NCBI GenBank assembly: GCA_017510405.1
Contig: JAFWNG010000013.1
Coordinates: 124,001 to 188,000, forward strand
DNA: 64,000 nt
Direction of reading: 5' to 3'
DNA from: Solobacterium sp.
Lineage (GTDB): Bacteria; Bacillota_I; Bacilli_A; Erysipelotrichales; Erysipelotrichaceae
The position numbers and the translations under genes were made by a program. The notes under the pieces are model-generated. The model was not told where the DNA came from and made no database searches. It saw only the letters and a list, made by a program, of their open reading frames with translations. Of the stretch, positions 1 to 64,000 are shown one piece after another (the stretch's first letter is position 1; each line of letters begins with the position of its first letter).

Positions 1-16
1 CGCTAAAATATAGTGC

Positions 17-45
17 TTGGAAAAGAAAAAACTTTATGTTATACT
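17..45 (+). promoter_or_regulatory. Putative sigma-A promoter of rpmG
   Basis: A -35 box TTGGAA (17-22) and a -10 box TATACT (40-45) are separated by 17 bp, with the predicted start of transcription about 25 bp before the rpmG ribosome binding site. The -10 box is close to consensus and the spacing is ideal. Confidence 0.6.
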
Positions 46-77
46 TTCATGGCTGAATAAGTTTGGAGGTGCAGGAT

Positions 78-230
78 ATGCCAAGAGATAACATTACATT
101 TAAGTGCAGTGAATGTGGTGAAGAAAACTACATCGGTACAAGAAATAAGCGTAAGCATACAGAAAAGATGGAAATCAAGAAGTATTGTCCGCGCTGCAAC
201 AAAGTTACGCTGCATAAGGAGAAGAAATAA
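78..230 (+). CDS. rpmG: 50S ribosomal protein L33, zinc-binding type
   Basis: This 50-residue protein of the large ribosomal subunit begins [18 protein letters not shown]. It has two Cys pairs, CSEC near residue 9 and CPRC near residue 37, that form the zinc ribbon of the C+ form of L33. Length and sequence match the family. The ATG lies 7 bases after a GGAGGT ribosome binding site at 65-70. The gene appears monocistronic, since a hairpin terminator overlaps its stop codon. Many Bacillota carry a second, Cys-free L33 used under zinc limitation; none is seen in this window. Confidence 0.95.
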
Positions 231-252
231 CCACAAGCCTGGTTATTTTTTT
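225..252 (+). terminator. Rho-independent terminator after rpmG
   Basis: The inverted repeat AAATAACC / GGTTATTT (225-232 with 241-248) is followed by a T run to 252. The stem overlaps the rpmG stop codon and ends only 8 bases before the next start codon. Confidence 0.75.
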
Positions 253-260
253 ATAACAGG

Positions 261-893
261 ATGAAGATCGAACAGCTGCCCATCGGGCTGTATGAGGAAA
301 ACATCTATCTGCTTCATGACCGCGGCCATGTTCTTATCTTTGATCCGGGATGCCACAGGGCAAAGGAGATCCTGAAGTATATCGGAAAGGATGAGAAGGC
401 AGATGCCGTTATTCTGACGCACGGTCATGAAGATCATACGTACTGCTGCGATGATCTGGCGGATACGCTGGATATCCCGGTATATATGCATTACGGAGAT
501 CTGCCGCTGGTAAAGGCGGACGGATCGTACAAAGCGTTCAGCCGCCCGGTATACAGTGAGATCCGGGAACTGAAGGAAGGCGAAATGACGATCGGTTCGT
601 TCCGTCTGCGGATCATCCACACACCGGGGCATACGCAGGGAAGCACGTGTATCCTTTACCGGGATCTGCTGATCACCGGCGATACGCTGTTTGCCGGCAG
701 TGTGGGAAGAACGGACCTGTACGGCGGCGACGAAGAGATGCTGATACAGAGCCTTCTCAAACTGAAGGAACTGCCCGGCAGTCTGACCATCTGTCCGGGA
801 CATGGTCCGGCGTCTCTGCTTGCGGATGAGTTCCGGCACAACCGCTATGTGCTGTACTATACCGGAAAACGGAATACGGAGCCTGAGGACTGA
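261..893 (+). CDS. Metallo-beta-lactamase fold hydrolase (glyoxalase II-like)
   Basis: A 210-residue cytoplasmic protein of the small GloB/YcbL-like branch of the metallo-beta-lactamase superfamily. The metal-binding motif THGHEDH occupies residues 53-59 (His54, His56, Asp58, His59). It is followed by His124 in HTPGH, Asp141 in ITGDTLF and His181 in CPGHGP, so the full dinuclear zinc site is present. Members of this branch hydrolyse thioesters such as S-lactoylglutathione or related small thiols; the substrate here cannot be read from the sequence. The start MKIEQLPIGLYEENIYLL fits the family exactly, yet there is no convincing ribosome binding site, and the ATG sits just after the rpmG terminator. 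A strong terminator follows, so it is probably not part of the comG transcript. Confidence 0.85.
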   Translation: MKIEQLPIGLYEENIYLLHDRGHVLIFDPGCHRAKEILKYIGKDEKADAVILTHGHEDHTYCCDDLADTLDIPVYMHYGDLPLVKADGSYKAFSRPVYSEIRELKEGEMTIGSFRLRIIHTPGHTQGSTCILYRDLLITGDTLFAGSVGRTDLYGGDEEMLIQSLLKLKELPGSLTICPGHGPASLLADEFRHNRYVLYYTGKRNTEPED

Positions 894-894
894 G

Positions 895-930
895 AGATCC
901 GGGATGCGAGAGCATTCCGGATCTTTTTTT
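895..930 (+). terminator. Rho-independent terminator before comG
   Basis: A long, nearly perfect hairpin has AGATCCGG at 895-902 pairing with CCGGATCT at 917-924 and an inner ATGC/GCAT pairing. It is followed by seven T. It isolates the hydrolase from the comG operon. Confidence 0.85.
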
Positions 931-976
931 GGGGAGAGGAAGGCGGTACGGGGTATAGATACAGTGAGGAGGCAGT

Positions 977-1954
977 ATGCAGGAACGATTGCTCGACTGT
1001 CTTAGGACAGCCCTTGAATATCATGCTTCGGATATCCATTTCACACTGCAGAACGGGAATGTGCGCATCGAGATGCGGGTGGAGGACAGGATGCGCAGAC
1101 TGCGTCCGCATCCGGAAGATCCGGCATTTTTCCATTATCTGATGTACCGGGCAAACCTGGATGTGGCAGATGTGCTGAAGCCGCAGACAGGACGCTTTGA
1201 GGAAACGGTGGACGGACAGACGCTGTCCCTGCGCTTTGCCGTCGTTACCAGCTACCATATGACGAGCGGGGTACTGCGGATCCTGAACCAGATGCCGTCT
1301 CTCGGTATCGATGATCTGACGGATGATGAAGAACAGAGAACGTGGCTGCGCAGCGTCACCCGTCACAGGAGCGGTCTTTATGTGTTTTCCGGACCGACGG
1401 GAAGCGGGAAGACGACAACGCTGTACACGCTGCTGAACGAAACGAAAGACCGGAAGATCTTTACGCTGGAAGATCCGGTGGAAGTGGTAAGCAGCCGCTA
1501 TGTACAGCTGCAGATCAATGAGAAGCAGAATCTGTCATGGGACGACGGCATCCGCCAGCTCATGCGCCATGATCCGGATATCATCATGATCGGCGAGATC
1601 CGGGACCGGACGGCGGCGGTCAACGCTGTGCGGTGCGCGCTGAGCGGACATCTGGTGGTCACCAGCATCCATGCCAGGACCTGCACCGGGGCTGTTAGCC
1701 GTCTGGAGGACCTCGGCATTCCCCGCGTTCAGCTGCTGGAGGTGCTGTACGGCATCACGTCGCAGCGTCTCTATGACTGCGGCGGCGGAAAACGAAGATG
1801 CATCTATGAGATCATGGACCGAAAGGAGATCCTGTACCGGTATGAATACGGAAAACATTCGGAAAATTACCGCGGTCTGGCAGAACGCATCCGTCAGGCG
1901 GTGGCTGAAGGAACAGTGCCGGCGGCTGCGGCAGAAAGCGACCTGCTTGGATGA
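977..1954 (+). CDS. comGA: Competence pilus assembly ATPase ComGA
   Basis: A 325-residue member of the GspE/PilB secretion ATPase family, of ComGA length and without the Cys-rich zinc module of PilB. Walker A GPTGSGKTT lies at residues 139-147, the Asp box follows at FTLEDPVE (about 162-169), Walker B DIIMIGEIRD at 201-210, and the His box TSIHART at about 229-235. It powers assembly of the type IV-like pseudopilus that brings external DNA to ComEC during transformation. The start has a good GAGGAGG site at 966-972. It heads the comG operon; a strong terminator upstream implies a promoter within 931-976. A TATAGA at 954-959 is visible there but no -35, which would fit dependence on a competence activator. 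Confidence 0.93.
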   Translation: MQERLLDCLRTALEYHASDIHFTLQNGNVRIEMRVEDRMRRLRPHPEDPAFFHYLMYRANLDVADVLKPQTGRFEETVDGQTLSLRFAVVTSYHMTSGVLRILNQMPSLGIDDLTDDEEQRTWLRSVTRHRSGLYVFSGPTGSGKTTTLYTLLNETKDRKIFTLEDPVEVVSSRYVQLQINEKQNLSWDDGIRQLMRHDPDIIMIGEIRDRTAAVNAVRCALSGHLVVTSIHARTCTGAVSRLEDLGIPRVQLLEVLYGITSQRLYDCGGGKRRCIYEIMDRKEILYRYEYGKHSENYRGLAERIRQAVAEGTVPAAAAESDLLG

Positions 1955-2918
1955 AGAAGACTGCGAAGCAATTGTTTCTCTGATGAACAACGGCTTCTCC
2001 CTGCAGGATACGCTGGCAGTCATTCAGGAGAAGCGGAATGAAGCGTGCATCCGCCGCATGAGGGAGCGGATGGAGGAGGGGGAATCCTTCGCGGAGATCT
2101 TCCGGGAAAACTGTCCCCGCGCAGTCCGCGTCTATTTTGAGGGTTTCAGCCGGTACGCGGACTTCACGGACAGCCTGGCGATCGCGCTGCACATCGTGCG
2201 GCAGGAAAAAGAGCGCCGGGAACAGCTGCAGAAAGGCCTGTTCTATCCGTGTGCGCTGCTTGCCTCGGTCGGGATCGGCGTCCGGCTTTTCTCGCTGTTC
2301 ATCCTGCCGTCCCTGCTGTCGCTGATGAAGGAATTCAGCGCCGAGACGGCATCGTATGAGATGCTTATGCATGCGATGAACGGCATGTTCGCACTGCTTG
2401 TGATCATGCTCTCAGCGGGCGGGATCGCAGTTGTATATCTGCAGGATCCGAAAAGACTGTGCCGGTTCTATGAGGAACTGGACCGGCGGATCCCGGATTC
2501 GCTTCTCAGCTGTCATGTATCGGAGCAGTTCTGCCGCTTCTATCTGGAATGCGTACGGCGCGGAATACCGACCAGACGGTCGCTGGACATCCTGAAGACA
2601 ATGGCCGCAAAGCCGCTTGTCGCCTATACCGCCGCGTCTATGGATGCACTTCTGATGGCGGGAAGAGGAATGGAGAGCGCGCTGGCGGAAGCTCCCGCGG
2701 AAAGCCGGCTGAAGCATTTTTTCCGCATTGCGATGTATGCCGAAGAGAGCACGGTCATGCTGGAGGGCTACCTGAACATGGTGTCGATCCGGACAGCAAG
2801 ACGCATCGCGCTGTTTTCCCGGGCAGTCCGGCTGGTGTGCTACGGACTGATCGCGGTGATGCTGGTATGCGTATACGGGATGCTCATGATGCCTGTCACA
2901 ATGATTCAGAATATCTGA
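1842..2918 (+). CDS. comGB: Competence pilus membrane platform protein ComGB
   Basis: A type II secretion F-domain protein that anchors the pseudopilus in the cytoplasmic membrane and couples it to ComGA. Three hydrophobic segments are visible (FYPCALLASVGIGV and following, FALLVIMLSAGGIAVV, and VCYGLIAVMLVCVYGML near the C-terminus), as expected for ComGB/PilC. The frame is open further upstream. I chose ATG 1842, which gives 358 residues, close to the usual 340-350, and includes the basic N-terminal part before LDEEDCEAIVSLMNNGFSL. This overlaps comGA by 113 bases. TTG 1947 (323 residues) and ATG 1983 are alternatives. The family call is safe; the start is uncertain. Confidence 0.85.
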   Translation: MNTENIRKITAVWQNASVRRWLKEQCRRLRQKATCLDEEDCEAIVSLMNNGFSLQDTLAVIQEKRNEACIRRMRERMEEGESFAEIFRENCPRAVRVYFEGFSRYADFTDSLAIALHIVRQEKERREQLQKGLFYPCALLASVGIGVRLFSLFILPSLLSLMKEFSAETASYEMLMHAMNGMFALLVIMLSAGGIAVVYLQDPKRLCRFYEELDRRIPDSLLSCHVSEQFCRFYLECVRRGIPTRRSLDILKTMAAKPLVAYTAASMDALLMAGRGMESALAEAPAESRLKHFFRIAMYAEESTVMLEGYLNMVSIRTARRIALFSRAVRLVCYGLIAVMLVCVYGMLMMPVTMIQNI

Positions 2919-2958
2919 ACGGCAGAAGACATGATAGAATAATAGTCAGGAGACAGGT

Positions 2959-4008
2959 ATGCAGGCAAAAATACGGGAATTCTATCAGAAACTGAAAGAG
3001 GCGGCGGATGTGCCCCAGCCGGTATTCGGCGTTATTGAAAATATACTGGCATCGGTGCTGAATGAAGCAGTCGACAATAATATTCCGTACTTCGCCAGTC
3101 TTCTGCGTGAAGATATGTCCGAAGGCTACGGCCGCTGGATCGAGACAGTAAAACAGCGGATCGAGGAAGAACGCGGCGTGTGCTGCCGGGCGGTGGCGGA
3201 AGAGACCATGCAGCGGATCCACGGAGAAACATGGATCCCGGAACCTGTATTTGAAAGTGTCCGGGACAGACTCAGAAAAGAAAGCCCGCAGCTGTACGCC
3301 GGGGATACGCTGGCAGTGATCTATCAGGCTGTCCGCGGCGAACTGCCGCACAGTGAACTGATCGAAGCGCTCAACCGGAAACACTTTGCCGGGATCATGC
3401 GGGAGACGGCAGCCATCCTGGAAGAGGCAGGGCATGAGGAACTGCTGAAAAAAATGCGCATCTCCGGAAAAAACATCCTGAGGCAGGATGTTTACGAACT
3501 GTCTCTGCGGAGCGAATCGCCGGCGGTGCACCGGCTTGCCCTGGAAGCGTGCATAGCGGATTACCAGAAAGCGGTGCTTGGCGTGAAGGAGACGAACCGG
3601 AATAAGCGGGAAGCAGAGGTCGGTTCACTTCTGACCGATCTGTTTGAAAACATGGCTCTGATCATCGGCGAGACCATCCCGGATGAATTTGCCCGGAAGA
3701 AGTGGGCGGTGCTCATGAAAGCGGTGCTGGAAGAAAAGCGCGGGAAAATGACGCGGCCGGCAGAGTTTTTCCGGTTATCCCACGGACAGTATCTGTATAT
3801 ACGCTCCGGAGACGGCACATTCAGCGACGAGGAGTTCCTGCCGGCATTTGAAGAAATGATCCTGATGACGGAACTGGCAACAGACAGTGAGAGCGTTCAT
3901 CCGGAAACGTGGCGGCATACAGCAAAAAGCAAAGATTATCTGACGCATTATCTGGCGGCGCGGACGCGCCTCCACGAACTGGTCGGTAAAGGGAAGCAGG
4001 ATTCCTGA
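2959..4008 (+). CDS. Unknown protein inside the comG operon
   Basis: A 349-residue protein I do not recognise. It has no signal peptide or membrane segment and looks almost entirely helical, with many charged residues. Clusters such as VKQRIEEERGVCC and LKETNR-type helices suggest a soluble helical-repeat protein. The C-terminal third (about 265-349) is more mixed and contains YLYIRSGDG. It starts at an ATG with a CAGGAGA site at 2947-2953, 40 bases after comGB. It ends in a hairpin terminator, after which comGC begins. Base composition and codon use look like the neighbours, so recent transfer is not suggested. Standard comG operons run comGA-GB-GC without interruption, so this gene is an insertion. 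A pilus-assembly or competence accessory role is only inferred from position. Confidence 0.75.
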   Translation: MQAKIREFYQKLKEAADVPQPVFGVIENILASVLNEAVDNNIPYFASLLREDMSEGYGRWIETVKQRIEEERGVCCRAVAEETMQRIHGETWIPEPVFESVRDRLRKESPQLYAGDTLAVIYQAVRGELPHSELIEALNRKHFAGIMRETAAILEEAGHEELLKKMRISGKNILRQDVYELSLRSESPAVHRLALEACIADYQKAVLGVKETNRNKREAEVGSLLTDLFENMALIIGETIPDEFARKKWAVLMKAVLEEKRGKMTRPAEFFRLSHGQYLYIRSGDGTFSDEEFLPAFEEMILMTELATDSESVHPETWRHTAKSKDYLTHYLAARTRLHELVGKGKQDS

Positions 4009-4028
4009 TGAGGGGGATCCTGCTTTTT
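3995..4028 (+). terminator. Hairpin terminator within the comG operon
   Basis: AGCAGGAT-TCC at 3995-4005 pairs with GG-ATCCTGCT ending near 4022, followed by TTTTT. It overlaps the stop codon of the preceding unknown gene and lies upstream of comGC, so it would separate the ATPase/platform genes from the pseudopilin genes unless read through. Confidence 0.7.
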
Positions 4029-4060
4029 CTGTGTATATAACAGGCAGGAGGACAAAGAAT

Positions 4061-4363
4061 ATGAAGAATTCGAAAAAAGGGTTCACACTGCTTGAAATGG
4101 TCATTGTGCTGATGGTGATATCGGTCATCTTTCTGCTCTCGGTGCCGAATATCCAGAAGACGATGACGATCGTGCGCGACAAGGGATGCCGGGCGGTGGA
4201 AAAGGTGGCGGACGCGGCGATCCTGCAGTACCGCATGGAACACGGAAACGATCCTGGCGGCATACAGGATCTGATCGCGGAGGGACTGCTGAGTGAGGAA
4301 CAGACGCACTGCGGCGGCGACAGGAATCTGGTGATCACAGGTGGACAGGCGCACATCGAATAG
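4061..4363 (+). CDS. comGC: Major competence pseudopilin ComGC
   Basis: A 100-residue prepilin-like protein, MKNSKKGFTLLEMVIVLMV. It has a short basic leader and the type IV prepilin cleavage motif K-G/F-T-L-L-E, with cleavage by ComC/PilD expected between Gly8 and Phe9. The hydrophobic helix runs to about residue 28. ComGC forms the main shaft of the transformation pilus, which spans the cell wall and draws DNA in. The start has a GGCAGGAGGAC site at 4043-4053. Two Cys (about residues 43 and 84) could form the intramolecular disulfide known in some ComGC proteins. It overlaps the next gene by 23 bases. Confidence 0.92.
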   Translation: MKNSKKGFTLLEMVIVLMVISVIFLLSVPNIQKTMTIVRDKGCRAVEKVADAAILQYRMEHGNDPGGIQDLIAEGLLSEEQTHCGGDRNLVITGGQAHIE

Positions 4364-4661
4364 AGGCTATACGCTGGCGGAGATGTGCATTGTTCTGATC
4401 ATTCTGTCGGTGCTGTCGCTGCTGTGGATCATGGTGCGGCCGGTGCCGGCGGCGGAACGGAGCGCGTTTGCCTCAAGGTATCTCTTTGAACAGAGCGAAG
4501 CGATGATCCGTGCGCACCGGCGGACGTATACGGATGAAGACCATGGCGAGACGGTGCATTTCAATGAAAAGGGCAATACGGATTCGCCGCGCACCATCCG
4601 CTTCGGCGAAGACGTCCGTCTGATCATTGAACTGGGCGGAGGACGACTTGTATTCCGGTAA
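4341..4661 (+). CDS. comGD: Minor competence pseudopilin ComGD
   Basis: A 106-residue pseudopilin starting from GTG at 4341. The leader DRRTSNRGYTLAEM carries the G/YTLAE prepilin peptidase motif, followed by the hydrophobic stretch CIVLIILSVLSLLWIM. Position after comGC and length match ComGD, a minor subunit thought to help initiate the pilus. There is only a weak ribosome binding site, so translation is probably coupled to comGC, which it overlaps. Assignment rests on order and the N-terminal motif; the body of ComGD proteins is poorly conserved. Confidence 0.8.
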   Translation: MDRRTSNRGYTLAEMCIVLIILSVLSLLWIMVRPVPAAERSAFASRYLFEQSEAMIRAHRRTYTDEDHGETVHFNEKGNTDSPRTIRFGEDVRLIIELGGGRLVFR

Positions 4662-4860
4662 GAGAGGCTTTCTCATGACAGACGTATTAGCAGCCGTATG
4701 CATCTTTTCGCTTCTTGCAGGGCTGTTTACGGCAGCTGTGCGCGTTCATGTGAAAGTCGGGGAAACAGAGCAGCGTATTCTGGAAGAGATCGAGGGATCA
4801 CGCCGGGAATGGTTGAAGGAACAGAAGGGGTGCAGCGCATGCGCAGAAGAGGCTCCCTGA
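4648..4860 (+). CDS. comGE: Minor competence pseudopilin ComGE-like
   Basis: A short pseudopilin of 70 residues. I chose TTG 4648 because a GGCGGAGGA site lies at 4635-4643 and because it places the leader YSGKRG directly before FLMTDVLAAVCIFSLLAGLF, a prepilin-type N-terminal helix (Gly before Phe, acidic Asp near +5). The upstream TTG 4627 is possible. It overlaps comGD by 14 bases and the next gene by 22 bases, which is typical of the tightly packed end of comG. Function as a minor pilin is inferred from position and motif. Confidence 0.7.
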   Translation: MYSGKRGFLMTDVLAAVCIFSLLAGLFTAAVRVHVKVGETEQRILEEIEGSRREWLKEQKGCSACAEEAP

Positions 4861-5231
4861 CGGCGGAAGCGATCCTGGCGCTGTTTGCGGCCGCAGTCAC
4901 TCTGCCGGCGGCAGTATCGCTGTGTGCTTCGCTGGCGTCGATCGCAAAGTTCGATGAACAGCTTCAGGATGAACTGGCGCTGCAGCAGCTGCAGAGGATC
5001 CTGATGATCTCATACGATATTGAAGCGGAGGAGAGGGAGCTGCGCTTTACGTACCAGGGACAGGACCGGCGGCTTCTGCAGGTCAATGATCACGTGATCC
5101 TGCAGCCGGGCACAATGATCATCTTCGCGGATACCGAAGACGCATATTTCAGAGAAGAAGACGGTACGGTGCGGATCGTATACCGCCGGGACGGGATCAC
5201 CTATGAGAAGACAGTCGCATCCGCCCCGTAA
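4839..5231 (+). CDS. comGF: Minor competence pseudopilin ComGF-like
   Basis: A 130-residue protein. ATG 4839 follows an AAGGGG site at 4825-4830 with 8-base spacing. The start MRRRGSLTAEAILALFAAAV has a basic leader, a Gly and a Glu at the +5-like position, then a hydrophobic helix, as in ComGF. The remainder (residues 45-130) is soluble and ends with a beta-rich part, including IVYRRDGITYE, like the ComGF Pfam domain. The open frame upstream of 4839 lies inside comGE and is not needed. Assignment is by position and N-terminal motif. Confidence 0.72.
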   Translation: MRRRGSLTAEAILALFAAAVTLPAAVSLCASLASIAKFDEQLQDELALQQLQRILMISYDIEAEERELRFTYQGQDRRLLQVNDHVILQPGTMIIFADTEDAYFREEDGTVRIVYRRDGITYEKTVASAP

Positions 5232-5532
5232 GGGCATGCTTTCGGGCTATATGACAGCGCTGTTTCTGATGTCATCCTCCGTGATCATGACTGCCGGACT
5301 GAATGATATGTACCGCATGAAAACACTGGAAAACCTGAAGATCCTGGAACAGCGCGCCGAAGCGGAACAGGCGGCGCTGCAGCAGCTGAAATGCCGGATC
5401 GAAAACGGGGAGGAAATACCGGATACCGTGTATCTGGACGTGAACGCAGATACCGGGATCACCCTAACTGTCTTTCTGGATCCGGTCACAAAACAGATCG
5501 TTTCCGTCAGTGAACAGTGCCGGGATCCGTAA
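5203..5532 (+). CDS. Last comG operon protein, ComGG-like
   Basis: A 109-residue protein with a basic start (MRRQSHPPRKGMLSGYM), one membrane helix at about residues 16-33, and a coiled-coil-prone region around EQRAEAEQAALQQLKC. ComGG proteins are the most divergent of the set and share just this architecture. It overlaps comGF by 29 bases and is followed by a terminator, so it closes the operon. The prepilin Glu is absent, as is common in ComGG. Confidence 0.6.
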   Translation: MRRQSHPPRKGMLSGYMTALFLMSSSVIMTAGLNDMYRMKTLENLKILEQRAEAEQAALQQLKCRIENGEEIPDTVYLDVNADTGITLTVFLDPVTKQIVSVSEQCRDP

Positions 5533-5552
5533 GGGTCCCGGCACCCGTCTTT
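5517..5552 (+). terminator. Terminator of the comG operon
   Basis: GTGCCGGGA-CC at 5517-5528 pairs with GG-TCCCGGCAC ending at 5543. The stem is very stable but the following tract (CCGTCTTT) is only weakly T-rich. Confidence 0.6.
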
Positions 5553-5554
5553 CG

Positions 5555-5582
5555 TTGACAAATCCGATCATTTCTATACAAT
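5555..5582 (+). promoter_or_regulatory. Promoter of efp
   Basis: A perfect -35 TTGACA (5555-5560), 16 bp spacer and -10 TACAAT (5577-5582) lie 32 bases upstream of the efp start. Confidence 0.75.
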
Positions 5583-5614
5583 AGAAACGTACAGAGAAGA
5601 AGGATTTTTTAAGT

Positions 5615-6172
5615 ATGGTTATCGTAAATGATTTAAAGCCGGGAAACACATTTGAATATAACAACGAGATATATCAGGTAATCAATGTAGACCATAATAA
5701 GACCGCCATGCGTCAGATGATCATCAAGATCAAAGTCAGAAACATGCGCAGCGGCGTAATCAACGAGATCTCTTTCACCGGCGGCGACAAAGTTGAGCCG
5801 GCGCTGATCGAGAAGAAAGAGATGCAGTATCTCTATGATGACGGCACAGCTCTGGTATTCATGGACAATACCTCCTATGACCAGATCGAGATCCCGAAGG
5901 AGCGTCTGGAATGGGAAATGAAATTCATGAAGCCGAATGAGAATATTACTGTCTCCATGTATGAAAACGAGATCCTCGGTGTCATGCTGCCGGATAAAGT
6001 TGAACTGCAGATCGTGGAATGCGAAGAAGCCGTCAAAGGCGACACAGCGACTTCCGCACAGAAAAATGCCGTATTGGAAACAGGTCTTGAGATCAAAGTC
6101 CCGCTGTTCATCCAGAACGGTGAAGTGGTCGTTATCTCTACAGCTGACGGAAAGTATTCCGGAAGAGCATAA
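5615..6172 (+). CDS. efp: Elongation factor P, variant loop
   Basis: This 185-residue three-domain protein binds between the P and E sites of the ribosome and relieves stalling at polyproline stretches. Length, the KOW-like N-terminal domain and the C-terminal KVPLFIQNGEVVVISTADGKY block identify EF-P. The loop of domain I is unusual. A gapless alignment with Bacillus EF-P places Met32 where the post-translationally modified Lys32 of the PGKGxAF motif normally sits; the loop here reads HNKTAMRQM, with Lys29 the only Lys nearby. The start has AGAAGGA at 5598-5604 and its own promoter and terminator. The window itself encodes proteins with E-P rich tracts, though not long polyproline runs. Confidence 0.9.
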   Translation: MVIVNDLKPGNTFEYNNEIYQVINVDHNKTAMRQMIIKIKVRNMRSGVINEISFTGGDKVEPALIEKKEMQYLYDDGTALVFMDNTSYDQIEIPKERLEWEMKFMKPNENITVSMYENEILGVMLPDKVELQIVECEEAVKGDTATSAQKNAVLETGLEIKVPLFIQNGEVVVISTADGKYSGRA

Positions 6173-6183
6173 AATTCAAACCG

Positions 6184-6222
6184 AGTGAAATATGTGCTGA
6201 TTCCGGCACATTTTCACTTTTT
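6184..6222 (+). terminator. Terminator of efp
   Basis: AGTGAAA-ATGTGC pairs with GCACATTTTCACT, followed by TTTT to 6222. The stem is interrupted by a single bulge. Confidence 0.75.
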
Positions 6223-6238
6223 AAAGAAAGGTGCGGTT

Positions 6239-7285
6239 ATGAGAGTTTATACGGGCGCCAGAAGAAAAAGAACAGCTACACCGGTCAGCCGCCGGCAGCG
6301 GGCTGTTGCCTTCCGGCATACAAAATACAAGGCTGTACGTGTCCTGCAGGATGCGGAAGAGACAGTACTGACACCGGCAGAGACGATCGCGGAACTGCCG
6401 GTACCGGAAACAGAACCGGAAATTCCGGAACCGGTCGAAAAACCGGCGGAAGAACCGGAGATCATTCCCGAGCAGCCGGCCGAAGAACCTGAGACTGAGG
6501 AAACGCCGGCAGAGCCTGCAGTTGAGGAGACACCGGCAGAAACGGCGGAAGAACCGCAGCCGGCAGTACAGGAACCGGAGCCGGTAAAAGAAACGGCTGC
6601 CGAGAGACGGGCAAGAAGAAAAGCCCGGAAGGAACTGAGAAAAGAACAGGATTTTGAGGACTATCTGAGTACACCGCGTACCGGTATCCTGAAGAAACTG
6701 CTTCTGCCGTTCCTTGCGCTTGAGAAAGAAGCTTCGGCGGATCAGCGCGTGACAGCGCCGTTCTTCTCGCTTGTTGTCAATATTTTCAAATATATTGCGG
6801 CGGCTGCGTGGGCATCCGGCATTGTGGCAGGATTTATCAATGCGAATCCGTTCGGCTTTACGCGCATGATCTTTTCGGACTGCGCGTGGCTTACGGTGCG
6901 GCTTGCCGTGTACATGCTGGCAGCGCAGTATGTGCTTGCGGCAGTCATGGGACTGGTATCCTTTGTACTGAGAAGTACGGTGTCCTGGAAGCGCCTGATT
7001 GCGACCATGAGCCAGTCATCGCTGTTTACCGGAGTACTGTTCACCATAGCGGCGCTGATCTACGGAAAGTTCCCGGCAGTGGGTATCGGACTGGGCATCG
7101 CAGCGGCAGTGACCGGATTCTTCCTGACCCTGTCCGCAGTGGCAAAGCACATCGATCTTACGAAGCATGCTGGCATGCTGATCCTGGCCGCTGTGATCAC
7201 AGTATTAGCGGTCTTCGGCCTGAAATACATCCAGAGCGTCTGCACGGATGTATGGATGATCCTGAAAACCATCATGAATGTTTAA
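6239..7285 (+). CDS. Membrane protein with Glu/Pro-rich N-terminal region
   Basis: A 348-residue protein that I do not assign to a named family. It has a basic start (MRVYTGARRKRTATPVSRRQR), then about 100 residues of Pro/Glu/Ala low-complexity sequence (roughly 40-125). A basic coiled stretch (AERRARRKARKELRKEQ) follows, then about five hydrophobic segments in the last 170 residues, organised like the Yip1/YIP1-like small membrane domain. The start is ATG 6239 with AGAAAGGTG just upstream; the frame is open further up but that part lies in the efp terminator. It has its own terminator, so it is probably monocistronic or read through from efp. The long acidic arm would face the cytoplasm. Confidence 0.7.
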   Translation: MRVYTGARRKRTATPVSRRQRAVAFRHTKYKAVRVLQDAEETVLTPAETIAELPVPETEPEIPEPVEKPAEEPEIIPEQPAEEPETEETPAEPAVEETPAETAEEPQPAVQEPEPVKETAAERRARRKARKELRKEQDFEDYLSTPRTGILKKLLLPFLALEKEASADQRVTAPFFSLVVNIFKYIAAAAWASGIVAGFINANPFGFTRMIFSDCAWLTVRLAVYMLAAQYVLAAVMGLVSFVLRSTVSWKRLIATMSQSSLFTGVLFTIAALIYGKFPAVGIGLGIAAAVTGFFLTLSAVAKHIDLTKHAGMLILAAVITVLAVFGLKYIQSVCTDVWMILKTIMNV

Positions 7286-7307
7286 AGCGGCTCTGTCCGC
7301 TTTTTTT
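7284..7307 (+). terminator. Rho-independent terminator
   Basis: AAAGCGG (7284-7290) pairs with CCGCTTT (7297-7303), followed by further T. It overlaps the stop codon of the membrane protein gene. Confidence 0.8.
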
Positions 7308-7332
7308 CTGAGACAGGCAGGGTGCATATATG

Positions 7333-7361
7333 TTGTGCATCCGGAGGAAGGGCTATATACT
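7333..7361 (+). promoter_or_regulatory. Promoter of the FMN riboswitch-ribU transcript
   Basis: A -35-like TTGTGC (7333-7338) lies 17 bp from TATACT (7356-7361), about 10 bases before the riboswitch starts. Confidence 0.55.
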
Positions 7362-7372
7362 GAATATGGTAA

Positions 7373-7528
7373 AACTCAGGGCAGGGTGAAATTCCTGACC
7401 GGCGGTATACCCCGCAAGCGCACAGCGCATGAACCGGTGTGATTCCGGTGGCGACAGTATAGTCTGGATGGGAGAGTTTCTTTTTTCATTTTTTAACCCG
7501 GAGGTTTTATCACAGAGCCTCCTTTTTT
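7373..7528 (+). promoter_or_regulatory. FMN riboswitch (RFN element) with terminator platform
   Basis: The aptamer runs from about 7373 to 7479 and contains the conserved blocks CAGGGTGAAATTCCTGACCG, GGCGGTA, GAACCGGTGTGATTCCGGTG, GCGACAGTATAGTC and TGGATGGGAGAG. Together they are diagnostic of the FMN-sensing RFN element. Downstream, GGAGG at about 7500-7504 pairs with CCTCC at 7518-7522, followed by TTTTTT, forming a terminator. When FMN is bound the terminator should form and shut off ribU; without FMN, antitermination should allow riboflavin uptake. Confidence 0.95.
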
Positions 7529-7553
7529 ATCGGAGGAAGAAAGGATAAAACAT

Positions 7554-8147
7554 ATGAATCAGTCAATTACAACCAAACAGCTTACTAAGATCGCAATTCT
7601 TTCCGCCGTGGCATTCGTGCTGATGCTGTTCGAATTCCCGCTGCCGATCGCACCGTCGTTCTACAAACTGGATATTTCCGAAGTCGCTGTGCTGATCGGA
7701 GGATTTGCTCTGGGACCGGCTGCGGCGGTCATTATCGAAGCGCTGAAGAACGTGCTGAATATTCTGTTCACCGGAACGACCACCGCGTACGTGGGAGAAC
7801 TTGCGAACTTCCTGGTCGGCTGCGCATTCGCCGTTCCTGCCGCGATCCTCTATAAGAACAACAAGACGAGAAAGACCGCGATCATGGGACTGGTCCTGGG
7901 ATCTCTCTGCATGATCCTTGCCGGCGCGCTGATCAACTACTTTATTCTTCTGCCGATGTATTCGACGCTGTTCCATATGCCGATGGAAGCGATCATCGGC
8001 GCCGGTGCGGCGATCGTTCCGGCGATCAACAGCAAGTTCACATTCGTGCTGCTTGCAACTTGTCCTTTTAATCTGGTGAAGGGGATCATCGTCAGTGTTC
8101 TGACTTTTGCCCTCTATAAGTTCATATCGCCGATCCTGCACCGCTGA
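7554..8147 (+). CDS. ribU: Riboflavin transporter RibU (ECF S component)
   Basis: A 197-residue membrane protein with about six hydrophobic helices. It starts MNQSITTKQLTKIAILSAV, which is the N-terminal helix type that docks ECF S components on EcfT. The stretch FEFPLPIAPSFYKLDISEVAVLI is typical of RibU, with the F-P-x-x-P-x-F-Y-K-L-D core found in riboflavin-binding S components. It should bind external riboflavin and import it with the shared EcfA-A'-T module, which is not in this window. The FMN riboswitch directly upstream confirms the substrate. No riboflavin biosynthesis genes are nearby, consistent with dependence on uptake. Confidence 0.95.
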   Translation: MNQSITTKQLTKIAILSAVAFVLMLFEFPLPIAPSFYKLDISEVAVLIGGFALGPAAAVIIEALKNVLNILFTGTTTAYVGELANFLVGCAFAVPAAILYKNNKTRKTAIMGLVLGSLCMILAGALINYFILLPMYSTLFHMPMEAIIGAGAAIVPAINSKFTFVLLATCPFNLVKGIIVSVLTFALYKFISPILHR

Positions 8148-8203
8148 TCTGCTGTTTTTGCACTCTGATATGTACTGTTTTCCTGCAAGGGAAATAACAG
8201 ATA

Positions 8204-8212
8204 TGATATAAT
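8204..8212 (+). promoter_or_regulatory. Extended -10 promoter of the coiled-coil membrane protein and cmk-der-gpsA
   Basis: TGATATAAT at 8204-8212 is a perfect extended -10 element. No good -35 box is seen at the expected distance. It lies 27 bases before the start codon at 8239. Confidence 0.6.
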
Positions 8213-8238
8213 TTCCTTTGATTATGGAGACTGATGGT

Positions 8239-9225
8239 ATGGCAAGATTATCAAGAACAGAGAAATACAGAGAACTTCGTGAAAAACTTCAGGACGATAC
8301 TGCCAACGATCTTTCGGCACGCGATCTTCAGGAATATGAAGACCGTCTGAACAAGATCGATTCCGAAAACTTTGCGGCTCCGGAGGAACAGTATATTCCG
8401 TCCGCACACGAAGCAGCACATAAACAGGAACCGTACTTTGAGGAACCGGCGGAAGAACCGGAGCCGGAACCGGCGTTTGCGTCAGTTTCGCCGCTGTACA
8501 GTTCCAATTATTCTCCGGATGACGACGTGCATGATGATTATCTGGATGAATATATCGCAGAAGTCAAGAAATACAACAAGGAAGCAGGCGTAGCCGCCAG
8601 TGAGAACACAGCAGTGAACGTACTGCAGCAGCTGGATCCGGCTGCCCGTCTGGAACAGGCATCCGGACTTCGTCCGTTCGCTCCGCAGCCGATCCAGGAA
8701 GCGGTGAAAGAACAGAAGCCGGCGCCGGTCAGCGAGCCGAAGAAAGAGCCGCGGGTCTCCGCGATGAATCCGATCGACGCGGATGATACGGGCATGCAGG
8801 ATACAGATACAGCAGATATTCTGTTCCGCAGACGCAGCAGCCGCAAGTCGGAGGAAAAGACGGAAAACACAGGCACGATGTCCAAGGAGGACATCATGGA
8901 AGCCGTGCAGAATCTCGTCAACGGCAGAAAGACAGAGCCTGCACCAGCACCTGCTCCGTCGCCGTTTGAAGATACGGCAGAGATCGGCATGAATACGCTG
9001 GAACAGCGTCTTGAAGCAGACCGTGTGACCCGTCAGCAGCTGCTGAATCAGACGACGCAGATGCGGGCACAGCTGGATGACTATGAAGACAATCTGTCGG
9101 AAGTCAGCGATAAAATGCGGCATACCAACCAGATCCTGAACATCGTACTGATCGTTCTGATCGCCGCGCTGCTTGTCATGGTATTCATCGTCTTCTACTG
9201 GATCATGCTTTCGAAGAGGGGGTAA
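8239..9225 (+). CDS. C-terminally membrane-anchored coiled-coil protein
   Basis: An unrecognised 328-residue protein. It opens with SRTEKYRELREKLQDD, a helical basic/acidic segment, followed by a long acidic, disordered part with E-P repeats at about 50-75. A second disordered part follows, then a predicted coiled coil (about 255-300, including LEQRLEADRVTRQQLLNQ). One hydrophobic helix at the extreme C-terminus (IVLIVLIAALLVMVFIVFYW) is followed by a short basic tail. This is a tail-anchored layout, with nearly all of the protein in the cytoplasm. Start ATG 8239 has GGAGA at 8226-8230; an in-frame TTG at 8218 is less likely. It is 6 bases upstream of cmk and probably co-transcribed. A division or envelope role is possible but not shown. 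Confidence 0.75.
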   Translation: MARLSRTEKYRELREKLQDDTANDLSARDLQEYEDRLNKIDSENFAAPEEQYIPSAHEAAHKQEPYFEEPAEEPEPEPAFASVSPLYSSNYSPDDDVHDDYLDEYIAEVKKYNKEAGVAASENTAVNVLQQLDPAARLEQASGLRPFAPQPIQEAVKEQKPAPVSEPKKEPRVSAMNPIDADDTGMQDTDTADILFRRRSSRKSEEKTENTGTMSKEDIMEAVQNLVNGRKTEPAPAPAPSPFEDTAEIGMNTLEQRLEADRVTRQQLLNQTTQMRAQLDDYEDNLSEVSDKMRHTNQILNIVLIVLIAALLVMVFIVFYWIMLSKRG

Positions 9226-9231
9226 GTGATT

Positions 9232-9891
9232 ATGAAAATCAATATTGCAATTGACGGACCGAGCGCTGCCGGAAAGAGCACCATTGCGAAACGGCTGTGC
9301 GCAAGACTCGGTTACGTTCATCTGGATACCGGTGCCATGTACCGCTGCACAGCGCGCAAGGCACTTGACTGCGGCATCGATCTCACGGATGAAGCCGCTG
9401 TCTGCGAAATGCTGAAAAACACCGACATCGTTCTGACACCGGACGGAAAGGTCTTCCTGGACGGTAAGGATGTCTCGCTTGCGATCCGTACGGATGACAC
9501 AAGCATGGCTGCCAGCAAAGTATCGGCACTGCCGAAAGTACGTGAAGATCTCGTTGCCCGCCAGCAGGAAATGGCAAAGGCAGGCGGCTTCATTATGGAC
9601 GGACGGGATATCGGCACAGTCGTGCTCAAAGATGCCGAAGTCAAGATCTATATGACAGCTTCTCCGGAAGCGCGGGCAAAGCGCCGTTATGATCAGAATA
9701 TCGCGCAGGGAATTCCGACGTCTGATATTGAGACCATCGCGGAAGAGATCCGTCAGCGTGACTGGCAGGATATGCACCGTGAGCATTCACCGCTGAGAAA
9801 AGCGGATGACGCCGTAGAGATCGATACATCCGATATGACGATCGAGGAAGTCACAGACGCGATCTATAAGCTGGCGGAACCGTATCTCTGA
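9232..9891 (+). CDS. cmk: Cytidylate kinase
   Basis: A 219-residue kinase that phosphorylates CMP/dCMP to the diphosphates using ATP. The P-loop GPSAAGKS occupies residues 9-16, and the family motifs [11 protein letters not shown] and [18 protein letters not shown] are present. Length is normal. ATG 9232 is preceded by GAGGGGG at 9217-9223; the GTG at 9226 is too close to it. It sits between the coiled-coil membrane protein and der. cmk next to a ribosome-associated gene is common in Bacillota. Confidence 0.95.
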
Positions 9892-9905
9892 GGAGGTCAC
9901 ACAGT

Positions 9906-11219
9906 ATGAAAACAGGAGTGATCGCGATCGTAGGCAGACCGAATGTCGGAAAGTCTACGATCTTTAATCGAATAGCCGGTCAGCGTGTTGCCATCGTGGA
10001 GGACACGGCCGGCGTAACAAGAGACAGGATCTACGCGCAGGCGGAATGGACCGGCAATACGTTCCAGATCATCGATACCGGCGGTATCCAGGTGGAGGAC
10101 CAGCCGTATCAGGAAGAGATCCGGGCGCAGGTGCAGATCGCCATGGATGAAGCAGATGTCATCCTGATGGTCGTAAACGGCAAAGCCGGACTGAACGACG
10201 ATGACCAGTACATTGCTTCGCTCCTGCATCAGCAGGACAAGCCGGTCGTACTGGCGGTCAATATGATCGATGACGAATCCCGTCTCATGAATATCTATGA
10301 ATTCTATTCCCTCGGGATCGGTGATCCCATTGCCTGTTCCGGCATTCACGGCATCGGCATCGGCGATATTCTCGACAAATGCATGGAAGAACTGCCGGAA
10401 GAAGAGGAAGAGGAAAAAGAAGAGGGACTGCGCATTGCCGTCATCGGAGAACCAAACGTCGGCAAATCCTCGCTGGTCAATGCGATCCTGAAAGAACAGA
10501 GAGCGATCGTCAGCGATGTGCAGGGAACGACGCGCGATGCGGTGGATACGCCGTTTACATACGAGGGAAGACCGTATGTGATCGTCGACACTGCCGGTAT
10601 CCGCAAGCGCGGAAAAGTCTATGAATCGATCGAGAAATACTCGGTCCTGCGGGCAATGCGGGCGATCGAACGCTGCGACGTGGCACTGTTCGTGATCGAC
10701 GCCGAAGCAGGCATACGCGAACAGGACAAACACGTTGCCGGCTATGCGCTGGAAGCGGGACGTCCGGTCGTGATCGTTGTAAACAAGTGGGATGCCATCG
10801 AGAAAGATGACAAGACGATGAACCGGTTCACGGAAAAAGTGCGTACAGAGTTTGCATATCTGTCCTACGCGCCGATCGTCTATGTATCTGCGAAGACGCA
10901 CCAGCGGGTGGATACGCTGATCCCGACGGCAGACCGTGTGTATGAGAACGCATCACGCCGCATTCCGACGAATATTCTGAACGAAGTGATCGCGGATACA
11001 CAGGTGACAACACCGGCGCCGACACATAACGGCAAGCGTTTCCGCATCTATTACACGACCCAGGTAGCGGTAAATCCGCCGACCTTCGTATTCTCCTGCA
11101 ACGATCCGAAACTGCTGCACTTCTCGTACCAGCGGTTTCTGGAGAACTCCCTGCGTGAGGCATTTGACTTTGAGGGAACGCCTCTGAAGATCATTGCCAG
11201 AAAGAAGGTATCGGAATGA
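9906..11219 (+). CDS. der: Ribosome assembly GTPase Der (EngA)
   Basis: A 437-residue protein with two tandem GTPase domains and a C-terminal KH-like domain. It is needed for maturation of the 50S subunit. The first G1 motif is GRPNVGKS (10-17) and the second GEPNVGKS (181-188). The acidic linker with EEEEEE at about 164-172 joins the domains. The G3 motifs DTGG and DTAG are present. The G4 of domain 2 is the normal NKWD, whereas that of domain 1 reads NMID, lacking the usual Lys. The start has a GAGGAGG site a few bases upstream. It overlaps gpsA by 4 bases (ATGA). Confidence 0.95.
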
Positions 11220-12205
11220 AGGCAGTAATACTCGGTACCGGCAGCTGGGGCACGGCGCTTGGCCAGGTACTCGCGGATAACGGTGCGGAAGTCATGCTGT
11301 ACGGCGTCAGTCCGGATGAGATCCGTGATATCAACGAAAATCACAGGAATTCAAAGTATTTTGACGTTTCCATCCATGAAGGGCTGCGGGCGACGGACAG
11401 TGAAGAGGTCGTCTGTGACGCCGACGTCATCGTTGCGGCTGTACCGGTGCGGGCGATGGAAAGCGTTCTGCGCACCATGTCCGGAAAAACGGAAAAGCCG
11501 GCGATCTGGATCAACGTTTCCAAGGGCTTCCATCCGGTATCGCACCGTCTGATGTCCGATGTCATCAAGGAGATCATCCCGGAAGATAAAAGAAGGGCGG
11601 TCGTATCGCTGATCGGACCTTCCCATGCGGAAGAAGTCATCCAGCGTCTGTTTACGTGCGTATGCGCAGTAAGCAGTGATGAAGCAGCGGCGGAGACCGT
11701 TCAGAAGCTGTTCTCCAACCGGTATTTCCGCGTATACCGGAATACCGATGTCATCGGCTGCGAGACCGGTGTTGCCGTAAAGAATGTCATCGCGCTTGCG
11801 TCCGGGATCCTGGAAGGGATCGGCCAGGGAGATAACGCCAGAGCAGCTCTGATGACCCGCGGACTGGCGGAGATGACGCGTTTCGGCACAGCGCTGGGCG
11901 GCAGGGAGGAAACGTATCTCGGACTCGACGGCGTCGGGGACCTGATCGTTACATGTACATCGCATCATTCCCGCAACTTTACAGCCGGACTGGCGATCGG
12001 ACGCGATAACGGTGCCGAACGGTTCCTGCGTGAGAATACGCGAACCGTGGAAGGCATCGCCGCATGCCGGGCTGTCCATGAAATGGCGGCAGAACTCGGG
12101 ATCGAAATGCCGATCACGGAACAGGTCTACCGGATCCTGTACGAAAACGCTTCTCCTGTCGAAGCAGGGGAAGAACTGATGGGAAGAAAACTCAAAGCAG
12201 AATAG
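11216..12205 (+). CDS. gpsA: Glycerol-3-phosphate dehydrogenase (NAD(P)+)
   Basis: A 329-residue enzyme that reduces dihydroxyacetone phosphate to sn-glycerol 3-phosphate, the backbone for phospholipid synthesis. The nucleotide-binding motif GTGSWGTAL is at residues 7-15. The catalytic Lys region [11 protein letters not shown] and the substrate-binding block [15 protein letters not shown] are present. It is translationally coupled to der. Its product feeds PlsY (33.9-34.5 kb) and PgsA (48 kb), both in this window. A strong terminator follows. Confidence 0.95.
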
Positions 12206-12206
12206 G

Positions 12207-12234
12207 CTGTATCACAGTGTGATACAGTTTTTTT
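12207..12234 (+). terminator. Terminator of the cmk-der-gpsA operon
   Basis: CTGTATCAC (12207-12215) pairs perfectly with GTGATACAG (12219-12227), followed by seven T. Confidence 0.88.
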
Positions 12235-12250
12235 CTGTGATGACAAATCA

Positions 12251-12272
12251 AAAAAGTCCCGCAGGACTTTTT
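12251..12272 (-). terminator. Terminator of the PBP gene on the minus strand
   Basis: AAAGTCC / GGACTTT (12253-12259 with 12264-12270) is flanked by A and T runs, so it can work in both directions. On the minus strand it follows the PBP stop codon. Confidence 0.8.
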
Positions 12273-12276
12273 CTGA

Positions 12277-14928
12277 TCATTCTCCGTTTTCCGGTACTTC
12301 GCCGCCTTCTTCCTTCTTCTCTTCCTCTTCTTTTTCTTTCTCTGCGTCCGGATCATAGTATCCGGCGTTTGTGCAGACTTTCTGAGAAGAACCGACGCCG
12401 TTGTAATAGTAGCCGCAGACTTTGATATTGCCTTTGAGCTGTGCCGGCCAGCCGGTGTAACTGGAAGACTTGCTGGTAACGGAACCGACGAAGTTATTAT
12501 CCATGTAGACTTCGGCAACGTAGGTGTTGTTTCCGCCGGAGTACAGCCAGGATGTATCTACGATGCATCGTCCGGTCATCTGGATATCGTTCCAGGAGTC
12601 ATGCAGGGAGATGTCTCTCACACCGCCGTAGCAGCCCGTTCCGGTCTTCCAGTTGATATACAGCATACCGCCGACGACCGAAGCATCGATGCTCGTCATG
12701 GTCGGCTTACTGCCGGAGTGGTAGGAGCCGTATTCACTCGCGGAGATGAGCGGCTGATTTTTCAGACCTTCGGAAGAGACCTGAGAGATGATCTGGCCGC
12801 CGTAGATATTGGAGGATACATGCGGATACGTTCCGTAGATATACTGGACGTCTTCCACATCATCCGGTCTGTCGACGCCGTCTTCCGTATCCGGGGATAC
12901 TTCGTGCTCGATATTGAGCAGGCCGATATTGACGCGGCCGGGGATGTTCAGCTGACTCTTCCAGGCAGGGAAGTAGGTTCCCTGATTCTTTTCCGCCTTG
13001 TCGTAGCCGATCCATACTGCGTTCGTATACTGGGATGTCGAACTGACCATCCATTTATCCTTGGCGGCGCCGTTGGGAATGCCGTACGGAACACCGTCGG
13101 AGCCCCAGTCGGTCGTACCGGTCTTTGCGTATACCGGATAATTGCGCCGCAGGACGTGCATGTAGTTGAAGATGCCGGAATCGACATTGTAACGCATCAG
13201 CTGGCATACCAGCCATGCGCTTCCGGAAGAGAGAACACGCCGGTTCTGGTTTTCCGGATAGAATACTTCACCGCTTGTGAATATGACTCTGTTTACACAG
13301 TGCGGTTCGTTGTAGACGCCGTAGTTGATCATAGCGGCATGTGCGCCGGCAAGTTCTTTTGCGGTCGTTTCGAGCAGGTTTCCGCCGATCGCATAGGACA
13401 TGTGATAGGTCTCGTTGCTCGCTCTTGTAAAGCCGATGTTGTGCAGGTAGTCAACGACTGCCTCGGCACCGATCTTTGAGGTGACGGCTTCCAGGGTGAG
13501 GATGGCAGGGATATTCAGGGAATAGGCAACTGCATCCTTGATGGTGATATCACCGACATAATTGCCGGTCGCATTGACCAGGACGCGGCTTTCACCCGGG
13601 AAGGTGATCGGCTTGTCCAGCAGGATCTCATCCAGGGAATAGCCGAGATATTCGAATGCAAGAGCGTAATCGAGGAACGGCTTGACGGAGGAACCCGGCT
13701 GCTTGTACTGGGAGGTCGCGCGGTTGAGTGCGCGTCCGCCGGAGTAGTTGCGGCCGCCGCTGATACCGACGATCTCGCCGGTATGGTTGTTCATGGAACA
13801 GATACTGATCTGCATGAGATCATCCGGGAAGGAAATGCCGTAGTCTTCGCTTTCGATCTCTTCGATCCGTTCCTGGATCTCCGGTACCAGACCGGTGAAG
13901 ATCTCCATGCCCTTGGTGACAGGGTCATATCCGGTCATGGTCAGGACTTCTTCGATCGCAGCGTCGATGTATGCAGGATACTTCGTGCTTTCCACATTCA
14001 TCTTTTCTTCGCCGACCAGCTGGTCTTCGATACGGATGCTGCGGGCAAGCATCTGTTCTTCTTTGGTGATATAGCCGTGCTCGTACATCAGACGCAGCAC
14101 GTTGTTGCGGCGCGTCGTCGCGTAATCGAGATAGTTGTAGGGGTTGTATTCGTTCGGCAGATTGACGATGCCGGCAAGCATTGCGGACTCGCTCAGAGTG
14201 AGCTGAGAGACGTCCTTGCCGAAGTAGTATTCCGCTGCTTTCTGAACGCCGCGGATACGGCCGCCGAAGTTCAGCTTGTTGACATACAGTTCGAAGATCT
14301 CTTCCTTGCTGAGAAGCGTTTCCAGCTTCATGGACAGCCAGATCTGTTGGGCTTTGTATTCCAGAGACTTGGTTCGTTCGGTACTTTCATCACCGGCGTC
14401 TTTCGAGAAGTAGGTGTTCTTGATCAGCTGCATCGTGAAGGTGGAGCCGCCGGAACCGAAGTGGTGCGTCTGGACAACTTCCAGGACTGCCTTGGTGAAA
14501 CGCGGGATATCGAAGCCGTTATGCTGGAAGAAGCGGGAGTCCTCGATCGAGAGGAAGGCATCCACCAGGGATTCCGGACACTGGTCGTACTTGATGTTCT
14601 TGCGGTAATACGTACCGATCTCCGTGATCAGTCTGCCTCTGGAATCGTAGATCCGGCTGGATTCTTCCGAGACCAGATCGGCAATATTAAGCTCCGGAGT
14701 TTCCTCCAGAAGACCCATTCCGAAGCGCAGGGCAAATGCGCCGACTGCCAGATAGACGATCATGGCAAGCACGGCCAGTACTGTCAGGATCTTCATGTTC
14801 CGCAGTCTGCGGAAATACTTTCTGCGAAGACGGTCTTTTTTTGCCGTGTCGGCCGCGGTTGTATCTATAGTTTCTGTCCCGTTGTTTTCAGACAGTTGTT
14901 TATCATTTTCTGAGGGTTTACGGACCAT
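12277..14928 (-). CDS. Class A penicillin-binding protein (PBP1A-like), first copy
   Basis: An 883-residue bifunctional cell-wall synthase. One membrane helix lies at about residues 47-67. The GT51 glycosyltransferase domain has the catalytic Glu129 in SIEDSRFFQHNGFD, and the transpeptidase domain has SSVK (in [13 protein letters not shown]), SLN and KTGTTD motifs. After the transpeptidase comes an Ig-like extracellular domain with two Cys near its end (KVCGYYYNG...KVC), and a tail of about 25 residues rich in Glu and Lys. The start has AGGAGG six bases upstream on its strand. A possible extended -10 (TGGTAAAAT) lies at 14967-14975. A second paralogue is at 43.8-46.5 kb; the pair share the C-terminal Cys-containing domain. 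Confidence 0.93.
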   Translation of the reverse strand: MVRKPSENDKQLSENNGTETIDTTAADTAKKDRLRRKYFRRLRNMKILTVLAVLAMIVYLAVGAFALRFGMGLLEETPELNIADLVSEESSRIYDSRGRLITEIGTYYRKNIKYDQCPESLVDAFLSIEDSRFFQHNGFDIPRFTKAVLEVVQTHHFGSGGSTFTMQLIKNTYFSKDAGDESTERTKSLEYKAQQIWLSMKLETLLSKEEIFELYVNKLNFGGRIRGVQKAAEYYFGKDVSQLTLSESAMLAGIVNLPNEYNPYNYLDYATTRRNNVLRLMYEHGYITKEEQMLARSIRIEDQLVGEEKMNVESTKYPAYIDAAIEEVLTMTGYDPVTKGMEIFTGLVPEIQERIEEIESEDYGISFPDDLMQISICSMNNHTGEIVGISGGRNYSGGRALNRATSQYKQPGSSVKPFLDYALAFEYLGYSLDEILLDKPITFPGESRVLVNATGNYVGDITIKDAVAYSLNIPAILTLEAVTSKIGAEAVVDYLHNIGFTRASNETYHMSYAIGGNLLETTAKELAGAHAAMINYGVYNEPHCVNRVIFTSGEVFYPENQNRRVLSSGSAWLVCQLMRYNVDSGIFNYMHVLRRNYPVYAKTGTTDWGSDGVPYGIPNGAAKDKWMVSSTSQYTNAVWIGYDKAEKNQGTYFPAWKSQLNIPGRVNIGLLNIEHEVSPDTEDGVDRPDDVEDVQYIYGTYPHVSSNIYGGQIISQVSSEGLKNQPLISASEYGSYHSGSKPTMTSIDASVVGGMLYINWKTGTGCYGGVRDISLHDSWNDIQMTGRCIVDTSWLYSGGNNTYVAEVYMDNNFVGSVTSKSSSYTGWPAQLKGNIKVCGYYYNGVGSSQKVCTNAGYYDPDAEKEKEEEEKKEEGGEVPENGE

Positions 14929-14966
14929 TCAAAACCTCCTGCCGCAGTATGTTCTGCAACCATAGT

Positions 14967-14975
14967 ATTTTACCA
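14967..14975 (-). promoter_or_regulatory. Possible extended -10 promoter of the first PBP gene
   Basis: Read on the minus strand this is TGGTAAAAT, an extended -10 with one mismatch. No clear -35 box precedes it. Confidence 0.4.
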
Positions 14976-15080
14976 TAAAAACAGGCGGCTATTGTGAAAA
15001 CGATACAGTTTTTCGAAAAGACACGGTGCACGGCGGAAGGGCGGAAAAAGAATCGGGCATACAAAGCATGACAGGTACGA

Positions 15081-15086
15081 TATAAT
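15081..15086 (+). promoter_or_regulatory. -10 box immediately upstream of dnaE
   Basis: A perfect TATAAT lies exactly 6 bases before the dnaE ATG, so transcription would begin at or next to the A of the start codon. The -35 position holds a poor CATACA (15058-15063, 17 bp away). Confidence 0.55.
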
Positions 15087-15092
15087 ACCAGT

Positions 15093-18000
15093 ATGAGTGT
15101 ACATCTGCACGTCAAGAGCTGCTATTCGCTGTACGAGAGTACCGTGCGGATCGAGCAGCTCGTACAGAAAGCAAAAGAATGCGGACAGACGCATGCGGTA
15201 CTGTCAGACCATACGGTCATGTACGGAGCCGCTGCTTTTAAGCATGCCTGCGAAAAAGAAGGGATCATCCCGGTATTTGCGCTCGAAATTGACTGCCTTT
15301 ACCGGGACATGAAAGTGCCTTTTGAACTGATTGCGAAGGATAATGCCGGCTATCGTTCGCTGATGCGTCTTTCCTCGAAACTGACGTGCAGCGACAGCAG
15401 AACAGCGCTGCCGGAAGATATACAGGCATGCACGAATCACTGCTTTCTCATCGTTTACGGAGAAGGCGGATATCTTGACGGCGCGTTCGTCAGGGAGGAT
15501 CTTCAGGAACTCATGACGCGGCTGAAGCACCTGCAGGAGGATTTCGGGGAATTTGATGTCGGTCTGTCCTATCAGGAGACGTCCCTCTGGCAGATGCGCA
15601 ATGAACGGATCCGCCGGGCATGCCGCCCGCTCGGGATCCGTACGGCTGCCCTCAGCAAAGTCTTTTACATGAAGCCGGAAGACGCGCAGACACTGCGGAT
15701 GCTGCAGGGGATCCGGGACAATCTCCCGGAGACCGACCGCTTTCTGCCGTTATTGTCCGGACGCCATTACCGGACGGAAGAAGAGATGCGCCGGCTGTAT
15801 CCGGAAGAAGATCTGCGGCGGGCAGATGAGATCGTCAATGCGTGTCACGCCGACGGCATGGGCGTGATGTCCTCGCTTCCTTCCTATACGAGCGAAAAAA
15901 ACGTACCGGCGGAAACGCTTCTGCCGGCGATCGCGAGGGCTGGTCTGCGCAAGCGTCTGAACGGAAAGGAAGATCCGGTCTATACACAGCGTCTGGAATA
16001 TGAGCTGTCGGTGATCCGGCGCATGAAATTTGAAGACTACTTTCTCATCGTATACGACAGTATCCTATATGCGCGGAAACAGGGGATCTTTGTCGGACCG
16101 GGCAGAGGCAGCGCGGTAGGATCCCTGACGGCGTACTGCCTCGGCATAACGCAGCTGGACCCGGTGAAGTGCGGTTTTCTGTTTGAGCGTTTTCTGAATC
16201 CGGAGCGTGTTTCCATGCCGGATATCGATATCGATCTGCCGGCGGACAGACGCAATGAAGTCGTCCGGTACCTGGAAAAGAAATACGGAAGCGACCATGT
16301 GGCTTCCATACTGGCATTCAATACATTCGCGGCGCGTTCGGCTCTGCAGAGCGCCGGCAAATACCTGTCTGTCGCCGATGACCGGATCCGCCTCATGAGC
16401 CGGCGGATCAAGGACAAGGACACCCTGGCGGCAGCGTATGAGAAAGACGGTGATCTGCGGCGCATCATCGCTTCGGATGAGCGTTTTGAAACCGCGTGGC
16501 AGCTTGCTGAGCAGATCGAAGGCCTGCCGCAGCACATCACCAGGCATGCCTGCGGCATCGTTCTGTCCGCAAAAGATCTGCGCGACGTCATTCCCGTATG
16601 CACCGGCACCGATGATATGACATGCACGCAGTTTACCGATGAATGGCTGGAGGAGAGAGGCCTGATCAAGATGGACTACCTGTCCATCATCCACCTGTCC
16701 GTGATCGATGCGGCTGTGCAGCAGATCCGCCGTCAGGATCCGGATTTTGCCATTCTGAAGATCCCGCTGGATGATCCGCATGTCTACAGCATCTTTGCGC
16801 TGGGCGACACGGCGGGGATCTACCAGTTCGATCATGAAGGCGCAAAGAATCTGCTTCGGAAAGTGCGTCCGTCCTGCTTTGAAGAGATCGCGGCGGTATC
16901 GGCTCTGAACCGGCCGGCTGCGGCGGAAAGCAGGCAGACCTATATCGATAACCGGAAAGATCCATCCCGCATCCGCTATATGAACGACGACATGCGGCGC
17001 ATACTCAGCGAAACATACGGTGTCATGCTGTACCAGGAACAGGCGATGCTTGCGGCGCAGTACGCTGCCGGATTCACGCCGGGACGCGCGGATACGATGC
17101 GCAAGGCGATCAAGGATAAAAGCGCCGGGCAGATGCAGGCGCTGGAAAAAGACTTTCTGGCGGGATGCCGCAGAAACGGATATACTGCGGAACAGGCACA
17201 GGAGCTGTTTCATACCGTATCGCAGTTTTCCGGCTACGGATTCAATAAATCCCATGCCTATGCCTATGCGCTGATCAGCTATATGCAGGGATATCTCAAG
17301 GCAAACTATCCGTTATGCTACTATAAATCCCTGCTGGACCGGCAGATCGGCTCGGCCGCGGGGACACGCTTCTACATAACCGAGTGCCGCCGCAGCGGGA
17401 TCGCTGTCACAAACCCTGACATCAACCGGAGCACGGATGAATATCTGCCGGAGGGACTGTCGCTGCGCGCACCGCTGACCCTGATCAAAGGCATCGGCGG
17501 ACCGCAGGCGAAGGCGATCATGGATGAGCGGACTGCCGGCGGACCCTATACGGATTTCTTTGATTTCACTGCCCGCATCATCGGCCGCAGGATCCCGGAA
17601 AACACCCTTGGCTCTTTGATCGACGCCGGTGTGTTCGACAGTTTCGGGACAGGCAGAAAAACTCTGCGGGAAGGCATGGCGCAGGCGCTGCAGTATGCTG
17701 ACCTCATTCGGATCCCCGACGGGGATACGATGATCCTCAATCTGAATCTGGTGTCAAAACCGCTGCTGCGGCGGTATCAGGACATTACGCCGGAAAACGA
17801 TGAAAATGAGAAAAGGGCATTCGGCTTCTACTTTTCTTCCGAACCGGTCACCCGGATCCGCGAACAGTTCGGGATCACGCTTCCGCCGCTGGCTGCGGTC
17901 ATGCGGCAGACCGGACGGGTGGAAGGATTTGCACGGATCCAGACTCTGCGCAGACACCGTGACCGGACCGGCAAATACATGGCTTTTACGACCCTGAGCG

Positions 18001-18155
18001 ACGAGACGGCGAAGATTGAGATGCGCATATTCTCCAGTCTGTTCGCAAAAGTACAGGACGATCTCCGGGAAGGGACATATATCCTCTTCCGTGCTAAAAT
18101 GACGGATGACGGATCGCTGAATGCTGAAGATGTTAAGAAGGTAATAGATTTATGA
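15093..18155 (+). CDS. dnaE: DNA polymerase III alpha subunit DnaE
   Basis: This 1020-residue replicative polymerase subunit starts with the PHP domain (HLHVKSCYSLYES, SDHTVMYG). The pol III palm has PDIDID near residue 375, and GPGRGSAVGSL lies in the finger region just before it. A helix-hairpin-helix region (KGIGGPQAKAI) is followed by an OB fold in the last 80 residues. It is at the short end for the family (1050-1160). In Bacillota DnaE extends RNA primers before PolC takes over; PolC is not in this window. There is no ribosome binding site, and TATAAT lies 6 bases before the ATG. The start matches the family N-terminus, so a leaderless transcript is likely. Its stop overlaps the response regulator start (ATGA). 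Confidence 0.95.
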   Translation: MSVHLHVKSCYSLYESTVRIEQLVQKAKECGQTHAVLSDHTVMYGAAAFKHACEKEGIIPVFALEIDCLYRDMKVPFELIAKDNAGYRSLMRLSSKLTCSDSRTALPEDIQACTNHCFLIVYGEGGYLDGAFVREDLQELMTRLKHLQEDFGEFDVGLSYQETSLWQMRNERIRRACRPLGIRTAALSKVFYMKPEDAQTLRMLQGIRDNLPETDRFLPLLSGRHYRTEEEMRRLYPEEDLRRADEIVNACHADGMGVMSSLPSYTSEKNVPAETLLPAIARAGLRKRLNGKEDPVYTQRLEYELSVIRRMKFEDYFLIVYDSILYARKQGIFVGPGRGSAVGSLTAYCLGITQLDPVKCGFLFERFLNPERVSMPDIDIDLPADRRNEVVRYLEKKYGSDHVASILAFNTFAARSALQSAGKYLSVADDRIRLMSRRIKDKDTLAAAYEKDGDLRRIIASDERFETAWQLAEQIEGLPQHITRHACGIVLSAKDLRDVIPVCTGTDDMTCTQFTDEWLEERGLIKMDYLSIIHLSVIDAAVQQIRRQDPDFAILKIPLDDPHVYSIFALGDTAGIYQFDHEGAKNLLRKVRPSCFEEIAAVSALNRPAAAESRQTYIDNRKDPSRIRYMNDDMRRILSETYGVMLYQEQAMLAAQYAAGFTPGRADTMRKAIKDKSAGQMQALEKDFLAGCRRNGYTAEQAQELFHTVSQFSGYGFNKSHAYAYALISYMQGYLKANYPLCYYKSLLDRQIGSAAGTRFYITECRRSGIAVTNPDINRSTDEYLPEGLSLRAPLTLIKGIGGPQAKAIMDERTAGGPYTDFFDFTARIIGRRIPENTLGSLIDAGVFDSFGTGRKTLREGMAQALQYADLIRIPDGDTMILNLNLVSKPLLRRYQDITPENDENEKRAFGFYFSSEPVTRIREQFGITLPPLAAVMRQTGRVEGFARIQTLRRHRDRTGKYMAFTTLSDETAKIEMRIFSSLFAKVQDDLREGTYILFRAKMTDDGSLNAEDVKKVIDL

Positions 18156-18814
18156 CAAGAATACTGATCGTAGATGATGAAGTGAATATCCGTGAAGTCG
18201 TACGGGAATACTGTGAGCTCAACGGTTACGATACCGACGAGGCAAAAGACGGGCTGGAAGCAGTGGAAAAAGTCCGGTCCGTACACTATGACTGCATTAT
18301 TCTGGATGTGATGATGCCGAAAATGGACGGCTTCAGCGCATGCCGGGAGATCAAGAAGATCGACCCGGTGCCGGTGATCATGCTGAGTGCGCGCACCGAG
18401 GAGTTCGACAAGCTGTACGGCTTTGAACTCGGTGTTGACGACTATGTCGTCAAACCGTTCTCGCCGAAAGAACTGATGGCCCGCATCAAGGTCATTCTTG
18501 AGCGCGGCTCGTATATTACGACCAGAGTCCTGACATTTGACGGCCTGACGATCGACGTGACCGGCCGCAGCGTGACCGTGGACGGTACAAAGGTGGATCT
18601 GACACCGAAAGAGATCGACCTGCTGATCTATCTGGCCATTCATCCGAACGTAGCGCTGTCCCGGCAGAGACTGCTGGAGGAAGTCTGGAATTATGACTAC
18701 TTCGGCGATGACCGGACAGTGGATACACATATCAAGATGCTGCGGCACAACCTCGGCAGATACAGAGATCATATTGTAACAGTACGCGGAATGGGGTATA
18801 AGTTTGAAGCTTGA
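18152..18814 (+). CDS. OmpR/PhoB-type response regulator
   Basis: A 220-residue two-component regulator. The receiver domain has acidic residues Asp8, Asp9 and phospho-acceptor Asp52 (ILDVMMPKMDG), Ser79 and Lys101. The C-terminal winged-helix DNA-binding domain covers about 125-220 and ends in the typical VRGMGYKFEA. It is translationally coupled to dnaE (4-base overlap) and to the histidine kinase downstream. Its targets cannot be told from sequence. Linkage to dnaE is an unusual arrangement, so replication and signalling genes may share a transcript. Confidence 0.93.
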   Translation: MTRILIVDDEVNIREVVREYCELNGYDTDEAKDGLEAVEKVRSVHYDCIILDVMMPKMDGFSACREIKKIDPVPVIMLSARTEEFDKLYGFELGVDDYVVKPFSPKELMARIKVILERGSYITTRVLTFDGLTIDVTGRSVTVDGTKVDLTPKEIDLLIYLAIHPNVALSRQRLLEEVWNYDYFGDDRTVDTHIKMLRHNLGRYRDHIVTVRGMGYKFEA

Positions 18815-20252
18815 TACGAAGGGCATTCTGTTTCGTGTCTGGCTTACTGTGTTCCTTCTCGCAGCCGGGATCACCGTATTCATCGGAATGCTGCAGATCG
18901 GACTGATCCGGCCGTATTACCGCAACAATATCGTATCGTCGGTAAAACTGGTCGCGGATACAGTGCAGAACAACCTGATCCTGGCGGATACCGGACAGGG
19001 TCAGACCGAAACGGCGCTCAGAGAAGTCATCGACAACAATGTCTGTCTGGTCATTTACAACGACCGGGCAAACATCATATATGAGGCGGATTCACTCGGA
19101 ACCGGCTGTATTTTCAATGCGCCTGCGACGTCACAGATGAACGTGTACCGCTCCGGTACATCCATGCTGGAACTGCTGGCGGCCAACGGCGGCGAGTATT
19201 CCGAGAATGTATCCAATACGCGCACCGGTCTTGAAATGATCGTGTACGGACGTACGATCCGGGATGAACTGTCCAATTATTATCTGTTCGTGAATTCGCC
19301 GGTCGAGCCGGTCGATTCCATCGTTACATTCTTCTTCCGGCAGTATGTTCTGTATACGCTGATCGCGATCGTGTTTGCTTCGGTCGTTTCCTATCTGATC
19401 GCCCGCAGTATTTCCGATCCGATCGTGCGCATGCGCAGAGAAGCGGGAAAACTGGCCAAGGCGGACTACAGCGCGAATTTTGAAGGCGGCCGGTATACCG
19501 AAACGACAGAACTTGCGTCCACGCTGAACGATGCGCGCGACAAGCTTTCCAAGATCGACCAGCTGCGCCGGGACCTGATCGCCAATGTGTCCCATGATAT
19601 CCGCACGCCGATCACGGACATCCGCGCCTATGCGGAAATGATCCGGGATATTTCCGGAAATGATCCGGTAAAGCGGCAGAAGCACCTCGATGTGATCATC
19701 CGCGAGACGCAGTATATGAATAATCTAGTTACGGATATGAGCGAACTGTCCAAGATGCAGTCCGGAAACTATCACCTGAATATTGAGGAAGTCGACCTTA
19801 CCGCCGTGATCCGGGATATCATCGGCATCTACCGGCAGACCATGGAAAAGGGAATGATCAGCGTGAAGGAAGAGTTTGATGATGACCTGATCATTTACGC
19901 CGATGAGATCAAGATCTCCCAGGTCGTTTCCAACTATATTTCCAATGCCGTCAAGCATTCGCCGGACGGCGGAACGATCACTGTCCGGGCATATTTCAAG
20001 GAAGACGGACATACGGTGCGCTTCGAAGTACAGGATGAGGGAGACGGGATCTCGGCGGAAGACATGCCGTATATCTGGGACCGCTACAATAAGTTCTCCC
20101 GCAATTTCTCCCGGTCCATGACGAATACCGGACTTGGTCTGGCGATCGTCAAGGCGATCCTCGACGCGCATATGGCGCCGTACGGGGTGGAAAGCGATGT
20201 CGGAAAGGGATCGCTGTTCTGGTTCGAACTCAATGGAAAACACGCGGGCTGA
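18804..20252 (+). CDS. Membrane sensor histidine kinase
   Basis: A 482-residue kinase starting from TTG at 18804, with GGGG a few bases upstream and an 11-base overlap with the regulator gene. Two membrane helices (about 12-34 and 178-199) enclose an extracellular sensor domain of about 145 residues. HAMP follows (about 200-250), then HisKA with His264 in NVSHDIRTPITD. The ATPase domain has the N box SNYISNAVKHS, G1 DEGDGIS and G2 NTGLGLAIVK. It should phosphorylate the adjacent regulator. The sensor domain has no motif that I recognise. Confidence 0.93.
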   Translation: MKLDTKGILFRVWLTVFLLAAGITVFIGMLQIGLIRPYYRNNIVSSVKLVADTVQNNLILADTGQGQTETALREVIDNNVCLVIYNDRANIIYEADSLGTGCIFNAPATSQMNVYRSGTSMLELLAANGGEYSENVSNTRTGLEMIVYGRTIRDELSNYYLFVNSPVEPVDSIVTFFFRQYVLYTLIAIVFASVVSYLIARSISDPIVRMRREAGKLAKADYSANFEGGRYTETTELASTLNDARDKLSKIDQLRRDLIANVSHDIRTPITDIRAYAEMIRDISGNDPVKRQKHLDVIIRETQYMNNLVTDMSELSKMQSGNYHLNIEEVDLTAVIRDIIGIYRQTMEKGMISVKEEFDDDLIIYADEIKISQVVSNYISNAVKHSPDGGTITVRAYFKEDGHTVRFEVQDEGDGISAEDMPYIWDRYNKFSRNFSRSMTNTGLGLAIVKAILDAHMAPYGVESDVGKGSLFWFELNGKHAG

Positions 20253-20928
20253 TTATCTGTACGGGACAGGCTTCACAGTCGTACAGACGGAAAACGGATA
20301 TCACTTCAATTCCGATACGGAGCTGCTTGGTCTGTTCATGCAGGCAAAGCCGGCCGAGAGAGTGCTCGATATCGGCTGTCATTCCGGCGCGCTGATGCTG
20401 TATGCGGCACACAGCGGCGCGGTAAAGATCGAAGGCATCGATCTCTATGAGGAAGTGACGAAGCTGGCCGAAGAGAACATGAAGCGCTGCGGTGTCAGCG
20501 CCGTTGTACATACCGGCCGTGTGCAGGATCTGAAGACCGGTCCGTACGATCTGATCGTCTGTAATCCGCCGTACTTTAAAAACAGCGGCAGTATGGTTCC
20601 CAAAGACAGGATCCTGCATGCCGCAAGGCATGAGACGGAGCTGGGACTGGACGAGCTGTTTGCGGCGGTACGCCGGCTTCTGAGCGAGCGGGGACGCTTC
20701 TGCCTGGTGCACAGGGTCAGCCGTCTGCAGGATATTATCACGGCGGCCGGAAACGCCGGGTTCGGCATTACGCGCATGCGGATCGCATACCGGACGAAAG
20801 ACGGTCCGGGACAGAGCGTTCTTCTGGAACTGCGGCGCGGCGCGAAGCGGGAAGTGACGGCGGAGCCGCCGGCATTCCTGGATGACCGCAGTACATTTAT
20901 CACCGACGGAAAGGGGAATAACGTATGA
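20233..20928 (+). CDS. tRNA1(Val) A37 N6-methyltransferase-like protein
   Basis: A 231-residue SAM-dependent methyltransferase of the YfiC/TrmN6 type. Motif I is VLDIGCHSGALML at about residues 43-55, and the adenine-N6 catalytic motif NPPYF is at about 115-119. The N-terminal part (YLYGTGFTVVQTENGYHFNSDTELLGLF) matches the family signature in which a hydrophobic region precedes D-x-x-L-L. ATG 20233 overlaps the kinase stop and has no clear ribosome binding site, so translation is probably coupled. Its stop overlaps the next start (ATGA). Family members methylate adenine in tRNA; the exact target here is not proven. Confidence 0.85.
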   Translation: MENTRADYLYGTGFTVVQTENGYHFNSDTELLGLFMQAKPAERVLDIGCHSGALMLYAAHSGAVKIEGIDLYEEVTKLAEENMKRCGVSAVVHTGRVQDLKTGPYDLIVCNPPYFKNSGSMVPKDRILHAARHETELGLDELFAAVRRLLSERGRFCLVHRVSRLQDIITAAGNAGFGITRMRIAYRTKDGPGQSVLLELRRGAKREVTAEPPAFLDDRSTFITDGKGNNV

Positions 20929-22100
20929 GAGCAGCATCACTGTCGATCCTGATACTGACTGCTGTCCTGATGGGACTGATCCTGTCAGTGATCTTTTACC
21001 GCCCGCGGCCTGTCAGTATTCCGCATCCTTCACCGCCGCGCACTGACGATGATCCGGACGCGGAGAAGATCCTGCAGGAGAATCTTGCCCTGACAGAGCG
21101 CATGATCCGGCTGCGGTGGCCGTATTCGACATGGCTGATGTCCTTCAGCCGTCTGGAGAACTGTCTGCTCATGCACTGGCAGGGACTTTCGAAACACGCG
21201 GAAGAAGCGATCCTGTTCTATGTTTCCACGGAGAGAACGCTGCAGATGATCATGGAAGCGGTCAGCCGGATGAACAGCGACCACGATCAGCCGGCGTACG
21301 ACTTCTGGATCGCGGTGCCGGTGCGTTATGAAGACAGCTATTATACTTCTGCCGAAGTCCGCAGATGGTTTCTCGACAGCGGCATCAAAGTCCGCTGTGT
21401 GTACTGCGAAGGGGACGGACTGGAGAACTGCTTCGGCAGAGACGCGGATACGGCGTTTACAGCCTTTGGAACAAAAGCGATGGCGGAGTTCAAGATCGAA
21501 GGGGACGAAGCTCATGTACATGCCTGCAGAGAGGCAATGACGGCCATGAAGCCGGCGGCGGACAGATTCACGCCGACCTCACTGGCAGCTCTGAATGAGC
21601 TGAAAGAATATATGCCGTTCCGAAGCCGTGTCTATATGGCGCTGCCGGGAGCGGAAGAAAAAAAGACCGCGGCGGCGGTCCTGCTGTTCCCGTTTGCAAA
21701 AGACTGGTTCAATGCCGAGATCAGTTTCTATGAAGACACATTTATCCTGCAGGCAGTCAGTGAAGACCAGAAAGAGGAGGCGATCGCCGCGCTGCAGAAA
21801 ACGGCGGAGAAGTACAATGTTTCGCTGAAGCTCAAAGCGGAACGGAATACCTCTTCGGCGATGGCGCCGGATTCCCCGGAGTACGCGTCATTCTGCCGCC
21901 TTGTGAAGGAAACGACGGAAGCGGATCATGTGCTTCCGGTACTGCGCAATGATATCTATACGCCGCATTTCCGCGGTCTGCCCGCTGTGTTCTTTTCACC
22001 GATGCGCTCTCTGTCGGCGGATTCGGCAGAGAAGGCGATCCGCTATTACCACGCGGTGCTGACAGAGACCGGGAAGAAAAATCCGGAAGCTTCCATCTAG
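20925..22100 (+). CDS. Membrane-anchored M20-peptidase-like protein lacking metal ligands
   Basis: A 391-residue protein with one N-terminal membrane helix (residues 6-25). Its fold order follows membrane-anchored M20 carboxypeptidases (PM20D1/CPS1 type). A helix-strand unit around LLMHWQGLSKHAEEAILFY is followed by RTLQMIMEAV (where the family has KGS..AILEAV), FWIAVPVRYED (family: YLAFGHDEE), and the C-terminal NDIYTPHFRGLPAVFFSPM (family: TDSRHYR..). The zinc-binding HxD motif, the D-D-K-G segment and the Glu-Glu pair are all missing, so it should not be an active metallopeptidase. It is the last gene of the dnaE transcript, coupled by a 4-base overlap. The family assignment is my own alignment by eye; a binding or structural role is inference. 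Confidence 0.6.
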   Translation: MRAASLSILILTAVLMGLILSVIFYRPRPVSIPHPSPPRTDDDPDAEKILQENLALTERMIRLRWPYSTWLMSFSRLENCLLMHWQGLSKHAEEAILFYVSTERTLQMIMEAVSRMNSDHDQPAYDFWIAVPVRYEDSYYTSAEVRRWFLDSGIKVRCVYCEGDGLENCFGRDADTAFTAFGTKAMAEFKIEGDEAHVHACREAMTAMKPAADRFTPTSLAALNELKEYMPFRSRVYMALPGAEEKKTAAAVLLFPFAKDWFNAEISFYEDTFILQAVSEDQKEEAIAALQKTAEKYNVSLKLKAERNTSSAMAPDSPEYASFCRLVKETTEADHVLPVLRNDIYTPHFRGLPAVFFSPMRSLSADSAEKAIRYYHAVLTETGKKNPEASI

Positions 22101-22117
22101 CCGCTGCGAACACACAG

Positions 22118-22153
22118 AAAAAACCGTATCACATCGGAAGTGATACGGTTTTA
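22118..22153. terminator. Bidirectional terminator between convergent genes
   Basis: AAAACCGTATCAC pairs with GTGATACGGTTTT with a seven-base loop, flanked by A and T runs. It can end both the dnaE operon (+) and the foldase operon (-). Confidence 0.88.
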
Positions 22154-22156
22154 ACG

Positions 22157-23041
22157 TTACTTGGTCTCTTCGGCTTTGATGTCCTGTACGAGATACTTCG
22201 GATAATCTGCCGAAACACCGTCATACAGCGTCTTGTCATAGATGTGGAATCCGTACTTCGTGAAGTAGTATACGGAAGCGTCATCCGCGATCCGGCTGAG
22301 GTTCTGGAAGGTCGTAACTGCATCTTCCTTCAGCTTTTCCGGGTCGTTTTCATCGATGTGTGCAAGAACATATTTGGAACCGTCCGATGCCGGAATGACT
22401 GTCCAGCCGTCGTCCTTCTTCATGGAGAACAGGGAGGAGCGGACCATGGCATCCAGGGTCGTGGATTCGGTCGTATACAGCAGGGAAGTTCCGGTGCTGG
22501 AAGAGTTGTGAGCGCTCGCTGCTTCGGCTGCCGTTGCCTTTCCGTCCTTCAGTTCGCTCAGTGCCGCATTGGCATCTTCAGAGGATTCGAACTCAAGCAG
22601 GGTTGCCTTTACCGGCGTGTAGGCAGTGCAGAGCGATTCATAGTTCTCATTGATATAGTTGAGTGTCAGCTGTTCTGCCTGAAGGGAGAGGATCAGCTGT
22701 TCCTTGTACTCTTCTTCGGTCATGCCTGTCTGTTCCAGATAGGTGATGAACATGTCGCCGTACAGGGATTTGTAGTTTTCCAGTGTTTCTTCTGCCTGTT
22801 TGCGCATATCGTCAGTCGTTTCGATCTCGGCGGCTGCGATGATGTTGTTGGCATTCGTGATCGCTGTGGAAGTACCGTAGGTACTGTTCAGAATGGAGTA
22901 GACATCGCCTTTGGTGATGTTTTTACTGCCGACGGTGATGAGGACAGTGCTGCTGTCTTTCAGCTTCGCCTGTGCGTCGCTGCATCCGCTGAGTGTGCCC
23001 ATCAGTACGGCTGCGGTCATTACGGCTGTGAACTTTTTCAT
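22157..23041 (-). CDS. PrsA-like foldase lipoprotein
   Basis: A 294-residue lipoprotein with signal peptide and lipobox LSGC (lipidated Cys20). It has a SurA/PrsA-like N-terminal helical region (VYSILNSTYG to about residue 150) and a degenerate parvulin-like part (about 145-245). Parvulin catalytic residues are not evident, so chaperone action without isomerase activity is likely. PrsA-type proteins help exported proteins fold on the outer face of the membrane. It lies 11 bases downstream of a related gene and shares its promoter; GTAAGGAGG precedes its ATG. Confidence 0.8.
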   Translation of the reverse strand: MKKFTAVMTAAVLMGTLSGCSDAQAKLKDSSTVLITVGSKNITKGDVYSILNSTYGTSTAITNANNIIAAAEIETTDDMRKQAEETLENYKSLYGDMFITYLEQTGMTEEEYKEQLILSLQAEQLTLNYINENYESLCTAYTPVKATLLEFESSEDANAALSELKDGKATAAEAASAHNSSSTGTSLLYTTESTTLDAMVRSSLFSMKKDDGWTVIPASDGSKYVLAHIDENDPEKLKEDAVTTFQNLSRIADDASVYYFTKYGFHIYDKTLYDGVSADYPKYLVQDIKAEETK

Positions 23042-23052
23042 CTGTAGCCTCC

Positions 23053-24021
23053 TTACTCACCGACGCCCATAGCGTCCTTTACGGATTTCTCAAGATCTGC
23101 GTCACCGTGGAAATCGATGCCGAGGTCCTGGATCTTCGCCCATGTTGCCTTGCCCTGCAGGGTGGAATCGTAGCTGTTGATCAGTTCCAGATATGGGTCG
23201 GAGCCTTCTGTATTCGCTTCCAGTGTTTCCGGTGTGGAAGCTGTGCAGGTGATCTTGAAATAACCGAACAGATTGGAACGGATCCAGTCACTGGTCTGTC
23301 CTTCGGTCAGTGCCAGCGCACCTTCGAGGAAGCTGCTGTCCAGCGAAGAAGCGTTGCGGTCAACGATACCGAGTCTGCCGCCGCCCGAAGCGGTGGAGGT
23401 GTCCTCGGAGAACTGTGCTGCTGCATCGGCGAATGTGCCGCCGGAAGCGAGCAGATCATCGACTGCCTTCATGCGGGCAGCTTCGTCCGCGGTCGGCTTT
23501 TCGGCCGGATTCTCGCGGTCTTCAAACTGAATCAGAATATAGCTGACTTCGCGGATCTTGAGATCGTCGAAGTTCGCTTTTGCATAGTCTGCGGAGATCT
23601 TGTCGATCTTCTGTACCATTACAAAGTATTCTTCAAGATCCGTGAAACCGGTGGAAGCGAGGTCTCTTTTGAGCTGCTCTTCATAATTCGCACCGTAGTT
23701 CTGCTGGTAGCTCTGACGGACGCTTGCGGCATTCGTTTTTGCCGTTTCCTTCATTTCGTCGGTCGTTTCCACTGCTGCGTCGGCCGCTGCTTTCTGAACG
23801 AGGGAGATCACAGTATTTGTGCCGCCGTTCTTGTAGAGCTCGTCATACCATGCAGATGCGGTAATGTCTTCGTTATTGATGGAATAGACGACGTCTTCGC
23901 CGTTTACCTGTTTGCCTTTGAGTTTGCCTTTGTTCGTGTCATAGATGTAATAAACGCTCAGAACAGCGAATACAAGAATGACAAGCGATACAAACCAGTT
24001 CTTTTTGATCGTACTAAGCAT
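23053..24021 (-). CDS. Membrane-anchored parvulin-type foldase (PrsA-like)
   Basis: A 322-residue protein with an uncleaved N-terminal membrane anchor (about 9-27) instead of a lipobox. A helical SurA-N-like region follows, and then a recognisable parvulin domain at about 155-255 (VSYILIQFEDRENP, then GGGRLGIVDRN, then the LFGYFKI strand). Peptidyl-prolyl isomerase activity is plausible but the usual His/Cys pairs are weak. It is the first gene of a two-gene operon with the lipoprotein foldase. The ATG has AGGAGG with 5-6 bases spacing. Having two foldases with different anchors suggests a division of labour, which is inference. Confidence 0.82.
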   Translation of the reverse strand: MLSTIKKNWFVSLVILVFAVLSVYYIYDTNKGKLKGKQVNGEDVVYSINNEDITASAWYDELYKNGGTNTVISLVQKAAADAAVETTDEMKETAKTNAASVRQSYQQNYGANYEEQLKRDLASTGFTDLEEYFVMVQKIDKISADYAKANFDDLKIREVSYILIQFEDRENPAEKPTADEAARMKAVDDLLASGGTFADAAAQFSEDTSTASGGGRLGIVDRNASSLDSSFLEGALALTEGQTSDWIRSNLFGYFKITCTASTPETLEANTEGSDPYLELINSYDSTLQGKATWAKIQDLGIDFHGDADLEKSVKDAMGVGE

Positions 24022-24048
24022 GTTGCCTCCTGTTAAAAACGCTTTCCT

Positions 24049-24077
24049 ATTATATGTTATTCACTTATGTTTTGCAA
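24049..24077 (-). promoter_or_regulatory. Promoter of the foldase operon
   Basis: On the minus strand, -35 TTGCAA (24077-24072), a 17 bp spacer and a perfect -10 TATAAT (24054-24049) lie 27 bases before the start codon. Confidence 0.75.
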
Positions 24078-24153
24078 TTTAGGAATCTGAACTTTACGTG
24101 AACAGGTGTAAACGGAATAAGAGATAGTACTTCAACACTCTTATTTCATTTGG

Positions 24154-24162
24154 TGATATAAT
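24154..24162 (+). promoter_or_regulatory. Extended -10 promoter of the suf operon
   Basis: TGATATAAT at 24154-24162 is a perfect extended -10. The -35 region (AACACT at 17 bp) is poor. It lies 27 bases before sufC. No obvious palindrome for an IscR-like repressor is seen. Confidence 0.65.
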
Positions 24163-24189
24163 CGACACGTTAACAAGGAGTGGTGGTTT

Positions 24190-25020
24190 ATGAAAACACT
24201 GGAAATAAAAAATCTGCATGTTTCTGTTGAAGGCAAGGAGATCCTGAGGGGGATCGATCTTACGATACGGGAAAACGAGGTCCATGCTCTGATGGGACCG
24301 AACGGCAACGGCAAGTCCACGCTGCTCAGCGCGGTCATGGGACATCCGAAATATACCGTCACAGAGGGCGAGATCCTGTACGACGGACAGGATCTGCTGA
24401 AGATGTCGGTCGATGAGAGAAGCCGTGCCGGACTGTTTCTGGCGATGCAGTATCCCCAGGAGATCCCGGGCGTTACAAACAGCGACTTCCTGCGGGCGGC
24501 CATGAATGTGCGCCGCGAAAGTCCGGTGCCGCTGTTCAGATTTATTAAAGAAATGGAAAGCACGATCGAAGAACTTCAGATGAAGCCGGATCTTGCCCAC
24601 AGATTCCTGAACGAGGGATTTTCGGGCGGTGAAAAGAAGAGAAATGAGATCGTACAGATGAAGATGCTGAAGCCGTCTCTGTCCATGCTGGATGAGATCG
24701 ATTCCGGTCTGGACGTCGATGCGCTCAAGATCGTTGCCGACGCGGTTAATAAAATGCACGAAGAGACGGGCATGTCGCTGATCGTCGTTTCGCACTATGA
24801 CCGCTTCTATCAGCTGGTCGTTCCGCAGTTTGCGCATATTCTTGTCAACGGCGTCATTGTCACCGAAGGCGGTACAGAGCTGATCGACCGCATCAACAGT
24901 GAAGGCTATGACTGGATCTATAAAGAATTCGGGATCAAGCCGGAAGCGGAGGAAGAGGTGAAGCGTCCTGTCATTTCCCTCGGCAGCTGTGCAGTGAACA
25001 GGGGGAACGCGGCAAAATGA
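24190..25020 (+). CDS. sufC: Fe-S cluster assembly ATPase SufC
   Basis: A 276-residue ABC-type ATPase of the SufBCD scaffold. Walker A GPNGNGKST is at residues 36-44, the signature FSGGEKKR near 142-149, and Walker B with LDEIDSGLD near 167-175. SufC is soluble and drives conformational change of SufB/SufD during cluster assembly. It leads the operon sufC-sufD-sufS-sufU-sufB, the order common in Bacillota. The start has AAGGAG at 24175-24180. The C-terminal 25 residues extend slightly past the usual end. Confidence 0.95.
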   Translation: MKTLEIKNLHVSVEGKEILRGIDLTIRENEVHALMGPNGNGKSTLLSAVMGHPKYTVTEGEILYDGQDLLKMSVDERSRAGLFLAMQYPQEIPGVTNSDFLRAAMNVRRESPVPLFRFIKEMESTIEELQMKPDLAHRFLNEGFSGGEKKRNEIVQMKMLKPSLSMLDEIDSGLDVDALKIVADAVNKMHEETGMSLIVVSHYDRFYQLVVPQFAHILVNGVIVTEGGTELIDRINSEGYDWIYKEFGIKPEAEEEVKRPVISLGSCAVNRGNAAK

Positions 25021-25814
25021 TGACGATACGTGAAAGTACGCGCATCGTTCTTCCGGAAGGCCTGAGTGAATACGCACTGGATGCACAGCAGGACGTGGAA
25101 CTGGTTCTGGAAGGAACCGGCCGAAGCGATGTATATCTGCGTGTTCTGGATGCCCGCAAAGCTGTCATACGCTGTTCTGTCGCAGCCGGCGCACAGGTCA
25201 GCTTTCTGATCTGGAATGCCTGCGGACAGGATGTGACGTTCGATGAGGACTATACCGTTGCGAAAGACGGCATCCTGCGGATCGCCTATGGCGAAGTAAA
25301 CGATGCGGGAATGAAGCGGCGCAGCTTTGTGCATCTGAAGGAAAGCGGCGCCTACGGCCTGCTGTCCTCTGCTTCGCTTGTTTCGGCGGAAAAGAGTTAC
25401 GAGCTGACGGTGAATAACGAAGCGCCGCATACGACCGGCATCCTGCAGAATTACGCAGTCGTCCTGGAAGGCGGACAGTTCGTCATGGACGCGACCGGAA
25501 AGATCGAAAAAGGTTCTCACGGCGCTGAGAGTCATCAGACGTCCCGCGCGCTCTGCTTTGATGAAAAGCAGAACAGCAAGATTCTTCCGAAGCTGCTGAT
25601 CGATGAGAACGATGTGCAGGCAAGCCATGCCACGACGCTCGGACGCGTAGACGAAGAACAGATGTACTATATGCAGGCAAGAGGACTGACGGTGCGTCAG
25701 TGCACTTCCCTGATCTCTGCCGGCTATCTTCTGCCGGTGACCAGGTTCATCGAGAACGAGGCGCTCAAAGAAGCGCTCCGCGAAGAACTGGAAAAGAAGA
25801 TGGAGGAGTTATGA
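25017..25814 (+). CDS. sufD: Fe-S cluster scaffold subunit SufD (short form)
   Basis: A 265-residue beta-helix protein of the SufB/SufD family. The C-terminal block EKGSHGAESHQTSRAL...LPKLLIDENDVQASHATTLG is the family core, including the conserved His of ASHA. The usual SufD has about 430 residues; here the N-terminal helical domain is missing and the protein starts with beta-strand sequence almost at once. It overlaps sufC by 4 bases and sufS by 4 bases. Together with SufB and SufC it should build the cluster scaffold. Confidence 0.88.
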   Translation: MMTIRESTRIVLPEGLSEYALDAQQDVELVLEGTGRSDVYLRVLDARKAVIRCSVAAGAQVSFLIWNACGQDVTFDEDYTVAKDGILRIAYGEVNDAGMKRRSFVHLKESGAYGLLSSASLVSAEKSYELTVNNEAPHTTGILQNYAVVLEGGQFVMDATGKIEKGSHGAESHQTSRALCFDEKQNSKILPKLLIDENDVQASHATTLGRVDEEQMYYMQARGLTVRQCTSLISAGYLLPVTRFIENEALKEALREELEKKMEEL

Positions 25815-27028
25815 TCAGCGTCCCGACTGTACGGAAGGATTTTCCGATCTTCACAAATCAGCCGGATCTTGTGTATCTCGATTCCGCCGCAACATCGCTC
25901 AAGCCGCAGTGCGTGATCGATGCGGTCACTGCGTTCTATACCACCCATACTTCCAACGTCCACCGGGGCGACTATGCCATCGCGGCTGAGAACGATGCCC
26001 TGTATGACGGTACGCGGAAGACTGTCGCATCATTTATCAACTGTGATCCGCGCGAAGTAATCTTCACGCACAACGCCACCGCTTCCCTCAACCAGGCGGC
26101 GCACGGTCTGAAGCCGCTCTTAAAAGAAGGCGACGTCATCCTGACGACGAAGGCGGAACATGCCAGCAATCTTCTGCCGTGGTTCAGCCTGCAGAAGGAG
26201 ATCGGCGTGAAAGTGGAATATGCCGAACTGGACAGTCAGGGAAGACTGACCGAAGAAAACTTCCTGAAGGCGCTGCATGAAGGCGTTAAGGTCGTTGCTC
26301 TGGCCGGCGTCACGAACGTGACCGGTGCGGTGCAGCCGATCCGGGCGGTCACGAAAGCAGCTCACGCAGCCGGCGCGTATGTCGTCTGCGACGGTGCCCA
26401 GTCGGTGCCGCATATGCCGGTCGACGTACGGGATCTGGGTGTGGATTTCCTGGCTTTCAGTGCTCATAAGATGTGCGGTCCGGGCGGCACAGGCGTGCTG
26501 TACGGACGAAGGGAACTGCTGGAGAGGATGGATCCTGTATTCTTCGGCGGTGATATGAATGCCCGGTTCTCCTCGGACGGAACGATTATTCTGAAAGAGC
26601 CGCCGGTGCGCTTTGAAGCGGGAACGCCGGCGATCGAAGGCGTGATCGGAATGAGAGCGGCTATCGAATATCTGCAGAAGATCGGCATGGAGAACATTCA
26701 TGCGTATGAAAAAGAACTGCGCGCCTATTTCCTGGCTCAGATGAAGAAACTGGATAATATTCAGATCTATAATCCCGATAACGAATACGGGCCTGTCGCA
26801 TTCAATGCGAAAGGGGTCTTCTCCCAGGACGCAGCCGGCTATCTGGCCAGCCGCAATATCGCCGTGCGCAGCGGCAATCACTGTGCAAAGATCCTGCACG
26901 AAGTGATCGGCACGGATTCCACGATCCGCGCTTCGCTGTATTTCTACAATACTAAGGAAGAGATCGACCGGTGTGTCGCAGCCTGCAGTGAGATCTCGCT
27001 GGAAAATGCGATCGGCATCTTTTTCTGA
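25811..27028 (+). CDS. sufS: Cysteine desulfurase SufS
   Basis: A 405-residue PLP enzyme that removes sulfur from cysteine and holds it as a persulfide for transfer to SufU. The PLP Lys is Lys220 in FSAHKMCGPGG. The catalytic Cys is Cys358 in RSGNHCAK, within a loop of the short, SufS-type. The common version of this motif is R-x-G-H-H-C-A-Q, so Asn and Lys are local changes. The open frame extends upstream into sufD, but ATG 25811 fits the family start (SVPTVRKDFPIF) and has GGAGG right before it, with an ATGA overlap. Confidence 0.95.
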   Translation: MISVPTVRKDFPIFTNQPDLVYLDSAATSLKPQCVIDAVTAFYTTHTSNVHRGDYAIAAENDALYDGTRKTVASFINCDPREVIFTHNATASLNQAAHGLKPLLKEGDVILTTKAEHASNLLPWFSLQKEIGVKVEYAELDSQGRLTEENFLKALHEGVKVVALAGVTNVTGAVQPIRAVTKAAHAAGAYVVCDGAQSVPHMPVDVRDLGVDFLAFSAHKMCGPGGTGVLYGRRELLERMDPVFFGGDMNARFSSDGTIILKEPPVRFEAGTPAIEGVIGMRAAIEYLQKIGMENIHAYEKELRAYFLAQMKKLDNIQIYNPDNEYGPVAFNAKGVFSQDAAGYLASRNIAVRSGNHCAKILHEVIGTDSTIRASLYFYNTKEEIDRCVAACSEISLENAIGIFF

Positions 27029-27039
27029 GGAGGACGTAT

Positions 27040-27498
27040 ATGGACAATATCAAAAGCATGCTGGATGACCCGATGGTGCTGCGTGAGCTCATCATGGATC
27101 ATTACCAGTATCCCCATCATCACGGACTGACGGACGACGCTTCCTACCGGAGCGTGCACATGGCTAGCGATTCCTGCATCGATGACATCACGGTGCAGTC
27201 AAAGATCAGTGACGGCGTCGTGAAAGATGTCCGTTTTGACGGCGTCGCATGCACGATCAGCACCAGCAGCACATCCATGATGACAGACCTGATGATCGGA
27301 AGAACGAAAGAAGAAGCAGAAGCCATCGTTGACGAGTACTTCCGCATGATCGAACACAAGGAATACGATCCGGACGTTCTTGAGGAAGCCGTCGCGATGA
27401 AAAATGTATATAAGCAGGCTAACCGGATCAAATGCGCCACCATCGGATGGAAAGCCATGAAACAGATGCTTGAGGAAAGCGGGGAAGATCATGAGTGA
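27040..27498 (+). CDS. sufU: Sulfur-transfer zinc protein SufU
   Basis: A 152-residue IscU-like protein that accepts sulfur from SufS in Gram-positive bacteria. The zinc ligands of SufU are recognisable: Cys46, Asp48, Cys71 (in VACTISTSS) and Cys132 (in RIKCATIGW). The usual C-G-D reads C-I-D here. The characteristic SufU insertion between the second and third Cys is present. The start has GAGGAGG 5-11 bases upstream. It overlaps sufB by 8 bases. Confidence 0.92.
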
Positions 27499-28906
27499 GA
27501 AGAACGAACGGGACGTTGTGACGTCCCAGGACGATTATCAGTACGGCTTTCACGATGAAGATATCTCTGTCTACAATACCGGCAAAGGTCTGACCGAAGA
27601 GATCGTGCGCGAGATCTCCCGCATCAAGCAGGAACCGGAATGGATGACGGAGTTCCGTGTCCGTTCCTTCCATCAGTTTGAAAAAATGCCGATGCCCGCA
27701 TGGGGACCGGATCTCAGTGAGATCGATTTCAGCGATTATACGTATTACATCAAGCCGAGCGACAAAAAGAATTCCAAGTCCTGGGAGGAAGTGCCGGAAA
27801 CGATCAAGGATACATTCGACCGTCTGGGCATTCCGGAAGCCGAGAAGAAGTTCCTCGCCGGTGTTTCCACCCAGTATGAATCCGAAGTCGTCTACCACAA
27901 CATGCTGGAGGAAGTGCAGGAAAAAGGCGTGATCTTCCTGGATACGGATACCGCGCTGCGGACCTGCCCGGAGCTGTTCCGGAAATACTTCTCGAAGATC
28001 GTGCCGCCGGCAGACAACAAGTTCGCCGCTCTGAACAGCGCTGTCTGGTCAGGCGGAAGTTTCATCTATGTGCCGCCCGGCGTAACGCTGGAAAAACCGC
28101 TGCAGTCCTATTTCCGCATCAACAGCGAAAGCATGGGACAGTTTGAGCGGACCCTGATCATCGTGGATCAGGGCGCGGACCTGCACTATGTGGAAGGCTG
28201 TACCGCACCGCTGTATTCGAAGGATTCGCTGCATGCGGCAGTCGTTGAGATCTTCGTCGAAGAAGGCGGAAAATGCCGCTATTCCACGGTTCAGAACTGG
28301 TCGAAGAACATCCTCAACCTGACCACAAAGCGGGCTAAGGTGGAAGCGCACGGCGCCATGGAGTGGATCGACGGCAATGTCGGTTCGCATATCTCCATGA
28401 AATATCCGGCATGCATACTTGCCGGTGAATATGCCCGCGGCATGACCATCTCCGTCGCTGTGGCAGGCAGCGGACAGATCCAGGACACCGGTGCGAAGAT
28501 GCTTCATCTTGCGCCGTACACCAGTTCCACGATTATCTCCAAATCCGTTTCCCGCACCGGCGGAACGGCAAACTACCGCGGCGAGGTATTCCATTCCGCC
28601 AAAGCGCAGTATGCCCGCTCCAAGGTGGAATGCGACACGCTGATCCTGGATGATATCTCCCGGAGCGATACGATCCCGACCAACCGTTCGGCGAACAATA
28701 CGAGTACGATCGAACATGAGGCAACCGTATCCAAGATCTCAGAAGAAGAACTGTTCTATCTGATGTCCCGCGGCCTGAGTGAGTCGCAGGCGACCGAAAT
28801 GATCGTCATGGGATTCCTGGAACCGTTCACCCGGGAACTCCCGATGGAATACGCAGTCGAACTGAACCAGCTTCTGAAGCTGGATATGAGCGGTTCCGTT
28901 GGATAA
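27491..28906 (+). CDS. sufB: Fe-S cluster scaffold subunit SufB
   Basis: A 471-residue scaffold protein at normal SufB length. It has the conserved middle block [23 protein letters not shown] and the C-terminal block [27 protein letters not shown] containing the conserved Glu and His (EHEA). With SufC and SufD it assembles and passes on Fe-S clusters. ATG 27491 has GGGGAAG upstream; the frame is open 21 bases further up but without support. Clients in this window include MiaB, Nth and the 59-residue ferredoxin. Confidence 0.95.
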
Positions 28907-29450
28907 GAAAACAGCCCGAAAGACCGGCCGGGAAAGCCGGTCTTTCCTTCATGAGGAAGAAGCCCGTAAGAAGTCGTCCGTCATTGCGGAGAAACTGAAA
29001 ACGATCGTACAGGACTGCGGTACGGTATGCTGCTATGTGTCTCTGCCGGATGAGGTGCGGACGGATGAACTGATCGCGTGGATGCTGGAAAAGGGGATCC
29101 GTGTCACGGTACCGAAGACCGTGGGCGGAACGCTGGAATTTCATGAAATCTTTTCCCTGGAGGAACTTGTGCCCGGCGCGTTCGGCGTGCGGGAACCGGC
29201 AGCGGAAAGACCGGTGGGCATCGGGGAATGCGATATGGTGATCGTGCCGGTCTGCGCGTTCGATGAACACTGCGCAAGAGTTGGCTACGGCCGAGGCTAT
29301 TACGATTCCGTACTGGCCGGTGCGAAGCATGCGGTCGGAATCGCCTATGAGGTGCAGAAAACAGATATAATAGAAACAGATCCGTGGGACGTTCCGCTGG
29401 ATGAAATCGTCACGGAAGCGAGGAAATATGTCAGGAGTCAGACGATTTAG
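28899..29450 (+). CDS. 5-formyltetrahydrofolate cyclo-ligase
   Basis: A 183-residue enzyme that converts 5-formyl-THF to 5,10-methenyl-THF with ATP, recycling a storage folate. The hallmark glycine-rich motif GYGRGYYDS is at about residues 128-136, and [11 protein letters not shown] precedes it. The N-terminal helix ([19 protein letters not shown]) fits the family. Start TTG 28899 overlaps the sufB stop by 8 bases. The first 16 codons contain a perfect 11-bp hairpin, which could limit expression relative to the suf genes. It overlaps the next gene by 23 bases. Confidence 0.92.
28918..28946 (+). repeat. Perfect 11-bp inverted repeat at the start of the cyclo-ligase gene
   Basis: GAAAGACCGGC (28918-28928) and GCCGGTCTTTC (28936-28946) flank a seven-base loop. 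There is no T run after it, so it is more likely an mRNA structure that blocks ribosomes or protects the 3' end of the suf message than a terminator. Confidence 0.8.
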
Positions 29451-31173
29451 CCGAATACTGCCGCTCATTCTTGCCCTTGTTTTCAGCGTGGTTCCCGTAT
29501 CTGCGGAACAGGCGGAAGAGCCGGATACGGACGTCTTTGAGGTCAATGAACTGTATATCGGCGAACTGTCGGAAGAACAGCTGTCCGAAGCAGCGGAAAA
29601 CGGGCATGCGGACGGTGAGAAAGCCGCGTCGATCAGCGGGGGTCTGCCGGAATACGATACGGTGAAAGACGCCTCTGCGATGATGCGTCAGCGGCTCAAG
29701 GAACGGGCAGATACCTTCTCGTTCGTATATCATATTTCAAAAGACAGCTATGACAGTTCCGCGGAGGCATTCCGCACTCTGACGCGGACGCTCTGGGACG
29801 AAGCGCTGGAACATACCGGCGTGCCGGACGAAGGCGATTATCTCAAATGGCAGTGGGGCAGCTGGAACGCGTCAAGGAAGACCGAGGAAGAGGCGGATTC
29901 CTATGCTGTTGCGATTACCTACAATGTAACGTACTTCACCACGGCGGAACAGGAAGCGGAGACGGACGCGGCGATCGAGTCCATCCTGGATTCTTTTGCG
30001 CTGCCGGAGTATATCACGGATCACGACAGGATCGAACAGATCTATGACTGGGTCACGACACATATAACCTACGTCAATGACGGTACGCTGTACTGTCACA
30101 GCTGTCATTCCGCGGTTGTTTCCGGACAGTCGGTATGCCAGGGATACGCGCTTGCATTCTACCGTCTGGCGCTGTCGCTCGGTATTGACTGCCGGCTTAT
30201 CGGAGGAACGGTCGGGTCAGAGAACCATGGATGGAATATCGTATATCTGGACGGCATGTACTACAATGTCGATCCGACCTGGGACGGCATGTACCGGGAA
30301 GGCGCAAAACTGTGGTTTCTGAAGGGATCGGAGAATTTCACGTCGCGTGTCCGCTGGGGCGCAGACCGCAGATATGACTACGATTCTCCGGAGTTCCATG
30401 CGAAATACCCGACCGATGCAGAAGACTATGACCGGACCGCGATCAATGCGATCCATCAGTTTATCCATGCAATGTATGTAAACTGTCTGGGTCGGGAACC
30501 GGAAAAAGACGGTTACTATAACTGGAGCGGCTATCTCTGGAGCGGAAAGACCGCCGCCGATGTGGTGAACGGATTCTTCCGCAGTCCGGAATTTGCGATG
30601 AAGAATACGGATGACGATGCCTTCACGGAGATCTGCTACCGCGTATTCCTGGACCGCGCATCCGATCCGGCGGGAAAGCAGAACTGGATGAAGGCACTGG
30701 CGGAAGGCTGTTCGCGCGATTATGTGCTGCGCGGATTCCTGCTGTCTGAGGAATTCCTGGGCATCTGCAGAAAGGCGCACATCACGCGCGGGGATATCGT
30801 ACTGAGCGAACCACGCGACCGGTATCCGAAGATCAGCGCGTTTGTCAGCCGGCTTTATACCGTAGCTCTGGACCGGAAATTTGATCCGGCCGGACTCAAC
30901 GACTGGGTGCGGTACATTGCGTCGAAGACCATTTCAGCGAAAGACGCGGCGGCAAACGGTTTTCTGAGTTCGCCGGAATTCCTGGTGAAAGAACTGTCCG
31001 ACACCGAATACATTCAGACTCTGTACCGGGTATTCATGGACCGCGAAGGGGAAGACGCCGGCATCCGCTACTGGGAAGCGAAGCTGGCCGCCGGAATGAG
31101 CCGGCAAAAGGCGGCGGAAGGATTTGCGGATTCCGCGGAATTTGCTGCGATCCTGCGCACATTCGGCATCTGA
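29428..31173 (+). CDS. Secreted transglutaminase-like protein with DUF4214 repeats
   Basis: A 581-residue exported protein. The signal peptide covers about residues 1-26 (cleavage after VSA). A transglutaminase-like cysteine protease/cross-linker domain lies at about 195-290 with the triad Cys237 (QSVCQGYA), His267 (ENHGWNIV) and Asp282 (YNVDPTWD). Residues 340-581 hold about four DUF4214 units, each with the pattern LYR.. or MYV.. then LxR.xD..G...W and a GF..S.EF motif. DUF4214 is found in extracellular and S-layer-like proteins. I chose ATG 29428; ATG 29401 would add nine basic residues to the signal peptide. It probably modifies or binds the cell surface. The triad is complete, so activity is plausible. 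Confidence 0.85.
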   Translation: MSGVRRFSRILPLILALVFSVVPVSAEQAEEPDTDVFEVNELYIGELSEEQLSEAAENGHADGEKAASISGGLPEYDTVKDASAMMRQRLKERADTFSFVYHISKDSYDSSAEAFRTLTRTLWDEALEHTGVPDEGDYLKWQWGSWNASRKTEEEADSYAVAITYNVTYFTTAEQEAETDAAIESILDSFALPEYITDHDRIEQIYDWVTTHITYVNDGTLYCHSCHSAVVSGQSVCQGYALAFYRLALSLGIDCRLIGGTVGSENHGWNIVYLDGMYYNVDPTWDGMYREGAKLWFLKGSENFTSRVRWGADRRYDYDSPEFHAKYPTDAEDYDRTAINAIHQFIHAMYVNCLGREPEKDGYYNWSGYLWSGKTAADVVNGFFRSPEFAMKNTDDDAFTEICYRVFLDRASDPAGKQNWMKALAEGCSRDYVLRGFLLSEEFLGICRKAHITRGDIVLSEPRDRYPKISAFVSRLYTVALDRKFDPAGLNDWVRYIASKTISAKDAAANGFLSSPEFLVKELSDTEYIQTLYRVFMDREGEDAGIRYWEAKLAAGMSRQKAAEGFADSAEFAAILRTFGI

Positions 31174-31198
31174 GCATTGATACAGGAGGATAAACGTC

Positions 31199-31888
31199 AT
31201 GTTTACAGAATTTCTGGATACACTGCATTGTACATACGCTTCGGAAGAAGGAGACTGGCAGGAAATATGCCGTATGATCCGCAATGATCCGGACCCGATG
31301 TTCGGTTTTCAGCCGGCCATCACAATGGATACCGAAGCCATAAGAGTCCTGGAAACGACGGAGGCGTCCGTATACCGGGAACATACGGGTAACAGCATCT
31401 GGATCGTTCCGTTCGGAGCGCATGACGGATTCGCCGTTCCTGAGCTTCATGAGGTGATCCGGGATTTCTATGAGAAGGATGAAGTGCCGGAAACATTTGA
31501 GACATGCGGCGCGGATTTTGAAGAAATGATCTGCCTGGAAGTGGAAGATCAAAGACCGGTGATCTGTCTCCGCTTTACCGTGCCGGGCCGGAATATCCTC
31601 TGGTTCATTGTGGAAGACCATCCGGAAGACGCGTGGAATGGTATTGTGGAGCGGTATGCGCTGCCAGTGCATGTTCTGGCGGATTCCCGGAAGGGAATGG
31701 GTGACTGGTTTGAATCGGTGCCGCTGTATGACTGCGTGGTCCATACAAAGCTTCCCGGCGGTATGCCGAAGTATTATCTGAAAGGTATCTATATCTCTCA
31801 CGAGCTTCCGGAAATGTATGAGGAAGCGGCGTCCGTTCCCCAGCTGAAGGGAGATCTGCCGACGGTGATCGGCAGACTGCGCCGATAA
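31199..31888 (+). CDS. Hypothetical protein
   Basis: A 229-residue soluble protein I do not recognise. There is no signal peptide or membrane segment. It is acidic, with many aromatic residues and Trp (for example DWFESVPLYDCVVHTKLPGG near the C-terminus), and looks like an alpha/beta fold. The start has GGAGGA at 31185-31190 with 8-base spacing, 25 bases after the transglutaminase gene, so the two are likely co-transcribed. No clear terminator is seen before the rpsU promoter. Confidence 0.75.
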   Translation: MFTEFLDTLHCTYASEEGDWQEICRMIRNDPDPMFGFQPAITMDTEAIRVLETTEASVYREHTGNSIWIVPFGAHDGFAVPELHEVIRDFYEKDEVPETFETCGADFEEMICLEVEDQRPVICLRFTVPGRNILWFIVEDHPEDAWNGIVERYALPVHVLADSRKGMGDWFESVPLYDCVVHTKLPGGMPKYYLKGIYISHELPEMYEEAASVPQLKGDLPTVIGRLRR

Positions 31889-31924
31889 CAGAGTGCGCGG
31901 ACCGGTTAAATGATCATTTTCTGC

Positions 31925-31953
31925 TGGACGCAGCGGACCGATTGCGGTATAAT
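31925..31953 (+). promoter_or_regulatory. Promoter of rpsU
   Basis: TGGACG (31925-31930), a 17 bp spacer and a perfect TATAAT (31948-31953). Transcription would start near 31960, giving a 5' leader of about 125 bases. The leader holds a small hairpin (GTCAC AAG GTGAC at 32007-32019) followed by two T-rich runs, a possible weak attenuator. Confidence 0.65.
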
Positions 31954-32086
31954 CACTGTCGGTGATGTAAATTGATGATTTAACGAAGCAAAGTTGATAT
32001 AGTTCGGTCACAAGGTGACACTTTTTCAATTCTTTTTTTCATGTAAACGCATATTAGGACAAAAATGATCAGGAGGAAATACATAT

Positions 32087-32269
32087 ATGCCAAGAGTAGT
32101 AGTAAAAGAAAACGAAGATCTCGATGCCGCAATGCGGAGATTCAAGAGACAGGTCAATAACAGCGGAGTATTAGCTGCAGCACGGAGTAAAGAGTATTAT
32201 GTTAAGCCCGGTGTCAAGAGAAGACTCAAGAGTGAAGCAGCCCGCAAAAAGAACAAAAAGAGAAGATAA
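32087..32269 (+). CDS. rpsU: 30S ribosomal protein S21
   Basis: A 60-residue basic protein of the small ribosomal subunit, with the S21 start [21 protein letters not shown] and a Lys/Arg-rich C-terminus. S21 contacts the anti-Shine-Dalgarno region of 16S rRNA and helps initiation. The start has a consensus AGGAGG at 32071-32076. It is 9 bases upstream of the acidic zinc-ribbon gene, so the two are probably one transcript. Confidence 0.95.
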
Positions 32270-32278
32270 TCTCAAAAA

Positions 32279-32956
32279 ATGAAAAAGAAAAAGACTTTCA
32301 AGAAAAAAGGTAAGGGCAGGAATCCATCGATCCAGCTTGCTTCACTGAATGGTGAGGCAGCTCCGGCTGTCATCGGGGAGACTGCGGATGAACTCGAAGA
32401 AACAGTCGAAGAACTGACAGAAGAAGAGACATCTGCAGAAACTGTTGTACCGCAGGAAACGGAAATACCGGCGGAAGAGCCGGAAGAACCGGAAGCGGAA
32501 GAACAGGAACCGGCGGCAGAGGAAATAGCCCTGCAGGAAGCGGAAGAGGAACCAGAGACGGAAGAAGCACCGGTCCTGAGTGAACCTGAAGCAGAAACTG
32601 CAGAAGATGAGATCCCCGCTGCCGATGAACCGGCAGTGACAATGACACCGGCATATGAGGAAGCCCCGGAGGCGGAAGAATCGGAAGCAGCACCTGCTGA
32701 AGAAGAGATCCCGGCGGCCGAAAAAACGGCAGAAGCAGAGGAGTCGGAAATGAATAAACCGGAAGAAACTTCAACCGCAAGACGCGGCGGACACGGATAC
32801 TGGATCCATCACAAAGTAAAGGCGGAAGGCTCCATGAGCGGATACTTCTACCTCTCCACATGTGACTGTTCCGTATGCGGATATACCGCTAATATGGAAA
32901 AGAAAATATGCCATTCCTGCGGTGCGATCATGGATCTGAAAGCACCGGAAGAGTAA
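32279..32956 (+). CDS. Acidic low-complexity protein with C-terminal zinc ribbon
   Basis: A 225-residue protein with three parts: a very basic start (MKKKKTFKKKGKGRN), about 130 residues of Glu/Ala/Pro repeats (about 25-155), and a compact C-terminal domain. This domain has four Cys in CDCSVCG and CHSCG plus an extra Cys, consistent with a zinc ribbon. No function is known to me. The first ATG has no ribosome binding site, whereas the internal ATG 32751 has GAGGAG at 32739-32744 and would yield only the 68-residue zinc-ribbon part. It follows rpsU directly and ends in a strong terminator. The link to S21 hints at a ribosome or RNA role, which is inference. Confidence 0.7.
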   Translation: MKKKKTFKKKGKGRNPSIQLASLNGEAAPAVIGETADELEETVEELTEEETSAETVVPQETEIPAEEPEEPEAEEQEPAAEEIALQEAEEEPETEEAPVLSEPEAETAEDEIPAADEPAVTMTPAYEEAPEAEESEAAPAEEEIPAAEKTAEAEESEMNKPEETSTARRGGHGYWIHHKVKAEGSMSGYFYLSTCDCSVCGYTANMEKKICHSCGAIMDLKAPEE

Positions 32957-32978
32957 TTTTGATTGAAAGCAGATAAAA

Positions 32979-33021
32979 GAGGCAGCGCCGTTTCCCCAGG
33001 GAGATGAGCTGCCTCCTTTTT
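32979..33021 (+). terminator. Terminator of the rpsU operon
   Basis: GAGGCAGC (32979-32986) pairs with GCTGCCTC (33008-33015), followed by CTTTTT. Confidence 0.82.
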
Positions 33022-33041
33022 CGTTTGAAAGACGTATAAGA

Positions 33042-33065
33042 AAGACCGCAGTTTCGTGCGGTCTT
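33042..33065 (-). terminator. Terminator of the plsY-esterase operon
   Basis: AAGACCGCA (33042-33050) and TGCGGTCTT (33057-33065) form a perfect 9-bp stem. On the minus strand it is followed by TCTT and lies just after the esterase stop codon. Confidence 0.75.
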
Positions 33066-33069
33066 ACGA

Positions 33070-33849
33070 TCAGTATAATTCCGGATAGAGGAATTCCAGC
33101 ATCGCCGGGAAGATGTTTTCCCAGCTGGCTTCCGAATGCGTGCCGCCGACGACAAAGTTCGGCCACGTGGTGCATCCGCCATCTGTATACAGATGATTCA
33201 GTTCCAGCATGTTTTCCACACCGCGGTAAATGAAGCCCGGTTCCGGACTTTCCTTGGATCCGAGATCGATATAGACGCGGGTATTTTTCCGGAACGCGGT
33301 ATTCTTTATAAGCTCAGAGAGCGGCTTCTGGCAGAAGTAGGAAGCCGGGGATACGCAGCCTGCCTTGGAATACACGTCGTTGTATGCGGCGATGCAGTAT
33401 TCGGACATCAGTCCGCCCATGGAACTGCCGGCAATACCGACATGAGAGCGGTGACTGTAGATGCGGTAGCGTTTTTCACATTCCGGTTTGAGTACGCGGG
33501 CAAACCATTCGGCAGTGATATCGCCTTCGGTCATGTCCGGATCCAGAAAGGACCACCGGACCTCAGTAAACGGCAGGGGACAGTATTCATCCATGCGCTT
33601 ATTTCCGATATGGCTGCAGTCCTGACCGATGACGATCAGATCGATGCCGGCACGGTCAAGATAATCGCGGATGCCCCAGCTTTTCCCGTAGGTCGCTTCG
33701 GCGTCGTCAAACAGGTTATGTCCGTCAAACATATAGAGAACAGGGTATGTCCTGTTCTCCCGGTCGTAGGAATCGGGAAGATATACGTAGATCTTCCGCG
33801 GGGACTGTGTCAGAGGAATATCGAGAGAAAATGTTTCTATACGGCTCAT
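33070..33849 (-). CDS. Alpha/beta-hydrolase, esterase family
   Basis: A 259-residue cytoplasmic hydrolase of the putative esterase (esterase D/YbbA-like) family. The nucleophile elbow is GSSMGG (Ser in the middle), the strand before it reads SHVGIAG, and the family YLPDSYDRENRTYPVLYMFDGHNLFDD block is near the N-terminus. The catalytic His is in GGTHSEASW near the C-terminus. The substrate is unknown. I chose the second ATG (33849), which follows the plsY stop by two bases with GGGAT upstream; an ATG at 33864 would overlap plsY. Confidence 0.85.
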   Translation of the reverse strand: MSRIETFSLDIPLTQSPRKIYVYLPDSYDRENRTYPVLYMFDGHNLFDDAEATYGKSWGIRDYLDRAGIDLIVIGQDCSHIGNKRMDEYCPLPFTEVRWSFLDPDMTEGDITAEWFARVLKPECEKRYRIYSHRSHVGIAGSSMGGLMSEYCIAAYNDVYSKAGCVSPASYFCQKPLSELIKNTAFRKNTRVYIDLGSKESPEPGFIYRGVENMLELNHLYTDGGCTTWPNFVVGGTHSEASWENIFPAMLEFLYPELY

Positions 33850-33851
33850 GC

Positions 33852-34457
33852 TTATCCCATCCACTTGATGCGGCTTTCGGTTCCTTTGCGGATCCGGTCG
33901 ATATTGCTCTTATGACGGTAGGTGACAAATGCCCAGATCACAAAGAGAGCAACGGTCACCTGTACCGGCTGGCGCAGGATCAGGGAAGCGACAGCTTCGC
34001 ACAACAGAGCGGTCATGGAAGAAACAGAGACGATCTTTGTCGCGTAGAGAACAGCGAAGAATACAAGGATCGGGAACAGGAAGTTCCAGAACCAGTTCTG
34101 GGTGAGGAAAACGGTGATGCCCAGGAAGAAGCCGTAGGAAGTTGCGACTGCCTTGCCGCCTTTGAACTGCGCAAATACCGGGAAACAGTGACCGATGCAG
34201 CAGGCCAGACCGGCATAGATGATTGCTTCCGGTGCGATCATGGATGCGATCCACATGGAAATGAACGCTTTCAGCGCATCCAGTACGGTGACGATGACAG
34301 CGACGTGCTTGCCGAGCACGCGGCCGGCGTTCGAGGCGCCGAGATTGCCGGAGCCGAACTGACGGATGTCTTTGTGATAGAATACCTTGCCGATGACAAG
34401 AGCCCAGGGAATCGAGCCGAACAGATAGCTGATCAGTATTATCAATACGGTTTTCAT
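33852..34457 (-). CDS. plsY: Acyl-phosphate:glycerol-3-phosphate acyltransferase PlsY
   Basis: A 201-residue integral membrane enzyme that adds the first acyl chain to glycerol 3-phosphate, using acyl-phosphate from PlsX. The three conserved cytoplasmic loops are visible: GSIPWALVIGK, SGNLGASNAGRVLG (phosphate-binding, substrate site) and FKGGKAVATSYG. About five to six membrane helices fit the family. GGAGG lies about 9 bases before the ATG. It is divergent from parE, a very common arrangement in Bacillota (plsY next to parEC). Confidence 0.95.
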   Translation of the reverse strand: MKTVLIILISYLFGSIPWALVIGKVFYHKDIRQFGSGNLGASNAGRVLGKHVAVIVTVLDALKAFISMWIASMIAPEAIIYAGLACCIGHCFPVFAQFKGGKAVATSYGFFLGITVFLTQNWFWNFLFPILVFFAVLYATKIVSVSSMTALLCEAVASLILRQPVQVTVALFVIWAFVTYRHKSNIDRIRKGTESRIKWMG

Positions 34458-34552
34458 AATACAAACCTCCGTTTCTATTCTACCACACTTTATATAAGCA
34501 GAACCGCAAAGCCGCAGGACGATGACCAGGCATACAAAAGTGCGGTGTTTTT

Positions 34553-34561
34553 TGGTATAAT
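34553..34561 (+). promoter_or_regulatory. Extended -10 promoter of parE operon
   Basis: TGGTATAAT at 34553-34561 is a perfect extended -10; no convincing -35. It lies 27 bases before the parE start. Confidence 0.65.
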
Positions 34562-34588
34562 AACTCAGTTAATGTACAGGAGTGTTGA

Positions 34589-36505
<1,917 letters not shown>

Positions 36506-36507
36506 TC

Positions 36508-39003
36508 ATGGCGAAGAAGAAAACAATGGAAGATAGGACAAAATATGTTCCGCGTCTGCTGGAAGATATCATGGGCGACGGCTTCGGCCGGTATGCCAAG
36601 TATATTATCCAGGAACGTGCGCTTCCGGATGCCAGAGACGGCCTTAAGCCCGTACAGCGGCGTATTCTCTATGCCATGTATCACGACGGCAACACATGGG
36701 ATCACGCCTACCGCAAATCCGCCAAGACGGTCGGTCTTGTCATCGGTAATTACCATCCGCACGGCGATACGTCGGTATACGACGCCATGGTGCGCATGAG
36801 CCAGGACTGGAAAGTCCGTCTGCCTCTGATCGATATGCACGGCAATAACGGTTCGATCGACGATGATCCGGCAGCCGCAATGCGTTATACCGAAGTGCGT
36901 CTTGCCAAAGTCACGCAGGTCATGGAAGACGATTTGGACAAGAACACGGTCGAGATGGCGCCGAACTTTGACGATACGGAAGAAGAACCGACAGTCCTGC
37001 CGGTGCCTTTCCCGGTCATGCTGGTAAACGGTGCGACCGGCATCGCGGCGGGATATGCCACAAACATGCCGCCGCACAATCTCGGCGAAGTCGTCGATGC
37101 GGCAATCTACCGGATCCAGAATCCGGAATGTTCCATGGAAGAGATCCTGGAGATCATGCCGGGTCCGGATTTCCCGACCGGCGGCATCGTACAGGGAGAA
37201 GAAGGCATCCGCGAAGCGTACGAAAAGGGCAGAGGCCGCATCGTTGTCCGCGGCAAATGCGAAATCGTGGAAGATAAGAAAGAAAATCATATCATTATCA
37301 CGGAGATACCGTATGATGTAGTCAAGGGTAATCTTGTCCGCAAGATGGATGAACTGCGGGTATCGCGTTCCGTGGAAGGCGTTCTCGACGTGCGTGATGA
37401 ATCCGACCGAAACGGCATGCGCATCGTGATCGACGTCCGCAAGGACAGCGACGCGAATATGGTTCTGAACTATTTCTACAAGAATACGGATCTGCAGACC
37501 TATTACAACTACAACAATGTTGCGATCATTGACAAGACGCCGGTACAGGTAGGCGTGATCGGACTTCTCGACGCGTTTATCGAATTCCGCCGCGAAGTCG
37601 TGCTGAAGCGCTCCCGCTATGAACTGGACCGCATGGAGGCAAGATGCCATGTGATCGAAGGCCTGATGAAAGCTGTATCTATTCTTGATGAAGTGATCGC
37701 GATCATCCGGGCTTCGAAGGATAAGGCAGATTCGAAAAAGAATCTGATGGCGGAATTCGGCTTTGACGAGCCGCAGGCAGAAGCAATCGTTTCCCTGCGT
37801 CTGTACCGTCTGTCCAATACTGATATCATGGCGCTGCGGGAGGAGTTTGCAAAGCTCGTCAATGCGATCGAAGAGACGCGGGCGATCCTGGAAAATGAAA
37901 ATGTGCTGCGTTCCGTCATCACGAAGGAACTGCGCGCGGTGAAGAAGGAATACGCCGATCCGAGACGGACGAAGATCGAAGCCAAGGTCCAGGAGATCGT
38001 CATCGACAAAGCGCAGATGATCCCGAACGAACGCGTCATGATCGCCGTCACAAAAGATATTTATGTCAAGCGCGTATCGATGAAATCCTATACGTCATCC
38101 AACGGCGCGCCGACCGGCCGGAAGCCGGAAGATACGCTGATCGGTACGGCGGAGTGTGATACGCTGGATACGCTGCTGCTGTTCACCAACAGAGGAAACT
38201 ACGCGTCTGTGCCGGTATGGCAGATCGATGAGGCAAAGTGGAAAGAACGCGGAAACCGCGTCAACCATGCTTTCCGCATCGACACCGAAGACAAGATCGT
38301 GGACGCGATTCTCGTAAAGGATTTTGCTACATACGCATGGATCGTAACGGTATCCGGCGACGGCTACATCAAGAAGACGCCGGTGTCGACGTGGCAGGTC
38401 ACCAAGCAGAACCGTCTGCTTGCGGCAATGAACATCGGATCCAAGACGGATATGCTGCAATCGTTCCTCGTCTATGAGGGCGACGAGATCGCGGCGGTCT
38501 CGAAGAGCGGCTGCTGTTACCGGTTTGAACTGGACCAGCTGCCGACATTCGGCATCCGTGCCCGCGGCGTCCGCCTTATGAACTTCGCGGCCGGCGACAG
38601 TATTGCCTGCGCGTGCGCTGTGCATCCGAAGGATCCTTCACTCGTATTCGTCACGGAGAACGGTCTGATGAAGCGTATGCATCTGGAAGAGATCCCGCTG
38701 CAGAACCGTCCGTCCAAGGGCGTTCAGATCTGCCGCAAGGTCAAGACGAATCCGAGCGTGATCGCGTGGATGGACCGCATCTCACCGTCTGATGTACTGG
38801 TATTCAGTGATCCGGAACGCAGAGAAGTCCGGGCGACGGATATACCGTTCCGTCCGAAAGACAGCGGCTTCTCGTCCGTGATCGAACTGCAGCCGGGCTT
38901 CGCGGCAGAACGCGGTATTCAGGAATGCCGTATCATCGATCTTCCTGCCGACAGTGAGGAAGTTCATGACGACATCGAAAGGATGACCCTGTTCGATGGC
39001 TGA
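36508..39003 (+). CDS. parC: DNA topoisomerase IV subunit A
   Basis: An 831-residue DNA cleavage subunit. The active-site Tyr is Tyr127 in [11 protein letters not shown]. The quinolone-resistance region reads [12 protein letters not shown], so the positions that are Ser and Asp/Glu in other Gram-positive ParC proteins are Thr88 and Asp92 here. The C-terminal beta-pinwheel repeats occupy about residues 500-810. I chose ATG 36508, 6 bases after AAGGTGGA; ATG 36502 is too close to it. It overlaps yqeG by 8 bases. Confidence 0.94.
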
Positions 39004-39535
39004 GAAACGGCGCTTTGCGGTTCCGGACATGTATGTGCCCGGGATCCGGGACCTCGATCCCGAAAAACTGAAAGAGAAGGGGATCCGTCTTCTTCTCGTG
39101 GACTATGACAATACCCTGATGGAATCGACCGATGCGGGCAAAACGCACGACAGCATGAAAGCGCTGGAAAGACTGCGGGACAGCGGGATCATTCCGGTGA
39201 TCCTGTCCAACAACTTTGCCTCTCACTGTCATGATTATGCCGTGACGTGCGGTGTGGACTACCGTTCGTTCTCCATGAAGCCGCTTCCGTTTACCTACCG
39301 GGAAGTCATGAAAACATACGGATGCACGCCGGCGGAGACCGCAGCGATCGGCGATCAGCTGCTCACCGATATGCTCGGCGCATATCTGGCCGGCATATAC
39401 CGGATCCTGAGTGATCCGCTGTCCGAGAAAGACAATCTGTCCGGTACCGTCTCACGGTGGATGGAAAACCGGATCTTCGCGCGCTGGAAACAGACGCGGA
39501 ATATACAGCGAGGTAATTATTATGACCATCTGTAA
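38996..39535 (+). CDS. yqeG: YqeG family HAD-type phosphatase
   Basis: A 179-residue HAD superfamily IIIA protein. The nucleophile motif is DYDNTLMES at about residues 37-45, with Ser in VILSNNFA and Asp in AIGDQLLTDMLGA. Its substrate is not firmly known; it is almost always next to yqeH in Bacillota, as here. It overlaps parC by 8 bases and yqeH by 14 bases. Confidence 0.92.
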   Translation: MAEKRRFAVPDMYVPGIRDLDPEKLKEKGIRLLLVDYDNTLMESTDAGKTHDSMKALERLRDSGIIPVILSNNFASHCHDYAVTCGVDYRSFSMKPLPFTYREVMKTYGCTPAETAAIGDQLLTDMLGAYLAGIYRILSDPLSEKDNLSGTVSRWMENRIFARWKQTRNIQRGNYYDHL

Positions 39536-40571
39536 GGGATGCGGCGCTGTCCTGCAGAGTACTGACAGCACCAGAGCCGGCTATACGCCGAAGGAAGGCA
39601 GTGAGTACTGTCAGAGATGTTTCCGTCTGATCCATTATGACGATCCTGTTCTGACCCTCGATACCGGGATCGATCAGGACAGTGTCCTGCAGCGAATTGC
39701 GGATATGGACTGCATGATCCTGTGGGTCGCCGATCTGTTTGACTTTGAAGCAGGGATCATACCCGGTCTCAACCGTCTTGTCGGCGATAAGGAGATCGTG
39801 CTGTGCGCCAGCAAACGCGATATTCTGCCGCAGACTCTGAACCATGAAAAGACCGCCCGCTTTGTCTTCGCCAGACTGAAAGAAGCAGGCATCCGGATCA
39901 GCGGTCTGGTGCTTACGAGCCGCGAGGACCCGGAATGTGCCGACGAAGTGCTCAATGCTTGCCGCCTGGCATGCCAGGGGAGGCCGATCGCCGTCATGGG
40001 ACGGGCGAACTCCGGCAAGAGCACGCTGATCAACCATCTGATGAAAAAGAAAGTCCTGACGGAGAGCCGGTATCCCGGAACGACCCTGGATTTCAATACG
40101 ATGGAGATCGAAGGCATGACGTTTATCGATACGCCCGGCATTGAAGTGAGAGGAAGTCTTCTCACACGCATTCAGGAGGCGGATTACAAGACCGTGATCC
40201 CGTCCGGACGCATCAAGCCGCAGATCTACCAGCTGCGCGGCGATCAGAGTTTTGCGGTCGGCGGACTGGCACGGATCGATGTTCTCGGCTGCGACGGTGC
40301 GACATGCGTGTTCTATGTCAGCGGCCGGCTGAAGATCCATCGGTCCAAAGTCAGCGGCGCAGACGCTCTGTGGGAGAAACACTACGGGGAATTGCTGAAG
40401 CCGGTACCGGTCTCTCCGGAAACAGATGTATACAGCGACCGCAAGGAATTCGAAAAAATGGATGTCGTGATCGACGGTCTCGGATGGGTATGCCTGTCCG
40501 GACAGATCAGCTCGGTGCGGGTAAAAGTACCGCGCGGAGTCAGTGTGACATTCAGAAAGGCTATGGTATAA
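39522..40571 (+). CDS. yqeH: Ribosome biogenesis GTPase YqeH
   Basis: A 349-residue circularly permuted GTPase needed for 30S assembly. An N-terminal zinc finger has Cys4, Cys7, Cys30 and Cys33. The G motifs follow in permuted order: G4 (ASKRDILPQ), then G1 (GRANSGKST) near residues 163-171, then G3 (DTPGIE). A C-terminal treble-clef-like/NRIP-type RNA-binding region follows. ATG 39522 has GAGG at 39509-39512; the open frame upstream lies in yqeG. The cluster yqeG-yqeH-yhbY-nadD-yqeK-rsfS is conserved in Bacillota. Confidence 0.94.
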   Translation: MTICKGCGAVLQSTDSTRAGYTPKEGSEYCQRCFRLIHYDDPVLTLDTGIDQDSVLQRIADMDCMILWVADLFDFEAGIIPGLNRLVGDKEIVLCASKRDILPQTLNHEKTARFVFARLKEAGIRISGLVLTSREDPECADEVLNACRLACQGRPIAVMGRANSGKSTLINHLMKKKVLTESRYPGTTLDFNTMEIEGMTFIDTPGIEVRGSLLTRIQEADYKTVIPSGRIKPQIYQLRGDQSFAVGGLARIDVLGCDGATCVFYVSGRLKIHRSKVSGADALWEKHYGELLKPVPVSPETDVYSDRKEFEKMDVVIDGLGWVCLSGQISSVRVKVPRGVSVTFRKAMV

Positions 40572-40575
40572 AAAA

Positions 40576-40863
40576 ATGCTTACAGGAAAACAGAAAAGCT
40601 ATCTGAGAAGTCTTGCGCAGACAGAACGTCCGCTGTTTCAGATCGGCAAGGAATCCATTACCGAGAATCTGATCAATACCGTGGACGCCGCGCTGCGCAA
40701 GCGTGAGCTGATCAAGGTGTCGGTACTGAAGAACGCTCCGGATGATATTAAGGAAGCAGCTTTTGATCTTGCCCGGCTGACCGGCAGCGAACTCGTTCAG
40801 GTAATCGGCCGCAATATCGTGCTGTACCGGCGCTCAAAGGAACACCGGATCATTCTGCCATGA
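40576..40863 (+). CDS. yhbY: RNA-binding CRM domain protein YhbY
   Basis: A 95-residue CRM-domain protein that associates with pre-50S ribosomes. The family start LTGKQKSYLRSLAQTERPLFQIGK and the C-terminal VIGRNIVLYRRSKE are present. The ribosome binding site is weak (AAAGG about 14 bases upstream), so translation may be coupled to yqeH five bases away. It overlaps the next gene by 4 bases. Confidence 0.92.
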   Translation: MLTGKQKSYLRSLAQTERPLFQIGKESITENLINTVDAALRKRELIKVSVLKNAPDDIKEAAFDLARLTGSELVQVIGRNIVLYRRSKEHRIILP

Positions 40864-41672
40864 GGGCAGTCGTATCCGCTTCCTTTGATCCGATCACGCA
40901 GAAAGAACTGGAATGGATCGTTTCCTGCCGCAGGATGAAGGGGTGTCAGACCCTGTATGTGCATATGCCGGAAGAAGGGATCCTGTCGTATTCCCTGCGC
41001 AGAAAACTCCTGAAACGCGCACTGGCGCCGTACCGGCACATTCACGTCACTGAAAAAGTCTCTCCGGAAGACACGGTAATGTATCTTCCGGATGGATCCG
41101 GGGATGGAGAGGCGGTGCGCAGCGGCATCGTGCGGCTTGCTGCAAGAGGCACGCGGAATATGCTGTGGCATGAAACGGAGTTTCTGGAACTGTGTGTACA
41201 GAGCCGCTGCACAGAGCAGAGGGCTTCGCATTCCGTTTCAGTGGCGAAGACGGCGGAGTATTTCGCGGCACGCTATGGCCTTGACCGGGAAAGAATGCGG
41301 ATCGCGGGATATCTTCATGACATTACAAAAAAACAGAGCAATGAAGAAAATCTGCGGGTGATGAATTTCTGGTATCCGGAGTTTGCGGCGGAGAATTACA
41401 AAGTATGGCATTCGTTTACGGCAGAAGTATTTCTGCGTCAGGAGATGTGCTGTTATGACCGCATCATACGCAGTGCCGTGCGCCATCATACACTGGGAGA
41501 CGGAATGAGTGATCACGACCGGATCCTGTATATAGCGGATAAGATCGAACCGACCCGTCCGTATCCGATCGATACGGAATGGAAGATCGCTGAGCGGAGT
41601 CTGAAAGAAGCCGCGGAATTCATATTTGAAGAAACCAGACAGTTTATTGATACGGAGGAAAAAAATGTCTGA
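40860..41672 (+). CDS. Fusion of degenerate NadD and YqeK HD hydrolase
   Basis: A 270-residue protein that fills the place of two genes, nadD and yqeK. Residues 116-270 are a complete YqeK HD domain (diadenosine tetraphosphate hydrolase), with His124, His153-Asp154 (GYLHDITK), His184, His209-His210 and Asp227 as metal ligands. Residues 1-110 resemble NadD (ASFDPIT near the start, LRRKLLKRAL), but the nucleotidyltransferase HxGH motif is replaced (TQKE), the length is about half of the 190-200 residues expected, and the C-terminal S-T-x-x-R motif is missing. The NadD part therefore cannot make NaAD. It might be a remnant or bind a nucleotide. It is translationally coupled to yhbY, and the downstream rsfS start lies within its last codons. 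Confidence 0.82.
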   Translation: MRAVVSASFDPITQKELEWIVSCRRMKGCQTLYVHMPEEGILSYSLRRKLLKRALAPYRHIHVTEKVSPEDTVMYLPDGSGDGEAVRSGIVRLAARGTRNMLWHETEFLELCVQSRCTEQRASHSVSVAKTAEYFAARYGLDRERMRIAGYLHDITKKQSNEENLRVMNFWYPEFAAENYKVWHSFTAEVFLRQEMCCYDRIIRSAVRHHTLGDGMSDHDRILYIADKIEPTRPYPIDTEWKIAERSLKEAAEFIFEETRQFIDTEEKNV

Positions 41673-42009
41673 ATTATTAGATCTGGTACGGAAGACGCTT
41701 TCGGAAAAGCAGGCCAAAAATATCGTTACCATAGATATGCATGCAGTCAGTCCGTTTACTGATTACTTCGTGATCGCTACGGCAGGAAGTCTGCGCCAGG
41801 CAAACGCGCTCTGCGAATATGTGGAGGACGCAGCGTTTAAGAACGGCTACGACGTACGCATGCGGGAAGGAGAAAGAGAGAGCGACTGGATGCTTGTGGA
41901 TCTCAATGATGTCATCGTTCATATCTTTACGGAAGATGCCCGGCGCATGTACCGTCTGGAAGCTCTGTGGGCAGATCAGCCGCAGGAAACATACATCGAG
42001 GAAGAATAA
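41665..42009 (+). CDS. rsfS: Ribosomal silencing factor RsfS
   Basis: A 114-residue protein (Iojap/RsfS family) that binds L14 on the 50S subunit and prevents subunit joining when nutrients are low. The core VSPFTDYFVIATAGSLRQANAL and the VDLNDVIVHIF motif are conserved. ATG 41665 follows GGAGG at 41654-41658; the frame opens further upstream without support. It overlaps the HD gene by 8 bases and ends the parE operon. Confidence 0.94.
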   Translation: MSELLDLVRKTLSEKQAKNIVTIDMHAVSPFTDYFVIATAGSLRQANALCEYVEDAAFKNGYDVRMREGERESDWMLVDLNDVIVHIFTEDARRMYRLEALWADQPQETYIEEE

Positions 42010-42014
42010 GAAAA

Positions 42015-42041
42015 CGCAGTTCATCGAAACTGCGCTTTTTT
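42015..42041. terminator. Bidirectional terminator
   Basis: CGCAGTT (42015-42021) pairs with AACTGCG (42028-42034), followed by CTTTTTT. It serves rsfS on the plus strand; AAAA on the other side may allow use by the convergent gene. Confidence 0.82.
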
Positions 42042-42045
42042 CTGC

Positions 42046-42558
42046 TCAGTAATTTGTGCCGCGGGTCCGGAAGCCGTTTGCTTCCAGCCATTCCTCAATG
42101 CGCAGTGCTTTGAGCGGGTCTTCCTCTCTCCATTCCAGACGGTCATGAACGACGCACTGTCCGTTTTCAACGCCGACAGATACAAAGCTCGGGATCGCAC
42201 CGACGCCCCAGTCACGCTGCAGACGCGCTTCGATATCACTGCCGGCCGTGCTGACGTCAACGACTTCGATGATCTGGGATACGGGCAGTCCGGTATCCGA
42301 CTGGACCGTAGACAGGACCGTGTCTTTGACATAGAGAGAGTTCGCGTCCTGAAGACTGCAGAAGAAAACAACATGTATGCTTGCCTCACCATGGCTCAGG
42401 ATATAATCCGACAGCGTGGCGTATTCCACATACGTGAGGTCTTTCTGCTCATGTGTGTCCAGCTGCGGCTCAAAGATCCGATATACCATGGCGGCGCTGC
42501 TGTAGATCATAAGGACTGCCAGCAGGGAAAATAAAAGTTTCTTGAACATATATTTCAT
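42046..42558 (-). CDS. Membrane-anchored thioredoxin-fold-like protein
   Basis: A 170-residue protein with an N-terminal membrane anchor (about residues 6-26) and an outside-facing domain. Its pattern suggests a thioredoxin fold: strand VVFFCS, helix, strand IIEVVDVS, and GVGAIPSFVSV with the cis-Pro position. The usual CxxC is absent; the active-site position reads CSLQD, leaving one Cys, so it is unlikely to be a normal oxidoreductase. No ribosome binding site is visible; a start at the second ATG (42549) is possible. Bacteriocin-accessory-like thioredoxins in Bacillota look similar. Fold assignment is by eye. Confidence 0.6.
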   Translation of the reverse strand: MKYMFKKLLFSLLAVLMIYSSAAMVYRIFEPQLDTHEQKDLTYVEYATLSDYILSHGEASIHVVFFCSLQDANSLYVKDTVLSTVQSDTGLPVSQIIEVVDVSTAGSDIEARLQRDWGVGAIPSFVSVGVENGQCVVHDRLEWREEDPLKALRIEEWLEANGFRTRGTNY

Positions 42559-42571
42559 ACTAACATATAAT
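42542..42571 (+). promoter_or_regulatory. Promoter of dnaD-nth
   Basis: TTGAAC (42542-42547), 18 bp spacer and perfect TATAAT (42566-42571). It overlaps the start of the divergent thioredoxin-like gene. Confidence 0.65.
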
Positions 42572-42593
42572 TACTTCTGCAGGAAATGATTCT

Positions 42594-43127
42594 ATGAAAT
42601 GGTATGAACAGAACTATGTAAGCCGCAGGGACTGGATCATTGATCATCTGCAGGTGCTCGGACTGAGCGGTGAGGAGTTTCTTCTCGTCATGGCAGTTGA
42701 TTTTATGAACGAGCACCGGATGGTGATCACGATGGATTCCCTGGCGGCGAAGACAGGCCTTTCCGCCGAAGAGACCGATAAGGTCATCTCGCTGCTGTGT
42801 GCCAAGCGGTATCTGGAGATACGGGCTTCCAATAAAGAAGTCCGCTTTGTGCTGGACGGACTGTTTGAGACGGAAACGGCGAAACAGCAGAGGGTGATGG
42901 ACCAGTCGCTGTTCGATCTGTTTGAAAGCGAATTCGGACGGCCGCTGAATCCGCGGGAGATGGAAAAGATCTCGGAGTGGAACAGTACCTACAACAAGAA
43001 GATGATCATCCAGGCGCTGCGTGAGGCAAGCGCATACCAGCATCTGAATACTTCCTATATCGACCGCATCCTGCAGGAATGGAAAAAGAAGGGCTTTATC
43101 GGATCGTCCGGAAAGGAAACCTCATGA
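42594..43127 (+). CDS. dnaD: DnaD-type replication initiation protein
   Basis: A 177-residue protein with an N-terminal winged-helix domain (about 10-90) and a C-terminal DnaD/DnaB-II domain (about 100-170). The latter contains the family's F-G-R-P-L-N-P and YIDRILQEWKKKG motifs. DnaD helps remodel the origin and load the helicase in Bacillota. It is a little shorter than the Bacillus protein (232). The ribosome binding site is AGGA about 9 bases upstream. The gene pair dnaD-nth is conserved in the phylum. Confidence 0.9.
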   Translation: MKWYEQNYVSRRDWIIDHLQVLGLSGEEFLLVMAVDFMNEHRMVITMDSLAAKTGLSAEETDKVISLLCAKRYLEIRASNKEVRFVLDGLFETETAKQQRVMDQSLFDLFESEFGRPLNPREMEKISEWNSTYNKKMIIQALREASAYQHLNTSYIDRILQEWKKKGFIGSSGKETS

Positions 43128-43768
43128 CATCGAAACGTACACAGCGGATCCTGGACGGACTGGAAGAACTGTTTCCCGATGCAAAATGCGAACTGAATCA
43201 CCGGAATGCGTATGAACTTGCGGCGGCTGTGCTGCTTTCGGCGCAGACTACAGACGTATCCGTCAATAAAGTCACGCCGGCGCTGTTTGAAAAATATCCC
43301 GATCCGGCATCGCTTGCGGCAGGGGATATTCATGAGATCGAACAGTGCATTGCCCGTCTCGGCCTGTACCGCAATAAGGCGAAGTCGATCCAGGGAATGG
43401 CAAAGGGGATGTGTGAAAACTTCGGCGGACAGGTGCCGCAGACGATGGAGGAACTGGTCAGCCTGCCGGGCATCGGCCGCAAGTGCGCCAATGTCATCCT
43501 GGCGGAGTGCTACGGCGTTCCTTCTCTTGCCGTGGATACGCATGTGTATCGCATTGCCGGCAGACTGCGTCTTGCGGACGAAGGGGACTCTGTTCTGGAA
43601 ACGGAAAAGAAACTGTGCCGCAGAATACCGAAAGAGCGCTGGATCCGCACACACCACCAGATGATCTTCTTCGGTAGGTATCTGTGTCATGCCCGGAATC
43701 CGGAATGCGGACGCTGTCCGTTTACCGATCTCTGCCGGTACTATAAAGAGAATAAGAACGGAAAGTAA
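43124..43768 (+). CDS. nth: Endonuclease III
   Basis: A 214-residue bifunctional DNA glycosylase/AP lyase that removes oxidised pyrimidines. The helix-hairpin-helix LPGIGRKCANVIL contains the Schiff-base Lys120; the catalytic Asp138 is in AVDTHVYRIA. A [4Fe-4S] cluster is bound by four Cys near the C-terminus with spacing C-x6-C-x2-C-x5-C. ATG 43124 overlaps the dnaD stop by 4 bases; AAAGGAAA precedes it. The Fe-S cluster would be supplied by the Suf system encoded at 24-29 kb. Confidence 0.95.
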   Translation: MTSKRTQRILDGLEELFPDAKCELNHRNAYELAAAVLLSAQTTDVSVNKVTPALFEKYPDPASLAAGDIHEIEQCIARLGLYRNKAKSIQGMAKGMCENFGGQVPQTMEELVSLPGIGRKCANVILAECYGVPSLAVDTHVYRIAGRLRLADEGDSVLETEKKLCRRIPKERWIRTHHQMIFFGRYLCHARNPECGRCPFTDLCRYYKENKNGK

Positions 43769-43792
43769 TACTGAGCTTTCCGTTCTTTTTTC
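43754..43792 (+). terminator. Terminator of dnaD-nth
   Basis: AAGAACGGAAAG (43754-43765) pairs with CTTTCCGTTCTT (43775-43786), followed by TTTT. The stem begins before the nth stop codon. Confidence 0.88.
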
Positions 43793-43804
43793 GGGGATGC
43801 ATAC

Positions 43805-43831
43805 AAAAAGACAGTTCATCAGAACTGTCTT
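43805..43831 (-). terminator. Terminator of recU-PBP on the minus strand
   Basis: AAGACAGTT and AACTGTCTT form a 9-bp stem; on the minus strand it ends in TTTTTGT. It lies 5 bases after the PBP stop. Confidence 0.82.
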
Positions 43832-43835
43832 ATGT

Positions 43836-46541
43836 TCAGTGCACACCGAATACGTATACGGTGGAACCGGAGTTTACTTCTTTGCCGCGAACGCTCTTGC
43901 TCTTATCGTTGAGGATCTGCAGACGTACGCCTGCTTCGTAGGCAGTAGGATCGATGGCAAGGAATATATTGTTCTGGGCTGCCCAGGCGATGAGTCCGTT
44001 CAGATCGTCTGTATCCGGGATCCTGACTCTGTCCGGATCCTTCGTACGGAAGGAGGAGCAGATCTCATTGGATGCCGTTCCGGAGTTCTCGAATACGTAG
44101 TATCCGCATACCTGGGTATCGGTGCTGTCGGCCAGTCCGCCGACTTTCTGCGCCATGGATTCTGTTTCACTGGTAACTTCGGCGACTGTCTGACCGTTCT
44201 GTATGATGCGGGCACGGTAGCGTACCGGACCCCAGATCCAGGAATAGTCGAACAGGCGTCTGCCGGAGGCGTGAACATTGCCGAGGGACAGATCCTGGTA
44301 GGACGAGGCGACCGTCAGCTGACTTGGATTCGGATAGGTTCCCCAGTTGAAGGTGATCGTACCGTCTTTCGCATAGGCTGCGTTGAAGCTTGAGATATTG
44401 CTCAGAGAAGCATAGCCCTGAGGTTCTGCAAGATGATTGGATTCCGAACGGATCAGACCGGTGATGACATACTGTGAAGGCATGCCGGGCAGCGGTGCCG
44501 TGTACGGATACAGAGAAATGATATGGGTGATCTTGGATATGCCGTCCGGCATTTCCAGTTCCTGCGGATCCGAGTTGCGGTTGACCACATTCAGCATTTC
44601 ACTGCAGATATGACCGGGGATGTTCATCATGGCTTTTGCGGTGGAGAAGTATGTTCCCATATCTTTTTCACCTTTTTCCCATCCGACCCATACCGCGGTC
44701 GTATATTCGTCGGTTTCAGCGACCATCCACTTGTCTTTCATGGCACCGACCGGAATGCCGTACTGGACGCCGTCATAGCCCCAGTCGGTCGTACCGGTCT
44801 TGCCGTATACCGGATACCTGCGCTGCAGGATCTGCATGTAGTTGAAGGTGGAAGTGGATACTGCCGAGCGCATCAGTGTGGCAGCCAGGTAGGCTGACTG
44901 CGGGGTGATGACGCTTGCTTTCTTATAGTAATCCGAGCCTTCGATCGGATCGGCTTTGCCGTTGCGGAAGACAAGGCGCTTGATGGTATGCGGCTTGATG
45001 TAATAGCCTTCGTTCATCAGCATCGCGTGCGCACCGGCAAGTTCCTTGACGGAGCAGACGAAGTTGTTTCCGCCGATGGCGTAACCGATATCGAATCCTT
45101 CCTCGGTAAAGTGGGAGAACTGCAGCTTTCTGAGCACTGTCATGACCGCTTCCTGACCGGCTGCGTCAATGACTGCCTGCAGGGTCTGGATCGCCGGCGT
45201 GTTCAGTGAGGAGATGACCGCTGTTTCCAGCGTCACGTCGCCGTAGTACTGCCCGTTTGCGTTCTTGAAGATGTGGTTGCCGAGTGCGACCGGTTTGTCC
45301 GTAAGCACGTGTGATGTTGCCCAGCCCAGATGTTCAAAGGCGAGGGCGTAGTCGAGGAACGGCTTGACCGAGGAACCCGGCTGTTTGTACTGATCTGTAG
45401 CGTGGTTCAGCAGCATGCTTCCGCCGGCCGCATAGTTGCGTCCGCCGCCGATGCCGATGATCTCGCCGGTCTGGTTGTTCATGGAGAGGATGCCGATCTC
45501 CATCAGATCGTCTGCGAAGTTTACATTCGGATTCTCATCCGCGCAGATCCTTTCCATTTCGTCCTGCACGTCCGGATCCATGGCGGTATAGATCTCCATG
45601 GATACGTTCAGCGGATCCTGACCGGTCATGATCTCCGCTTCCTTGATTGCTTCATCGATATACGCCTGGAAGCGGTATTCATTGTCCGGATCTCTGTTCT
45701 CGGCCGGATCGATCAGTGTATCTTCCACGCGGACCGACTTTGCCAGCCGGTACTGTTCTTCGGTTATATAGCCGTGATACCACATCATGTAGAGAACGTT
45801 GTCGCGGCGGCTTGTGGCGTGATCCAGATAGTAGTGCGGATCATACCAGTACGGGGAGTTGACGACGCCCGCCAGCATTGCACATTCATCGATGTTCAGT
45901 TCGCTCACGCGCTTGCCGTAATACTGTTCCGATGCTTTTTCGACGCCGCGGATATTACCGATGCCGCCGAAGTTCATCTTGTTCATATACAGTTCGAAGA
46001 TCTCTTTTTTGTTGGACTGTTTTTCCAGTTCCAGCGCCATGGCGATCTGCTGAACTTTGTAGGCGATGTCTTTGGTGCGGCTTGTTCCGGTCTCGTCATT
46101 CGTGAAATAGGTCAGCTTGACCAGCTGCATCGTGAAGGTGGATCCGCCCTGCATGTTTCCGTTCAGGATCGTTTCGATGATCGCCTTGGCAAAGCGGGGG
46201 ATATCGAAGCCGTTATGGGTGAAGAAACGCGAGTCTTCAATGCACAGGAATGCGTCCACAAGGCTTTCCGGTATCTGATCATATGTAATGTTTTCACGCA
46301 GCTGGGTGCCGACGTCCGCGATCTCCGTACCGTTCATGTCGAAGATGAGCGTGGACTCCGGCGAGAAGAACTCTTCCAGCTGGATCTCCGGTTTATCTTC
46401 AAGCATGCTCTTCAGGGTGGTGATCCCGGCGGCACCGACGACCAGTTCAAATCCGAACAGGATCGCCAGAATGAGAGTCAGGAACCGGAAGCCGTGGAAC
46501 TTTTTCCGGATCCCGGGATGCTTTTTGCTAGTTTTCGCCAT
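43836..46541 (-). CDS. Class A penicillin-binding protein (PBP1A-like), second copy
   Basis: A 901-residue bifunctional peptidoglycan synthase. One membrane helix is at about 20-40. The GT51 domain has catalytic Glu102 in [14 protein letters not shown], and the transpeptidase has SSVK ([10 protein letters not shown]), SLN and KTGTTD. Behind it are an Ig-like domain with a Cys pair (QVCGYYVF...EIC) and a C-terminal PASTA-like unit (about 845-901, ending [10 protein letters not shown]). I chose ATG 46541 with AGAAGGAGG upstream; TTG 46565 contains that site and is unlikely. It overlaps recU by 14 bases. recU-ponA pairing is the standard arrangement in Bacillota, so this copy corresponds best to PonA/PBP1. 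Confidence 0.93.
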
Positions 46542-47127
46542 TTGAGGTTGAACCTCCTTCTTCAAAATAGATACGGTCTACGATCTTGAGATAGTCGACC
46601 GGCTTCACGTAGTTTCCAGGTATTTCCGTACCGTTTTCCCTGAACCATGCATAGGGAATGGAACTTCGGTCATGATGATACCAGAAAGCCGAGATTCTGT
46701 CAGCAGGTACAAGGTACGTCTCATCCAGATGGGTGAAGCGGACGATCAGGAAGGCGATGCCGCCGTGGCGCATGCAGGCTTCCAGATGCTTTACCTGATG
46801 AAGATGGATGGACTTGAGGGGAAAGGAAGTTTTAAGCGAGCATTCCTTTGCCTCGAAGTCGATGTATCTGCCCCGGTAGATGCCGTTGTAGTCGGTCGTG
46901 GAAGGGATCTTGAAATACGCTTCAATGATCTTGGCCGCGTTGCGGCTGGGATAATCGACCTTGACGATCTGTACCGGAGTCGGTTTCTTGTGTATCACGG
47001 CAGTATCACAGTCCAGGTAATACTGATTCGTCTGGTTGATGTCATTCTCCAGATTCATGCCGCGGCGTCCGGCCGAGGAAGCGGCGGGCGTCCAGTTTTT
47101 CTTAGCTCCGTTCGGGTAGTTTACCAT
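46528..47127 (-). CDS. recU: Holliday junction resolvase RecU
   Basis: A 199-residue nuclease that resolves recombination junctions in Bacillota. The catalytic motif region reads [20 protein letters not shown], with Asp, Glu and Lys in the usual order, and the N-terminal [10 protein letters not shown] block is conserved. It is translated just before the PBP gene and overlaps it. There is no good ribosome binding site, and the likely leader is only about 15 bases. Confidence 0.92.
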
Positions 47128-47148
47128 ATTCTAATAACCACAACGTTT

Positions 47149-47154
47149 ATTATA
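47149..47154 (-). promoter_or_regulatory. -10 box of recU
   Basis: Read on the minus strand this is a perfect TATAAT, 21 bases before the recU ATG. The -35 region is poor. Confidence 0.5.
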
Positions 47155-47183
47155 CAATCACAGGGCAATTTAAGGAAGATTTA

Positions 47184-47212
47184 TTGATTTTCCGGTGCCC
47201 CTCTGAGATAAT
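47184..47212 (+). promoter_or_regulatory. Promoter of gpsB
   Basis: TTGATT (47184-47189), 17 bp spacer and GATAAT (47207-47212), 27 bases before the gpsB start. Confidence 0.55.
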
Positions 47213-47239
47213 TATAAAGTCTGAGGGAGGATAAGAAAT

Positions 47240-47593
47240 ATGGCAGGAAAACTGAATCTGGATCCGAATGAGATCGTTGATAAACAGTTTGCAATCGACT
47301 TCAGAGGATATGCTCCTGCACAGGTCGATCAGCTTCTGGATCAGGTCATCCAGGACTACCAGACCTACGAGGAGATGATTGCATCGCTGAACCGGAAAAT
47401 TAAAGATCTGGAGACGACGAACGCTTCGCTCCGGGCAAAACTCATTCAGATGGAAGGAACGATGCGCGCCAAATCCGAGAATGACAGGGATTCGCAGGAT
47501 CCGATGATGCAGGGAGCTGCACAGGTGGATCTGCTGAGAAGACTGTCGCGTCTGGAAAAAGCAGTATTCGGTTCTGACAAGAACAGACAGTAG
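47240..47593 (+). CDS. gpsB: Cell division protein GpsB
   Basis: A 117-residue DivIVA-family protein. The N-terminal domain IVDKQFAIDFRGYAPAQVDQLLDQVIQDY has the membrane-binding and PBP-binding surface of GpsB. A coiled coil (about 40-75) follows, and then a small C-terminal trimerisation helix (LLRRLSRLEKAVFG). GpsB links class A PBPs to the division site, and a class A PBP gene is divergently encoded next to it. The start has GGGAGGA at 47224-47230. It is immediately followed by the RNase P RNA gene. Confidence 0.93.
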   Translation: MAGKLNLDPNEIVDKQFAIDFRGYAPAQVDQLLDQVIQDYQTYEEMIASLNRKIKDLETTNASLRAKLIQMEGTMRAKSENDRDSQDPMMQGAAQVDLLRRLSRLEKAVFGSDKNRQ

Positions 47594-47953
47594 TGCGTAT
47601 TACCGGCAGCCGCTGGCAGTAATGTCAGAGGAAAGTCCATGCTCGCACCATCTGCGATGATGGTAGTGTTTGTGCTGGTCCAATCAATAAGGCCAGGCAT
47701 CCTTCGGGATGACGGCGGAGCAGACGCCTAAAGGTTCGCCCATGGCCGATGCCCTTAAGGTGCCACAGTGACGCAGTCCGTCGGGAAACCGGCGGAGTGG
47801 AACGAGGTAAACCCCGCAAGCGAGAAACCCAAAATATGGTAGGGGAACTGTTGAAGGCGAAATGAAGTCCGATACGGCTGTATATGTTCATATGCAGAGA
47901 TAAATGGCTGCCATCCGGCAACGGATACAGAACATGGCTTATGATGATACGCT
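47594..47953 (+). ncRNA. rnpB: RNase P RNA, class B
   Basis: The catalytic RNA that removes the 5' leader of tRNA precursors. Diagnostic blocks are AGAGGAAAGTCCATGCTCGC (47627-47646), TAGTGTTTGTGC, AAGGTGCCACAGTGACG, GAGTGGAACGAGGTAAACCC, GCGAGAAACCCAAA with GGTAGGGGAA, and ACAGAACATGGCTTA at the 3' side. The terminal helix P1 forms from GCGTAT (47595-47600) and ATACGC (47947-47952). The CATGCTCGCAC...GTAGTGTTTGTGC form is that of class B, the Bacillus type. It starts directly after the gpsB stop codon; no separate promoter is evident, so it may be processed from the gpsB transcript. Confidence 0.95.
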
Positions 47954-47956
47954 CTC

Positions 47957-47985
47957 AAAGAGGAAGGCACGTCCTTCCTCTTTCT
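47957..47985 (+). terminator. Terminator of rnpB
   Basis: AAAGAGGAAGG (47957-47967) pairs with CCTTCCTCTTT (47973-47983). Confidence 0.8.
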
Positions 47986-48010
47986 CAATGAAAACAACGA
48001 AGGAGAAAGC

Positions 48011-48604
48011 ATGAATCTTCCAAACCGGCTGACATTATTCCGGATCGTTCTGATCCCGGTGATCATTCTGCTGTGGATCTTTCCGTATACAGCTTTCGGC
48101 ATAGAGCCGCTGGTCATCCAGATCGGCGCCGTGAGCCTTTCGGTGGTCAATCTTGTAACACTTGCCGTATACTTCATAGCGGCAGTCACGGATGCCCTGG
48201 ACGGATATCTTGCCCGGAAGAACAATATGATGACGACGTTCGGCAAGTTTGCCGATCCGGTTGCGGACAAGCTGCTTACGACAACGATGTTCATATTGTT
48301 TGCCTACGGCGGCCTGATACCGGTCGTTCCGGTCATCATCATGGTGGCGCGCGATACAGTCGTGGACGGATGCCGCATGGTCGCGGCTGCCAACGGAAAG
48401 GTCGTTGCGGCAGGCATGATGGGAAAGCTGAAGACTGTGCTGCAGATGGTAACGATCGCAATGATCCTGCTCAACAATCTGCCGTTTGAACTGTGGGGAC
48501 TGCCGGTCACCGGCGTGCTGCTGTGGTTCTCGGCGTTCATCAGTTTCGTGTCCGGCGTACAGTATTTCAACCTGACGCGGGATGACATCATGGAATCCAG
48601 ATAA
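48011..48604 (+). CDS. pgsA: Phosphatidylglycerophosphate synthase
   Basis: A 197-residue membrane enzyme that joins CDP-diacylglycerol and glycerol 3-phosphate, the first step to phosphatidylglycerol. The CDP-alcohol phosphotransferase motif is complete: D-A-L-D-G-Y-L-A-R, then G-K-F-A-D-P-V-A-D-K. About four to six membrane helices are present. The start has GAAGGAGAAAG upstream. It sits 5' of recA, as in many Bacillota (there often with cinA in between, absent here). Confidence 0.95.
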   Translation: MNLPNRLTLFRIVLIPVIILLWIFPYTAFGIEPLVIQIGAVSLSVVNLVTLAVYFIAAVTDALDGYLARKNNMMTTFGKFADPVADKLLTTTMFILFAYGGLIPVVPVIIMVARDTVVDGCRMVAAANGKVVAAGMMGKLKTVLQMVTIAMILLNNLPFELWGLPVTGVLLWFSAFISFVSGVQYFNLTRDDIMESR

Positions 48605-48612
48605 AACGGAGG

Positions 48613-48628
48613 GGTTCAGGCAGGAACC
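48613..48628 (+). promoter_or_regulatory. Inverted repeat upstream of recA
   Basis: GGTTC, a 6-base spacer and GAACC lie just before a TATATAGAT sequence (48632-48640) that could be the recA -10. It is not the Bacillus LexA box (GAAC-N4-GTTC) but has its half-sites in opposite order. It may be an operator or a short hairpin. Confidence 0.35.
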
Positions 48629-48656
48629 GTGTATATAGATAACGGAGGAATAAGAT

Positions 48657-49694
48657 ATGGCAAAACCAAAAGAAGCAGTCACGGCGGAAAACCGTGACAA
48701 ACTGCTCAGCGATGCAATAAAGACGATCGAAAAAGAATTCGGCAAAGGCTCGATCATGAAACTCGGCGACCGCGCCGACGTATCCGTGGACGCGATCCCG
48801 TCCGGCTCTCTGGCTCTGGATGCCGCGCTCGGCATCGGCGGCTATCCGAAGGGAAGGATCATTGAGATCTACGGACCGGAATCATCCGGTAAGACGACCC
48901 TGGCGCTGCATGCCATTGCGGAATGTCAGAAGATGGGCGGCAGATGCGCGTTCATCGATGCGGAAAATGCCATCGACCCGATGTATGCCAAGAAGCTCGG
49001 CGTTGATATCGACGAACTGATCCTGTCCCAGCCGGACTCCGGCGAACAGGCGCTTGAGATCACCGATGTGCTGATCAAGTCCGGTGCGATCGATCTGGTC
49101 GTGATCGACTCGGTCGCAGCGCTGGTTCCGCAGGCGGAACTGGACGGAGAGATGGGAGACGCTTCCGTCGGTCTGCAGGCGCGTCTGATGTCCAAGGCGA
49201 TGCGCAAGCTCGCCGGCAGTATGAACCGTTCCAGCACGACTGCGATCTTCATCAACCAGCTGCGTGAAAAGGTCGGCATCATGTTCGGCAATCCCGAGAC
49301 GACGCCGGGCGGCCGCGCGCTGAAGTTCTATGCCTCGGTACGTCTGGATGTCCGCCGTGCGGAAACGCTGAAAAACGGCGGGGAAGCATACGGCAACTCT
49401 GTTAAGATCAAAGTTGTGAAGAACAAAGTGGCGCCGCCGTTCCGTACGGCCAGCGTCAACATGATCTACGGCGAAGGCATCTCGCGCACCGATGAAGTGA
49501 TCACGATGGCTGTCGAGAACGATATCGTTGAGAAAGCCGGCGCATGGTTCTCCTATAACGGGGAAAAGATCGGTCAGGGCATGAACTCCGTACGCGAGCG
49601 CATGAAGAACGATCCGGCATTTGAAGCGGAACTGACGGAAAAAGTAAAGGAAAAGCTCTTCCCGCAGACTTCCGCGGAAGAAGCAGAAGCGTAG
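48657..49694 (+). CDS. recA: Recombinase RecA
   Basis: This 345-residue recombinase forms filaments on single-stranded DNA, pairs homologous DNA and triggers LexA cleavage. Walker A GPESSGKT is at residues 73-80. The catalytic Glu103 lies in [10 protein letters not shown], where nearly all RecA proteins have DAEHALDP, so His is replaced by Asn104. The L1/L2 loops are present ([20 protein letters not shown]). The start has GGAGG about 8 bases upstream. It also serves DNA uptake together with the comG pilus. A terminator follows. Confidence 0.97.
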
Positions 49695-49700
49695 CATACA

Positions 49701-49726
49701 GGCACGGGCAGTCCCGTGCCTTTTTT
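49701..49726 (+). terminator. Terminator of recA
   Basis: GGCACGGG (49701-49708) pairs with CCCGTGCC (49713-49720), followed by six T. Confidence 0.9.
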
Positions 49727-49730
49727 CAAC

Positions 49731-49759
49731 TTGTGAAAAAACGGGTATTTGCGTATAAT
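49731..49759 (+). promoter_or_regulatory. Promoter of rny
   Basis: TTGTGA (49731-49736), 17 bp spacer, perfect TATAAT (49754-49759). The leader is about 43 bases. Confidence 0.7.
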
Positions 49760-49808
49760 ATTCGATGGGACTCACCCCGAAAAACAGATGGAAAATGGAG
49801 GAATGACT

Positions 49809-51362
49809 ATGGGACCATTAGGAACCGCCATTTTCGCTGGTATTGTAGGTATCGTAATCGGCATTCTGATCATGAAGATTGCCGGTAACATGGGACTGGA
49901 CCGTTCGGCTGAGAAAGCAAATGCGATCGTGGAAGAGGCGACCGCAAAAGCGGAAACACTGATCCGGCAGGCAAATCTTGACGGCAAGCAGCAGGTTTAT
50001 GATATGAAGCTGCAGGCGGAGAACGAGATCAAGAAACAGCAGAATAAGCTGCGTCAGAATGATACGGAACTCGCCAGACGCGAAGAAAAAGTCAAATTCC
50101 GTGAAGAGAATGTCCGGACGAACGAGAAAAAACTTCTTGAAAAAGACAAACAGTTGGAAGTCAGACTTGCAAATATTGGCAAAATGGAGAACGAACTGCA
50201 GGAGAGGATCGACAGCCAGATCAAGGTTCTCGAACGCGTATCGAATATGACACAGGAAGATGCGCGGAAGGAACTGATGGAAGCAGTTGAGAAGAAGAGC
50301 GAACAGGAGATCGCGCAGTATCTGCATGACGCACAGGAGGAGGCTGAAGTCAGAGCTTCCGAAAATGCCCGCAACATCATTGCGATGACCATTCACAGAT
50401 ACGCCCAGGAAGAAACGATCGAACGCACCGTCTCTACCGTAACTCTGCCTTCAGAAGAAATGAAGGGACGCATCATCGGTCGTGAAGGAAGAAACATCAA
50501 GGCGATCGAACAGGCGACCGGCGTAGATCTGATCATTGACGACACACCGGACATCATCACGATCTCAAGCTTTGATCCGATCCGCCGTGAAGTTGCCCGT
50601 CAGTCTCTTGAGATACTGATGAAAGACGGCAGAATCCAGCCGGGACGCATTGAGGAAGTCGTCGAGAAGACCCGCAAGGATCTGGACGATACGATCCTGA
50701 AGATCGGCAACGAAGCAGTATTCAAGCTCGGCATCGGCCGCATGAACAAGGAACTGATCAAGATGCTCGGACGCATGCGCTTCCGTTATTCATACGGTCA
50801 GAACGGTCTGGCGCATTCCATGGAAGTCGCCGCGTTTGCCGGCATGATGGCCGCCGAACTGGGACTGAATCAGAACCTGGCAAAACGTGCCGGACTTCTC
50901 CATGACATCGGCAAGGCTGTCGACTTTGAACAGGAAGGTACGCATGTGGAGCTCGGTGCCCGCTATGCGAAGAAGTTCGGCGAGAACGCGATCGTTGTCA
51001 ACTCGATCGAAAGCCACCACGGCGATACGGAACCGCAGGACATCATCGCTGTGCTTGTCGCCGCAGCCGATACGCTGAGCGCCGCCCGTCCGGGTGCCCG
51101 CTATGAATCCATGGAAGGCTACATCAACCGTCTGGAGAATCTGGAAAAGATCGCAAACGGCTTCGACGGTGTCGAAAAGGCGTTCGCGATCCAGGCCGGC
51201 CGTGAAGTGCGTGTTCTGGTCAAGCCGGATAAGGTCGATGACATCCGCATGGTCAAGATCGCCCATGATATCCGCGAAAAGATCGAAAATGAGATGACCT
51301 ATCCGGGTCAGATCAAAGTTACCCTGATCCGCGAAGTACGCGTACAGGAACTGGCGAAGTAA
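49809..51362 (+). CDS. rny: Ribonuclease Y
   Basis: This 517-residue membrane-anchored endoribonuclease starts mRNA decay. Layout: membrane helix (about 4-24), long coiled coil (about 30-190), KH domain (about 205-270, with GRIIGREGRNIKAIE), and HD domain (about 335-430, with NGLAHSMEVA and LLHDIGKAVD metal-site residues). I chose ATG 49809, 7 bases after GGAGG; the ATG at 49803 is too close. RNase Y, RNase J-like protein and RNase P RNA are all within 8 kb. Confidence 0.96.
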   Translation: MGPLGTAIFAGIVGIVIGILIMKIAGNMGLDRSAEKANAIVEEATAKAETLIRQANLDGKQQVYDMKLQAENEIKKQQNKLRQNDTELARREEKVKFREENVRTNEKKLLEKDKQLEVRLANIGKMENELQERIDSQIKVLERVSNMTQEDARKELMEAVEKKSEQEIAQYLHDAQEEAEVRASENARNIIAMTIHRYAQEETIERTVSTVTLPSEEMKGRIIGREGRNIKAIEQATGVDLIIDDTPDIITISSFDPIRREVARQSLEILMKDGRIQPGRIEEVVEKTRKDLDDTILKIGNEAVFKLGIGRMNKELIKMLGRMRFRYSYGQNGLAHSMEVAAFAGMMAAELGLNQNLAKRAGLLHDIGKAVDFEQEGTHVELGARYAKKFGENAIVVNSIESHHGDTEPQDIIAVLVAAADTLSAARPGARYESMEGYINRLENLEKIANGFDGVEKAFAIQAGREVRVLVKPDKVDDIRMVKIAHDIREKIENEMTYPGQIKVTLIREVRVQELAK

Positions 51363-51370
51363 CCGCGCTG

Positions 51371-51403
51371 GAGCAGATGAAACAAAGTCATCTGCTCTTT
51401 TTA
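51371..51403 (+). terminator. Terminator of rny
   Basis: GAGCAGATGA (51371-51380) pairs perfectly with TCATCTGCTC (51388-51397), followed by TTTTTATT. Confidence 0.9.
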
Positions 51404-51447
51404 TTGTGAAATATCTGAAACATTTCACAAAAAAGCACGTGCTCTGC

Positions 51448-51475
51448 TTGAAAAGATGTACGTATATTGTAAAAA
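51448..51475 (+). promoter_or_regulatory. Possible promoter of ymdB
   Basis: TTGAAA (51448-51453), 16 bp spacer and TAAAAA (51470-51475). The -10 is weak. Confidence 0.4.
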
Positions 51476-51516
51476 TAAAGGTACGGGGCTTTACTGTTCT
51501 GTCTGAAAGGAATCAT

Positions 51517-52290
51517 ATGAATATCCTGTTTATCGGCGACGTCGTGGCGAGAAGCGGTCTTTCGGCTGTTCTTCACAGCATGGAGCGGCTCAGAAAACAA
51601 TATGAAGCGGATTTTGTCGTGGTCAATGCAGAGAACGCCGCCAACGGAAAGGGCATCACCGAAGCGATATACGGCAGACTGGTCAGGGCTGGCGCGGATG
51701 TCGTCACACTGGGCAACCATGCCTTTGCCAAAAAAGAGATCCTGAACGGGATCGAAAACTGCCCGCTGCTGGTGCGGCCGGAGAATATGGAACCGGCAGG
51801 GGCAGGGCAGAGTTTTGTGATCCGCCGCTGCGGCACCAAGAAGATCGCCGTCGTATCGATCCTCGGCCATGCGTTTATGAATGCGGCAACGGAAGAACCG
51901 ATCCCGGCCATGCAGAGACTTCTGCCGGAGATCCGGGCGGATATTATCCTGGTCGACCTGCATGCCGAGGCGACCAGTGAAAAGATCCTGTTCATGTATC
52001 AGTTCCATAAGGATGTGACGGCTGTGATCGGAACGCATACGCATGTGCAGACAGCCGATGAGAGGGTATTCGAAGGCTGTGCGTTCATTTCCGATGCCGG
52101 CATGTGCGGTGCGTATGACAGCATACTCGGAAGGGATATCGATGAGGTGACGGATTCTGCCGTCAATAAGATCCCGACACGTTTCCAGCCGGCAAAAGGA
52201 CCGGCAGTCATATGCGGCGTCGTGATCCGGATCGACGATGAGACAGGCCGGGCTTCCTCAATAGAGCGCATCCAGATCCGCCCGTCGTAA
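51517..52290 (+). CDS. ymdB: YmdB-family metallophosphoesterase
   Basis: A 257-residue phosphodiesterase of the YmdB family, which acts on 2',3'-cyclic nucleotides and affects biofilm and RNA turnover in Bacillus. Metal ligands are visible: Asp8 in FIGDVV, Glu39 and Asn40 in NAENAANG, Asn67 and His68 in GNHAF, and the His pairs in DLHAEATSEK and GTHTHVQT. Length is normal. ATG 51517 follows GAAAGGAA; the open frame upstream to 51406 lacks support. It follows rny, as in B. subtilis. Confidence 0.94.
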   Translation: MNILFIGDVVARSGLSAVLHSMERLRKQYEADFVVVNAENAANGKGITEAIYGRLVRAGADVVTLGNHAFAKKEILNGIENCPLLVRPENMEPAGAGQSFVIRRCGTKKIAVVSILGHAFMNAATEEPIPAMQRLLPEIRADIILVDLHAEATSEKILFMYQFHKDVTAVIGTHTHVQTADERVFEGCAFISDAGMCGAYDSILGRDIDEVTDSAVNKIPTRFQPAKGPAVICGVVIRIDDETGRASSIERIQIRPS

Positions 52291-52321
52291 CGGAAAACGA
52301 GTCCGCCCTGCATCACAGATA

Positions 52322-52350
52322 TTGAATCCGAAAAACTGTAATGATATAAT
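52322..52350 (+). promoter_or_regulatory. Promoter of the ferredoxin gene
   Basis: TTGAAT (52322-52327), 17 bp spacer and TATAAT (52345-52350), with TGA before it making an extended -10. It is one of the strongest promoters in the window. Confidence 0.78.
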
Positions 52351-52376
52351 CTTCGTAAATAGGAGGAGGAATTAAT

Positions 52377-52556
52377 ATGCCTGTAACAATTGACAGAGAA
52401 CTTTGCGTAGGATGCGGTGCTTGTGTAGGAACATGCCCGATGGGAGCTCTTGAACTCGACGATGAAGGCAAATCCGTCTGCAACGAAGATACCTGCATTT
52501 CATGCTATGCCTGTGTAGCAGCCTGCCCGGTTGAAGCTATCAAGGAAGCTGAATAA
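52377..52556 (+). CDS. 2[4Fe-4S] ferredoxin
   Basis: A 59-residue clostridial-type ferredoxin. Two cluster motifs C-x2-C-x2-C-x3-C-P are complete: Cys10/13/16/20 and Cys40/43/46/50. One additional Cys35 lies between them. It carries low-potential electrons, for example for hydrogenase, pyruvate:ferredoxin oxidoreductase or radical-SAM enzymes such as MiaB encoded next to it. The start has AGGAGGAGG at 52361-52369, with 7 bases to the ATG. It is flanked by its own promoter and terminator, implying strong independent expression. Confidence 0.95.
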   Translation: MPVTIDRELCVGCGACVGTCPMGALELDDEGKSVCNEDTCISCYACVAACPVEAIKEAE

Positions 52557-52565
52557 TTGCAAAAC

Positions 52566-52592
52566 AAAAAACCAGCATCGTCTGGTTTTTTA
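52566..52592 (+). terminator. Terminator of the ferredoxin gene
   Basis: AAAAAACCAG (52566-52575) pairs with CTGGTTTTTT (52582-52591), loop of six. Confidence 0.9.
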
Positions 52593-52611
52593 TTTTTGTC
52601 CGGAATTAGTA

Positions 52612-52617
52612 TATAAT
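52612..52617 (+). promoter_or_regulatory. -10 box of miaB
   Basis: Perfect TATAAT 25 bases before the miaB start; no good -35 at the right distance. Confidence 0.45.
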
Positions 52618-52642
52618 TAGAAATCACAGTGAGGAGAAGAAG

Positions 52643-54082
52643 ATGGATCAGAAACACAGCGAGTATAAACTTCCGGACCGGAAACAGGCCCTGAAAAGAA
52701 CACGGGATGCCGTGGAATCCTCCTACGATCTGTTTGAAGTAAGTTCAGGCGCTGCCGGCTTAGGCCGGGGCAAAACATATTATCTGCGTACATACGGATG
52801 CCAGGCAAACGTACGCGACGGCGAAACGATGGCCGGCATGCTGGAAATGATGGGCTTCTCTTCCTGCGAGAACGAGGAAGAAGCTGATCTCCTGCTGTTC
52901 AATACGTGCGCGGTGCGCAAGGCGGCGGAAGACCGCGTGCTCGGTGAGATCGGCAGTCTGAAGACACTGAAAAAGAGACACCCGGAAAAAAAGATCGCTC
53001 TGTGCGGATGCATGGCGCAGGAAGAAAACATCGTGGATCTGCTCATTCAGAAATATCCGCAGGTCGACCTGGTCTTCGGTACTCACAATATCTATCGTCT
53101 GCCGGAGCTTCTCAGGCGGTGCATGCAGGACAATGAGCGCGTCATCGAGGTGTTCTCGGAAGAGGGCAGAGTCGTGGAAAACATGCCGGTGCGCAGAAGC
53201 CATCCGGCCAAGGGCTTTGTCAATATCATGTACGGCTGCAACAAGTTCTGCACATACTGCATCGTTCCGTATACGCGCGGAAAAGAGCGTTCCCGCCGTC
53301 AGGAGGATATTCTCAAGGAGATCATTTCCCTGAAGGAAGAGGGCAGGAAAGAGGCCGTGCTGCTCGGTCAGAACGTCAATGCGTACGGAAAAGACCTCGG
53401 CATGCAGGATGGATTTACGGATCTGCTGTGCGCGTGCGCCGAGACCGGGATCGAACGTATCCGCTTCTATACATCGCATCCGCGCGACTACAGCATCTCG
53501 ACGATCGAGGCAATGCGCCGCTATCCGAATATCATGAAATCTCTGCATCTTCCCGTGCAGTCGGGATCCGATGAGATCCTGCGCCGCATGGCAAGAGGCT
53601 ATACGGCTGGATCCTATATGGAACTGTATGACGCGATGAAAGAGCGGATCCCCGAGATCACGTTCACGACCGACCTGATCGTGGGCTTCCCGGGAGAGAC
53701 CGATGAGCAGTTCCAGAAGACGCTGGATCTTGTGGAACACTGCCGTTTCGATCTTGCATATACCTTTATCTATTCGCCGCGCAGCGGCACCCCGGCCGCG
53801 TCCATGCCGGACGATATTCCCTTTGAAGTCAAGAAACAGCGTCTGCAGATCCTCAACGATAAGATCGCGGACAGCGCGCTGGCAAACAACCGGGAATATC
53901 TCGGCCGGACCGTAAAAGTACTGTGTGAGGGAAGTTCGCGGAAAAAGGCAGATGTATACAGCGGCTACAGCGAAGAAAACAAGCTTGTAAACTTCACCGG
54001 ACCGGAAGGTCTCGAGAACCGGATCGTCGACGTAAAAGTGACCGGCGTACACAGTTTTTCACTTGACGGAGAAGCATTGTAG
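52643..54082 (+). CDS. miaB: tRNA-2-methylthio-N6-dimethylallyladenosine synthase MiaB
   Basis: A 479-residue radical-SAM methylthiotransferase that adds a methylthio group to i6A37 in tRNAs reading U-starting codons. The N-terminal UPF0004 domain has three Cys (TYGCQAN, FNTCAVRK, CGCMAQ) for one cluster. The radical-SAM motif is CNKFCTYCIVP, and a C-terminal TRAM domain lies at about 410-475. The usual G-C-Q-M-N is G-C-Q-A-N. The start has GAGGAG at 52631-52636. Both Fe-S clusters depend on the Suf system. Confidence 0.95.
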   Translation: MDQKHSEYKLPDRKQALKRTRDAVESSYDLFEVSSGAAGLGRGKTYYLRTYGCQANVRDGETMAGMLEMMGFSSCENEEEADLLLFNTCAVRKAAEDRVLGEIGSLKTLKKRHPEKKIALCGCMAQEENIVDLLIQKYPQVDLVFGTHNIYRLPELLRRCMQDNERVIEVFSEEGRVVENMPVRRSHPAKGFVNIMYGCNKFCTYCIVPYTRGKERSRRQEDILKEIISLKEEGRKEAVLLGQNVNAYGKDLGMQDGFTDLLCACAETGIERIRFYTSHPRDYSISTIEAMRRYPNIMKSLHLPVQSGSDEILRRMARGYTAGSYMELYDAMKERIPEITFTTDLIVGFPGETDEQFQKTLDLVEHCRFDLAYTFIYSPRSGTPAASMPDDIPFEVKKQRLQILNDKIADSALANNREYLGRTVKVLCEGSSRKKADVYSGYSEENKLVNFTGPEGLENRIVDVKVTGVHSFSLDGEAL

Positions 54083-54105
54083 CAGAAGCAGGTTTTTATT
54101 ATAAT
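54077..54105 (+). promoter_or_regulatory. Promoter of the RNase J2-like gene and ftsK
   Basis: TTGTAG (54077-54082), 17 bp spacer and perfect TATAAT (54100-54105). It overlaps the end of miaB. Confidence 0.65.
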
Positions 54106-54144
54106 AAGCCTGAAAAGCATCACCTTTTTCGGAGGATAATGAAT

Positions 54145-55812
54145 ATGAGTAAAGTACGTATATTCGCGCTCGGCGGTCTTGATGAAGACGGCAAGAATAT
54201 GTATATCGTCGAAAACGATGAAGATATATTTATTATGGAATGCGGTCTCAAATATCCCGGTCAGGGACAGATGGGAATCGAGATCATCATTCCGGATTTT
54301 TCCTATCTGGAAGAGAATAAAGACCGGATCAAGGCGATCTTCATTACCCACGGTCACGATGATGTGATGGGAGCTCTGTCGCATCTGGTAAAGGATTTCC
54401 CGAATATTCCGGTATATATGGCGCCGTTTACGGCAATGATGTTTGAACGGCGCATCAGGAAACTCGGACTCGGCAAGGTCAATATCAAGAAGATCCGCAG
54501 AAATGCGAAATTCAAGATCGGAAAGACCGAGATCCGCACCTTCGGTACGACCCAGTCCATTGCCGACGGCTTCGGTCTGGCAATCAAGACGGAAGACGGC
54601 TTCGTCGTCTATTCCGGCGAGTTCATTGAGGACTACAGCGTCAGAAACGATTCCTTCCGCTTCGACGTCACCAATATCACCGATCTCGGTGCGGCCGGCG
54701 TACTGGCGCTGCTGTGCGAATCGGTAGGCGCGACAAGAGAAGGGCATTCCTCACCGAATCACCGCATTACCGAGCAGATCGAGACGTATTTCGAGGATTC
54801 ACCCGGACGTATTTTCATCACGGTATTCAACCAGAATATATACCGTGTCATAGAGATCGTGGAACTTGTGGTAAAATACAACCGGAAAGTCATGATCTAC
54901 GACACCGAGCTGCGCGCTCTGATGTCGGATATGGCTTCTCTTGGCTACTATCATATTCCGGCAGGACTGGAGATCCTTCCGGAGGATTTCCGCAATGAGA
55001 TGGAAAATGTCGTTGTGATCATCTCCGGCACCGGCTCCAGCATCTTCAAGAAGATCCACAACATCGCCACGAAGGAAGACGACAAGATCGAACTGCGTGC
55101 CAGCGATACCGTGATCGTCGCTTCGCCGGCAGTTCCGGGAACCGAGCGGCAGGAAAGCGCGATGGAGGACGATCTGTACAAGGAAGGCGCCCGGGTATGC
55201 CTGGTGGACTCCAAGCGGGCATTCTCCATGCATGCGTCCGTCGAGGACATCAAGATGATGATCTCGCTGCTGAAGCCGCAGTACTATGTACCGGTGAAGG
55301 GCGAATACCGTCAGCTGATCGCCAACGCGATGATCGCGCTGAATATGGGATACGATCCCGATAAGATCATCGTTCTCGACAACGGCCAGATCGCTGCGAT
55401 TGAAGACGGCAGCCTGAATATGAGTTTCGATCATATCCGTGCCGACGACATTCTCGTGGACGGCAAGGAGAACCTGGATTCCAGCGGTATGGTCCTGAAA
55501 GACCGTGAACTGCTTTCGACAGACGGCGTCATCGTCGTCGGCGTCGTCATGAACCATGTGACAAAAGAACTGATCGGAGGACCGGACGTGCAGAGCCGCG
55601 GCGTTATCTATCTGAAGGACGCGGACTATATGATCCGGGAGATCGGTGCGATCATGGAACGGACGATCATCGCCGCCGTGAATGACGGCCGTTATGACAA
55701 TATGTCATGCCGGGTGGAGGCAAGAGATGCCATCCAGCGGTATGTCATGCGTGAGACCGGCAAGAGGCCGATGATTTTGCCTGCGATCGTAGAGATCAAT
55801 ACGGCAGATTAG
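54145..55812 (+). CDS. RNase J2-like protein with a degenerate active site
   Basis: A 555-residue protein of the RNase J family (beta-lactamase fold, beta-CASP and C-terminal domains at normal positions). Key metal ligands are replaced. The HxHxDH motif reads HGHDDV (His69, His71, Asp73, then Val). The motif that is normally HSIPD reads TTQSIAD, GDFK reads GEFI, and PVHGEYR reads PVKGEYR. Loss of this kind is known for RNase J2, which pairs with active RNase J1. I therefore call it RNase J2-like (RnjB) and expect another, intact RNase J elsewhere in the genome. I chose ATG 54145, 9 bases after GGAGG. It lies 17 bases before ftsK and is likely co-transcribed. Confidence 0.85.
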   Translation: MSKVRIFALGGLDEDGKNMYIVENDEDIFIMECGLKYPGQGQMGIEIIIPDFSYLEENKDRIKAIFITHGHDDVMGALSHLVKDFPNIPVYMAPFTAMMFERRIRKLGLGKVNIKKIRRNAKFKIGKTEIRTFGTTQSIADGFGLAIKTEDGFVVYSGEFIEDYSVRNDSFRFDVTNITDLGAAGVLALLCESVGATREGHSSPNHRITEQIETYFEDSPGRIFITVFNQNIYRVIEIVELVVKYNRKVMIYDTELRALMSDMASLGYYHIPAGLEILPEDFRNEMENVVVIISGTGSSIFKKIHNIATKEDDKIELRASDTVIVASPAVPGTERQESAMEDDLYKEGARVCLVDSKRAFSMHASVEDIKMMISLLKPQYYVPVKGEYRQLIANAMIALNMGYDPDKIIVLDNGQIAAIEDGSLNMSFDHIRADDILVDGKENLDSSGMVLKDRELLSTDGVIVVGVVMNHVTKELIGGPDVQSRGVIYLKDADYMIREIGAIMERTIIAAVNDGRYDNMSCRVEARDAIQRYVMRETGKRPMILPAIVEINTAD

Positions 55813-55829
55813 AATATCTGAGGTAAAGA

Positions 55830-58427
55830 GTGGCAAGAAAAACGAAACAACAGATACTGAAAGAAGAACAGGAAAAGAAACAGAAAGAAGTGACAAGCCA
55901 GTGGATCACAAGTGTGATCCTTTTCGCATTAGCGCTGATCGGCATTATGAAGCTCGGCGTTGTCGGAACCTTCCTCTATAATCTGTGCCGGTACCTGATC
56001 GGCGACAGATTCCTGCTGCTGTTCGGACTGGCGGCTGTATGGACAAGCGCGCGGCTGTATCTGCGCAGAAAGGGAAACGAGGTGCTTGAACATCCGTTTG
56101 CGTTCCTGTGCGTGATCCTCGCCCTGGTGCTGATCTCAGCGGCGCAGTATACGCCGGCTGAAAGCAACGGACTGTATGTACTGAGCGAATACTCCGCAAT
56201 GACGAAGGAATTCTTCTCGGCCGATCCGCCGGCGACATGCGGCGGCGGCATCATCGGTGCCTGCCTGTATGCGCTGATCTCCGCGGTGATCTCGCGCGGC
56301 GGCGTGTGGCTGACGATCGTGGTGCTTCTGGCCATCGCGGTCATCCTGTTTGTACCGCCCGCATGCTGGAAGAGCATGGGAAAAACAATAAAGGAATTCC
56401 TGGAGCGGCCGGAGGATGATCCGGAACCCGAACCGGAACCGGAGCCGGAAGAAGAAAAACCGACGCCGAATATCTGGCGGATCCTCGATGACCGCAAGCA
56501 GAAACGCCTGCAGCGGATCGACGCCGACGAACCGCAGGAGAAACATCCGGAAGACAGACAACCGGAAGAACAGACGCCTGTTCCCGCGTATGTCGAACCG
56601 GTGCGTCCGGCAGAAACACCGGCATATCGTCCGGGCGAATTCGATATCCGGGCGGATGAACCGACGGAGACGATCTCCCTTGACGTCCCGCAGATGGGCA
56701 AGGTGAATAAGCCGATCGAGATCGGCATCAAACCGGGTCATAAATCCATATTCATTGACGCGGACAGCACCGGGTCTTTCCCGACGGAAGGTCATTATAC
56801 CGAATACCAGCCGGCATCGGATCCGGAGCCGGAGTATATTCCGGAAGAGTTCCCGGCGGAAGAACCGGAGGAAGAAGAGATCGTGCAGCGTCCGCAGCCG
56901 GTGCAGAAGCCGGAAGAAAAGAAGCCGCAGGAAGCGCCGGTACAGAGAACACAGAAAAATCTCCGCCGGCGTACGAAGAAATACACTCTGCCAAATCCCA
57001 ATGCCGTACTGGATCCGGCATCGCCGCAGTCGCAGAATCCGGCGGCGATGCGTACCGCAAGAGAGCAGGGAGAATCGCTCATCCGTATCCTGAAGAACTT
57101 CGATGTGGACGCGAAGCTGCTGGATGTTCATATCGGTCCGGCTGTCACGCAGTATGAGATCCGTCCGGACGCGAACGTTAAAGTATCCAAGATCAATACG
57201 CTTGCGGATGACATAAAGATGCAGATGGCGGTAAAAGACGTGCGTATCGAAGCACCGATCCCGGGCCGCAATGCCGTCGGCATCGAAGTGCCGAATGCCC
57301 ATGTTTCCGTCGTTAAGATGAAGGAACTCGTTTCGGCGGAGACAGACCCGAGTCCGCTGCTGTTCTACGTCGGCAAGGACCTGCTTGGCAACTGCGTCAC
57401 ATGCCGTCTGGACAAGATGCCGCATCTGCTGATCGCCGGTGCGACCGGCTCCGGCAAATCGGTATGCATGAACGCCATCATAACGTCGCTGCTGCTGCGG
57501 ACGAATCCGGATGACGTGAAGATGCTGCTGATCGACCCGAAGAAGGTCGAATTCACGCCGTACCGCAATATTCCGCATCTGATCGGACCGGTCATCAATG
57601 ACGCCGCCAAGGCAGCCAATGCCCTGCAGATCATTGTGAATATCATGGATTCCCGCTACAACATCTTTGCCGAGAACTCCGTGCGCAATATCGCCGGCTA
57701 CAACGCGCTGGTCGAAAAGCATCCGGAAGATCCGGGACTGAAGAAAATGCCGTATATCGTCGTGATCATCGACGAGCTGGCCGACCTGATGCTGGTTGCC
57801 GGCAAGGAAGTGGAAGCGAGCATTCAGCGCATCACGCAGCTTGCCCGCGCCGCCGGCATTCATCTGATCGTTGCGACCCAGCGTCCGTCCACCGATGTCA
57901 TCACCGGCGTCATCAAAGCGAATATCCCGTCCCGTATCGCGTTTGCGGTATCGAGCGGGATCGACTCGCGTACGATCCTCGATCATGTCGGCGCGGAGCG
58001 TCTGCTCGGCAACGGCGACATGCTCTTCGCACCGTCGGCACAGAAGCCGCAGCGTGTGCAGGGCGTCTTCCTGACGGACGACGAAGTACAGCGGGTGACG
58101 GAAAATGTTTCCGCGCAGGCAGTACCGGTCTATGATGATGCCTTCGTGCTTCTCGAAAGCGCCCAGGAAGGCGGCTTCGGAGGCGGCGGGGCAGCGGATG
58201 ATCCGCTTTACGAAGAAGTCAAGGAATATGTCATCCAGGACCAGAAAGCCAGTACGTCGCTTCTGCAGAGACGCTTCGGCATCGGCTATAACCGCGCTGC
58301 CCGCATGATCGATCTGCTGGAGGAAAACGGCGTGATCGGTCCGGCAAGAGGTTCCAAGCCGAGAGAAGTATTCCTGAAGCCGGAAGGCGGTTCCAACCGC
58401 ACCGAATCCGGCGGAACATGGAACTGA
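55830..58427 (+). CDS. ftsK: DNA translocase FtsK/SpoIIIE
   Basis: An 865-residue septum-located DNA pump that clears chromosomes from the division plane. About four membrane helices occupy residues 25-185. An acidic Pro/Glu/Gln-rich linker (about 190-400) has EP repeats. The RecA-like motor has Walker A GATGSGKSV near residue 540, Walker B IVVIIDELADLM near 645, and a C-terminal gamma winged helix (about 790-850) that reads KOPS/SRS-type polar DNA sequences. Start GTG 55830 has GAGGT at 55820-55824. RNase J next to ftsK is common in Bacillota. Confidence 0.95.
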   Translation: MARKTKQQILKEEQEKKQKEVTSQWITSVILFALALIGIMKLGVVGTFLYNLCRYLIGDRFLLLFGLAAVWTSARLYLRRKGNEVLEHPFAFLCVILALVLISAAQYTPAESNGLYVLSEYSAMTKEFFSADPPATCGGGIIGACLYALISAVISRGGVWLTIVVLLAIAVILFVPPACWKSMGKTIKEFLERPEDDPEPEPEPEPEEEKPTPNIWRILDDRKQKRLQRIDADEPQEKHPEDRQPEEQTPVPAYVEPVRPAETPAYRPGEFDIRADEPTETISLDVPQMGKVNKPIEIGIKPGHKSIFIDADSTGSFPTEGHYTEYQPASDPEPEYIPEEFPAEEPEEEEIVQRPQPVQKPEEKKPQEAPVQRTQKNLRRRTKKYTLPNPNAVLDPASPQSQNPAAMRTAREQGESLIRILKNFDVDAKLLDVHIGPAVTQYEIRPDANVKVSKINTLADDIKMQMAVKDVRIEAPIPGRNAVGIEVPNAHVSVVKMKELVSAETDPSPLLFYVGKDLLGNCVTCRLDKMPHLLIAGATGSGKSVCMNAIITSLLLRTNPDDVKMLLIDPKKVEFTPYRNIPHLIGPVINDAAKAANALQIIVNIMDSRYNIFAENSVRNIAGYNALVEKHPEDPGLKKMPYIVVIIDELADLMLVAGKEVEASIQRITQLARAAGIHLIVATQRPSTDVITGVIKANIPSRIAFAVSSGIDSRTILDHVGAERLLGNGDMLFAPSAQKPQRVQGVFLTDDEVQRVTENVSAQAVPVYDDAFVLLESAQEGGFGGGGAADDPLYEEVKEYVIQDQKASTSLLQRRFGIGYNRAARMIDLLEENGVIGPARGSKPREVFLKPEGGSNRTESGGTWN

Positions 58428-58456
58428 GCTGAAAACAGCGCACTGATCCCATAACT

Positions 58457-58493
58457 GACCGGTTTCCGACAGGGAAACCGGTCTTTCTGTTTC
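58457..58493 (+). terminator. Terminator of ftsK
   Basis: GACCGGTTTCC (58457-58467) pairs with GGAAACCGGTC (58473-58483), followed by TTTCTGTTT. Confidence 0.82.
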
Positions 58494-58569
58494 ATACAGC
58501 AGGTGTTTGGCGGTTTGCGGTGACAGCACAGACGTTTTACCATCACAGTGCAGTAAGCAAGGAGGGTGT

Positions 58570-58875
58570 ATGTTAAACAGCTGTGTGATCGTCGGCAGAG
58601 TGGCCGAACCGCTGGAACTGAAAACGACCAGCAAGGGAAATCCCGTGGCGCATATGATCGTGGAATCGGACAAGAGTTTCCGGAATGAGGACGGAACGCT
58701 CGGCAAGGACCGCTTCAAGGTGACCCTGTGGCGGGGAATCGCGGAGGAGTGCGCCGAAGCGCTGCATGTCGGATCGCTCGTTGCCGTCAAAGGCCGCATG
58801 CAGTCGGATATGTATGAGAAAAACGATGTCCAGTATTACAACTGCGAGGTGATTGCCGAGCGCGTCGCGTATTAG
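58570..58875 (+). CDS. Short single-stranded DNA-binding protein without acidic tail
   Basis: A 101-residue SSB consisting of just the OB fold (LNSCVIVGRVAEPLELKTTSKGNPVAHM...DRFKVTLWRGIAEECAE...KGRMQSD). The flexible linker and the acidic protein-binding tip (DDDIPF type) of normal SSB are absent. This is the layout of SsbB/YwpH, which protects incoming DNA during transformation, so it may be the competence-specific SSB of this organism. A role outside competence cannot be excluded. ATG 58570 has AGGAGGG upstream. It has its own terminator. Confidence 0.88.
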   Translation: MLNSCVIVGRVAEPLELKTTSKGNPVAHMIVESDKSFRNEDGTLGKDRFKVTLWRGIAEECAEALHVGSLVAVKGRMQSDMYEKNDVQYYNCEVIAERVAY

Positions 58876-58898
58876 CGGATACCGCGCGTACAGAAGAG

Positions 58899-58942
58899 AA
58901 ACCGGAGGAAGTGACGGTATTTCACTTGTTCCGGTTTTTTTA
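58899..58942 (+). terminator. Terminator of ssb
   Basis: AAACCGGA..AAGTG pairs with CACTTG.TCCGGTTT (58923-58938) with a short internal mismatch, followed by a T run. Confidence 0.75.
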
Positions 58943-58954
58943 ACTGCTGTTTTC

Positions 58955-58963
58955 TGCTAAAAT
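58955..58963 (+). promoter_or_regulatory. Extended -10 promoter of ffh
   Basis: TGCTAAAAT at 58955-58963 is an extended -10 with one change from consensus, 21 bases before the ATG. Confidence 0.5.
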
Positions 58964-58984
58964 ACTGCCCGTAAGGAGTTGGAT

Positions 58985-60400
58985 ATGGCATTTGATTCAT
59001 TAAGTGAACGTTTAAATAAAACTATGCGCAACATCGCCGGCAAAGGCAAGCTGAGCGATGCCAATATGGAAGATATGCTGAAAGAGGTGCGTCTTGCACT
59101 TCTGGAAGCGGATGTAAACTATCGTATCGTGAAGCAGTTCCTGGAAGAGATCCGGGAAAAGGCCCGCGGTGAGGACGTCATCAACAGCGTTGAACCGGGC
59201 CAGATGCTCGTCAAGATCGTCCACGATCAGCTGATCGAACTGCTCGGCAATGAAGAAGCCGGCCTGAATTTCAAGGAAGAAGGGCTGACCATCATCATGC
59301 TCGTCGGTCTTCAGGGTACCGGTAAAACGACCAGCGTGGCAAAGATTGCACGGATCTGCGCCAACAAATACAACCGGAAGAACCTGCTGATCGCAGCTGA
59401 CGTCATCCGTCCGGCAGCCATCGAACAGCTGCAGACGCTCGGCAAAGAGATCGATACCGAAGTATTCACGCTCGGCACGTCGGTCAATGCGCTTGAGACG
59501 GTACGCAGAGGCGTCGAATACGCAAAGCAGAACGGCTATGACACCGTATTCATCGATACTGCCGGCCGTCTGCACATCGATGAAGAACTGATGAATGAGC
59601 TGCGGCAGATCAATGCGGCTGTACATCCGGATGAGATCCTTCTGACAGTCGACGCAATGACCGGTCAGGATATCGTCAACGTCGCCCGCGCATTCAGCGA
59701 AACACTTCCGCTTACCGGTCTGGTCGTCACAAAGTTTGACGGTGACTCCAGAGGCGGCGGCGTTCTGTCGGTAAAGAAGATCACGAACGTTCCGGTCAAG
59801 TTCGTCGGTGAAGGCGAAAAGATCGAAGATATGGACATCTTCTATCCGGACCGTATGGCAGACCGGATCCTCGGCATGGGCGATATCGTATCGCTCGTCG
59901 AACGTGCTCAGGAAAAGATGGACATGGAAGAGACCGAGCGGATGGCCGAACGCATGCTCAGCGGCAAATTCACCATGGATGACATGCTGAAACAGTTCGA
60001 ACAGATCCAGAAACTCGGACCGCTGGGCGGCATCATGAAGATGCTGCCGGGATTCAACCAGTACGCGGACATGCTCGATGAAGCAAAGGCAAACGACGCC
60101 ATGAAGCATACAAAGGCGATCATTCAGTCCATGACGCCGTATGAACGTGCGAACCCGGCAAAGATCCGTTCCACGATGAAAAAGCGTATTGCCCGCGGTT
60201 CCGGCACGACGGTCAACGATGTCAACCGTCTGATCAACCAGTTCAGCAAGATGAAAAAGGCCATGGATCAGATCGGCAGTATGCAGAGATCCGGAAACCT
60301 CAATGAACAGACACTGGAACGCATGATGGCAAACGCTGAAAAGAACGGCCAGCTGCCCGCAAATATGCGCATGCCTTACCGGAACGACAAGAAAAACTGA
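58985..60400 (+). CDS. ffh: Signal recognition particle protein Ffh
   Basis: This 471-residue SRP GTPase delivers nascent membrane proteins to the FtsY receptor. An N domain (1-85) is followed by the G domain with LQGTGKTTS near residue 105, DTAGR and TKFDGDSRGGG. The Met-rich M domain (about 300-440) contains KRIARGSGTTVNDVN, the SRP RNA-binding helix-turn-helix. ATG 58985 is 6 bases after AAGGAG; the TTG at 58979 is too close. The ylxM gene usually found before ffh is missing. A strong perfect stem follows. Confidence 0.96.
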   Translation: MAFDSLSERLNKTMRNIAGKGKLSDANMEDMLKEVRLALLEADVNYRIVKQFLEEIREKARGEDVINSVEPGQMLVKIVHDQLIELLGNEEAGLNFKEEGLTIIMLVGLQGTGKTTSVAKIARICANKYNRKNLLIAADVIRPAAIEQLQTLGKEIDTEVFTLGTSVNALETVRRGVEYAKQNGYDTVFIDTAGRLHIDEELMNELRQINAAVHPDEILLTVDAMTGQDIVNVARAFSETLPLTGLVVTKFDGDSRGGGVLSVKKITNVPVKFVGEGEKIEDMDIFYPDRMADRILGMGDIVSLVERAQEKMDMEETERMAERMLSGKFTMDDMLKQFEQIQKLGPLGGIMKMLPGFNQYADMLDEAKANDAMKHTKAIIQSMTPYERANPAKIRSTMKKRIARGSGTTVNDVNRLINQFSKMKKAMDQIGSMQRSGNLNEQTLERMMANAEKNGQLPANMRMPYRNDKKN

Positions 60401-60405
60401 AAATA

Positions 60406-60443
60406 AATAAAGGTGTCAAGGATTTTTACTTGACACCTTTATT
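60406..60443 (+). terminator. 15-bp perfect stem after ffh
   Basis: AATAAAGGTGTCAAG (60406-60420) pairs with CTTGACACCTTTATT (60429-60443) around an 8-base T-rich loop. There is no T run beyond TTTATTA. It probably works as a terminator or as 3' protection. Its 3' arm contains the -35 box of the rpsP promoter. Confidence 0.7.
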
Positions 60444-60458
60444 ACAGAATGCTAGACT
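60430..60458 (+). promoter_or_regulatory. Promoter of rpsP-khpA-rimM-trmD
   Basis: A perfect -35 TTGACA (60430-60435), 17 bp spacer and TAGACT (60453-60458) with TGC before it (extended -10). The -35 lies in the downstream arm of the ffh stem. Confidence 0.75.
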
Positions 60459-60489
60459 CATAACTGCTGATTAAAGGAGGAAAAAAACT

Positions 60490-60771
60490 ATGGCTGTTAA
60501 GCTTCGTTTAAAGAGAATGGGTGCAAAGAAGGCACCGAGATATCGTATCGTTGTTGCGGATTCCCGCGCACCGAGAGACGGACGTGATATTGAAACGATC
60601 GGACACTACAACCCGACAACAGAACCGGCTGAACTGTTTGTAGACACAGAGAAGGCTATGAAATGGCTCAATGTCGGTGCCCAGCCGTCTGACACTGTCC
60701 GCAATCTGCTTTCCCGTGCAGGTGTCATGGAACAGTTCCACAAGGAACACGCAGCAAAAAAGGCTAAGTAA
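60490..60771 (+). CDS. rpsP: 30S ribosomal protein S16
   Basis: A 93-residue small-subunit protein that stabilises 16S rRNA folding. The family start [30 protein letters not shown] and IETIGHYNP are conserved. The start has AAAGGAGG at 60474-60481, 8 bases from the ATG. First gene of the conserved cluster rpsP-khpA-rimM-trmD, with 5 bases to khpA. Confidence 0.97.
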
Positions 60772-60776
60772 ACTGT

Positions 60777-61025
60777 ATGGCTGAACTCGATAAGGTTCTT
60801 TATGACCTTGTGAAGCCGATGGTTGCAGATCCGCAGAGTCTTGAGATCCGCATGATGCCGAGTCTTGATGAAGACGAAGTCGCTCTGCATGTATATGCAA
60901 AGGATGATGACATTGCCCGTCTGATCGGCAGAAAAGGCAGTATGGCAAGCGCACTGCGTCAGGTCATGTCCGTTGCGAGCCACGCTGAAGACAAGAAGGT
61001 CACTATCAAGTTTGAACAGATCTGA
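60777..61025 (+). CDS. khpA: KH-domain RNA-binding protein KhpA
   Basis: An 82-residue protein made of one KH domain with the GxxG loop GRKG at residues 51-54. KhpA pairs with KhpB/EloR and controls RNA and cell elongation in Bacillota; khpB is not in this window. The position between rpsP and rimM is conserved. No strong ribosome binding site; translation may be coupled to rpsP. Confidence 0.92.
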   Translation: MAELDKVLYDLVKPMVADPQSLEIRMMPSLDEDEVALHVYAKDDDIARLIGRKGSMASALRQVMSVASHAEDKKVTIKFEQI

Positions 61026-61050
61026 ACGGGACAGGAATGTTCCGTTTTTT
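61025..61050 (+). terminator. Weak hairpin between khpA and rimM
   Basis: AACGG..AC at 61025 pairs imperfectly with GT.CCGTT at 61039-61045, followed by a T run to 61050. It could lower expression of rimM-trmD relative to rpsP. Confidence 0.5.
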
Positions 61051-61062
61051 CGGAGGGAAGAC

Positions 61063-61572
61063 ATGGAACTGGTATGTATCGGAAAAATCGTGAATACTCA
61101 CGGGATCAAAGGGGAAGTCAAGATAGAATCGTATTCGGATTTTGACGCCCTGCGCTACCGGAAAGGAAATACCGTCTATATTCTCAAAGACGGAGAATAT
61201 CTGCCGCTGAAGACTGCTTCCTTCCGGGTCCATAAGGGCTTTTCGCTGGTGTCATTTGAAGGCCTAGGCAATATCAATGACGTGGAATGCTGCAAGCAGT
61301 GCGAAGTCTGGTATGAGCGGGAAGCCCGCGAACCCCTGAAGAAAGGGGAATACTACCGCAGTGAGCTGATCTCGCTGAAGGTGATCGGCACAGCCGGTGA
61401 AGAGATCGGGACGGTCACGGACGTCGAAGAGACAAACGGAGCTCAGAACAATCTTCGTGTGGCGCTGAAGGAAGGCGGCACCGTGCTGATTCCCTATGTG
61501 CCGCAGTTTATCGCCGACGTCGATACAGAGAAGGGCATCCTGACGGTACAGAATACGGAGGGACTGCTGTGA
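61063..61572 (+). CDS. rimM: Ribosome maturation factor RimM
   Basis: A 169-residue protein that binds S19 and helps mature the 30S head. The N-terminal beta-barrel has CIGKIVNTHGIKGEVKI, and the C-terminal PRC-barrel has VIPY-type LIPYVPQFIADVD. ATG 61063 follows GGAGGGAAG; the open frame upstream lies in khpA and the hairpin. It overlaps trmD by 4 bases (GTGA). Confidence 0.95.
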   Translation: MELVCIGKIVNTHGIKGEVKIESYSDFDALRYRKGNTVYILKDGEYLPLKTASFRVHKGFSLVSFEGLGNINDVECCKQCEVWYEREAREPLKKGEYYRSELISLKVIGTAGEEIGTVTDVEETNGAQNNLRVALKEGGTVLIPYVPQFIADVDTEKGILTVQNTEGLL

Positions 61573-62300
61573 GATTCTCGGTACTGACGCTGTTTCCGGA
61601 CATGTACGGAGATTTTCTGCATACGTCGATCATCGGCAGATGCATCGTACGCGGCATCGCGTCCGTCGATCTGGTGCAGATCCGCGACTTTGCCAGAGAC
61701 CGCTACCGTCACGTGGACGATACACCGTTTGGCGGCGGTGCCGGCATGGTCATGAAATGCCAGCCGCTGCTGGATGCGCTGGACTCTGTACGTACGGAAA
61801 ATACATACACCGTGCTCATGAGTCCGTCCGGACATCCGTATACGCAGAAAAAAGCGCATGAACTGGCACAGAAAGAGCATGTCGTTCTCATCTGCGGACA
61901 TTACGAAGGCGTTGATGCGCGCGTCCTGGATCACGTGGACGAAAGCATCAGTATCGGTGATTACGTCCTGACCGGCGGGGAACTGGCTTCCATGTGCATT
62001 ATGGATTCCGTGATCCGGCTTCTGGACGGCAGTATCAAAGGCGAGTCCACCCAGGAAGAATCTTATGAAAATGATCTTCTCGAATATCCGCAATATACCA
62101 AGCCGGCGGAGTATAATGGAGTTAAGGTACCCGAAGTGCTTCTGTCCGGTCATCATGAAAATATCCGGAAATGGCGTCTGGAACAGTCACTGCGGCTGAC
62201 CAGAGAGATCCGTCCGGATCTTCTGGAAAAACATTCCCTGACCGAAGAAGAAAAGAAGATACTCAGGAAGATCGAGGAGGAACAGAATGGCTTACACTGA
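61569..62300 (+). CDS. trmD: tRNA (guanine37-N1)-methyltransferase TrmD
   Basis: A 243-residue SPOUT methyltransferase that makes m1G37 and prevents frameshifting. Start GTG 61569. The family start RFSVLTLFPDMY, the FGGGAGMVMK motif, CGHYEGVDARV and the knot region SIGDYVLTGGELA are intact. It overlaps rimM by 4 bases and the following membrane protein gene by 14 bases. The usual rplS downstream is missing here. Confidence 0.97.
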   Translation: MRFSVLTLFPDMYGDFLHTSIIGRCIVRGIASVDLVQIRDFARDRYRHVDDTPFGGGAGMVMKCQPLLDALDSVRTENTYTVLMSPSGHPYTQKKAHELAQKEHVVLICGHYEGVDARVLDHVDESISIGDYVLTGGELASMCIMDSVIRLLDGSIKGESTQEESYENDLLEYPQYTKPAEYNGVKVPEVLLSGHHENIRKWRLEQSLRLTREIRPDLLEKHSLTEEEKKILRKIEEEQNGLH

Positions 62301-63129
62301 TAAGAAAATGACACCGCTGAAGTGGCACAGATTCCGGCAGATACTGATCATGCCGGTCACCATCCTTGCGCTGCTTTATACCATTGCATGCTTTGTGATC
62401 GATTATTTCCGCATCAAGACGCCGGAATTCTTCAATATCGTTACAAGAGTGCTTGAAAAACTGGACATCGATATGCATATGGAGGGAGGTCTGCAGACGT
62501 GGATCTTCATCGGTATGGGATGTCTTGTTCTGGTATTCCTGCTGGAACTGATCCAGTGGCTGAAATCCTTCCGCTGGAAAACAGGCTCGCTTGTATGTGA
62601 GATCCTGCTGATCCTTCTGTTCACTGCCGGCTCGGTATTCGCTGCCTATGCGCTGATCGGCCTGGGATTTGCGGCGGATGCGTCTGACCTGCTTTCCGCG
62701 GCTCTGCACAAGCGGATCGAACCGGTCTTCGTACAGGTCATCGCCGGCATTGTATTCGGCATCATCGTACTGTATAACATCCTGATGATCTTCTACTACA
62801 TCAAGAGAAGAAAACTGTACGGCAGAAAGAAAGACGAAGAAGACGATATTCCGTTCATTGATGAAGAAAAACCGTCCCGCCGGAAAAAGAAATCCGATAA
62901 GGATACCGTTGTCGTTCCGGATACTCCGGAAGTAAAGCCGGTCGAATCGGTCGTGTCCAATGTGCCTAAATCCGATGATCTCGTGGCAGAGGGACCGGAA
63001 AAAGCAATCGATCAGACCGCTGCCGTGCTCGGCCTGAAGTTCTGCACGAACTGCGGTACGCGTCTTTCCAAAGAAGACCTGTCTATGACATACTGCAAAT
63101 ACTGCGGCAAGAAGTTCGAAAAGAAATAA
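62287..63129 (+). CDS. Membrane protein with C-terminal zinc ribbon
   Basis: A 280-residue protein that I do not assign to a family. Four hydrophobic helices lie at about residues 18-40, 72-90, 97-130 and 143-170. A charged linker (about 172-245, with RKKKKSDKD-type segments) leads to a C-terminal zinc ribbon with FCTNCG and YCKYCG, about 18 residues apart. GAGGA precedes the ATG, and the start overlaps trmD by 14 bases, so it is co-transcribed with the ribosomal cluster. Zinc-ribbon membrane proteins of this layout are widespread in Bacillota without known function. Confidence 0.75.
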   Translation: MAYTDKKMTPLKWHRFRQILIMPVTILALLYTIACFVIDYFRIKTPEFFNIVTRVLEKLDIDMHMEGGLQTWIFIGMGCLVLVFLLELIQWLKSFRWKTGSLVCEILLILLFTAGSVFAAYALIGLGFAADASDLLSAALHKRIEPVFVQVIAGIVFGIIVLYNILMIFYYIKRRKLYGRKKDEEDDIPFIDEEKPSRRKKKSDKDTVVVPDTPEVKPVESVVSNVPKSDDLVAEGPEKAIDQTAAVLGLKFCTNCGTRLSKEDLSMTYCKYCGKKFEKK

Positions 63130-63146
63130 ACCGGAATACGAATTAA

Positions 63147-63184
63147 ACCGGCGACAGTCAGAAGACCGTCGCCGGTATTTTTTT
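63147..63184 (+). terminator. Terminator of the rpsP-trmD operon
   Basis: ACCGGCGAC (63147-63155) pairs perfectly with GTCGCCGGT (63168-63176), followed by a T run. Confidence 0.85.
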
Positions 63185-63207
63185 GCAGGCAAATAGATGC
63201 AGGGCAG

Positions 63208-63699
63208 TTATTCCTGCGGGAACTCGGTATGTTCAAAATACCAGTCCAGAAACAGTTTGTGCGAGATCGCCACCGTGACCTTGCCGAGCATTTCCCGGTG
63301 GGCGTCGTCGGCGCAGTCAGGAACGGACGATCCCTGCGTGCTGATCGTTTCCAGGCTGCTCTTCATGCAGGCGGCGAAGAACCGGTAGTCGTCGGCGTGG
63401 TCGAGCGATGTTTCGGAACCGAGCATAAGGCGGATATGATCCATCGACAGGACCGTTTTGGATAATGCGATAAGAAAGAAACATGCGATCTGATCCCGAT
63501 TGTATGTTTTTTTGTGGACCCGGGCTACCAGCCTGAGCTTGACGTAATTGGCGATCATGGAAGGCGTAACGTTCAGCTGCGGGTATTCGGTAAAGAAACT
63601 GTTGATGTATTTTGCCGTCTGATCCAGATACAGGCCGACGTCCGGAATCTCTTCATAGGACGGCAGTGTAAATGCCGGCAGTTTGCTGTTTGTATTCAT
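63208..63699 (-). CDS. DUF1836 family protein
   Basis: A 163-residue soluble protein of the DUF1836 family. The core LPSYEEIPDVGLYLDQTAKYIN and TPSMIANYVKLRLV resembles the MerR-like helix-turn-helix region, and RDQIACFFLIALSKTVLSMDHI matches the following helices. A DNA-binding regulator role is likely but unproven. No ribosome binding site is present. A near-consensus promoter has its -10 exactly 6 bases before the ATG, so the message should be leaderless. It is divergent from the GntP-type permease gene and might regulate it. Confidence 0.82.
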   Translation of the reverse strand: MNTNSKLPAFTLPSYEEIPDVGLYLDQTAKYINSFFTEYPQLNVTPSMIANYVKLRLVARVHKKTYNRDQIACFFLIALSKTVLSMDHIRLMLGSETSLDHADDYRFFAACMKSSLETISTQGSSVPDCADDAHREMLGKVTVAISHKLFLDWYFEHTEFPQE

Positions 63700-63705
63700 G
63701 GTTTC

Positions 63706-63734
63706 AGTATATAAAAGGGAGGAGATGCCGTCAA
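63706..63734 (-). promoter_or_regulatory. Promoter of the DUF1836 gene (leaderless)
   Basis: On the minus strand, TTGACG (63734-63729), a 17 bp spacer and TATACT (63711-63706), then six bases to the ATG. The predicted +1 is the A of the start codon. Confidence 0.7.
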
Positions 63735-63779
63735 ACTACAGTGAATATTAAAATGTATGCACCGATATTTTATGGATAA

Positions 63780-63788
63780 TGATACAAT
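63780..63788 (+). promoter_or_regulatory. Extended -10 promoter of the permease gene
   Basis: TGATACAAT at 63780-63788, one mismatch from the extended -10 consensus, 35 bases before the start codon. Confidence 0.5.
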
Positions 63789-63823
63789 GCATTTAAGGGG
63801 TAAGAATAGGAGGTTATAATTTC

Positions 63824-64000
63824 ATGACAGGGTTACCGCTTATAATTGTTTTTGTACTTGCAATCGTTCTGATGATCGTACTGATCTCGAAGTTCAAGGT
63901 ACATCCGTTCATCGCGATCATGCTGATCTCACTGGCGCTGGGAATCATTGCCGGCATTCCGATCGTCGACAAGACGCTTGAAGACGGCACGAAGGTCTCC
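63824..64000 (+). CDS. GntP-type permease, N-terminal part (cut by window end)
   Basis: The first 59 codons of a membrane transporter, open to the window end. The start MTGLPLIIVFVLAIVLMIVL followed by SKFKVHPFIAIMLISLALGIIAGIP matches the first two helices and the K-x-x-P-F-x-A-L motif of GntP family gluconate:H+ symporters. Substrates in this family include gluconate, other sugar acids and hydroxy acids. AGGAGGT at 63808-63814 precedes the ATG by 9 bases. The rest of the gene is outside the window, so the substrate cannot be judged. Confidence 0.8.
   Translation, partial: MTGLPLIIVFVLAIVLMIVLISKFKVHPFIAIMLISLALGIIAGIPIVDKTLEDGTKVS

Follow-up and report, generated by a model that had tools for sequence, protein, structure and literature searches.

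The site at which nadD and yqeK normally sit was occupied, in the genome of this gut Solobacterium sp., by a single open reading frame (ORF) of 270 amino acids, which raises the question of what became of NadD and what its remains do for the YqeK part to which they are joined. The preliminary description had reported one 270-residue gene in the usual place of nadD and yqeK, and the ORF and its neighbors confirmed this. The gene lies downstream of yqeG and yqeH. Its features in the window (the whole 64,000-nucleotide stretch that was analyzed) are as follows.

39522 to 40571, forward strand: yqeH, the upstream synteny marker, in a gene order shared with relatives.
40576 to 40863, forward strand: yhbY, the upstream neighbor, whose TGA stop codon overlaps the start codon (ATG) of the fusion gene.
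40860 to 41672, forward strand: the collapsed-NadD/YqeK fusion gene (270 amino acids), recognized by its ORF, its TIGR00488 match, and the same short form in relatives.
40860 to 41195, forward strand: the collapsed NadD domain (residues 1-112), a half-Rossmann unit plus the NadD C-terminal segment, from hhalign, AlphaFold2, and VIA-align.
40884 to 40907, forward strand: FDPITQKE (residues 9-16), the remains of the FDPxHxGH nucleotidyltransferase motif, with both histidines replaced.
41052 to 41105, forward strand: the internal-deletion junction (residues 65-82), where about 65 NadD residues are gone (YTI-DT helix and GxD, W, and R blocks).
41106 to 41204, forward strand: residues 83-115, comprising the preserved C-terminal part of NadD (GEAVRSG in place of SSTxVRxG) and the linker helix, from profile alignments.
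41196 to 41663, forward strand: the YqeK HD-domain hydrolase (residues 113-268), with matches to TIGR00488 (90.5 bits), PF01966 (52.2 bits), and YqeK structures in the PDB.
41229 to 41540, forward strand: the di-metal ligands H124 (41229), H153-D154 (41316-41321), H184 (41409), H210 (41487), and D227 (41538), aligned to 8wmy and 2ogi.
41665 to 42009, forward strand: rsfS, the downstream neighbor, whose start overlaps the stop of the fusion gene.

About 30 more genomes of the genus carried the same short form, as did two genomes that are single contigs (G092 and G097); an assembly error, a frameshift, or chance was therefore ruled out as its origin. A search of genome contigs for related loci returned one relative, Solobacterium sp. 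RGIG7085 from sheep rumen.

The C-terminal 155 or so residues belonged to the YqeK family, as their TIGR00488 score was above the curated cut-off of 70.15 bits. YqeK hydrolyzes Ap4A as a homodimer and has a di-metal site (PMC8177086), and the metal ligands of the Streptococcus pyogenes enzyme are His29, His58, Asp59, His91, His117, and Asp135 (PMC11857287). H124, H153, D154, H184, H210, and D227 correspond to these in the same order, so that the complete set of HD ligands (six of six) that had been reported for the YqeK part was borne out. The YqeK part is probably an active Ap4A hydrolase. It shared the HD fold and the six ligands with stand-alone YqeK (TIGR00488/COG1713; PDB 8wmy, 2ogi, 8jja, and 2o08), but differed from it in carrying an N-terminal half-NadD of about 110 amino acids. 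The NadD-YqeK fusion model NF005519 matched the gene at 98.7 bits over profile positions 185-345 only, and its cut-off of 315 bits was not reached.

Residues 1-110 gave no Pfam or NCBIfam match up to an E-value of 10, including TIGR00482 (NadD), and their homology to NadD was visible solely by profile-profile comparison. In hhalign, the N-terminal domains of 30 genus members matched the full-length NadDs of intact fusions in this family with Prob 98.5 and E 3.4e-15; the alignment covered both ends, and about 65 residues in the middle of the template had no counterpart. The other collapsed genera aligned more strongly to the intact fused NadDs (E 3.8e-26). The retained parts were FDP, the first two helices, the PYRH block ahead of strand 3, and the C-terminal segment running from VRxG through a helix to YLE, and the lost parts (YTI-DT helix, GxD strand, W block, and R block) constitute the second Rossmann half. 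Because V-R-x-G, the helix that follows it, and the LYLE-like linker could still be aligned, the loss was an internal deletion. Compared with NadD (NaMN adenylyltransferase, TIGR00482), the domain thus has the first three strands, two helices, the C-terminal helix, and FDP in common, but is devoid of HxGH, SST, and the second Rossmann half. In genome G313, the fusion profile matched one short ORF twice, at 2-71 and at 140-348.

The predicted structure agreed with the alignments. AlphaFold2, run on a two-sequence input, gave a beta-alpha-beta-alpha-beta arrangement with a pLDDT of 67-83 over residues 1-80, within a model whose mean pLDDT was 57.9 and in which the junction was modelled poorly; the model was worse when residues 1-117 were folded by themselves (mean pLDDT 51.5). 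In VIA-align, all 50 matches listed were nucleotidyltransferases, either CoaD or NadD (Z 7.2-9.8). A Z-score near 8 is weak by itself, and it is the agreement of the fold with the profile result that carries weight. Structural comparison of residues 1-110 therefore identified a Rossmann-like half-domain that matches nucleotidyltransferases, and not a complete Rossmann fold with GxD, W, and R blocks. The earlier claim that NadD has collapsed here was upheld by the profile alignment, the fold, the synteny, the intact fusions of relatives, and a replacement NadD elsewhere in the genome.

The N-terminal domain might instead be a degenerate CoaD (PPAT), given that FDPIT looks CoaD-like and that the top VIA-align match was a PPAT (Z 9.8). 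However, the gene order and the fusion are identical to those of intact NadD-YqeK relatives, with both ends of NadD alignable at the yqeH-yhbY-rsfS locus, and the C-terminal motif of NadD, from VRxG to LYLE, is retained. Intermediates exist in G313 and G103, the replacement of histidine by threonine or serine occurred in other collapsed lineages as well, and CoaD-like genes are present elsewhere in these genomes. The catalytic motif of CoaD is (T/H)xGH, whereas T-Q-K-E has no final histidine. A CoaD origin was rejected on the grounds of synteny, the C-terminal NadD motif, and the intermediates, and is highly improbable.

The HxGH position indeed read TQKE (residues 13-16, within F9-D10-P11-I12-T13-Q14-K15-E16), as had been noted earlier. 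The C-terminal S-T-x-x-R motif, which the preliminary description had given as lacking, was lost in part: in DGEAVRSG, the SST has become DGE, but the arginine and the following glycine are kept, together with VRxG and the C-terminal helix. Among relatives, the first histidine of HxGH was missing in 49/49 collapsed sequences and was threonine or serine in 44 of them (locus L020 was entered as threonine from its sequence); in the intact sequences, the position was histidine in 60/63 and threonine in 3/63. The FDP loop beside the phosphate site was kept in nearly all collapsed sequences, and genus g64 has also lost FDP. Threonine and serine are common helix N-cap residues, and their appearance here would represent a structural substitution once catalysis was released. 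By known chemistry, a NadD part with this sequence cannot be an active enzyme of the NadD family. The three intact sequences with threonine were full-length TxxH fusions (L046, L052, and L054) from genus g6 of the sister family, and possibly represent either a first step of the change or a working TxxH variant.

The distribution of these forms was surveyed in 316 genomes of the order, mostly draft assemblies. Intact NadD-YqeK fusions were present in the sister family (about 366 amino acids) and in many genera of the family of the window, so the full-length fusion does exist in relatives. The short form was found in the genus of the window (g1), in g27, g32, g53, g54, g59, g64, g66, g70, g75, and part of g67, as well as in g60 and g26, which were assigned from ORF length and profile range alone. 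Genera g34 and g51 harbored a YqeK of about 190 amino acids whose N terminus is still the C-terminal helix of NadD (one hhalign comparison, Prob 92.6, E 4.5e-7), and g62 had a YqeK of the same length that has shed the half-domain. The NadD part therefore measured about 180, 105, and 27 residues in the successive forms. Synteny with yqeH/yhbY and rsfS was found at nearly every locus; where a neighbor was missing (g67, g70, g62, g59, and g64), the locus was incomplete or rsfS was undetected. The exception was G143, with separate nadD and yqeK genes at the site; it was excluded because the contig, which carries GTPase and LexA-like genes, is probably foreign.

In a tree of concatenated YqeK, YqeH, YhbY, and RsfS, from which G092 and G097 (profile matches) were left out, short forms fell on several branches among intact ones, with eight changes under parsimony, at least three of which were forced by well-supported branches. 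Grouping all non-intact forms in one clade was rejected by the AU test (p 6.8e-7), in which the group was chosen by its trait and the tree has long branches; a single ancient collapse was thereby rejected. The collapse recurs on several branches of this family. Within g67, intact fusions (L065 and L122-L124) were nested among collapsed ones, with weak support inside the genus, a pattern that may reflect repeated loss at a late stage or the regain of NadD.

The genome of the window contained a separate full-length NadD above the family cut-off (contig C33, 252769-253332), so that a second nadD is indeed present. It follows pncB and is near nadE (C33, 254400). This replacement NadD (L001 in G000) reads SAAH (GGAFNPPSAAH), and its relatives in the genus TxAH, not HxGH. 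With g1 left aside, 64/82 non-intact genomes of the family had a further match to the fusion profile (E <= 1e-8, tallied by hand), versus 6/109 intact ones (Fisher p 6e-27), and these second matches covered the NadD part in the 38 genomes inspected closely. Several BLAST queries, a B. subtilis NadD sequence among them, were used to find standalone NadDs. The fused NadDs formed one clade, and all standalone NadDs fell outside it and differed strongly among genera, which makes them unlike fission products; an origin by fission of the fusion was accordingly not supported. In L137 (G141, contig C20, genus g32), the replacement NadD shares one frame of more than 700 amino acids with a NadE-like glutamine-dependent synthetase, and in L135 (G315, contig C7, genus g75), the standalone NadD runs into a nitroreductase-like domain in one 419-amino-acid frame.

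NadE was above its cut-off in G000 and G270. No NadD and no NadE were detected above cut-off in eight genomes with collapsed or reduced forms (G003, G012, G033, G134, G135, G255, G260, and G289), an absence that is probable and not proven because several of these genomes are drafts. The remnant was read directly in at least four of the eight, namely, G003 (L033), G033 (L020), G255 (L089), and G289 (L076); G134 and G135 contained ORFs of 256 and 261 amino acids, G260 was frameshifted or helix-only, and no YqeK match was found in G012. In these eight genomes, PF01467 matched mainly CoaD-, RibF-, and TmcAL-sized genes. Such cells may depend on imported NAD, and the remnant in them cannot serve NAD synthesis. 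Because YqeK is kept where NadD and NadE are undetectable, its main job there is not the proofreading of NadD, and is consistent with hydrolysis of Ap4A or other nucleotides.

These genomes also bear on whether the half-domain is a docking adapter that tethers YqeK to the standalone NadD, such that proofreading continues in trans. Proofreading has been documented for fused and clustered nadD-yqeK (PMC9426524), and the remnant is usually accompanied by a second NadD, but the standalone NadDs are very unlike between genera, and the remnant is kept in G003, G033, G255, and G289, in which no NadD was found. This reading is quite improbable.

The remnant was under purifying selection. In five close pairs from three genera (Nei-Gojobori), its dN/dS was 0.16-0.37, compared with 0.05-0.27 for the HD part, and its pooled differences were nonsynonymous at 202/1245 and synonymous at 188/381 (p 3e-36). 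Mean identity within g1 was 0.357 for the remnant and 0.493 for the HD part; the corresponding values in intact fusions were 0.424 for NadD and 0.386 for HD. The remnant is constrained but relaxed. The suggestion of the preliminary description that the NadD part is a remnant was thus supported, except that it is not freely decaying. Its other suggestion was a regulatory domain for the hydrolase that still senses a nucleotide; the ligand would be ATP, NaMN, or Ap4A, and the remnant would control YqeK. Purifying selection and the near-universal FDP loop would fit this proposal, which was nevertheless not supported, because HxGH, SST, and the entire half of the pocket formed by GxD, W, and R are absent, the first histidine was lost in every collapsed sequence (mostly to threonine or serine), and the remnant persists where NadD and NadE are undetected. 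Nucleotide sensing is therefore improbable.

The best explanation, to which we assign a probability of about 0.7, is that the dead NadD half descends from an intact NadD-YqeK fusion and is retained as a structural N-terminal domain of the Ap4A hydrolase. In such a scenario, NaMN adenylylation would have been taken over by a second, unrelated NadD, or lost, thus freeing the fused NadD from catalysis. The active site would then have changed (histidine to threonine or serine, histidine to glutamate, and SST to DEE or DGE), and the second Rossmann half would have been deleted, leaving beta1-alpha1-beta2-alpha2-beta3 and the NadD C-terminal helix that leads into YqeK. The half-domain may serve as a structural piece of the homodimeric hydrolase, by helping it to fold, stabilizing it, or positioning the HD dimer; the C-terminal helix is presumably the part most tightly linked to YqeK. 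Against such a role, most YqeKs of Firmicutes have no NadD part and function nonetheless, and the half-domain has been dropped in g34, g51, and g62.

The main rival to a structural role is passive decay, in which an idle half-domain is being lost and selection acts only on in-frame folding without aggregation. The faster evolution of the remnant than of the HD part in g1 makes slow decay under weak constraint possible, and the same reading would account for the genera that already have YqeK with a short helix or less (g34, g51, and g62) and for the loss of FDP in g64. On the other hand, the size of the remnant is nearly constant on several branches of the tree (92-134 residues from FDP to HD in collapsed forms outside g1), the dN/dS values are low, and the remnant is kept in all analyzed loci of g1 at a mean identity of about 36%. 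Passive decay is rather unlikely. For a retained structural domain, the recurrence would carry a further implication, which we offer tentatively and consider somewhat doubtful: that half-NadDs repeatedly and independently became a non-catalytic domain that YqeK needs, by a convergent half-Rossmann reduction uncoupled from NAD synthesis.

The mycoplasma NadD-YqeK fusion (JCVI-Syn3A_0380, NF005519) has a full-length, active NadD half, which transposon data suggest to be essential, and its YqeK hydrolyzes wrong NaAD analogues and 8-oxo-GTP (PMC9426524). The gene in the window has the same domain order, ancestry, and intact YqeK part, but about 65 residues are missing from its NadD half, no catalytic motif is left there, and a different gene supplies NadD. 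No account of a collapsed NadD-YqeK was found in the literature searched, which leaves out most subscription journals. Intact fusions, half-domains, and helix-only forms occur side by side in one family and at one conserved locus, and constitute a replicated natural experiment on the fate of a fused enzyme domain after its catalytic job passes elsewhere, one that predicts which portion of NadD is welded to YqeK. Annotators of these bacteria should note that a gene called a "NadD-YqeK fusion" may supply no NadD. When the collapsed-domain profile was compared with 392 genomes of the phylum, the whole-length matches among those listed were confined to short ORFs of this family; elsewhere, again among the matches listed, it reached no further than the first 60-90 positions, which is what ordinary NadD or CoaD would give.
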